IMG/VR virus record: IMGVR_UViG_3300020410_000042
Coordinates: 1-31,670 of that record
DNA from: a virus
Length of the DNA: 31,670 nt
Direction: 5' to 3' (one strand)
Below, in pieces: positions 1 through 31,670 of this stretch. A model generated the notes under the pieces. That model was not told the origin of the DNA. It worked only from the letters and a program-made list of their open reading frames with translations, and did no database searches. The position numbers and the translations under genes are program-made. Positions within the stretch are counted from its first letter, which is position 1; each line of letters starts with the position of its first letter.

Positions 1-2
1 AA

Positions 3-1172
3 TTGATTATATTGACTACACTTTACAATATTGATACTAAAGGTAATGCACGCCATTGGACTATTATGGTTGATGGTAATAAGTATTACAGTGAATCTGG
101 TCTTGTTGGTTCCCAATATAAAACTACTCAAACTAAACCGAAGGTTGCAAAGGAGAAAAATGTAGGTAAGACCAATTATGTTTCTGCAAAAGATCAAGCC
201 TATCTGGAAGCAAAAAGAAAATGGGATGAAAGATATGAGAAAGGACATCGAACAACAATTGAGGAAGCTCGTTCAGTTGTTAGTTCATTTTTCAAACCAA
301 TGTTGGCAGAAAAATATTCTGATAAATTGACTGATGGTAATTGGCCTGTGATGGTTCAGCCCAAGTTAGATGGTATTCGTTGTATCATTCGTAGGGAAGG
401 TGATGATCTAGTTGCACGATCCAGAAATGGAAAAGTGTTTGACACACTTGAGTACCTACTGACTGAACTCAACGGTTTGTTCCAGAGATACCCGTTTCTA
501 GTGTTGGATGGTGAGCTTTATAACCATGACTACAAGGATAATTTTAATAAGATTATATCTTTGGTTAGAAAGAAGAAGCCAGACAACCCTACCGAGAAAT
601 GGGATGAAACCTTAAAAGAGGCTCAAGATAGTATCCAGTATTGGGTCTATGATATACCACATATCTACGGCCCTCAAGATATGGATACTCTTTACCATGA
701 AAGGACGTTTGGTTTTATCTATGACGCGATGGAGATTTACCATTGGCCGGATTGTCTCTACTATGTTTCTAACAAGTGGTGTCCTAATCATGATATGGTA
801 CAGCAGGCTCATAAGGAATATATAAATGCTGGGTTTGAAGGTTCTATGGTTAGGATAAATAAGGGGTATGAGAATGGACGTTCTAAGTCTCTTTTGAAGT
901 TTAAAGAATTTAGTGATGCTGAGTATTTGGTAATAGGAATTGATGAAGGTGAAGGTAATCGTTCAGGTACTGCTAAGCATCTTGTCTGTCAGGATTTAGA
1001 AACGGGTAAACAGTTCAATAGTAATATCAAGGGAACATTTGAGTGGTACAAAGAACTACTTGATAATAAAGATAATTATATAGGTAAGTTAGTTACAGTT
1101 CAGTATGCTAATTTAACACCAGACGGAATACCACGTTTTCCGTTTGCAATTGCGTTTAGGGATTATGAATGA
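3..1172 (+). CDS. ATP-dependent DNA ligase (5' end at window edge)
   Basis: Seals nicks in phage DNA by ligase adenylylation, AMP transfer to the 5' phosphate and phosphodiester formation. The adenylation motif KLDG is at about residues 121-124, with K121 the expected AMP-lysine. Downstream nucleotidyltransferase motifs are visible: SRNGK (about 140-144), LVLDGELY (about 167-174), EGSMVRI (motif IV) and LLKFKEF (motif V). A C-terminal OB-fold-like part follows. The N-terminal 60 residues, with a W/G-containing stretch, resemble a WGR-type DNA-binding domain. The first usable codon is TTG at position 3; the frame is open to the window edge, so the true ATG may lie just upstream. The stop overlaps the ATG of the next gene, which implies translational coupling to thyX within a nucleotide/DNA metabolism group. 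Confidence 0.93.
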   Translation: MIILTTLYNIDTKGNARHWTIMVDGNKYYSESGLVGSQYKTTQTKPKVAKEKNVGKTNYVSAKDQAYLEAKRKWDERYEKGHRTTIEEARSVVSSFFKPMLAEKYSDKLTDGNWPVMVQPKLDGIRCIIRREGDDLVARSRNGKVFDTLEYLLTELNGLFQRYPFLVLDGELYNHDYKDNFNKIISLVRKKKPDNPTEKWDETLKEAQDSIQYWVYDIPHIYGPQDMDTLYHERTFGFIYDAMEIYHWPDCLYYVSNKWCPNHDMVQQAHKEYINAGFEGSMVRINKGYENGRSKSLLKFKEFSDAEYLVIGIDEGEGNRSGTAKHLVCQDLETGKQFNSNIKGTFEWYKELLDNKDNYIGKLVTVQYANLTPDGIPRFPFAIAFRDYE

Positions 1173-1852
1173 TGGAAGTAACTTTAATTGATAAGATGGG
1201 TACGGACTTAACCGTAGTCAATGCAGCGAGGGTGAGTTTTGGAAAAAAGAAAAAGAAGTTTACAGATGGTGATGCTAGACTTATTAGCTATCTCGCTAGG
1301 CACAATCATTGGACTCCTTTCGGCCACTGCTCTTTACAGTTTCACATCGTGGCTCCAGTATTTGTTGCTAGACAACTAGTTAAGCATCAAGTAGGTTTGG
1401 TTTGGAATGAGATCAGTCGTAGGTATGTAGATTCTACTCCAGAGTGCTATGAGCCAGAACGATGGAGACTTAAAGCTGAGGATAAGAAACAGGGTAGTTC
1501 AGAGCAGATCTATTATAATGAGGTAGTAACCAAAGATGCATATGATGAAAGCATTCCTAGCCCAGGCGGTAATCCTTATGAGATGCCGGGATATAAGTCT
1601 CTATGTAATCAGGCAATCAGTGAATATGACCAGATGATTAAACTTGGTATTTGTCCAGAACAGGCACGTATGGTCTTACCACAGTCAATGATGACAGAGT
1701 GGTATTGGTCTGGTACATTGATGGCTTTCGCAAGAGTCTGTAATCTTCGTTGTAAACCTGATACACAGAAAGAGACAAGGATAGTTGCAAATCAAATAGA
1801 CCTATTAACTAGTGATCTGTTTCCAGTTTCATGGGAGGCATTGAGGAAATAG
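1169..1852 (+). CDS. thyX: FAD-dependent thymidylate synthase ThyX
   Basis: Makes dTMP from dUMP using methylene-tetrahydrofolate and reduced FAD, supplying thymidine for an AT-rich phage genome. The ThyX signature region appears as KHQVGLVWNEISRRY at about residues 73-87. It is a variant of the usual RHRxxSxNExSxRY, with K and Q replacing the arginines and one extra residue; I recall similar forms in marine T4-like phages. The C-terminal part (LPQSMMTEWYWSGTLMAFAR, then KPDTQKETR) corresponds to the conserved ThyX region that ends in the Q-x-E-x-R motif. Length (227 aa) is normal. The start ATGATG overlaps the ligase stop codon, and either of the two ATGs could be used. Confidence 0.9.
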   Translation: MMEVTLIDKMGTDLTVVNAARVSFGKKKKKFTDGDARLISYLARHNHWTPFGHCSLQFHIVAPVFVARQLVKHQVGLVWNEISRRYVDSTPECYEPERWRLKAEDKKQGSSEQIYYNEVVTKDAYDESIPSPGGNPYEMPGYKSLCNQAISEYDQMIKLGICPEQARMVLPQSMMTEWYWSGTLMAFARVCNLRCKPDTQKETRIVANQIDLLTSDLFPVSWEALRK

Positions 1853-1869
1853 TGCAAAGGGATTTGTTG

Positions 1870-2016
1870 ATGGATCAATTAGAACTTTCTTTTCTCATGA
1901 GGAAACGTAGAGAAGAATATATTATTGATTTGGAGGATCGTATAAAAAAGTACAAGAAAAAGACAAAAAAACTTAAAAAGAAAATTAGGAAACTTTCTAA
2001 GAAAAAGGGTGTTTAA
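1870..2016 (+). CDS. Small lysine-rich protein, unknown
   Basis: A 48-residue protein. I chose the ATG at 1870 over the in-frame ATG at 1831 because AAAGGGA (1856-1862) sits at a proper Shine-Dalgarno distance, and the 1831 start would lie inside thyX. The C-terminal half is almost purely K/R/I/L with heptad-like spacing (KKTKKLKKKIRKLSKKK). It is therefore a very basic, probably helical or coiled-coil segment that could bind nucleic acid. No family is recognised. It is plausibly a phage accessory protein; the function is unknown. Confidence 0.55.
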   Translation: MDQLELSFLMRKRREEYIIDLEDRIKKYKKKTKKLKKKIRKLSKKKGV

Positions 2017-2029
2017 ATATGGTCAAAAA

Positions 2030-2037
2030 TATAAATA
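2030..2037 (+). promoter_or_regulatory. T4-type late promoter motif TATAAATA (candidate)
   Basis: An exact TATAAATA octamer lies between two genes, just before the ORF at 2047. With T4 late-promoter geometry the start would be near 2043, leaving only about 4 nt of leader and placing the AAGG Shine-Dalgarno (2037-2040) outside the transcript. The octamer will also occur by chance in DNA this AT-rich, so this is only a candidate. Confidence 0.3.
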
Positions 2038-2046
2038 AGGTTATTG

Positions 2047-2277
2047 ATGGCTAGACATCATTCAAAATATGTTAGCCATCAAGATGTTATTCAAAAATGT
2101 CTATCAACTTATTATGGAGAACTTTTTCAGAACATGCCATTTACTTGGTATGTAGATCGTGTACATGAAAGTGTTGGTAGAAAAATGGGTGTTAAAGTAA
2201 CTCGCGAAGAAGTTATAAAAACTTTAGCACATTTCTTAGAAGGAAAAGTGGATTTTTGCCCACATTGTTTAAAATAA
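2047..2277 (+). CDS. Hypothetical protein, 76 aa
   Basis: An unrecognised small soluble protein. ATG 2047 is preferred over TTG 2044 because AAGG (2037-2040) lies 6 nt upstream of the ATG. The sequence is mixed charged and aromatic, with helical stretches, and ends in CPHCLK, a single CxxC pair close to the C-terminus. The CxxC could bind metal in a dimer or be redox active, but nothing else supports this. Neighbours are also small unknown genes of a T4-like accessory cluster. Confidence 0.6.
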   Translation: MARHHSKYVSHQDVIQKCLSTYYGELFQNMPFTWYVDRVHESVGRKMGVKVTREEVIKTLAHFLEGKVDFCPHCLK

Positions 2278-2288
2278 AAAGGAGAAAG

Positions 2289-2504
2289 ATGAAATTTAAT
2301 TTTTTTAGCGAAGATGACGATGTTCCCCTACCTAAATATATAGTAAGGCGTGAAAGCATTGGTTATAGTTCAAGAAAAGTTTGGACTGTTCGTGAAAGAA
2401 ATGGTGAAAATAAATTAGTAACTGTTATGAGGAGTAAGAATGAAGCTACAGGATGGATTGAAAGACAGTGTTCACATATTGGTAATAGGAGACATTATTG
2501 TTGA
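2289..2504 (+). CDS. Hypothetical protein, 71 aa
   Basis: No family recognised. The start at 2289 is set by a strong Shine-Dalgarno, AAGGAG (2279-2284), 4 nt upstream; an earlier in-frame ATG (2256) lies inside the preceding gene and has no such site. The N-terminus is short, aromatic and acidic (FNFFSEDDD). The centre (about residues 17-55) is basic and probably beta-rich, with a pattern like a small transcript- or DNA-binding domain, but this is weak. Its 3' end overlaps the following kinase gene by 65 nt, an unusually long overlap that is supported by good ribosome binding sites for both genes. Confidence 0.6.
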   Translation: MKFNFFSEDDDVPLPKYIVRRESIGYSSRKVWTVRERNGENKLVTVMRSKNEATGWIERQCSHIGNRRHYC

Positions 2505-3471
2505 TAGGTATATTACAGGTACTAGTACAAAAATGTCTTTTGAGGCTCCAGTTCCTATATTGGATTATAAGAATGAGGAATTGAGGTTGGGTGGTGCTGG
2601 AAATGTTGCACTTAATCTTAAGTATTTAGATTCTTCATGTAAGGTATCTTTGATGGGTGTTGTTGGTGATGATTATCATGGCCAATGGGTGGTAGATGAA
2701 TTAGAAAATTATGATATAGATAATTACTTTATTCATGTTGATGATTCTGATATAACTAATTGTAAAACTAGGTATATTACTGGAACATCTCAAATGATGC
2801 GTCTTGATAAATCTCCGCAAAAAACTTATCATAATCTTGAAAGTATAGTATTAGCTTGTGATAATATTAAGTTTGATATGATAATTGTTTCAGATTATGA
2901 TTATGGGGTCTTAAATAAAGATTCTATTGAATCACTGAAACAATCTGCAAAATGTCCAATCATAGTAGATCCAAAACTTAAAAATTTCTGGGATTATAGT
3001 GGTGTTTATTGTATTAAGCCTAATCGTAGAGAGATTACTGAGGCATTATATTATAAACTTCGTAAGAGAACAGTTGACCATAATGATATTGATTCATCTC
3101 TTGATAGTTTAATTTATGAAATGAATAAATATCATAAATCTCAATATATTGTAGTTACAGATGGTGATAGGGGTATGTGTTGGTATGATTCTGAGGATTC
3201 ATCTTATTCGTATCTCAAAGGAATTCCTGCAAAATTGGTTGATGTTACTGGTGCAGGAGATACTGTAATTTCCACATTGGGGTATTCGTTGGCTAAAGGA
3301 TATTCTTTTGAAAAGTCTTTGAAATATTCTAACATAGCTGCTTCAAGATCTGTTGAACAGTTGGGTTGTGGGTATGTTGATTTTTCGGGTATTCTTTCAG
3401 AAATTAAGGGAACTTATAGTAAGGAAGGTGAGTTATGGCATCAACAAGAATTGGAGAATATTCGAGTCTGA
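2440..3471 (+). CDS. PfkB-family sugar kinase, HldE/RfaE N-terminal (heptose-7-phosphate kinase) type
   Basis: Predicted to phosphorylate a sugar phosphate at C1, by analogy with the kinase half of HldE, which makes D-glycero-beta-D-manno-heptose 1,7-bisphosphate for ADP-heptose. HldE-like landmarks are VIGDIIVDRYITG (about 15-27), SFEAPVPIL (33-41), LGGAGNVALNL (50-60), SDYDYGVL (151-158), KPNRREI (193-199) and the PfkB ATP-site signature DVTGAGDT (268-275), with D274 the expected catalytic base. The protein is 343 aa and has no C-terminal cytidylyltransferase domain, unlike bifunctional HldE. The start has a good Shine-Dalgarno, GAGGAG (2429-2434). A HldD-like epimerase lies 2.3 kb downstream, which supports a heptose role. 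The exact substrate is inferred. Confidence 0.8.
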   Translation: MKLQDGLKDSVHILVIGDIIVDRYITGTSTKMSFEAPVPILDYKNEELRLGGAGNVALNLKYLDSSCKVSLMGVVGDDYHGQWVVDELENYDIDNYFIHVDDSDITNCKTRYITGTSQMMRLDKSPQKTYHNLESIVLACDNIKFDMIIVSDYDYGVLNKDSIESLKQSAKCPIIVDPKLKNFWDYSGVYCIKPNRREITEALYYKLRKRTVDHNDIDSSLDSLIYEMNKYHKSQYIVVTDGDRGMCWYDSEDSSYSYLKGIPAKLVDVTGAGDTVISTLGYSLAKGYSFEKSLKYSNIAASRSVEQLGCGYVDFSGILSEIKGTYSKEGELWHQQELENIRV

Positions 3472-3584
3472 TTTATTCAATTAGACAGAACAATAATTAC
3501 CATAAAATTAAAAAAGTTAAAAAAACTTTAAAGGCGAATAAGGAGCAAGATCATGGCGAGAAGAAGGGGAAGTTTAGGAAGTAG
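3435..3584 (+). CDS. Small basic overlapping gene, 49 aa
   Basis: An ATG at 3435 opens a 49-residue frame starting MASTRIGEYSSLIYSIRQNN and ending KKGKFRK. It is preceded by AAGGAAGGTGAG (3421-3432), a good Shine-Dalgarno. It overlaps the kinase 3' end (to 3471) and the start of the 3553 gene, and it fills the otherwise empty 81-nt gap between them. The product is very basic and probably helical in its second half. No family is recognised. The dense packing and good ribosome site favour a real gene, but its length alone is not decisive. Confidence 0.5.
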   Translation: MASTRIGEYSSLIYSIRQNNNYHKIKKVKKTLKANKEQDHGEKKGKFRK

Positions 3585-3888
3585 ATTAGGTTTAGGTAAT
3601 TTGGTTGATAATGTCATTGAAAAAATCATGGAACAATTCTTAGAGGAAGGTAGTGATTTAATTGAATTGATTCTTGATAGAATTAAAGAGAGTGATTTGA
3701 TTGATGGTATTATTGAGGAAGTTACTGAGTCAGTTATTGAAGAAATAATAGAAGCTCTTACAGGTAGAGAGGCTGATATTGAATTGGGGGATGATGACGA
3801 TGATGGTGATTGGGATGATGAAGATGAAGAACGTGTTCTTGATATGAGAACAGATGTTTTAGATGATGATGAGTTTGGAATAGAATAA
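3553..3888 (+). CDS. Acidic hypothetical protein, 111 aa
   Basis: Unrecognised. Three parts are visible: a basic N-terminus (MARRRGSLGSRLGLG); a central amphipathic helical region (about 16-70) of repeated I/L/V-E-E-I patterns that looks like a coiled coil or oligomerisation segment; and a strongly acidic tail (about 75-95) with runs of D and E around one W. Start ATG 3553 follows AAGGAG (3540-3545). Its stop shares a base with the ATG of the next gene (TAATG). The acidic tail could bind a basic partner or mimic DNA; no function is assigned. Confidence 0.7.
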   Translation: MARRRGSLGSRLGLGNLVDNVIEKIMEQFLEEGSDLIELILDRIKESDLIDGIIEEVTESVIEEIIEALTGREADIELGDDDDDGDWDDEDEERVLDMRTDVLDDDEFGIE

Positions 3889-4148
3889 TGCCATTATACG
3901 ATTATAAATGCAAGACATGTAACCATACATGGGAAGAACAACAGACTATTGAGTCTCGTAATGTTCCGAGATACAATCCGTGCCCTGAATGCGGTACTTC
4001 TGATAATATTATTTTATTAATTGGTAAACCTTCGATTGGTGATGTAGTTAGAATGGGTATTAAGAAACCAGATAATCATGTAGTTGATAGACTTAAAGAG
4101 GTGCAGAAAACTATGCCAAATGCTAATATAAAATCTAGGTATATATAG
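3888..4148 (+). CDS. FmdB-type zinc-ribbon protein
   Basis: A small putative regulatory zinc-ribbon protein of the FmdB family, which I recall as recurrent in T4-like marine phages. It begins MPLYDYKCKTC, the typical FmdB opening, and has two CxxC pairs (C8/C11 and C32/C35) that would bind one zinc ion. The C-terminal half (about 50-86) is unstructured or helical and basic. Translation is coupled to the upstream gene by a TAATG overlap. In FmdB relatives the molecular role is poorly known; nucleic-acid or protein binding is likely. Confidence 0.82.
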   Translation: MPLYDYKCKTCNHTWEEQQTIESRNVPRYNPCPECGTSDNIILLIGKPSIGDVVRMGIKKPDNHVVDRLKEVQKTMPNANIKSRYI

Positions 4149-4157
4149 GGAGTTATG

Positions 4158-4691
4158 ATGGCAAACTTAGAAACTTTTGATGAAATTATAGAGGTGGTGC
4201 TCGAGCATGAAGGTGGATATGTTGATGATCCTGATGATCGTGGCGGAGCCACAAATTGGGGCGTTACTCAGGCAGTTTACGAGAATTTTGTTGGATATAA
4301 ATGCGATAAAGAAGAAATAAAGAATATGGATGAGGAGACTGCAAAAGAGATTTATCATGAGAAGTTTTGGAAACCTTCTCGGGCTGATAAGTTACCTGCA
4401 GAAGTAAGAGAAACTTATTTTGATATGGTGGTAAATCATGGCCAGGGTGGGGCAGTTAAAATTCTTCAGCAGGCCTGTAACAATAAACGTAAACCAGAGA
4501 ATTATATTGATGTAGATGGTGGTATCGGCCCAAATACAATTCGAGCTGCAAAAAATCTTAAAAACTGGGAACTTCAGGTTGAGCGTTCTGGTTATTATTG
4601 GAATTTAGTATTTAAGGGGTCTAAGTATACTCAACGTACTAGTCAAGTAAAATTTATTCGTGGGTGGATTCGTAGGTGTTTCAAACTTTAA
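4158..4691 (+). CDS. Endolysin, GH108-type N-acetylmuramidase
   Basis: Predicted to cleave peptidoglycan at the end of infection. It carries the GH108 (Glyco_hydro_108) N-terminal signature, with the catalytic glutamate expected in HEGGY (E18), followed by DDPDDRGGATNWGVTQ (24-39). The C-terminal part (about 95-177), with DGGIGPNT and W-rich segments, fits the companion peptidoglycan-binding region of this family. No signal peptide is seen, so a holin would be needed. The start is ATG 4158, or 4155 just before it; AGGGAG (4147-4152) gives better spacing to 4158. The 3' end overlaps the next gene by 16 nt. At 177 aa it is typical of the family. Confidence 0.88.
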   Translation: MANLETFDEIIEVVLEHEGGYVDDPDDRGGATNWGVTQAVYENFVGYKCDKEEIKNMDEETAKEIYHEKFWKPSRADKLPAEVRETYFDMVVNHGQGGAVKILQQACNNKRKPENYIDVDGGIGPNTIRAAKNLKNWELQVERSGYYWNLVFKGSKYTQRTSQVKFIRGWIRRCFKL

Positions 4692-5449
4692 AAGACAGTA
4701 AAAAATTTAATATAGATTTGATGAGTTTAGATTTGCCAGAATTAGATCGTTATACGTATCGGTTTGATGATGGCAAAACTGAACGCTATTATAGGTTAGA
4801 TGATAATCATTATTTTGCATCAGTAACTACAATGATGGGAGAATGGCCATCTAAGAAAAAGTTTTTAGCAGATTGGAGAAAAAGAGTAGGGGATAAAGAA
4901 GCTGATCGTAAAATGAATAAAGGTGGTAATCGTGGAACTAGGATGCATGAAATATGTGAAAGGTATTTGATGAATGATCCAAATCCATATAAGGGAGAGT
5001 TTCCCGATTCCATAGAATTATTTCGTATGGTTCAACCTGTCTTAAATGAGAGAATAGATAACATTAGAGCTGTTGAAGCTAGGTTGTTCTCTAAAAAACT
5101 TTTGTTGGCAGGAACAGTTGATTTGATTGCAGATTTTGATGGGGAGTTATCTATTATAGATTTTAAGAGTGCACATAACAATCCGAGTGAAGGTGTTTTA
5201 GAGAGTCATGCAATTCAGATGTGTGCGTATTCTGTTATGTGGGAAGAATTAACTGGTATAGATATCGAAAGAATGGTCAATATATATGCAGTCAATAGTG
5301 GTCAATACAGTACTGCAGATAGATTTTCGTTTGGTTCTAAGTGTAATGTCATTAGTAAAACTGAATGGCTACCTAAGTTATATCAAGCAAGATATGAATA
5401 TGAGAAGGCCAAGTCATTGAGAAAAATAGTTAGTAAACAATTGGAGTAG
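4676..5449 (+). CDS. PD-(D/E)XK exonuclease (Cas4/MGME1-like)
   Basis: Predicted DNA exonuclease for recombination or repair of phage DNA. The core nuclease motifs are AGTVDLIADFDG (about 141-152, acidic metal ligand) and LSIIDFKSA (about 154-162, the D-x-K element). A preceding GTRMHEICERYL helix (about 83-94) carries the conserved H-E of this superfamily, and a following Q-x-x-A-Y motif (QMCAYSVMW) is also typical. The frame opens with GTG at 4676 inside the endolysin gene; ATG 4721 is an alternative start that drops 15 residues. Neither has a strong Shine-Dalgarno. Similar proteins are annotated as exonucleases in marine T4-like phages. Confidence 0.75.
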   Translation: MFQTLKDSKKFNIDLMSLDLPELDRYTYRFDDGKTERYYRLDDNHYFASVTTMMGEWPSKKKFLADWRKRVGDKEADRKMNKGGNRGTRMHEICERYLMNDPNPYKGEFPDSIELFRMVQPVLNERIDNIRAVEARLFSKKLLLAGTVDLIADFDGELSIIDFKSAHNNPSEGVLESHAIQMCAYSVMWEELTGIDIERMVNIYAVNSGQYSTADRFSFGSKCNVISKTEWLPKLYQARYEYEKAKSLRKIVSKQLE

Positions 5450-5454
5450 GGATA

Positions 5455-5796
5455 ATGTCAGATGAATACATGGAAAATAGAGTTGACGAAACACATAAGG
5501 CCGAGTGGCATAATTATGCAGGTCTTGGAAGTCTTATTTCTATTATACTGCCTGTATTGTCTGAGTTTGAAGGAGTTGGAGAAGAATTTATAATGGGTGT
5601 TGGTGGGGCTTCAGCTGCATCGGTATTTGTTATTATGATGAAAATAGGTAGGGTTACTGCTTGTGTTGGTGATTTACATCAGGAACAGGATGTTAGAAAC
5701 CAAGAAGCTGAAGAAGAAAATAAAGAGCGTCTTAGAATGGAAAAACAAAGACGCAAAGATTCGGATTATCTAAACGATCCGATAGGATGGGAATAA
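5455..5796 (+). CDS. Small membrane protein, possible holin
   Basis: 113 residues with two hydrophobic segments (about 22-38, GLGSLISIILPVL; about 45-65, FIMGVGGASAASVFVIMM) separated by a short acidic loop. A highly charged, probably coiled-coil C-terminal half (about 75-113) follows. Size, two membrane segments and a charged tail fit a class II holin. The endolysin lies just upstream, with only the exonuclease between. No holin family is recognised with certainty, so this is inference; a generic membrane accessory protein is equally possible. The start follows GGAGTAGGG (5442-5450). Confidence 0.45.
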   Translation: MSDEYMENRVDETHKAEWHNYAGLGSLISIILPVLSEFEGVGEEFIMGVGGASAASVFVIMMKIGRVTACVGDLHQEQDVRNQEAEEENKERLRMEKQRRKDSDYLNDPIGWE

Positions 5797-5798
5797 TG

Positions 5799-6617
5799 AT
5801 GACGTACTTAGTTACAGGTTCTAATGGAATGATTGGTAGTCAAATATATAAGGAATTGAGGCGTATGGGTTGGAATACTCATAGTCTTAATACATCTGAA
5901 ATAGATGAATGTAATACTCAGAAAGATTTACAGAGTTTGATTACTAGTAAAATTAGATCAGTTAATGGGGTGTTTCATGTTGGAGCTATAGCAGATACTA
6001 GTGATTTTAGTGCAGATGTGTTATACTATAATTATCATATTACTAAATTGATTATTAATTCTTGTTCTCATTGGAATGTTCCTTTAATATTTTCTTCCAC
6101 ACAAATGGTTAAGGGTAGAAGTGAGGTTGGGTATCCAGAAAATATCTATGGGTGGTCAAAGGTTATGTGTGAAGATTATGGTTTAGCAAAAGCTCCGTAT
6201 ATATTACCTTTTATTGCTCTTAGGTATACAAATGTATATGGGCCGGGTGAAGAAGCTAAGGGTAGAAATGCTTCTCTTGCATATCAGGGTTGGTTATCTA
6301 AAAGGATAGATTTATGGGATGCTAAAAGAGATTTTGTGTATGTTAAGGATGTAGTTAGTGCCAATATCTATGCAATGAATAATATTAAAACTTCGGGAAC
6401 TTATTGGGTTGCTTCTGGAGAAACACGTTCAGTGATGGATTTGGTTGGTAATATGGGAGATGATATAACTATTGGTACAAAGAGTGAAAATTCTGCACCG
6501 CCATGGTTTCAGTGGGAAACTTCATGTGATCCTAATAGGTTTATGTCGGGGTGGACACCTAAATATACTATTGAGAGTGGAACTGCAGATTATTTAAATT
6601 ATTTAAAAAATAATTGA
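5799..6617 (+). CDS. NAD(P)-dependent sugar epimerase, HldD-like
   Basis: An extended SDR-family enzyme closest in pattern to HldD, which converts ADP-D-glycero-D-manno-heptose to the L-glycero epimer. Visible features are the Rossmann motif TGSNGMIG (6-13), FHVGAIADTS (59-68, like the HldD FHEGACSST), FSST (98-101) as the Ser/Thr site, the YxxxK pair Y117/K121, RYTNVYGPG (142-150) followed by an AKG lysine (K154) where HldD also has a lysine, and KRDFVYVKDV. Length (272 aa) is a little below HldD. Starts at 5787, 5796 and 5799 are possible; 5799 has the best spacing to AGGATGGGA and begins the Rossmann strand directly. It may act with the HldE-like kinase upstream; the substrate is inferred. 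Confidence 0.8.
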   Translation: MTYLVTGSNGMIGSQIYKELRRMGWNTHSLNTSEIDECNTQKDLQSLITSKIRSVNGVFHVGAIADTSDFSADVLYYNYHITKLIINSCSHWNVPLIFSSTQMVKGRSEVGYPENIYGWSKVMCEDYGLAKAPYILPFIALRYTNVYGPGEEAKGRNASLAYQGWLSKRIDLWDAKRDFVYVKDVVSANIYAMNNIKTSGTYWVASGETRSVMDLVGNMGDDITIGTKSENSAPPWFQWETSCDPNRFMSGWTPKYTIESGTADYLNYLKNN

Positions 6618-6625
6618 AATTGGCC

Positions 6626-6655
6626 TTGACTTTTGCTACTGTAATATGGTATAAT
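6626..6655 (+). promoter_or_regulatory. Sigma70-type promoter
   Basis: TTGACT (6626-6631, one mismatch to TTGACA) and a perfect TATAAT (6650-6655) are separated by 18 bp, in the only sizeable gap of this stretch. Transcription should start near 6662. A Shine-Dalgarno, AAGGGAGAG (6668-6676), precedes ATG 6682. This is the best host-type promoter in the window and should drive the 77-aa gene, SemiSWEET, flagellin and probably gp33-gp59. Confidence 0.8.
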
Positions 6656-6681
6656 ATGTATTGTAATAAGGGAGAGAAAAA

Positions 6682-6915
6682 ATGATTCGTTTAAGAGTTT
6701 CGACATTAAATCCAAAATTTGAAGTTGAAATTGAAACTGATGATAAGGACTTTAAGAAGGTTAAGAAATTGTTGGATCATGTAATTGAGAAGTTGGGGAG
6801 TAATGATAGTTCAACTATTAGTGTTTCGCCACCATCTTTACCTCTTAGTGTTCCTACTGATTTTAGCATTAAAATAGATGATGGAGAGAAATTAAATACT
6901 CATATGGACTTATAG
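6682..6915 (+). CDS. Hypothetical protein, 77 aa
   Basis: First gene behind the sigma70-type promoter. The N-terminal half (1-50) looks like a small beta-alpha unit (IRLRVSTLNPKFEVEIE, then a K/D-rich helix). The rest (about 52-77) is S/P-rich and probably disordered. No family is recognised. A strong ribosome site (AAGGGAGAG, 6668-6676) precedes the start. The stop TAG abuts the ATG of the next gene without a gap. Its place suggests an early-expressed protein; its function is unknown. Confidence 0.7.
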   Translation: MIRLRVSTLNPKFEVEIETDDKDFKKVKKLLDHVIEKLGSNDSSTISVSPPSLPLSVPTDFSIKIDDGEKLNTHMDL

Positions 6916-7188
6916 ATGGAAGAAATATTTGGAATTGTTTTATCAGTTTCATTTAGTATTGCATATGTTCCTCAGATAGTTAAAATGGTTTCGAGAAAAA
7001 GTTCCAGTGATGTTAGTTTAATTATGTTGTTAGTTAATGGTTTAGGATATGGTTCGGGGGTTGTTTATGTTGTGATGAAAGAGCTAGATGCATTCTGGCT
7101 CAAATTTAATTATATAGCAGGGTTTGTAATGACAATTTTTTGTATTGGTATATGGATGTTATATAAAGAAAAAGGAGAAGTCAAATGA
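6916..7188 (+). CDS. SemiSWEET-like PQ-loop membrane protein
   Basis: 90 residues with three predicted transmembrane helices (about 4-24, 33-53 and 62-83), the minimal triple-helix bundle of SemiSWEET transporters. The PQ-loop motif is at P19-Q20 in AYVPQIVKM, followed by the usual polar S/K-rich turn and a second helix beginning DVSLIMLL. SemiSWEETs dimerise in the inner membrane and pass sugars by facilitated diffusion; substrates vary, and PQ-loop proteins also include amino-acid carriers. It is head-to-tail with its neighbours, and the next gene begins in its stop codon (ATGA). The family is rather clear; the cargo is unknown. Confidence 0.8.
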   Translation: MEEIFGIVLSVSFSIAYVPQIVKMVSRKSSSDVSLIMLLVNGLGYGSGVVYVVMKELDAFWLKFNYIAGFVMTIFCIGIWMLYKEKGEVK

Positions 7189-7391
7189 CTAATGCCTATG
7201 GGTTACGTAAGACAAGTGGGGTAGATTATTATCATGTCTATCAGGAAGTTCAATCAGCTAAACAAGCTGCTCGTTTAAATATGAAAGTTGAGTTAGCTAC
7301 TCATGAAAGGGAAAAACATCAAGAGTCTGTTCAGCAAACTCAGTCTAGTTCTAAACCTGGCGTGGGTTCTAATTTAGACATAAGTGTATAG
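7185..7391 (+). CDS. Hypothetical protein, 68 aa, upstream of flagellin
   Basis: Unrecognised, hydrophilic and probably helical (about 15-50), with a Q/S-rich, low-complexity C-terminus. Its ATG overlaps the SemiSWEET stop (ATGA), which implies coupled translation, and it ends 9-27 nt before the flagellin start. AAAGGAG, just inside the end of the SemiSWEET gene, provides the Shine-Dalgarno. By position it could be a partner or chaperone of the flagellin-like protein, as small proteins near flagellin often are, but the sequence does not show this. Confidence 0.65.
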   Translation: MTNAYGLRKTSGVDYYHVYQEVQSAKQAARLNMKVELATHEREKHQESVQQTQSSSKPGVGSNLDISV

Positions 7392-7418
7392 TAAAGGAAA
7401 ATGAGAGAGGTAAATTGT

Positions 7419-8312
7419 ATGTTAAGTGGTTTGACAGCTAAAACGTTGGGTCGGTATCAGGAAGCTACTAAGATGGTCGAAAAGACTATGGAAAATTTGG
7501 CATCTGGTACAGCGGAGTTAAGTTCTGCAGAACAAGTAAAGGTTGGACGTATGAATAATACAATCCATACTTTACAGACGGCTCATAAAGTTGTCAAGCA
7601 GAATCAAGATTTATTACAGACTGCAGTAGCTGGAATTGATTCAATTAAAGCTGTTGTGGTTAAGATGAAAGAAGTTGCAACTCAGGCACAAGACGATCAA
7701 TTGACTTCAGATGCAAGAGCTGCTTTGGTTACAGAATATAACGAGTTAATGAAAGAAGTCCAATATGTTGCAAGTAATACTCAATATGATGGTACTGAAT
7801 TGATTGATGGTTCTTTTGGAACTAAGAGTATTACCATTGATGGTGTTAATTCAGATCAGGTAGTTGATATGACCATTGGTGATTTGACTTCGGGTGGATT
7901 GGGTATCGGGGCATATACTTATGTTCTTGATGCAAACAGTCCAATCTTAGGTCAGGCTAAGGATGGTGGTGGAGTATATCAAGTTGGTGATGAGATAAGT
8001 GTTCCAGAATCATCTTTAGACTCTGTTGAGAATGCAGAGATTGCTGTTTCTCGTTTGGAAGATGCTATTGAAAGTTTGGATGTAGAACGTTCTGTTCAGT
8101 TATCTAAAGTTGAAAGGTTTGATTTTACCATTGCTCATATGGAAAGGATGATTGGTATTAATGAAGAAGCAGTTGCAACAATTACTGATTTTGATGAAGC
8201 TGCAGAGATGGCTAAACTAACTAATTACAGGATCGAACAACAAACTGCAATTGCATTAATGAGTCAAGCTCAACAATTGTCTGCTAATGTTCTTCAGTTG
8301 TTACAAGGCTAA
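7419..8312 (+). CDS. Flagellin homologue encoded by the phage
   Basis: A flagellin-family protein with both conserved ends. In the N-terminal D0/D1-like part (about 1-130), helical heptads lead to LLQTAVAGIDSIKAVVVKM (66-84), where flagellins have a similar amphipathic segment, then AALVTEYNELMKEVQYVASN (101-120) and TQYDGTELIDG. The C-terminal part (about 205-297) includes VERFDFTIAHME, TDFDEAAEMAKLTNYRI and ALMSQAQQLSANVLQLLQG, equivalent to the flagellin ADYAxExxxLxxxQILxQA...LxxANQ...VLxLL ending. The middle is short, so D2/D3 domains are absent. ATG 7419 (Shine-Dalgarno GAGAGG) is preferred; ATG 7401 would add six residues. It sits among early-type genes (gp33, gp59) behind a sigma70-type promoter. 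It could form or poison host filaments, or act as a phage fibre. Confidence 0.82.
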   Translation: MLSGLTAKTLGRYQEATKMVEKTMENLASGTAELSSAEQVKVGRMNNTIHTLQTAHKVVKQNQDLLQTAVAGIDSIKAVVVKMKEVATQAQDDQLTSDARAALVTEYNELMKEVQYVASNTQYDGTELIDGSFGTKSITIDGVNSDQVVDMTIGDLTSGGLGIGAYTYVLDANSPILGQAKDGGGVYQVGDEISVPESSLDSVENAEIAVSRLEDAIESLDVERSVQLSKVERFDFTIAHMERMIGINEEAVATITDFDEAAEMAKLTNYRIEQQTAIALMSQAQQLSANVLQLLQG

Positions 8313-8437
8313 TGAAATATTATCCGATACCTAGTGCTGTTTATTATTACAACTTGTATATATTCAGCACTAAGTCTCGCTTAGGTTTAGTGGCATACAA
8401 GTATAGTATTAAGGTAGAAATTTTTGAGAGGGTATAA
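8312..8437 (+). CDS. 41-aa microprotein between flagellin and gp33
   Basis: An open frame, MKYYPIPSAVYYYNLYIF and onward to FERV, exactly fills the 124-nt gap. Its ATG overlaps the flagellin stop (TAATG at 8310-8314) and its stop overlaps the gp33 ATG (TAATG at 8435-8439). AAGG (8305-8308) precedes it. It is aromatic-rich (seven Tyr) and basic, with a moderately hydrophobic centre. No family is recognised. The two-sided TAATG packing is strong evidence for a real translated gene. Confidence 0.7.
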   Translation: MKYYPIPSAVYYYNLYIFSTKSRLGLVAYKYSIKVEIFERV

Positions 8438-8691
8438 TGCCAAAATTGACAGAGAAGCAATTCTTAGAATTGAGTAAAGTTAAGTCTAAAAAAATATTTT
8501 CGTCTGGTATTGAGACATTAGTTATTAATATGGAATGTAGTTATATGGATGCTATTATCCATTATTGTGAGGAGAATGATGTAGATTTTGACATTGTTCC
8601 TAAATTAATTTCATCTAGTATTAAAGAAAAATTACAAGCCGAGGCAACAAATTTAAATTTCCTTCCTAGAGTGGGAACTTTGCCTATATGA
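8437..8691 (+). CDS. 33: Late transcription coactivator gp33
   Basis: A T4 gp33-like protein, which bridges host RNA polymerase beta flap and the gp45 sliding clamp for late transcription. The recognised pattern is the central SYMDAIIHYCEENDVDF (about 35-51) followed by VPKLISSSIKEKLQAEATNL (54-73), as I recall from marine phage gp33 proteins. The C-terminal FLPRVGTLPI could hold a clamp-binding tail, but the match to a hydrophobic clamp motif is not clear. At 84 aa it is shorter than T4 gp33 (112). It lies next to gp59 and gp32, as in T4. Its presence fits the TATAAATA late promoters at 15204-15221. Confidence 0.78.
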   Translation: MPKLTEKQFLELSKVKSKKIFSSGIETLVINMECSYMDAIIHYCEENDVDFDIVPKLISSSIKEKLQAEATNLNFLPRVGTLPI

Positions 8692-9290
8692 TTAAGATGG
8701 CAAGTTCCTTTGAAGTCTATCAAATTTACATGGGTCTTAAGTTACATTTTACTTCAGAGAATTACGATTACTTTAAGTATGGTGGTAAGACTAGAGTTAA
8801 TATAGACAAATTTTATCAGAGAAGAAATATTGTACATTTCTTTGAGAAGTTAAAAACTAAATATAAACCACAACAATTGATCGAGTATTTCGCGTCTAAT
8901 TTTATCTTGGGAAAAACTGATATTTTTCTTATAGGTGAAGATGGCGATGATGTTTATACTGAATGGAAACGCAGAATACAATCAATGGCTTATATTTTCC
9001 AACAGGATATTAATATACTGTTATCTAAGGTAGATCATTTTGATGATCTCTTTAAAATTGATGATGGTAGAAATCCTGTTATATTAAAATCCTATTATCA
9101 TGATGATATAACAATAGAAACGTTTGTTATCTTACAGAACATATTAGGATTTTTTCACCAATTTGATTCTGAGTTGAATGATGATATTGTTTGGCCAGAT
9201 AAGAAATTGTTATGTAGTAAATATAGTATATTTTTAAATATGGATACAAAAAAATATTTAAAAATTTTAAAAGAAAACCTAAACCTTTAG
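8688..9290 (+). CDS. 59: gp59-like loader of DNA helicase
   Basis: Loads the gp41 replicative helicase onto gp32-covered forked DNA in T4. The all-helical 200-residue protein aligns by eye with T4 gp59: the start (MIKMASSFEVYQIYMGLKLHF), YQRRNIVHFFEKLKTKYKP (about 44-62), LIEYFASNFILG (about 64-75), the ITIETFVILQNILGF segment (about 141-155) and VWPDKKLLCSKYSIFLNMD near the end. The first ATG overlaps the gp33 stop (ATGA); a second in-frame ATG (8697) is possible. Position directly before gene 32 supports the call. Confidence 0.85.
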   Translation: MIKMASSFEVYQIYMGLKLHFTSENYDYFKYGGKTRVNIDKFYQRRNIVHFFEKLKTKYKPQQLIEYFASNFILGKTDIFLIGEDGDDVYTEWKRRIQSMAYIFQQDINILLSKVDHFDDLFKIDDGRNPVILKSYYHDDITIETFVILQNILGFFHQFDSELNDDIVWPDKKLLCSKYSIFLNMDTKKYLKILKENLNL

Positions 9291-9333
9291 CCGTTCTCAT
9301 ACGTCTAATATAGTGTATGTGTTAGTGGACAAG

Positions 9334-9339
9334 TATAAT
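9334..9339 (+). promoter_or_regulatory. Possible -10 element upstream of gene 32
   Basis: A perfect TATAAT lies in the 77-nt gap before gene 32. No good -35 hexamer occurs 16-18 bp upstream and no TGn extension is present, so a plain sigma70 promoter is weak. An activator-dependent (middle-type) promoter is possible. The gene 32 Shine-Dalgarno is GGAGAA (9352-9357). Confidence 0.3.
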
Positions 9340-9367
9340 ATAAAACAATACGGAGAATACAACGAAT

Positions 9368-10258
9368 ATGAATTTTCAACAGCTTAAACAGAACTCTCAA
9401 TCTCAGATTGATGCAATTTCCCAAGCCCTTTCTCAAACTCAAACTAAAAAAGAATCTTATGGTGATGACCGTATATGGAAGTGTGAACGTGATAAATCAG
9501 GTAATGGTTATGCAGTAATTCGTTTCCTTCCACCAAGTGAAGGTGAAGATTTGCCATGGGTTCGTATTTTTTCACATGGTTTTCAAGGTAAAGGTGGATG
9601 GTATATTGAAAACTCTTTAACGACTTTAAATCAAGATGATCCAGTATCAGAATATAATCGTGAACTTTGGAATAATGGTACGGAGGCAGGTAAGAATCAG
9701 GCTCGGGATCAGAAACGTAGATTGAATTACTATAGTAATATTCTAGTGGTTCAAGATCCTGCTAATCCTCAGAATGAGGGTCGAGTTCATTTGTTTAAGT
9801 ATGGTAAAAAGATCTTTGATAAGATTAATGATGTAATGAATCCAGAATATCCAGATGAAAAACCAGTTAATCCTTTTGATTTGTGGACAGGTGCAGACTT
9901 TAAACTTAAGGTTCGCATGCTGGATGGTTATGTTAATTATGATAAATCAGAATTTTCACCAATCAGCCCAATATATAATGACGATACAGAATTAGAAAAA
10001 CTTTGGAAGTCTCAGTATAAGTTAAATGAACTAGTTGATCCTAGTAACTTTAAATCATATGATGAATTAAAAACTAAATTGGATCGTGTATTAGGATTGG
10101 CATCATTTACACCAGAACCAGTTCAAAGTGAACCAACAATTAGTACAATGGAAGCACCATCATTTAGTACTGCTGAAGAAGTTAGTTTACCTTCAAGTGG
10201 TGGGGATGATGAAGATGATACATTGTCTTATTTTAAGAAGTTGGCTGAAAACGGTTAA
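9368..10258 (+). CDS. 32: Single-stranded DNA-binding protein gp32
   Basis: Coats ssDNA during replication, recombination and repair. The N-terminal basic, Q/S-rich segment (1-40) would drive cooperativity. The OB core is typical (WKCERDKSGNGYAVIRFLPP, about 37-56; SHGFQGKGGWYIEN, about 70-83; RLNYYSNILVVQDPANPQNE; LFKYGKKIFDKIN). The acidic tail DDEDDTLSYFKKL near the C-terminus recruits partners in T4. The T4 zinc ligands are not kept: the cysteines of the T4 ENC and CPVC motifs are replaced (ENSL; DPVSEYN), while the histidine of SHGF remains. I recall the same in cyanophage relatives. Length (296 aa) is normal. It is followed by a strong terminator. Confidence 0.95.
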   Translation: MNFQQLKQNSQSQIDAISQALSQTQTKKESYGDDRIWKCERDKSGNGYAVIRFLPPSEGEDLPWVRIFSHGFQGKGGWYIENSLTTLNQDDPVSEYNRELWNNGTEAGKNQARDQKRRLNYYSNILVVQDPANPQNEGRVHLFKYGKKIFDKINDVMNPEYPDEKPVNPFDLWTGADFKLKVRMLDGYVNYDKSEFSPISPIYNDDTELEKLWKSQYKLNELVDPSNFKSYDELKTKLDRVLGLASFTPEPVQSEPTISTMEAPSFSTAEEVSLPSSGGDDEDDTLSYFKKLAENG

Positions 10259-10284
10259 TTAAGAATTTCATTTTTATTCCTTAT

Positions 10285-10313
10285 AAGGGAGTCAGAAATG
10301 ACTCCCTTTTTTT
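10285..10313 (+). terminator. Rho-independent terminator after gene 32
   Basis: A 10-bp perfect stem, AAGGGAGTCA/TGACTCCCTT, closes a GAAA tetraloop (10285-10308) and runs into a T tract (to 10313). It ends the rightward gp33-gp59-gp32 transcript. On the minus strand no T tract follows the stem, so it should act mainly in the plus direction. It lies between convergent genes. Confidence 0.9.
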
Positions 10314-10317
10314 ATGT

Positions 10318-12255
10318 CTAGTCCTTTTTTGACGCTGATAGATTTGAATCTTGAATTGAAGGTGCACCTTGATTTATAGTTTGATTGGAGTTTACACTCG
10401 TCCTATTATCTACAGTTGTGAAATTATTCATTCGACTTGCTTCACCACCAGCTTCTTTAGCTTCTCTCATTACTTGTCGTAATACTTGTAGTGCTTCTAC
10501 ATTCAATTGTCCACCCTGTATCAATGCATTTAGCATTCTAGGGTCTGAAGTTTCAAAAGCTTTCTTTACTTTAGCTAAATCATCAGCTTGATTTTCTCCT
10601 ATACCAAGCACGCCTTTCTTATCCTTGGCCAATTCGTTAATTGCATCTGTTTGTTGTTTGATAAGTTTTTCTTCATCAGTCATTCCAAATTCAGATAGCA
10701 TTGGTATTTTACGGATGAATAATGTCAGACTGTTTTTAACCATTTCTATTGCTTGTCCTAGTTTGTTAGTTGCACTTTCCCAGATTTCACTAAATTTGGT
10801 AGAAATGAATGAACCAAAGTCTTTGACACTTTGTATTATATTTTCCCATGTTAGGTTGGTTTTCATCCAATCAGTTACATTGTCAATAAACCCAAATATT
10901 GTATCAAAAACTAATTGTATACCATTTGCAAATTTATTTCCTAAATCTGCTGGGCCACTACCACCTTCAGGAAAGAATTTAGCAATAAAATCAACTATTG
11001 GATTGATTACCATCATTAAACCTTGTCCAACAAAACCTAATACATCCATTACTAACCCGAAAGCTTTAGTGATTGCAGGGAATAATACACCAGTTGTTAT
11101 TGTTTTTACTATTGGCATTAGGAATTCTACTATACCAGTTAGTATTTGGACTACCTTATCAATTGCTGGTTTAGCTGCAACGAATGCTTCATTTAGTTTA
11201 TCTAATACCATCCCTATTCTGTCAACGAATGTATTATAGAAGCCAACAAATACTTCTTCAAAGAATGTTTTTAGTTTGGGTAGTATTCCAGAATCTATAA
11301 CAGATTTAAAAACACTACCTACAACATCACTAATAGTTAAGACTAGAGTTTCAATTTTTTGGAATATTCCAACTTCTCTTATTCTTTTAAATACTCCACC
11401 AACTATTTTGGTGAAGAAATCTTCTATTCCTTTTAATGCTTCCATGACATGTGGAGCTATTTTATTTTGTACAAAGTTTCCTAGTTTTTCAAAGATAGGG
11501 CCTAGTGGTTCAAAAAATTTTGTTATTTTTGCAATTGTTGGTTCTATAAAAAGTGCGATTCTTTCAGTTATATCAAATTGGTCAATAAATGTTCTCCATT
11601 TTTCTGCTAGTTTACCCATACCTATCATTTCGAGTAAGGTTGCTGGTGCGTTAGCAATACCTTCAACAAATCCACCAATTCCTGCAGAGATTTTCTGAGA
11701 TGCAGTGGCCTGATCCTGTTCTACTCCGAATATTTCTCCTGCTCTTTTTACACCTTCAAACGCACCTTTAATACCTTCTACAGCTGCAAATACTCCAGCT
11801 GCAACCAATCCAAATTTACCTGCCTTTTTTACTAGGGGAGCAGCTATTTCTGCAGTCTTACCAAGAACTGCTTTAACAGGGGCTAGAAATTTGTCCGCGA
11901 TGCCTAGTCCAGTTTGAACTAGTTCATTACTCAATATTCCAGCTAATATTCCTTCACCTTTGGTTTCTTTGACTATTTGATTTGGTATGGCAAGTATTCC
12001 TGCAGCAATTGTACCTAATACACCTAGTTGCCTTTTCTGTGAAATTTTGGCCTCATTTTTATCTTCTTCTGATTCTTGGCTATTTTCAACAGCTTCCTGT
12101 AGATCTCTCATATCTGATGATATGGTATCTTGTAAATCTCGAATACCTTGATCTAGGTTTAGTCCTATATCGTTTGAAAGTGCACCGAGCCCATTTTGAA
12201 GATTATGGGTTTGATCTTGTAGTGCTTCTACAACTGCGTCTATTCCATTAGCCAT
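10318..12255 (-). CDS. Tape measure protein (gp29-like)
   Basis: Sets tail length and is probably ejected with DNA. Its 645 residues show long helical, heptad-like stretches, a hydrophobic A/G/V-rich region (about 85-165, e.g. KFGLVAAGVFAAVEGIKGAF) that can cross a membrane, repeated F-x-x-I-x-x-F amphipathic helices (about 230-470), and a polar N/S/Q-rich tail. It follows the gp26/gp51 tail-chaperone pair, the usual position for a tape measure. At the common estimate of 1.5 angstrom per residue it would give a tail near 100 nm, like T4. Start ATG 12255 follows AAGGA (12267-12263). No peptidase domain is seen. The gp29 assignment is by position and character rather than by clear sequence identity. 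Confidence 0.75.
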   Translation of the reverse strand: MANGIDAVVEALQDQTHNLQNGLGALSNDIGLNLDQGIRDLQDTISSDMRDLQEAVENSQESEEDKNEAKISQKRQLGVLGTIAAGILAIPNQIVKETKGEGILAGILSNELVQTGLGIADKFLAPVKAVLGKTAEIAAPLVKKAGKFGLVAAGVFAAVEGIKGAFEGVKRAGEIFGVEQDQATASQKISAGIGGFVEGIANAPATLLEMIGMGKLAEKWRTFIDQFDITERIALFIEPTIAKITKFFEPLGPIFEKLGNFVQNKIAPHVMEALKGIEDFFTKIVGGVFKRIREVGIFQKIETLVLTISDVVGSVFKSVIDSGILPKLKTFFEEVFVGFYNTFVDRIGMVLDKLNEAFVAAKPAIDKVVQILTGIVEFLMPIVKTITTGVLFPAITKAFGLVMDVLGFVGQGLMMVINPIVDFIAKFFPEGGSGPADLGNKFANGIQLVFDTIFGFIDNVTDWMKTNLTWENIIQSVKDFGSFISTKFSEIWESATNKLGQAIEMVKNSLTLFIRKIPMLSEFGMTDEEKLIKQQTDAINELAKDKKGVLGIGENQADDLAKVKKAFETSDPRMLNALIQGGQLNVEALQVLRQVMREAKEAGGEASRMNNFTTVDNRTSVNSNQTINQGAPSIQDSNLSASKKD

Positions 12256-12259
12256 TTTT

Positions 12260-12451
12260 TTATCCTTGTTGTTTTTTCATCCTTTCGTTTTCTTCTCTAA
12301 CATGTTCGATTAACATTGCAAGATATATTGCCCTTTCATACGGAATCATATTTTCCAATTCAGTTAAACTATATTTGTGGTGTTGTACCATTGAAAAGTT
12401 TGTCTGGTAATGATTAGCTAGAGAATCATGTGAAAGGGCTATCCGAAAAAA
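12260..12451 (-). CDS. 51: gp51-like extension reached by -1 frameshift from gene 26
   Basis: This frame lies between gene 26 and the tape measure gene and ends at TAA 12262-12260. It encodes, after the slip, RIALSHDSLANHYQ then MVQHHKYSLTELENMIPYER and AIYLAMLIEHVREENERMKK. The pattern matches, from memory, the small gp51 proteins of marine T4-like phages (baseplate hub assembly). No ATG, GTG or TTG occurs in this frame between the upstream stop and the slip site; the first ATG (12391) would give only 43 residues and has no Shine-Dalgarno. A -1 shift on T TTT TTC (12451-12445) would fuse 61 residues to gp26 residue 232, giving a 293-aa product. The adjacent tape measure gene supports a G/GT-type tail chaperone. 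Confidence 0.65.
   Translation of the reverse strand, partial: FFRIALSHDSLANHYQTNFSMVQHHKYSLTELENMIPYERAIYLAMLIEHVREENERMKKQQG
12410..12429 (-). other. Weak hairpin downstream of frameshift site
   Basis: On the minus strand ATGATT (12429-12424) can pair with AATCAT (12415-12410) around an 8-nt loop. It begins 15 nt after the slippery heptamer. The stem is short and AT-rich and the spacing is longer than the usual 5-9 nt, so its role as a frameshift stimulator is doubtful. Confidence 0.25.
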
Positions 12452-13140
12452 CTTTGCAATCCTGATAGTGTGATTGATTTCAATTCATCACATTTTTTAC
12501 ATTCATACTCTATGTCTTTTGTTAAAGTTGGCATCGTGTTAAAGAAGTTGGCAATATTTAAAAATTGTTCTTGAGTTAAACTATTAATAAAGTTTTCTCT
12601 TTCTGTTTTAGGAAAATCCTCCATATAGTATACATTTTCTGAATCATAGATAGCAAATATAGATTCTTCAATCATTTTAAATGTTTGTTCTGTAGATGAT
12701 CCCTGACTAAATGTTGTTATGTTTTCCATTGTAGGATATTTCATTTCAATTGTTAAATCATCGTTTAAGGTTATTCTTGGAGTATGAGATTCATCCATTG
12801 TTGGTTGGATGTCATCCAATTCTATTGTTAATGGGATACTTTCTTCACAAACTTCGCAATTTATAATTATATCTGAAGTTTCTCCTATAGATTTTGATCT
12901 TATGTTTAGAAATAAGTACTCCATATCAAATGTTGGTAGATTTTCTACATCAACTTCTGTTATGGTACAATTTATTAATATTTGCTTCACAGCTCTTATG
13001 ATTTCATTTGGATCATTATCTTCCATTGCAGTTAATAAGATTTTTTCCTCTTTAACTAAGAATGGTCGATATTCTACTGGTTCTTCAATTGAAATCAATT
13101 TCAATTCATAAGTCGGTGTTTGTATAATCGGTAAATTCAT
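12439..13140 (-). CDS. 26: Baseplate hub/tail chaperone gp26
   Basis: Matches the T4 gp26 family (T4_baseplate, PF12322): EYRPFLVKEEKILLTAMEDN (about 23-42), EIIRAVKQIL with a following Cys (46-58) and LPTFDMEYLFLNIRSKSIGE (68-87) are close to T4 gp26. Two CxxC pairs (C95/C98 and C214/C217) could form a zinc ribbon. In T4 gp26 acts in hub assembly; its position before the tape measure suggests a chaperone role for that protein. The gene ends ...SFFG with a T6-C run, a -1 slip site leading into gp51. The start ATG 13140 has AAGGA upstream. The protein is 233 aa (T4: 208). Confidence 0.87.
   Translation of the reverse strand: MNLPIIQTPTYELKLISIEEPVEYRPFLVKEEKILLTAMEDNDPNEIIRAVKQILINCTITEVDVENLPTFDMEYLFLNIRSKSIGETSDIIINCEVCEESIPLTIELDDIQPTMDESHTPRITLNDDLTIEMKYPTMENITTFSQGSSTEQTFKMIEESIFAIYDSENVYYMEDFPKTERENFINSLTQEQFLNIANFFNTMPTLTKDIEYECKKCDELKSITLSGLQSFFG
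12445..12451 (-). promoter_or_regulatory. -1 ribosomal frameshift slippery heptamer T TTT TTC
   Basis: In the gene 26 frame the codons read agT TTT TTC gga TAG, the classical X XXY YYZ arrangement. An internal Shine-Dalgarno-like AGGA (12463-12460) lies 8 nt upstream, a spacing known to favour -1 shifting in dnaX. The zero-frame stop follows two codons after the heptamer, and the -1 frame is open for 61 codons. Confidence 0.65.
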
Positions 13141-13155
13141 ATTATAAAAAATCCT

Positions 13156-14190
13156 TTATTTTACTTTATTAACTAATCTTTTAATAGTTGATGTGGTCGT
13201 GTCTTTTATGTTTTCTGGAATATTTTTACTTGCCTCTATGGCTGTTTTTTCTATTTCACTGTATATATCACTTATATAATCTTTTCGGCTTCCTGCATGG
13301 TTTTGTTGTTCTTGGTGTTTTAGTGGCTGAGGTGCGTCAAAGGTTTTTAATTTTCCTTCGTCTACTCCATAGTAACTCCATTTTTCAAAGTGTATTGAGA
13401 CATTTATTTTTATTAAATCATTATTATCATGAGATAATTCTACAGCGTCCATACTGATTGGGTAACAATTTTCTAAAAATACTGTCATTATTGGAACTTT
13501 TAAATCATGTGGCCCAAATACTTGAATTATCATTTTTGGTAGGACATATTGATTTCTATATCCAATTTCCATACTAAATGGGTCTATTATATTTGACATC
13601 CAAGCATCAAAAAATCTTTTTTCTGGTAGACCTGTAAAATCTTCTTCAACATCCCCTACAGTACATATCATTTCTAATGATATGTCATCATATGATACTT
13701 CATATGGCATTAATACTTCTGGGCCGGGGGAATCTATGGGATTGGTTGATATACTTGTGTTTGGGAGTGATGTTGATTGTACGACAAACTTAAAATGTTG
13801 CCATGGGTCAACTTTATTTGCAGAATATTGAACAAACCAATTCTCAGAAGCATTTTTAGGGGGTGGGGGTATTATTACTACAAATTTATTTCCTTGCAAT
13901 GGCCCATTAAATGTTCCTAGTTTAGTGAGTATTTCTGGTGGATCATATCTCCTGTGTGGAATTCTAGTTCCTAAAAATTCTTCAGATTTTCTTATTATAT
14001 CATCGAGATCTTCTACTAGTCTTGGCGAAAATCTACCAGCAACCTTTTTTAATTGTTGGGCTTTGAACATTGCACGAATTGCATTAGAGTTGGGAGCTAT
14101 TCTAACACCTTTTATCTTGTCTAGGGCTGCAGATCCTATTTCTTGTGGGTTTGGTTTTAATCTGTCTATCCAATTACCTATTTTTGCCAT
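13156..14190 (-). CDS. 54: Baseplate tail tube initiator, gp54-like
   Basis: Likely caps the baseplate and starts tail tube growth. The tube-fold core is seen from about residue 90. It holds MPYEVSYDDISLEMICTVG (about 162-180), FFDAWMSNIIDP (about 193-204, like the T4 gp54 MQDWVNAVEDP) and ENCYPISMDAVELSHDNND then a beta strand (about 243-275, like GGCIPVAVSSPELSYEDNN). The N-terminal 90 residues are helical and basic, and the C-terminus (about 290-344) is a charged helix. Start ATG 14190 follows AGGAGT. The tail tube, gp48 and gp54 share this fold. I prefer gp54 because gp48 is found at 15246. T4 gp54 is 320 aa; this is 344. Confidence 0.72.
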   Translation of the reverse strand: MAKIGNWIDRLKPNPQEIGSAALDKIKGVRIAPNSNAIRAMFKAQQLKKVAGRFSPRLVEDLDDIIRKSEEFLGTRIPHRRYDPPEILTKLGTFNGPLQGNKFVVIIPPPPKNASENWFVQYSANKVDPWQHFKFVVQSTSLPNTSISTNPIDSPGPEVLMPYEVSYDDISLEMICTVGDVEEDFTGLPEKRFFDAWMSNIIDPFSMEIGYRNQYVLPKMIIQVFGPHDLKVPIMTVFLENCYPISMDAVELSHDNNDLIKINVSIHFEKWSYYGVDEGKLKTFDAPQPLKHQEQQNHAGSRKDYISDIYSEIEKTAIEASKNIPENIKDTTTSTIKRLVNKVK

Positions 14191-14191
14191 T

Positions 14192-14773
14192 TTATTTTAC
14201 TCCTGCCATAGAATCTTTCCATACTGCTTGTTTACCCTTTTTCTGGAATCTTTCAACTGGTAGATATATAGCTGTTTGCCAATCTTCTGGTCTTACTCTT
14301 ATCATTTTTCCCATGTTACTGGTTAAATATCTTTTAACACATGGTTTAAAAAGTTTATATTTTGTGGCACCTTTTAGTAACCTATATGTTGCTCTCATCA
14401 TACGAGTAGTATTATTTAGTTTAGTATTATTGGTTAAATCCATAAGTCTTTTTAACAATAATGCTCTTTGCTTTGGTGGTAAATAGTGTAAATTTAAACC
14501 TAAGTATCCATCTGGATATTTATCTATTAATATGACAAGTGGAAATCTATCCCAATATGGTAGTTTATCTTTTGTTTTAGCCTGATATAAAAACATTATC
14601 ATATCACCCAATCGAGGTCTTTTAACAATTTCACTATCTTTATCTCTAATAATATCTAATGGTTTTATCCTTCTCAGTTTATTAGCTAATCTTGTAAACC
14701 ACTTGCTAGCTTCATTGATTGTGGTGAAGTTGGGTTTTTCATAAGTTATGGATTTTAAAATTTCTTGTCTCAT
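14192..14773 (-). CDS. Virion-associated protein, possibly gp2-like (DNA end protector)
   Basis: 193 aa, very basic (pI clearly high), lying directly after gp4 with an ATGA overlap. A conserved-looking core is LGDMIMFLYQAKTKDKLPYW followed by DRFPLVILIDKYPDGYLGLN and LHYLPPKQRALLLKRLMDL (about 55-113); I recall this pattern from structural or DNA-packaging-associated proteins of marine T4-like phages. In T4 gene 2 neighbours gene 4, so a DNA end protector or head completion role is possible, but I cannot confirm the identity. A high Lys/Arg content fits DNA contact. No Shine-Dalgarno is obvious, so translation probably depends on gp4. Confidence 0.5.
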   Translation of the reverse strand: MRQEILKSITYEKPNFTTINEASKWFTRLANKLRRIKPLDIIRDKDSEIVKRPRLGDMIMFLYQAKTKDKLPYWDRFPLVILIDKYPDGYLGLNLHYLPPKQRALLLKRLMDLTNNTKLNNTTRMMRATYRLLKGATKYKLFKPCVKRYLTSNMGKMIRVRPEDWQTAIYLPVERFQKKGKQAVWKDSMAGVK

Positions 14774-15204
14774 AGTTTCATTTCTTTTTCGGTAATAATT
14801 CTAAATTTCCAGTTACGTCTATTACAAAATCTAGTTGCTGCTTCCCATTTGGCTTGATTTTTAGTCCATGTATACATTTCTTTTAGGAATCTTTTTCCGT
14901 TTTTAGGTTTAATTAATTGCTTAAATGGTTTGATTTCTATTAGATGCATTTCAATCTCTTGTTTTTTGTTTTTTACTTTAATTAAAAAGTCTGGAAAATA
15001 TCTATGCTTCCTTCCATCAGTTGGACATCTATAGGGTATGGTTACTTCTTCACTAGACCACTCTAATATATTTACGGTTCTATCACAATATTTCATAAAT
15101 GATCTTTCCCAAGAAGAACGATAAATAATATTATTTGGGTTCCCATTATATTTATGAGGGTTTTTGGGTTTATAATATCCCTTATAGGTTTTGTACATAT
15201 CCAT
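14770..15204 (-). CDS. 4: Head completion protein gp4
   Basis: Needed in T4 to finish DNA-filled heads before tail joining. Nearly the whole protein lines up with T4 gp4: KNPHKYNGNPNNIIYRSSWE (about 14-33), VTIPYRCPTDGRKHRYFPDF (about 54-73), IEIKPFKQ (about 89-96), KRFLKEMYTWTKNQAKWEAA (about 104-123) and the ending NWKFRIITEKE. The YRSxWE, YFPDF and EIKP elements form a PD-(D/E)XK-like nuclease fold. Two starts are possible, ATG 15204 and ATG 15198, neither with a Shine-Dalgarno. A minus-strand TATAAATA overlaps 15211-15204, so the mRNA may begin at or near the start codon. First gene of the leftward operon. Confidence 0.92.
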   Translation of the reverse strand: MDMYKTYKGYYKPKNPHKYNGNPNNIIYRSSWERSFMKYCDRTVNILEWSSEEVTIPYRCPTDGRKHRYFPDFLIKVKNKKQEIEMHLIEIKPFKQLIKPKNGKRFLKEMYTWTKNQAKWEAATRFCNRRNWKFRIITEKEMKL

Positions 15205-15211
15205 ATTTATA
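15204..15211 (-). promoter_or_regulatory. T4-type late promoter motif (leftward)
   Basis: TATAAATA on the minus strand, inside the 41-nt gap between divergent operons. With T4 geometry (-13 to -6) transcription would start at about 15198, exactly at the second gp4 ATG, giving a leaderless message. Together with the rightward copies it makes a compact divergent late control region. Confidence 0.5.
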
Positions 15212-15221
15212 AATATAAATA
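15208..15221 (+). promoter_or_regulatory. Tandem overlapping late promoter motifs (rightward)
   Basis: Two TATAAATA octamers overlap by two bases (15208-15215 and 15214-15221). The second would start RNA near 15227, leaving a 19-nt leader with the GAGG ribosome site (15237-15240) before gp48 at 15246. The location at the head of the long baseplate operon and the presence of gp33 support a true late promoter. Confidence 0.65.
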
Positions 15222-15245
15222 ACTACAATAGTCATCGAGGTTAAT

Positions 15246-16151
15246 ATGCTAAAAACTAGAGGATTTGATAATCAACGTAAAAGGTATATTAGGGAAGTAA
15301 CGACACCAGATGACCAAGTATTAGAATTTCCAGCTGGTGTTACAAATGGATATTATATGATGTATTCTATCTATCCTCATGCAGGAGGTATAGATTTAGT
15401 GAACGAAGAAGGTAAAAAACCTAAATTAGTTGCACAATCTACAGAGACGGAGCCTGTTGCAGATATAGCATTATATATGCCTGGTGAATTATCTAGTGAA
15501 TCAGAAATTGAATGGGAGTCTGGTAAGAGTTTTGTAAAGCAAATGGGTGGAACTAGAAATATTATTGACACGTTAAATCAAACTGTGGGTGGTAGTGGGT
15601 CAGAAAGAAAAAAAGCTTTTTCTAGTATGGGGAATATGGCCTTGAAGGGAGTTGCATCACATGTTGGTCAAAAGATTAGAGAGGCCGATTGGGCTAATGA
15701 TCTTGAGAGATTGACGGGTCAGATTGCAAATAGCCACTCGGAACAATTTTTTAATGGTATTGGGTATAGGTCTTTTTCTTTCACGTACAAATTTCAACCA
15801 TCTTCCCATGAAGAAACAAATGTTGTTAAAGATATAATTAGAGTCTTTAGGAGGAATGCATTACCTGAATTGGGTTCTTCAAAGGTTACGAGTTTCTATC
15901 CATCTACATTTGAAATAGAATTTATAACTCCTCATATAAGTCAACAAACAATAGGGGAATCATTAAGTTATAGAAACCCATATATGCCAAGATTAAAACA
16001 GCTTGTTTGTACTGGGTGTAATGTAACTTATGGTTCTGGTGGTGGTTCCTTTTCATCTTTTAAGGATGGTGCACCAGTTGAAGTAGATTTGGAGTTGAAT
16101 TTCACTGAAACATCAAAAGTTTATATGGGTGATGTGGACGAGGGTTATTAA
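15246..16151 (+). CDS. 48: Baseplate tail tube cap gp48
   Basis: A tail-tube-fold protein that caps the hub and recruits the tube. The start (MLKTRGFDNQRKR, then VLEFPAGVTNGYYMMYSIYP at about 26-45) and the core YRSFSFTYKFQPSSHEETN (about 174-192) with VVKDIIRVFRRNALPEL are those of marine gp48 relatives; the ending (VEVDLELNFTETSKV) is the tube-fold terminal strand. At 301 aa it is shorter than T4 gp48 (364). It is the first gene of the rightward baseplate operon, behind tandem late promoters. The stop TAA is immediately followed by the ATG of gp53. Confidence 0.82.
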   Translation: MLKTRGFDNQRKRYIREVTTPDDQVLEFPAGVTNGYYMMYSIYPHAGGIDLVNEEGKKPKLVAQSTETEPVADIALYMPGELSSESEIEWESGKSFVKQMGGTRNIIDTLNQTVGGSGSERKKAFSSMGNMALKGVASHVGQKIREADWANDLERLTGQIANSHSEQFFNGIGYRSFSFTYKFQPSSHEETNVVKDIIRVFRRNALPELGSSKVTSFYPSTFEIEFITPHISQQTIGESLSYRNPYMPRLKQLVCTGCNVTYGSGGGSFSSFKDGAPVEVDLELNFTETSKVYMGDVDEGY

Positions 16152-16991
16152 ATGAAATATTTTAAACAATTTCCCAGAATTGAGTATGATTTGGGAAAGG
16201 ATAATAATAAGGAAAATATAACTGATGTATTTCGTAGAGTTGTTGTGAGAGGAGATTTAGATAAGTATGTGAATAGTTTTTCAAAGATTAATTTGAATGC
16301 AGAAGAAAGACCAGAAATGGCTGCTCATGGTTTATATGGTAATGTCGATTTACATTGGGTTTTAATGTTTATGAATAGTACTATAGATCCGTATCATGAT
16401 TGGGTAATGGGTCAACTTACATTTGAAAACTATGTCAATAAGAAGTACCCAAACAAACATATCTTATTAGATGTAAATCATTATACTGTTGGTGATTATG
16501 GTAATGCAACAGGTGATACTGGTGAGAGAACATTTATAGAAGGTGAAACTATTATAGAGTACAACAGTGATGGCAGTGGTGTTACAGGTGATTCTGGTAA
16601 AGTTGTAAAGTTTGATAGTACTATCAGGCAGATAATATACTCTACAGTTTCTGGCACTCTTGGTGGTGTTCATTATATTAAAGGTCAGGATTCTGGTGCT
16701 GTAGGTAAAAGTGTTTCGAGTGGAGATGAGAAGGATGCAGTTCATCATTATGAGAGTAGTGCACCTTTAGAAAAAACTAAAGATAGTGGTAAAGTTGATT
16801 CTGAACAGAAAGCGTTTTGGGTTAATAGAGGATATAGTGTAGTTTATAGTGGAACTACCTATGATGCAACTACCATTAGTAATATTGCCCATGAAGAATC
16901 TTTGAATGAGGATAGAAGAACTATTAAAATGTTAAGTTCTAATTTTCTATCACAGTTTACATCAGAGTTTCAAGAAAAAATAAATAAATGA
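16152..16991 (+). CDS. 53: Baseplate wedge protein gp53
   Basis: Binds baseplate wedges to the hub and starts their ring assembly. The N-terminal 100 residues match T4 gp53: ITDVFRRVV (about 23-31), ERPEMAAHGLYGNVDLHWVL (about 52-71) and MNSTIDPYHDWVMG (about 73-86, like the T4 CNDNYDPYYGWITS). Residues about 105-225 form an insertion rich in G, D, S and T not present in T4 gp53 (196 aa against 279 here). It is followed by a C-terminal helix (LNEDRRTIKMLSSNFLSQFT), the counterpart of the T4 end. The stop overlaps the next ATG (ATGA). Confidence 0.85.
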   Translation: MKYFKQFPRIEYDLGKDNNKENITDVFRRVVVRGDLDKYVNSFSKINLNAEERPEMAAHGLYGNVDLHWVLMFMNSTIDPYHDWVMGQLTFENYVNKKYPNKHILLDVNHYTVGDYGNATGDTGERTFIEGETIIEYNSDGSGVTGDSGKVVKFDSTIRQIIYSTVSGTLGGVHYIKGQDSGAVGKSVSSGDEKDAVHHYESSAPLEKTKDSGKVDSEQKAFWVNRGYSVVYSGTTYDATTISNIAHEESLNEDRRTIKMLSSNFLSQFTSEFQEKINK

Positions 16992-18370
16992 ATTATACTA
17001 GACCTGGCGAATATCTTATAAAAAGTATCAGATTAATTTCTGATGATGATATAAATCATAACATAGAAATTTCTTCTTTAGTTGTTGAGTTGAATATTTA
17101 CGAGAATATGTTTATGGATGCAATTAGTGGAAAGTTAGCTATAAATGATACTAATAATTTATTATCTAATTTTCCTATTATCGGTCAGGAAAGAGTTAAT
17201 TTACTCATATCTTCGTTTAGGAATGATGGCAGAGAAGTGTTTTTCCAGCACGATTTTAAGGTTTATAATTATACTTCGAGAACTTCTAATGGTAGGGGTA
17301 GTATGTCTTATGTCTTGGAGTTGGTTTCTCCAGAACTATTAATAAATGAACAGAAGAAAGTATGTGCATCATTTAAGGGTATGACTGCAACTGATGTTGC
17401 TAAACGTATACTAACAAATTCATCTTATGGTCTAAATGTAGATTCTACTAAGAGAGTTAAGTTTTCAAGAACAGTGGGTACATCTGATTTTATTATTCCA
17501 AATTGGCGACCATATACTACACTTAATTGGTTGGCTACAAAGGGGATGTCTCCATCGAATGGTGGTTATGATTTTGCTATGTTTTTCTATGAAGCTTTTT
17601 CACCTGAACCGAATGAAACTCAGGTACTTTCTAGTTTTAATTTTAAATCATTTGGTGAAATGTTCAGGGATAAATCAGAGGAGGTTTATACATATTATCC
17701 CGCAAGTGATAGTAGTGATAGAAGAACTTTATCAGAAGAAGAATTTTCTAAAATTGATGGTGGAGAATCTTCTCATAATAGGATTATTTCATATAGTGTT
17801 GTCGAATCTTATAATATTATTCAGAATATAAATATGGGTATGTATAGTTCTACTGTAAGAACTCATGATATAATAGAACGTAAAGTTACTGATTTGAAAT
17901 TTAAATATTCTTCTAAGGAAGATTTGTTAGCTAGAATGAGGGGTACGATCAATTCTCGTTCTAAAGAATATGATCTAGTTGGTATGGGTGATGATGCTAG
18001 AGGTTCTAGTTATTCAGAATCATATGATAGTCGAATTATATATCGTACAACTAGTTACGATTGGCAAAGAAAACAAGGTGATATTCATCCTATGACAAGT
18101 TTAAGGAATTCTCAATTAAAGAGATTTGATAATATTAGGTTAAATATTGATATTTCTGGTAATTTGGAAAGATCAATTGGGGATGTAATAACTTTAAAAA
18201 TTCCTTCAGAAGATGCATCTCAGGGTGGTCATGAAGATAGACTTTTTAGTGGAGATTATGTTATAACTGCAATTAGACATAAGTTTACTCCTGAGACTTA
18301 TCAGATGCACCTTAATGTTACTAAGGATAATTATTTCAAAACTTTATCTTCTATTAGAGAGGGAGAGTAA
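16988..18370 (+). CDS. Baseplate hub protein, gp27-like
   Basis: Predicted central hub ring on which the gp5 spike sits. The N-terminal part (about 1-125) reads as paired tube-like beta domains (IEISSLVVELNIYENMFMD, about 25-43; an INDTNNLLSNFPI segment). The middle has DFIIPNWRPYTTLNWLATKG (about 168-187), the P-x-x-x-L-x-W-L pattern typical of hub proteins related to gp27/gpD. The C-terminal part contains IDISGNLERSIGDVITLKIP (about 392-411) and a final strand YQMHLNV. At 460 aa it is somewhat longer than T4 gp27 (391). It is two genes upstream of gp5, as expected. Similarity is structural in pattern rather than strict. Confidence 0.65.
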   Translation: MNYTRPGEYLIKSIRLISDDDINHNIEISSLVVELNIYENMFMDAISGKLAINDTNNLLSNFPIIGQERVNLLISSFRNDGREVFFQHDFKVYNYTSRTSNGRGSMSYVLELVSPELLINEQKKVCASFKGMTATDVAKRILTNSSYGLNVDSTKRVKFSRTVGTSDFIIPNWRPYTTLNWLATKGMSPSNGGYDFAMFFYEAFSPEPNETQVLSSFNFKSFGEMFRDKSEEVYTYYPASDSSDRRTLSEEEFSKIDGGESSHNRIISYSVVESYNIIQNINMGMYSSTVRTHDIIERKVTDLKFKYSSKEDLLARMRGTINSRSKEYDLVGMGDDARGSSYSESYDSRIIYRTTSYDWQRKQGDIHPMTSLRNSQLKRFDNIRLNIDISGNLERSIGDVITLKIPSEDASQGGHEDRLFSGDYVITAIRHKFTPETYQMHLNVTKDNYFKTLSSIREGE

Positions 18371-19332
18371 TGTACAACGATTATATATTAGATTATGTTA
18401 CTAAATTGATGTCATCTGAGAAAGCCCAGCTTCTCGATGAAAAACTTATAATGTTTAATCAGGGTAAAAATTACGGTCAAGTAGTTTTTATGGCTGGTGG
18501 TGCAGGTTCTGGTAAAGGATTTGCTCAAAGTAAATTCATGGAAAAGAATAAATTCAAGGTTAGAGATGTTGATGAATGGAAAAAAGCATTCATGAAGTTA
18601 TCAAAAGACCCAAGATTTTCTAATTATCACGCAGTGGTTAAAAGAAATGCAAAAGGCAGAGTCTTGGGTGTTGATGTTCTAAAAGATAAACCCAAGTTAG
18701 ATTATTCTGATACAAAGGATGTAGATGTTATTCTACTTGGAGATTTGGATTTGAAAAATCCAGACCATGTTTTCATATTACATTTAGCAGTTAAAAAATT
18801 GGGTATTAAGAATAAGACTTTAGATTTAATTTTATCTGATCTGAAAAAAGGAACTTTACCTAATATCTTATTTGATGTAACATTGAAGGATATGGATGAT
18901 ATTACAGATGTTTTACCTACACTTAAAGAAGTAGGGTATGATGCCAAGGGTATTCATATTGTTTGGGTCTTGACTAATTATCATGTAGCTGTTAAAGCTA
19001 ATAAAGATCGAGAAAGAGTTGTTCCAGATGATGTTCTCTTGAAAACTCATGAAGGTGCAGCTAATACTATGTATAATATTATCAAATCTAAAGGAGTTAA
19101 AGGTATAGATGGAGCAGTTCATGTTATTTTAAATAACAGAGATCAAACTATTTTCTATAAGCGTCCAGATGGCACTAAAACTAATGTAGTTAAAGGGTTT
19201 ACTTATCTTACCTTGAAAAAAGAAGGTAAAAAATTCTTTGGTGAGAAAGAAGTTAATTCTCAGTTGTTAGATTGGATTAAGAATAATATACCTAAGACCA
19301 AAGAAACTGCACCTATATGGAGTGGTAGATAA
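18370..19332 (+). CDS. P-loop kinase-like protein (zeta-toxin-like) in the baseplate operon
   Basis: 320 aa with an early Walker A motif, FMAGGAGSGKGFAQSKF (40-56), then KFKVRDVDEWKKAF (about 61-75), a layout like zeta toxins and related small-molecule kinases. A Walker-B-like hydrophobic strand with acidic end (VDVILLGDLD, about 118-127) follows. Positions about 195-215 (GIHIVWVLTNYHVAVKANKD RER) resemble the lid arginines of such kinases. The C-terminal 80 residues look like a separate small beta domain. Zeta toxins phosphorylate UDP-N-acetylglucosamine. Whether this acts as enzyme, assembly factor or virion part is unknown. It starts within the hub gene stop codon (TAATG). I recall homologues in other marine T4-like baseplate clusters. 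Confidence 0.65.
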   Translation: MYNDYILDYVTKLMSSEKAQLLDEKLIMFNQGKNYGQVVFMAGGAGSGKGFAQSKFMEKNKFKVRDVDEWKKAFMKLSKDPRFSNYHAVVKRNAKGRVLGVDVLKDKPKLDYSDTKDVDVILLGDLDLKNPDHVFILHLAVKKLGIKNKTLDLILSDLKKGTLPNILFDVTLKDMDDITDVLPTLKEVGYDAKGIHIVWVLTNYHVAVKANKDRERVVPDDVLLKTHEGAANTMYNIIKSKGVKGIDGAVHVILNNRDQTIFYKRPDGTKTNVVKGFTYLTLKKEGKKFFGEKEVNSQLLDWIKNNIPKTKETAPIWSGR

Positions 19333-20247
19333 ATGATTGAACACTTGAATAAAGATGGGTTTGTCTGGTGGCAAGGAGTTGTCGTAGATAGAAATGACCC
19401 ATTTAAGATAGGTAGATGTCGAGTCAGGATACTTGGTTATCATGATGATGAAAATAATATTCCTGACGACCATTTGCCGTGGGCATACCCTGCAATGCCC
19501 ATTAATGTAAGACCAAACTCGGTAGCTACGGGTTTGGTTGAGGGTGTGTGGGTTCTTGGGTTTTTCCGAGATGGAAATGATGCTCAAGAGCCTGTGATTA
19601 CCCATTTGATTAATTATGGTAAGCAAAAAGATGGGGATTTTCAAGTTAGGTCTGAAAATACTGGAGCTCACCCAACAGGGGGAATGAACACCAATAGATT
19701 AGCTCAAGGAGATTCTAAGGATACTGTGATTGATAATATACATAATAAAGACTTACCAGATAACTATCCAGAGTCAAAATATGATGCAAAATTTCCTTAT
19801 AATTATGTAGAGGAAAGTGAAAGTGGTCATGTTATTCAGATTGATGATACTGAAGGTGCTGAAAGGTTATCTGTTACACATAGATCAGGAACTTTTATTG
19901 AAATTCATCCTGATGGAACTACTGTTTCTAAGGTTGTTGGTAAGAGGTATACTGTTATTATGTCTGATGAGATTATGACAGTTAGAGGTGATGTTTCTAT
20001 AGATGTTGATGGAACTAGAAAAATAACTGTTGTTGGTGATTCCACATCCAATATTGGTGGGGATTATTTGGAGGATGTAGAGGGTACATCCACAGAAGAT
20101 ATAGAAGGTTTGAAAACTATTGAATCTAAAGGGTATGAAGTAAAAAGTGGAAGTGAGGGTATTATTTTGGATAGTGAGGGTGGATCTGTGAGTATTGATG
20201 CCGGAGGTAATAGGGTAGATGTTAAAGGTAGAATATTTTTAAATTAA
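19333..20247 (+). CDS. 5: Baseplate spike gp5 (OB-fold plus beta-helix, no lysozyme domain)
   Basis: The central cell-puncturing spike. The N-terminal OB-fold is clear: WWQGVVVDRNDPFKIGRCRV (13-32) and RILGYHDDENN. Next come VWVLGFFRDGN (about 72-82) and EPVITHLINYG. A linker (about 95-155) then leads into the gp5C-type beta-helix: YVEESESGHVIQIDDTEGAE (about 158-177), THRSGTFIEIHPDGT and repeated short valine/isoleucine strands with D/G turns to about 300. The T4 gp5 lysozyme domain is absent; the OB-fold passes straight to the helix with no E-x8-D-x5-T catalytic set. The protein is 304 aa (T4: 575). Start follows the previous stop directly. Confidence 0.88.
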   Translation: MIEHLNKDGFVWWQGVVVDRNDPFKIGRCRVRILGYHDDENNIPDDHLPWAYPAMPINVRPNSVATGLVEGVWVLGFFRDGNDAQEPVITHLINYGKQKDGDFQVRSENTGAHPTGGMNTNRLAQGDSKDTVIDNIHNKDLPDNYPESKYDAKFPYNYVEESESGHVIQIDDTEGAERLSVTHRSGTFIEIHPDGTTVSKVVGKRYTVIMSDEIMTVRGDVSIDVDGTRKITVVGDSTSNIGGDYLEDVEGTSTEDIEGLKTIESKGYEVKSGSEGIILDSEGGSVSIDAGGNRVDVKGRIFLN

Positions 20248-20255
20248 GGTATAAT

Positions 20256-20591
20256 ATGAGAAAAGAAAAACAACTTACGAGAAAGCCTACTATTGATTAT
20301 GATGTTTTTAAAGCAGTCAATACTCTTATTGAAAAAAACGTTATTTCTTATGATGAAGAAACTAATACTATTACAGTTAATGCTGATATAATGTTAAAAT
20401 TTAAGGGTAATTTAAAAATAGATTGTGAAAAACATATCATGATGACAAGTGGACATCAGAAAAGGGATGCATCTATTGATCCAAGAACACCATATTCTAT
20501 TTGGTTAAATCCAGAATTTGATGAAGAAGGAAATCCAGTTCCCGAATATGATATAGAACTAGAAAAGGTTGAACATTTATGCCAAGAGTAA
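20256..20591 (+). CDS. Hypothetical baseplate-cluster protein, 111 aa
   Basis: Unrecognised. The N-terminal half (1-50) looks helical then beta. The segment ADIMLKFKGNLKIDCEKHIM (about 44-63) has alternating hydrophobic strands like the gp5 C-terminal needle, and the last third is acidic with proline. The gene lies between the gp5 spike and the large orphan structural protein. It starts after AAGGT (20247-20251) and overlaps the next gene by 13 nt. It could be a spike-associated or wedge-linking part; no function is assigned. Confidence 0.65.
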   Translation: MRKEKQLTRKPTIDYDVFKAVNTLIEKNVISYDEETNTITVNADIMLKFKGNLKIDCEKHIMMTSGHQKRDASIDPRTPYSIWLNPEFDEEGNPVPEYDIELEKVEHLCQE

Positions 20592-22162
20592 GGGTTCAAT
20601 TAGCCGATGGAAGTTTTAAGCATGTTAATATGACCAGAGAAGAACTGGTTAGATATAATACTACAGGCGAACTTTCCGGCGATGTTGTAAATCAAGATAA
20701 TTTATTATTGAAAGTTTTAAATAAAAATGGGGTTTTTAATGATGCAAAGGTTTCTACGATTGAGGATGTAGATGGTGATTTAAAAGATTTTGTTGCAAAC
20801 CAAGATAATATTGTTTCTTTTCTGTCTAGTTATAAGACAGTTCAGGAAGAAACTAATGGTATTAGAATGGGTGCAGATCAAGTTTTGATGGAAGAAGCTG
20901 AGCATGCTCCAAGTGAGATTAGAAGTAAATTCTACTGGAGTACAACAATAAATTTTGAAAATAAAGTTAGTGGTTCAACAACTGTGGATTTGTTGGCTGG
21001 TGAGTTACCGCCGGGATTTAATATTCGTGATACGAGTAGTAATGTAATGTCGGATAATACATTATCAACTAATTCTAAAAGTGTTCAGATATATGGAACT
21101 GCTGACATGACTGCAGTTAGTGATTATATTGATTCTGGTTCTGTGTATGAGAATTTTGGTTTTATTCCAACTCATTCTAGTGAAATGGATACAAGCAAGG
21201 AACAGAGATATGTTGAGATATTAGATATTGAATACACAGATAGTTTAGGAAATTTAATTGAAAATCCAACCAATACTTTTAGTGTTGGAGATGTTATTTA
21301 TAGTGCCAACCGTCAAGATAATCATGGTAGACTTGATGGCTTACCTCAAAAAAGTAGGCCAATCCTTCAAATTATTGACTATGAAGATAGAAATAAGACT
21401 AAAACTAAATTAGTAGTTGCAGAAAAGGATGAAATTCCCTTAAAGGATCATGAAGGTAATCAACTAATTGATGAAAATGGGGTTTATATTACCTATACAG
21501 ATGTTATGACTTTTGTGAATAGAGCTCTGGAATTTTCTTATAGTAGGGATTCTGCAACTAGACAAAGAATTTCTCCTACACATAGATTTCTTATAAGGGG
21601 TGAGAGTGGTGTTTATGCTAGGTATTATGATACAAGATTTCAAGGAACAACTAGGCCATTAGCTAAAAATTTCTATTTTCAGTTAGGGATAAAATATTCT
21701 GGTCAGTCAGATTATTCTGATAAAAAATGGTTTGCAATAGTTTGTGTCAATAACTATGATGGAACTAGGGATTTTATTTTAAAGGCTATGAATAGAAGTT
21801 TGTTGTCTGATGCAATGTGGGAAGAATTATTGCCCAGAGATACTAATGATCCAAATCAAGAATTTGATTTGAAATTGTATTTTGATGGGAATGCCCCAAG
21901 TCGTGATTATTATTGGGAAGGAAACATAAAGGATATAATTGGCGATTATGTTTTACCCTTTATAGATTTTAGTGGAAATTCTCATCAAATTTCAGTAACA
22001 AATGAGATATTACCTTTTCAGTTTTACTCAACTACAAAATATCTTAAAGATTCTGATATGCCGCCTACCCTATCTTTTATAATTCCAAAAGGTGAATTGG
22101 ATTGGGAGATAAATTTAAGTGGAACCAAATTTTATAAAACTCAACAACTAGGAAGTGTTTGA
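20579..22162 (+). CDS. Large virion structural protein, unknown
   Basis: 527 aa without a recognised family. The N-terminus (1-40) is a small basic beta unit (PRVRVQLADGSFKHVNMTRE), with a stretch of helical character (about 75-110). The main body is beta-rich with many aromatic, D, N and G residues. A repeated-looking theme of YxDS and Y-x-D turns and a LAGELPPGFNIRD segment (about 140-152) suggest a domain of the wedge or tail-fibre-attachment kind. It sits between the spike and the PAAR tip, so it is probably a baseplate component. The stop shares bases with the next ATG (TGATG). Confidence 0.7.
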   Translation: MPRVRVQLADGSFKHVNMTREELVRYNTTGELSGDVVNQDNLLLKVLNKNGVFNDAKVSTIEDVDGDLKDFVANQDNIVSFLSSYKTVQEETNGIRMGADQVLMEEAEHAPSEIRSKFYWSTTINFENKVSGSTTVDLLAGELPPGFNIRDTSSNVMSDNTLSTNSKSVQIYGTADMTAVSDYIDSGSVYENFGFIPTHSSEMDTSKEQRYVEILDIEYTDSLGNLIENPTNTFSVGDVIYSANRQDNHGRLDGLPQKSRPILQIIDYEDRNKTKTKLVVAEKDEIPLKDHEGNQLIDENGVYITYTDVMTFVNRALEFSYSRDSATRQRISPTHRFLIRGESGVYARYYDTRFQGTTRPLAKNFYFQLGIKYSGQSDYSDKKWFAIVCVNNYDGTRDFILKAMNRSLLSDAMWEELLPRDTNDPNQEFDLKLYFDGNAPSRDYYWEGNIKDIIGDYVLPFIDFSGNSHQISVTNEILPFQFYSTTKYLKDSDMPPTLSFIIPKGELDWEINLSGTKFYKTQQLGSV

Positions 22163-22554
22163 TGCCGTCAATAACAAGATTAGGTGATATGGACAGTGGC
22201 CACGGCCCATTTGCACCAGTTCCTGCAGTTGGTGGTATTTCTTCTTCAGGAAACCTACCATCAGGAAATACTTACATTGGTGGAATTGCAGGAAGTTCTA
22301 ACGTATTTGCAGGAAAACGACCAGTTCATAGGAAGGGGGATGTGAGAATGATGCATATAAGTGTTAATCCACCATTTTTACCAGAAATTGCAATTAATCC
22401 ATCTGCATTTAATCCACCCGGCATACTTCCTTGGCTGAAGGATGGGTCGGAAAGTGTTTTGGTTAATAGTGTTCCTTGTGGGAGAGTGGGAGATGCGGTA
22501 ATATGTGGTTCAATTGTAGTAACAGGATTAGTTACCGTACAGGTAGGAGATTAA
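22162..22554 (+). CDS. PAAR-type spike tip protein (gp5.4-like)
   Basis: Predicted to cap the gp5 needle with a sharp metal-holding cone. The 130-residue sequence has the PAAR pattern: a proline/alanine-rich start (PSITRLGDMDSGHGPFAPVP), SSNVFAGKRPVHRKGDVRM (about 48-66), and an ending with VNSVPCGRVGDAVICGSIVV (about 101-120). The H and C residues there are suitable metal ligands. I chose ATG 22162, which overlaps the previous stop, over TTG 22159. AGGAAG (22150-22155) is the ribosome site. The family is well recognised; the metal content is inferred. Confidence 0.85.
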   Translation: MPSITRLGDMDSGHGPFAPVPAVGGISSSGNLPSGNTYIGGIAGSSNVFAGKRPVHRKGDVRMMHISVNPPFLPEIAINPSAFNPPGILPWLKDGSESVLVNSVPCGRVGDAVICGSIVVTGLVTVQVGD

Positions 22555-22555
22555 G

Positions 22556-22978
22556 ATGAATTCTTATACAGAAAGAGATAATACTTTACTGGGTATGGAT
22601 AAGAGGTTCAAGGATATTGATTTGAATTTTAGACGCCATCCAGTAACAAAAGACTTAGTTAAACGTCAAGGTGAATTATCCATTAAACAGAGTGTGATGA
22701 GTTTATTGATGACATCACCAGGCGAAAGGTTATTCCAGCCAGGTTTGGGTTCTGGGATATATGGTATGTTATTTGAACCAATGACTTCAATGACTTCTGT
22801 GAGGTTAGAGAGGTCAATTTCATCAATTATAAATAGACATGAGCCAAGATTTCAGATCACTAGCGTCGGGGTAGTACCTGCATTTCACGAAAATGGTTAC
22901 AATATCACTATTTCAGGTACAGTAAAAAATACAACTCAAGAAGTAAATATAAACTTCTTTTTGGAACGGTTAAGATAA
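22556..22978 (+). CDS. 25: Baseplate wedge protein gp25
   Basis: The sheath-initiator wedge protein shared by T4-like phages and type VI secretion (GPW/gp25 family). Recognised segments are FKDIDLNFRRHPVTKDLVKR (18-37), ELSIKQSVMSLLMTSPGERL (about 40-59), FQPGLGSGIYGMLFEPMT (about 60-77) and an I/V-rich final strand. Length (140 aa) is normal. It lies between the PAAR protein and gp6, a classical order (in T4 also near gp6). The preceding stop is one base away and the next ATG follows two bases after its own stop. Confidence 0.93.
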   Translation: MNSYTERDNTLLGMDKRFKDIDLNFRRHPVTKDLVKRQGELSIKQSVMSLLMTSPGERLFQPGLGSGIYGMLFEPMTSMTSVRLERSISSIINRHEPRFQITSVGVVPAFHENGYNITISGTVKNTTQEVNINFFLERLR

Positions 22979-22979
22979 A

Positions 22980-24908
22980 ATGGCTATAACAAATACTAAA
23001 TTACAAATAACTGATTTAGATTTTGATACTATTAAATCTAATCTGAAAACTTTCCTACAGGGGCAATCTGAATTAACAGATTATGATTTTAGTGGTTCGG
23101 CTTTGTCTGTTTTGTTGGATGTTCTTTCTTATACTACACATTACAATTCTTATTATTTAAATATGGTTGCGAATGAAATGTTCTTAGATAGTGCAGGACA
23201 TCGTGATTCTGTTGTATCTATTGCGAAAAACTTGGGCTATGTTCCAAGTTCTATATTAGCTGCTACTGCTACGGTTAATTTAACTATAACCAGTTCAGTT
23301 AATACAGGGGTTATATTACCACAATACACAAAATTTACTGCATCTGATATAGAAACAGATCAATCTTATATTTTTGTTACTGATGTTGCACATTCTACAA
23401 CCACATATACCACTAATGGTAGTAATTATGATTATACAATCAATAATGTTAAACTCAAAGAAGGTTTTCATAATAGTTTTTCATGGATTGTAAACCAAGA
23501 AGGAATAGATCAAAGATATGTTTTACCTCAGGCCGGTATTGACACTTCAACTTTAACAGTTGAAATTAAGTCTAATTCTAGTTCTACAACTAAAGATAAA
23601 TGGGAACTTTATGATAATGTTTCTTCTTTGGGTTCTGATAAACAGATATATTTTATACAAGAAGCCGAAGATGAAAAGTTTGAAGTATATTTTGGGGATG
23701 GAACTTTTGGGAAAAAATTATCTAATGGTAATGTAATTGAATCTAACTACATTGTTACTAATGGAATTGATGCTAATGGTTTAGGTAATTTTGATACTTC
23801 TTCTAATAGAGTATTTACTATTTCTGATAGTATAGCTAATGTTTCTTCTGTTGTTGTATCAGTGGTTACTCCTGCAACTGGTGGTACTTCCTCTGCAGAA
23901 AGTATTGAATCTATTAAATATTTGGCACCTAAAACTTTTCAGGATCAAAATAGAGCTGTAACTCTTAGGGATTATCAGTCAATAATACTTAGAGATTATC
24001 CAAATGCTCAAGCGGTTTCTGTTACTGGTGGCGAAGATATGAATCCACCAGAGTATGGATCAGTTGTAATTACGGTAAAACCTGTTACTGGTTATACTCT
24101 GACAAATAATGCGAAACAGGATATAATTGACAATATTTTAGATAAACATCGTATTTTGGCAGTAAAACCTAGAATTATTGATCCAGATTATATATTTGTT
24201 ACAGTTAATTCTAAAGTAAAATATAATCCATCAACTGCAGTTAATACAGAAGATTCTATTAAAGATTTAGTTGTTTCTACTATTAAAACTTATAATAGTA
24301 ATGAAGTAGAAAAATTTGATGGTATTTTAAGACATTCTAAATTGGTTGCTGAGATTGATAATACTGATAATGCAATTCGTAGTAATGTAACTGATATTTC
24401 ATTGAAAAAAAGAATAAAACCTACTCTTAATTTAAATGAAGCATTTACTTTAGATTATAATCAAAAATTTGATGAAGGTAAATTGGAATCTAGTTATTTT
24501 TCTACAGATAATATTTTTACAGAGACTACTAATCAATCTGGGGAAAAAATAGTAGAGTATACTCCTGTTAAATTTAGTATTGGAACTTCTGGAACTTCTG
24601 GAACTTCTGGAACTTCTGGAACTTCTGGTTCAAATGGTATATCTGGAACTTCTGCTACAGTTGTTCGTAATTTGAATTTGGTTGATGGTTTAGATAATAT
24701 AAAACAATATAACGTTGGAACAGTTAATCATGAAACAGGAATTATAACGTTATCTGGATTAAATTATAGGGGTATTTTGGATGGAACTAAATTTATAAAT
24801 TTAGTGGTGAAGTACTTAGATCAAGATGTAGTTCCCAACAAAACTCAAATTGTTAGTATATATCCTTCAGATATTACAGTTACAATGATTAAGGATACAA
24901 CGGACTGA
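22980..24908 (+). CDS. 6: Baseplate wedge protein gp6 (baseplate J-like)
   Basis: Forms the ring that joins wedges in the contractile baseplate. The N-terminus is diagnostic: KLQITDLDFDTIKSNLKTFL, FSGSALSVLLDVLSYTTHYN, YYLNMVANEMFLDSAGHRDS and VVSIAKNLGYVPSS (to about 93). A baseplate-J core follows (about 295-400, with AVTLRDYQSIILRDYPNA and YGSVVITVKPVTGYTL). An insertion-like (GTS)n segment lies at about 535-558 before the last 85 residues. Length 642 aa matches T4 gp6 (660). Confidence 0.92.
   Translation: MAITNTKLQITDLDFDTIKSNLKTFLQGQSELTDYDFSGSALSVLLDVLSYTTHYNSYYLNMVANEMFLDSAGHRDSVVSIAKNLGYVPSSILAATATVNLTITSSVNTGVILPQYTKFTASDIETDQSYIFVTDVAHSTTTYTTNGSNYDYTINNVKLKEGFHNSFSWIVNQEGIDQRYVLPQAGIDTSTLTVEIKSNSSSTTKDKWELYDNVSSLGSDKQIYFIQEAEDEKFEVYFGDGTFGKKLSNGNVIESNYIVTNGIDANGLGNFDTSSNRVFTISDSIANVSSVVVSVVTPATGGTSSAESIESIKYLAPKTFQDQNRAVTLRDYQSIILRDYPNAQAVSVTGGEDMNPPEYGSVVITVKPVTGYTLTNNAKQDIIDNILDKHRILAVKPRIIDPDYIFVTVNSKVKYNPSTAVNTEDSIKDLVVSTIKTYNSNEVEKFDGILRHSKLVAEIDNTDNAIRSNVTDISLKKRIKPTLNLNEAFTLDYNQKFDEGKLESSYFSTDNIFTETTNQSGEKIVEYTPVKFSIGTSGTSGTSGTSGTSGSNGISGTSATVVRNLNLVDGLDNIKQYNVGTVNHETGIITLSGLNYRGILDGTKFINLVVKYLDQDVVPNKTQIVSIYPSDITVTMIKDTTD
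24582..24653 (+). repeat. Tandem 9-bp repeat in gene 6 (GTS codon pattern)
   Basis: Five perfect GGAACTTCT units run from 24582 to 24626, then an 18-bp variant (GGTTCAAATGGTATATCT) and a sixth perfect unit (24645-24653). The translation is Gly-Thr-Ser repeats with one GSNGIS interruption. Identical codons point to recent slippage expansion. Confidence 0.95.
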
Positions 24909-24909
24909 T

Positions 24910-26904
24910 ATGCCAAATTATAGAGAAGAATCAAAGAAAAAAATATCACCTTTTATTGAGGGTTTGCTACCCGATTACCTTAAATATGAATATGATATGT
25001 TTAGTAGTACATCTACTATGTCTAAATTTGGTAGATTTATTGAACTATTTGCTGAATTTTTAGAAAAAGATAATGGTTCTCGTTTAACAGATTTTAAAAA
25101 CTATTCTTTGGAGTATTTTAAGGAAAGGAAATTCTTTTCTATAGAAGCACAGACAGGAAATCCATTTTTCTCGTTGGTTAATCTAAGAAGTTCTCATGAT
25201 ATTGACCATGCAGCCGAGATATTTTTACCCTATTTGTTCAGTGAATATATGAGTGATTTCCCTTTAGGGTCTATGGTTTCAAGTCGTAGAGATGTGGTAA
25301 AAAGAATAAAGGAATTCTATACAGTAAAAGGTACTCCCAAGGCATATACCTTTTTTACTTTAGCTCTTTTTGGTAAAGAATCTTTTTTGAGTTATCCGAA
25401 GGATGAAATGTTAATTCCATCTTCATCTAGTTGGAAGTCAGGTGATGGTATTCGTACAATTCTGGTATCTGGTGATACCACAACAGCTACAGATTTACAA
25501 AAATTTGATGGTTATTATGTTGTAGGTGAAGATTCTGGTGCGAAAGCAATAGTGGATAAGGTGGTTGAGTATGATGTTGGTACTACTAGAGTTTATGAAC
25601 TATTATTGGAAGATAAGACAATAGAAGGAACTTTTAAGGCAAATGAAATAGTTCAAGCTCAGGATGGTGAGGGGTTTGAGGTATTGAATAGTTCTTCTAC
25701 TGTAGTTCGTTCACAAACTCATGCCGGGGTTGGTGTATCTTTTACGAATAGGGGTGAAGGTTACTATTTAGATGATACTGTTACCTTTTCTCGATCCCCC
25801 GCGAAAGGTAAAATTAAGAGATTGGGTAAGGGGTCGATTGATGATTATGGTATAACTACTGCTGGTTCAGGATATGCAGTTGGTGATAGATTTGTTTTTG
25901 TTAATGATTATTTTGAAACTTATGGTGTTACAGGAACAATTAATGTAGGGGATCAGGTACAAGGATCTAAATCTGGTGCAACTGCATATGTTAGGGTAAT
26001 TGAGGGGAATAAATACTGGGTAGATATGATTTATGATGGTGTTGAAACTAAAAACTCTGCAGGAGAAATAACCCTAACTGGTGGTAAGTTTAAAACTGAT
26101 GAATTAGAACAAGTGGGTTATGGTTCTGAGGAATTTCAAAAGGTTGGAGCAACTAGTAATTATTTTTCAGCTAGAAAATTAGTAACAATATGTACATGTC
26201 CAGCGGAAGCAAAGATAATATCGGCAGGGGCATTGGGAACTAGTTCGATACAGATAATAGACGGGGGTGTTGATTATACTAGTCCACCAAAGACATATAT
26301 TAGTACGAGTACAGGTTCTAATGGTGTTGTTGCCTTCACAGGAAGTGGTGTAGGTAGCATTGAAGAATTGGAAATTACCAATTATGGAATTTCTAATATT
26401 TCTTCAGATACAGTTACATTCTCATCAAAATCTTCTCCTTATACTACTGCAATTGGTACGATTAATCTTACCACAGTAGTTTCTCATAATGATTATAATG
26501 TTGGTACTGTTGGTCTATTAAATCAAACAATTATTCATGATGGTGATGAATTTCAAGAATGGTCATATAGGGTAGGGGTTAATGAAACTCCAAATAAGTG
26601 GGTGGATTTATTTAAGAAGAATGTACATCCAGCTGGACTTCAAATGTTACCATCTTATTTGTCAATTGACACAGAATCTTATGATCCTATTTCAAAAAAC
26701 AATCGACAATATCAGACCCAAACAACAGGAAAATTAATTGCAGGAGCAAATTATACTATTACGACTTACGTGAGTGGGGATCATTTCGAGAATCTTGGTG
26801 GAACTGATAATAGTGGATCGACATTTACTGCATCAGGAACTGCGGGTTCATTGGTTACACCTTCTGCCTGGACAAATGGTTCATTAGTTACAAGGAATTA
26901 TTAA
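24910..26904 (+). CDS. 7: Baseplate wedge protein, gp7-like
   Basis: Probably the wedge initiator that joins gp8, gp10 and gp6. The N-terminal 150 residues are helical and typical of this position: SPFIEGLLPDYLKYEYDMFS (about 13-32), FGRFIELFAEFLEKDNGSR, FKNYSLEYFKERKFFSIEAQ and VVKRIKEFYTVKGTPKAYTF. The rest is beta-rich with repeated GxGYxVGD units (GRGEGYYLDD-like and GSGYAVGDRF), which may form small carbohydrate- or protein-binding domains. The C-terminus has the common phage module YTITTYVSGDHFENLGGTDN then GSTFTASGTAG. At 664 aa it is shorter than T4 gp7 (1032). Confidence 0.68.
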   Translation: MPNYREESKKKISPFIEGLLPDYLKYEYDMFSSTSTMSKFGRFIELFAEFLEKDNGSRLTDFKNYSLEYFKERKFFSIEAQTGNPFFSLVNLRSSHDIDHAAEIFLPYLFSEYMSDFPLGSMVSSRRDVVKRIKEFYTVKGTPKAYTFFTLALFGKESFLSYPKDEMLIPSSSSWKSGDGIRTILVSGDTTTATDLQKFDGYYVVGEDSGAKAIVDKVVEYDVGTTRVYELLLEDKTIEGTFKANEIVQAQDGEGFEVLNSSSTVVRSQTHAGVGVSFTNRGEGYYLDDTVTFSRSPAKGKIKRLGKGSIDDYGITTAGSGYAVGDRFVFVNDYFETYGVTGTINVGDQVQGSKSGATAYVRVIEGNKYWVDMIYDGVETKNSAGEITLTGGKFKTDELEQVGYGSEEFQKVGATSNYFSARKLVTICTCPAEAKIISAGALGTSSIQIIDGGVDYTSPPKTYISTSTGSNGVVAFTGSGVGSIEELEITNYGISNISSDTVTFSSKSSPYTTAIGTINLTTVVSHNDYNVGTVGLLNQTIIHDGDEFQEWSYRVGVNETPNKWVDLFKKNVHPAGLQMLPSYLSIDTESYDPISKNNRQYQTQTTGKLIAGANYTITTYVSGDHFENLGGTDNSGSTFTASGTAGSLVTPSAWTNGSLVTRNY

Positions 26905-26905
26905 T

Positions 26906-28369
26906 ATGCCAAGTTTATTTAATAGAAATTTTAGCTTTGCAAATGTAGAAGCTTTTAAAAAGTTATTTTCAAATAGTGGACAATATTTTTATATTGGTTT
27001 GGGGTATCAGGATGGTGATATAAGCTCTACTACTCCAACGGATTCTTTTGATGATGAATTTACCGTATGGGAGAATTTGTTATCTTTATCTAGGGTTATT
27101 GATGGAAATGTAAGATATGTAACGAGAATGTATGAATGGACATCAGGAACTACCTATACTATATATGAACATGATGCAACTAATATTATGACAAGAGATG
27201 GAACTTCTGTTAATCCTTTTTATGTTGTTCATAACAGAAATGTATATAAATGTATTAGTAATAATTCTGGTTCTCAAAGTGTTACTGCACCAACTGGACA
27301 AACTACTTCTGGTATGATTAAAAATGATTCTGCATCTCAGGATGGTTATGTTTGGAAATATATGTATACTATTTCAACTACTGATAATAGTAATTTTGTA
27401 ACTACTGATGGTGATGGAAATAAGTGGATGCCTATTAACATCTTGGAATTTGATGATGATACTGCAACTGCAGGTGGTCAGTGGGATGTACAAACAAATT
27501 CAATAGATGGCTCAGTTTATCATATAACTTCTACCAGTGGAACTCCTCACTCTGTTTTAACTGCAGGAGGATATTCTGATGGTGCTGCGGTAACTATAGT
27601 GGGTGATGGTAGTGGTTTTACTGGTGAAGTTGCAACTCATGTATCAAATTTAAGTCAGGGTGCATCTTATAAGTATATCAAAATTACTAATCCCGGCACT
27701 GGATATCGTAATGCTAGTGCTGTTAAGATTGCAGGTAATACTATTTCAAATTTAAAGGTAATACTAAGTCCTAAAGGCGGTCATGGATGGAATGCTAGTA
27801 GAGAGTTAGGTGGACATAATTTAGTTGTCAAGGCAACTTTTGCTGGTTTAGGTACGGGTAGTTCTACGAAAAGTTCAAGTGATACTTTATTTGTGGATAA
27901 TGATTATAGACAGATTAGTTTAATTAGAAATCCAATACTTAAGACGAGTCAATATGATGCGATAGATACGGGTGATACCAGTATCACATATGGAACTCGT
28001 TCAACTTCAAGCTATTTAGATCAAAGAATAGGATTTACTGTTGCTTCTATTGTTTCAGGGGAAACTGATATTGCTCAATACGGCCCAGATGTAACTGTTA
28101 CTCAATTACTATCTGGTGCAACAGGAAAAATTGTTAATTATTATACTTCTCCTAATATTTTGTGGGTTCGTCCAATATCAGGTACTTTCAATACTGGTAG
28201 CAATTTAGTAGGAACTATTAATTCAGTTCAAACTACCATTGGAGTTAGTTCTTTAGCGGATTATGATGGCTTAAGGTATTCTGGTGAAGTGATGTATACA
28301 GAAAATAGAGGATTAAGTAACAGGGAAGTAACAACCACAGATGACATAAGAATAATTATAAAGTTCTAA
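26906..28369 (+). CDS. 8: Baseplate wedge protein gp8
   Basis: A dimeric wedge protein. It shares with T4 gp8 a PTDSFDDEFTVWENLLSL-type N-terminal element (about 43-62), YVWKYMYTIS (about 146-155), the DNDYRQISLIRNPI motif (about 330-343) and the C-terminal YSGEVMYTENRGLSNR followed by DDIRIIIKF. The central 200-320 region holds beta domains with G/S/T-rich turns that exceed T4 gp8 (334 aa against 487 here). The stop overlaps the Shine-Dalgarno AAAGGG of the next gene. Confidence 0.9.
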   Translation: MPSLFNRNFSFANVEAFKKLFSNSGQYFYIGLGYQDGDISSTTPTDSFDDEFTVWENLLSLSRVIDGNVRYVTRMYEWTSGTTYTIYEHDATNIMTRDGTSVNPFYVVHNRNVYKCISNNSGSQSVTAPTGQTTSGMIKNDSASQDGYVWKYMYTISTTDNSNFVTTDGDGNKWMPINILEFDDDTATAGGQWDVQTNSIDGSVYHITSTSGTPHSVLTAGGYSDGAAVTIVGDGSGFTGEVATHVSNLSQGASYKYIKITNPGTGYRNASAVKIAGNTISNLKVILSPKGGHGWNASRELGGHNLVVKATFAGLGTGSSTKSSSDTLFVDNDYRQISLIRNPILKTSQYDAIDTGDTSITYGTRSTSSYLDQRIGFTVASIVSGETDIAQYGPDVTVTQLLSGATGKIVNYYTSPNILWVRPISGTFNTGSNLVGTINSVQTTIGVSSLADYDGLRYSGEVMYTENRGLSNREVTTTDDIRIIIKF

Positions 28370-28379
28370 AGGGTAAAAA

Positions 28380-31300
28380 ATGACAACTATAGATTTCAAT
28401 ACAAAACCATATTTTGATGATTTTGATGATTCAAAGAATTATCAAAAAATATTATTTAAACCGAGTTTTGCTGTACAAGCTCGGGAATTGACACAGCTTC
28501 AAACTATTTCACAAAATCAAATTAAGAAATTAGCTGATGTTTCTTTGTCAAATGGAGACAGGTTAAGTCCTGGCGAATTGATCTATAGTAATAAAATTTC
28601 TTATGTTAAGATGGCATTTAATAGTACAGTGAATATTACTAAAACTATATCCTCTTTGGTTAGTGGGGGAAATGGTGGGTATACAAGTCAAAATGGTGTT
28701 GCAACATCTGGTGGTAGTGGTAGTGGGTTGACAGTAGATATTACTGCTAATGGTACTTCAGTTACTGCAGTTACTCTTGCAACTGGTGGTTCTGATTATA
28801 CTGTTGGTGATACTATTACGATTAGTGGTGGTGGAAATAATGCAACATTTACTATTACAGGTTTACATGCTGGAATTTCTGCTTCAGATCTAGTTGGAAG
28901 TTATATTGGTAATGCTAATGGTCTTAAGGCAAAAATAATACATTATGAAGGTAAGGTTTCTGGTGGAAGTGATCCCTTTACTTTATATTTATCTTATTTA
29001 AATTCTTTTTCTACACAAACTTCCGTTTCTGATTCTGATTTTAAGTTTGCAAATAATTTAGAACTGTTTAAACTTAATACGGATGGTACTGTAAGTACTA
29101 ATTCTATTGGTAAAACTGCAAATGCTAGTGCAACAGGTTTGGGTTCTGGTATATTATTAAAGGGTGGTTCGTATTATGTTAATGGTTACATAACCACTGT
29201 TTCGAGTCAAACGATGATATTGGATAAGTTTGGAATTACTCCAAGCTATAGAGTTGGTTTTAATGTATCTCAATCTTTTGTAACTTCAGATGATGATTCT
29301 AGCTTATTGGATAATGCAACAGGTTCGACTAACAAGGGTGCTGGTGGTGCAGATCGTCATAAAATAAATTTAGTTTTAGCCAAGAAGTCTCTTACTCCTG
29401 ATAGTACTGCTAATGAAGATTTTGTTGAAATTTTAAAAGTTTCTAGTGGAGAATTAATTGAAAAGGATAGTTCTTTAGATAAAAAACTTGAGGGTGAAAA
29501 TAAAATACTTGAACCATATGATATAGAAATTAGAGAAAACTTATCTACTTTAAAAGATTCTTTGGGTCTTAGTGGAGTTAGTTCTGGTGGTTCTTCATCC
29601 AAGTTATCTATTGGTATATCTCCCGGCTCAATTCAATTTAATGGGAAAGAGGTAGTTACTTCAGCTAAACAATATTTAACTGTTGATAAGTCCAGAGAAC
29701 AGAAAACTTATTCTAATTATGCCATAAGCTCTGAAGTTGGTGTTTATGTATTCACTAGAGGTGGTTTAAATCCTAAGAAATTGGCATTAGATTCAGCATT
29801 CCGAAGGTGGTTTAATCGAATATTTACTGCAGGGGTTAGTGAAGGCTCTGTTAAGGTAACTTTAACAGAACAATCTTCAGATGGAAACACAGAAACTCCT
29901 ATTGGTTATGCAAGAATAAGAAATATTAAACAACACTCGCGATCCAACGATAGTGATGTTGGGGGTGAATGTAAAATTTTCTTAACAGATATTCAATTAA
30001 ATAGTGGCAAGAAAATTTCTGATATTACTGGACTAATAACTGGAACTGGGTCAAATGATTTGCTTATCTGTTATTTAGAAACAGATAGAATATATGGAAC
30101 TCAGGGTTCGGCAGGATTTAGTTATGTTCAGGCATATGGGAAAGATAATACTCCCACGATTTTACAATCTTCTGATACGGATAGGTCATTTTATCCTTTG
30201 GGAATAGAAAATGTAAAATCTATAGGTTCAGTTAAGCCCAATAGGGTAAGGTGGTCTGGGGATGTAACTATTGGTTCTGCAGGAGTAACAACTGCAACTT
30301 TTACTGCACCAGCTGGATATTATTTTGTAGATAATACAGAACATGAAGTTATTGTTTATGGTAAAGTTGAGAGGGATAATTCAGCAGAAAGTAATTCAAG
30401 AGTTCTTATAAATGGTACTGCATATGCAGATGGTGGTATTGAGGAATTAAAAAATAGTGCAACCCCAGCTCAGCCAATGGAGTATCTAGCAACTATTTCG
30501 GGATCTACTTCAACTACTCTAACAATTTCTCTACAGAAAAGTTCTGCAAATGCAACTCTTGATTTTGTAAATGGGGCCGTTGTTAGTGTAATTGCGACTG
30601 TCTTACCAACTGGTACTTGGACATCAGGAAATAGTTTAGCTTTAACTAAAGCTACTTTAAATAAGGCTGCAGGGGTTGAAAGTACTTCTAGGTTTATTAG
30701 TTTAGACCACCCTAGAGTTTTAGAGAAAAATTTTAAGGTTTATATGTCTAAGCACTTCGATAGTGCTGTTAGTTCTCCTGTTTCTGCAGACGATGTTGAT
30801 ATTACAGATTGGTATTATGTTGATAGTGGGATGAGGGATAATTTTGTAACTAATGGTTCTTTAATTCGCAAAAAAGGTTATCCTGAGCCTACTGGTCGTC
30901 TTGCTGTCATTTATTTCTATTTAAACGAGACTAGTAGTGCAAAACATATAGATGTTGGTTCATATCCAGTTGACGGAGGTACTGTTGCTGGTTGGGTTAG
31001 TGCTGATGATGGTGGAACTACTTTTAGATATGGAGATATTCCAGTTTATACTTCTGAATTGGGTAAAAAATATAGATTATCAGATGTTTTAGATTTCAGG
31101 CCTACAATTACAGGAGATCATGAGACAACATCAGTTTCCGATTCAAAGCCTATAATTGATGAGCAGAGTACAATAGAAATAACGGATCTGGTGGCATATC
31201 AATCAAGAATTGATAAAATTTATGTTAAGGATGATGGAACTGTCTCTGTAAAAACTGGTAGTAGTTTTATAGAAACTCCCAGTATTCCATCTGAACCAGA

Positions 31301-31670
31301 AGATGGTTTAAGTATATATAACGTAAAAGTGCTACCGTATACGTATACAACAAAGGATGTTGTGGTAAGTAAGATTGGGAGTTCCTCCAATACACATTTA
31401 GGGGAGTTGTCGAAATTTTCACTTGAAGGTATATTACAAAATAGTACAGAAAATAATATTCTATCATATACTTGTCAGACAAATGTTCTATCTGATGCAT
31501 TTTATGGTAGTGATAGTGGAAATATTAATGATTTGGATCATTGTATTTCATATGATTTAGTAGATCATACTATTAGACCTAAATTCAGAACAAGTGAAAT
31601 TGATTTTGAGAGATTTGATCCTAGTAACTGTTCTACCAATTTATCTGTTGGTGCGAATTTGGTTACTTTA
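28380..31670 (+). CDS. Large DUF4815-type virion protein (3' end outside window)
   Basis: ATG 28380, after AAAGGG (28368-28373), opens a frame that stays open for 1097 codons to the window edge. The N-terminus (TIDFNTKPYFDDFDD, then ILFKPSFAVQARELTQLQTI, about 25-44) is the typical start of DUF4815 structural proteins of marine T4-like phages, possibly at the gp9/gp10 (wedge pin or fibre connector) position. A G/S/T-rich insertion (about 97-160) resembles a small beta module. A later conserved part includes IRKKGYPEPTGRLAVIYFYL and KYRLSDVLDFRPTI (about residues 835-915). No glycosidase motif was seen. It is probably a peripheral baseplate or fibre protein. Confidence 0.8.
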   Translation, partial: MTTIDFNTKPYFDDFDDSKNYQKILFKPSFAVQARELTQLQTISQNQIKKLADVSLSNGDRLSPGELIYSNKISYVKMAFNSTVNITKTISSLVSGGNGGYTSQNGVATSGGSGSGLTVDITANGTSVTAVTLATGGSDYTVGDTITISGGGNNATFTITGLHAGISASDLVGSYIGNANGLKAKIIHYEGKVSGGSDPFTLYLSYLNSFSTQTSVSDSDFKFANNLELFKLNTDGTVSTNSIGKTANASATGLGSGILLKGGSYYVNGYITTVSSQTMILDKFGITPSYRVGFNVSQSFVTSDDDSSLLDNATGSTNKGAGGADRHKINLVLAKKSLTPDSTANEDFVEILKVSSGELIEKDSSLDKKLEGENKILEPYDIEIRENLSTLKDSLGLSGVSSGGSSSKLSIGISPGSIQFNGKEVVTSAKQYLTVDKSREQKTYSNYAISSEVGVYVFTRGGLNPKKLALDSAFRRWFNRIFTAGVSEGSVKVTLTEQSSDGNTETPIGYARIRNIKQHSRSNDSDVGGECKIFLTDIQLNSGKKISDITGLITGTGSNDLLICYLETDRIYGTQGSAGFSYVQAYGKDNTPTILQSSDTDRSFYPLGIENVKSIGSVKPNRVRWSGDVTIGSAGVTTATFTAPAGYYFVDNTEHEVIVYGKVERDNSAESNSRVLINGTAYADGGIEELKNSATPAQPMEYLATISGSTSTTLTISLQKSSANATLDFVNGAVVSVIATVLPTGTWTSGNSLALTKATLNKAAGVESTSRFISLDHPRVLEKNFKVYMSKHFDSAVSSPVSADDVDITDWYYVDSGMRDNFVTNGSLIRKKGYPEPTGRLAVIYFYLNETSSAKHIDVGSYPVDGGTVAGWVSADDGGTTFRYGDIPVYTSELGKKYRLSDVLDFRPTITGDHETTSVSDSKPIIDEQSTIEITDLVAYQSRIDKIYVKDDGTVSVKTGSSFIETPSIPSEPEDGLSIYNVKVLPYTYTTKDVVVSKIGSSSNTHLGELSKFSLEGILQNSTENNILSYTCQTNVLSDAFYGSDSGNINDLDHCISYDLVDHTIRPKFRTSEIDFERFDPSNCSTNLSVGANLVTL

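Follow-up and report, generated by a model that had tools for sequence, protein, structure and literature searches.

What is a flagellin, the subunit of the bacterial flagellar filament, doing in the genome of a T4-like phage? The question is raised by one open reading frame in the 31.7-kb IMG/VR virus record IMGVR_UViG_3300020410_000042, which we analysed over its whole length (hereafter the window). The original prediction had placed a flagellin homologue there, within a T4-like phage genome, and had proposed domain searches, a structure prediction and a tree. The phage background was borne out by homologues of the T4 core proteins gp33, gp59, gp32, gp5, gp6 and gp8, recognized in the window through Pfam and PHROGs; the carrier contigs are incomplete. 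The features discussed below are collected in Table 1.

Table 1. Positions of the flagellin, its neighbours and the tmRNA genes of carrier contigs.
Feature	Contig	Position	Strand	Basis
o7, 90-aa PQ-loop membrane protein, overlaps o8	window	6916..7188	+	Pfam PQ-loop 1e-9
o8, 68-aa helical ORF directly upstream of flagellin	window	7185..7391	+	synteny in type A
Flagellin translation-initiation region, not coding: SD GAGAGGT and 8-nt spacer	window	7401..7418	+	kept in 17 loci
Phage flagellin (type A), 297 aa	window	7419..8312	+	Pfam, PDB profile, Foldseek, AF2 helices, SD-based start
Recombined flagellin core, allele exchange among close relatives	window	7485..8235	+	identity pattern versus L020
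gp33 late-transcription coactivator, downstream neighbour of flagellin	window	8437..8691	+	Pfam Trans_coact 7e-21
gp59 helicase loader	window	8688..9290	+	Pfam T4_Gp59_N/C, PHROG 269
gp32 ssDNA-binding protein, basis of clade tree	window	9368..10258	+	Pfam gp32 2.5e-43
tmRNA	L119	1606-1916		
tmRNA	L026	6947-7255		
tmRNA	L014	2772-3080		
tmRNA	L061	9971-10361	-	
tmRNA	L063	3614-3894		
tmRNA	L157-L159, L163			

Both flagellin domains are present in the product. Flagellin_N (PF00669) matches residues 12-132 (E=2.1e-12; 47.7 bits against a cut-off of 26.6) and Flagellin_C (PF00700) residues 213-295 (E=3.6e-12; 46.9 bits against a cut-off of 23). A profile of the family compared with PDB sequences retrieved, among the matches listed, flagellins or flagellin homologues only. 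The AF2 model, which is of moderate confidence (mean pLDDT 73, pTM 0.55), contains helices at residues 2-29, 36-89, 97-121 and 203-296 that fit the D0/D1 pattern, and Foldseek matched this model to flagellar filament structures from Bacillus, Vibrio, Roseburia, Leptospira and Pseudomonas (E values from 2e-10 upwards; TM about 0.65 at 2e-10). The viral structure library BFVD gave no match to the window flagellin better than 0.0098. Identity to the cellular flagellins found is about 22-28%, and the NCBIfam cut-off for a named flagellin was not reached (best 92 bits versus 531). In a tree with 13 cellular-type filament flagellins, which is too weak at depth to name a donor, the phage copies are monophyletic (100/99) and sit on a long separate branch on the filament side. 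An identity as FlgL/HAP3 was ruled out, because TIGR02550 scored 22.7 bits against 127 and the tree places E. coli FlgL far from the phage flagellins. Judged by sequence and predicted fold, the window gene is a genuine filament-type flagellin homologue, on which Pfam, the PDB sequence search and Foldseek agree.

Translation from the in-frame ATG at 7401 would lengthen this product by six residues. In 17 loci, however, the ATG at 7419 is immediately preceded by GAGGTAAATTGT, CGGAGAATTGT or GGGGAATTCGT, each providing a Shine-Dalgarno-like box and spacer, and the upstream ATG lies in another frame in L032 and does not occur in L031 or L019. Because the Shine-Dalgarno element is kept and the upstream codon is broken or missing in relatives, 7419 is the better start and the start at 7401 was rejected.

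The gene is not peculiar to the window. Flagellin was found in 35 contigs, in every case in phage context: 26 are of type A (the window, L032 and 24 further contigs from IMG/VR searches) and nine belong to type B, a divergent form reached by way of L119. L032 (NZCQ01000013.1) is filed as a contig of a 'Pacearchaeota' MAG and is a misbinned phage of the carrier clade, with o5, o8, flagellin and lysozyme; it was also the only contig returned when cellular genome contigs were scanned for a donor. Pairs of relatives gave dN/dS values of 0.04-0.27, which indicate purifying selection.

A tree of gp32 with 93 rows groups the 17 carriers in it as a single clade (99/97; recovered in 98% of bootstrap trees) that contains no non-carrier. 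The carriers that were found through gp32 itself (L019, L062 = L021, L063, L005 and L119) all have the flagellin, and the 21 non-carriers with at least 6 kb covered upstream of gp32 all lie outside the carrier clade. Since all 17 carriers form a single gp32 clade without non-carriers, flagellin is an old core gene of this clade. The single gp32 clade, taken with the single flagellin clade, supports one acquisition, by the ancestor of one marine T4-like clade, followed by vertical retention since.

Flagellin had been predicted not to be an ordinary T4 component, and indeed no T4-like isolate carrying it occurs among 50,697 INPHARED records. The flagellin matches in isolate records fall on a Bacillus phage, on human faecal contigs and on short contigs of Listeria, Escherichia and Salmonella that resemble host DNA. 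By gp6, the nearest isolates (36-40% identity) include Mosig and HTVC008M (Pelagibacter phages), S-RSM4 (a cyanophage) and Melnitz (a Methylophilales phage). Permuted two-piece tmRNA genes lie upstream of the flagellin in many carriers, and the tags that they encode end in MAA (GNDYELQMAA, GNNQLPMAA, GEYNQLPMAA). The matches to Rfam alpha_tmRNA in L063 and L119 hint at a host among the Alphaproteobacteria.

In most carriers the flagellin gene lies directly upstream of gp33-gp59-gp32; in the lineage of L004, L027, L028 and L029 it adjoins a lysozyme gene, at least 3.5 kb upstream of gp33. The pair formed by o8 and flagellin is unbroken in every type A locus whose contig covers the upstream side, including those beside lysozyme, and there is no o8 in type B loci. 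AF2 models o8 as a single long helix with low confidence, and no match to it was found in Pfam, NCBIfam, PHROGs or isolate phages. A second o8-like ORF (L054, 11393-11587) lies some 11 kb away from the flagellin of G004, with no flagellin alongside, and has the MINTYG start and the KWGSNLDV end in common with o8, which may be one of a broader group of small phage proteins. Elsewhere in the window, an ORF of the tail region (18370-19332) gave a Zeta_toxin/kinase-type match (3.9e-8), and those at 2440-3471 and 5787-6617 encode a PfkB-type sugar kinase and a nucleotide-sugar epimerase, perhaps an LPS heptose-type pair.

The position of the gene also bears on its expression. In the window, exact T4-type late promoters, TATAAATA, are divergently arranged between tail genes (15204-15221). 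In 19 loci the roughly 900 bp upstream of the flagellin, or as much of this stretch as each locus covers, contain none; exact matches alone were used, since a one-mismatch scan performed at chance in the AT-rich window (124 found, 135 expected). The lack of a nearby late promoter, together with the location beside gp33-59-32, suggests that flagellin is expressed with that cluster and not as a late virion gene, as judged from gene order and the missing motif only.

Close relatives were compared along this region. Over the flagellin core the window and L020 are 67-81% identical, against 92-94% in o8 and 99-100% in gp33-59-32. Between L020 and L003 the pattern is reversed, with 96-100% identity in the flagellin core and 83-91% in most of gp33-59-32. 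These opposite patterns, seen in a single trio of close relatives (the window, L020 and L003), indicate that flagellin alleles have been exchanged by recombination, as expected of a part that faces a varying host structure. The near-identity of the window and L020 across 8437-10258 stands out from much of the surrounding tail region, where the two are only 55-95% identical, and the gp33-59-32 block itself appears to have been transferred recently between phages.

Which parts of the flagellin have been kept? The type A protein comprises N-D0 (residues 1 to about 30), a reworked linker (31-45), N-D1 (to 121), a short centre (122-200), C-D1 (201-262) and C-D0 (263-297). Its middle domain is as short as had been predicted, at about 60-80 aa, and relatives differ in it by an indel of some 20 aa. 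The accompanying claim that both flagellin ends are retained holds for the intact C-terminus and fails for the N-terminus, where the first five or so residues (INTN) are gone and the RINSAKDDAAGLAI linker has been replaced by one that is four residues shorter. Among cellular flagellins, the linker SGLRINSAKDDAAGLAI is the most alike stretch (mean pairwise identity 0.71, n=14), and the INTN cap and RINSAKDDAAGLAI linker are conserved in essentially all those compared; in type A the RIN..DDAAGLAI motif is lost and the linker varies most among the parts compared (0.57 within type A, 0.20 to cellular flagellins). Type B also lacks the INTN cap, and its linker retains RI and DD. Best kept is the C-terminal D0 (pairwise identity 0.79-0.82 in type A, 0.40 to cellular flagellins), in which type A retains D458, D460, E464, Q476, Q484, A485, L495 and L496 (E. 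coli numbering). The D1 helices are intact, and the N-half of D1 is conserved too. In FliC, the N-terminal region functions in export and polymerization; the chaperone FliS binds to the C-terminal D0. With its cap and linker lost, the phage protein could have ceased to interact with the flagellum.

We propose that the protein is a flagellin mimic that is taken into the export and assembly pathway of the host's flagellin and alters filament growth or brings it to a halt, a reading that we consider to have an even chance of being right. The protein would be produced together with gp33-59-32, either ahead of the switch to late expression or while it takes place, and its conserved D1 and C-D0 would be recognized by the host flagellin export or chaperone machinery, through which it would enter the flagellum or its export gate. 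Searches of nine fragmentary carrier records, in which the positive controls matched, yielded no FliS, FliD, FlaF or FlbT and no TldR-type nuclease (PF07282); host parts would therefore be needed. Once in place, the altered N-terminal D0 and linker would change or arrest filament growth, and because this region is altered the protein is probably not an ordinary subunit. In type A, o8 would act as its partner. The likely pay-offs would be a flagellum closed to flagellotropic competitors, a change in motility or a saving in the cost of flagellin synthesis. That a whole clade of uncultivated marine viruses has its own altered flagellin suggests that they interfere with the host flagellum or rebuild it. 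A narrower version, which we put forward tentatively and think rather less probable, is that the reshaped core flagellin of this T4-like (presumably lytic) clade, with its dedicated o8, may be a viral flagellum-terminating subunit that stops or converts export or the filament. One observation speaks against the proposed mimic: among family members, sequence differences do not cluster in the central domain, the part that would face outward on a filament.

The original prediction had offered three functions, namely replacing or capping host flagella, a decoy and a phage fibre, and each is still a candidate. The main rival, possible though we doubt it, is that flagellin was recruited as a self-assembling part of the virion (a fibre, a whisker or a tail filament) that o8 helps to assemble. 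A helical self-assembling fold, a core gene of a T4-like clade and a short partner ORF fixed in type A would all be at home in this explanation, as would the adjoining lysozyme gene of one lineage and recombining alleles, which would suit a fibre in contact with the host. Nevertheless, the N-terminal residues that flagellins conserve for assembly are the very ones that have been lost, and BFVD contains no similar virion protein. The location upstream of gp33-59-32, outside a structural operon, and the lack of the close upstream TATAAATA that tail genes have argue weakly in the same direction. Next in rank, and unlikely, is an intracellular decoy that is never exported and whose C-D0/D1 binds the host flagellin chaperone or a flagellin-level regulator, shutting down flagellar synthesis. 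The neighbourhood of the replication cluster accords with such a role, as does the contrast between C-D0, which is far better conserved than any other part, and N-D0 and the linker, which have drifted; yet the N-half of D1 is conserved beyond the need of a chaperone-binding tail, and the binding partner is putative.

More unlikely still is a full replacement of the host flagellin, in which the filament would be re-coated as it is by the prophage flagellin FliCP. This idea has a precedent in temperate phages (PMC13418256) and is compatible with the presence of both flagellin domains; against it stand the loss of the INTN cap and of the RINSAKDDAAGLAI linker in type A, the failure to find a repressor of the host gene such as TldR in the nine carrier records, and a presumably lytic T4-type gene set that would leave little time for filament turnover. 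Lastly, the few flagellin matches in isolate records, mostly on short unannotated contigs resembling host contamination, might raise the suspicion that the gene is itself contamination or a host gene stitched onto a phage contig. Repeated synteny refutes this: 35 contigs hold the gene among phage genes, in one clade, with the Shine-Dalgarno element and frame conserved and under purifying selection, which leaves an artefact with a negligible chance.

The only phage-borne flagellin that we found described is the TldR-associated FliCP. It lies beside tldR and its guide RNA in lambda-like temperate phages, forms functional, motile filaments in the case of Enterobacter temperate phages, and serves the lysogen over many generations (PMC13418256). 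Beyond it, the openly accessible literature yielded no description of a marine or T4-like phage flagellin; what is new relative to the literature searched is a flagellin that is a core gene of a T4-like clade and has a reworked N-terminus. Fixation in such a clade, unlike the lysogen-serving role of FliCP, requires another reason. This would be a first case of such a virus that acts on the bacterial flagellum or uses it as building material, and its about 35 natural variants show which flagellin parts can be lost and which cannot. Separately, Bacillus phage EZ-2018a (CP027117; L143, 2686-3873), a record named as a 118-kb phage, has csrA followed by a complete Bacillus-type flagellin, with a TPR/Rap-like gene near; this locus represents host DNA included in the record or else a second flagellin carried by a phage.

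Set beside these systems, the flagellin of the carrier clade resembles FliC, FlaA and Hag in having both domains, the helical D0/D1 fold and the C-D0 signature, and differs from them in lacking INTN, with the linker motif lost in type A and partly kept in type B. With the csrA-hag locus of EZ-2018a it shares residence on a record named as phage, whereas that flagellin is an ordinary Bacillus-type protein with an intact N-terminus, beside csrA, in an unrelated phage and on a separate branch. The marine T4 relatives of the Melnitz, Mosig and HTVC008M kind (Kyanoviridae) are among the closest isolates by gp6 but are without the flagellin gene. FliCP is likewise a phage-borne flagellin homologue with a D0/D1 core; unlike it, the flagellin described here belongs to T4-like phages in which no TldR-type nuclease domain was found, and has lost its N-terminal cap and linker.
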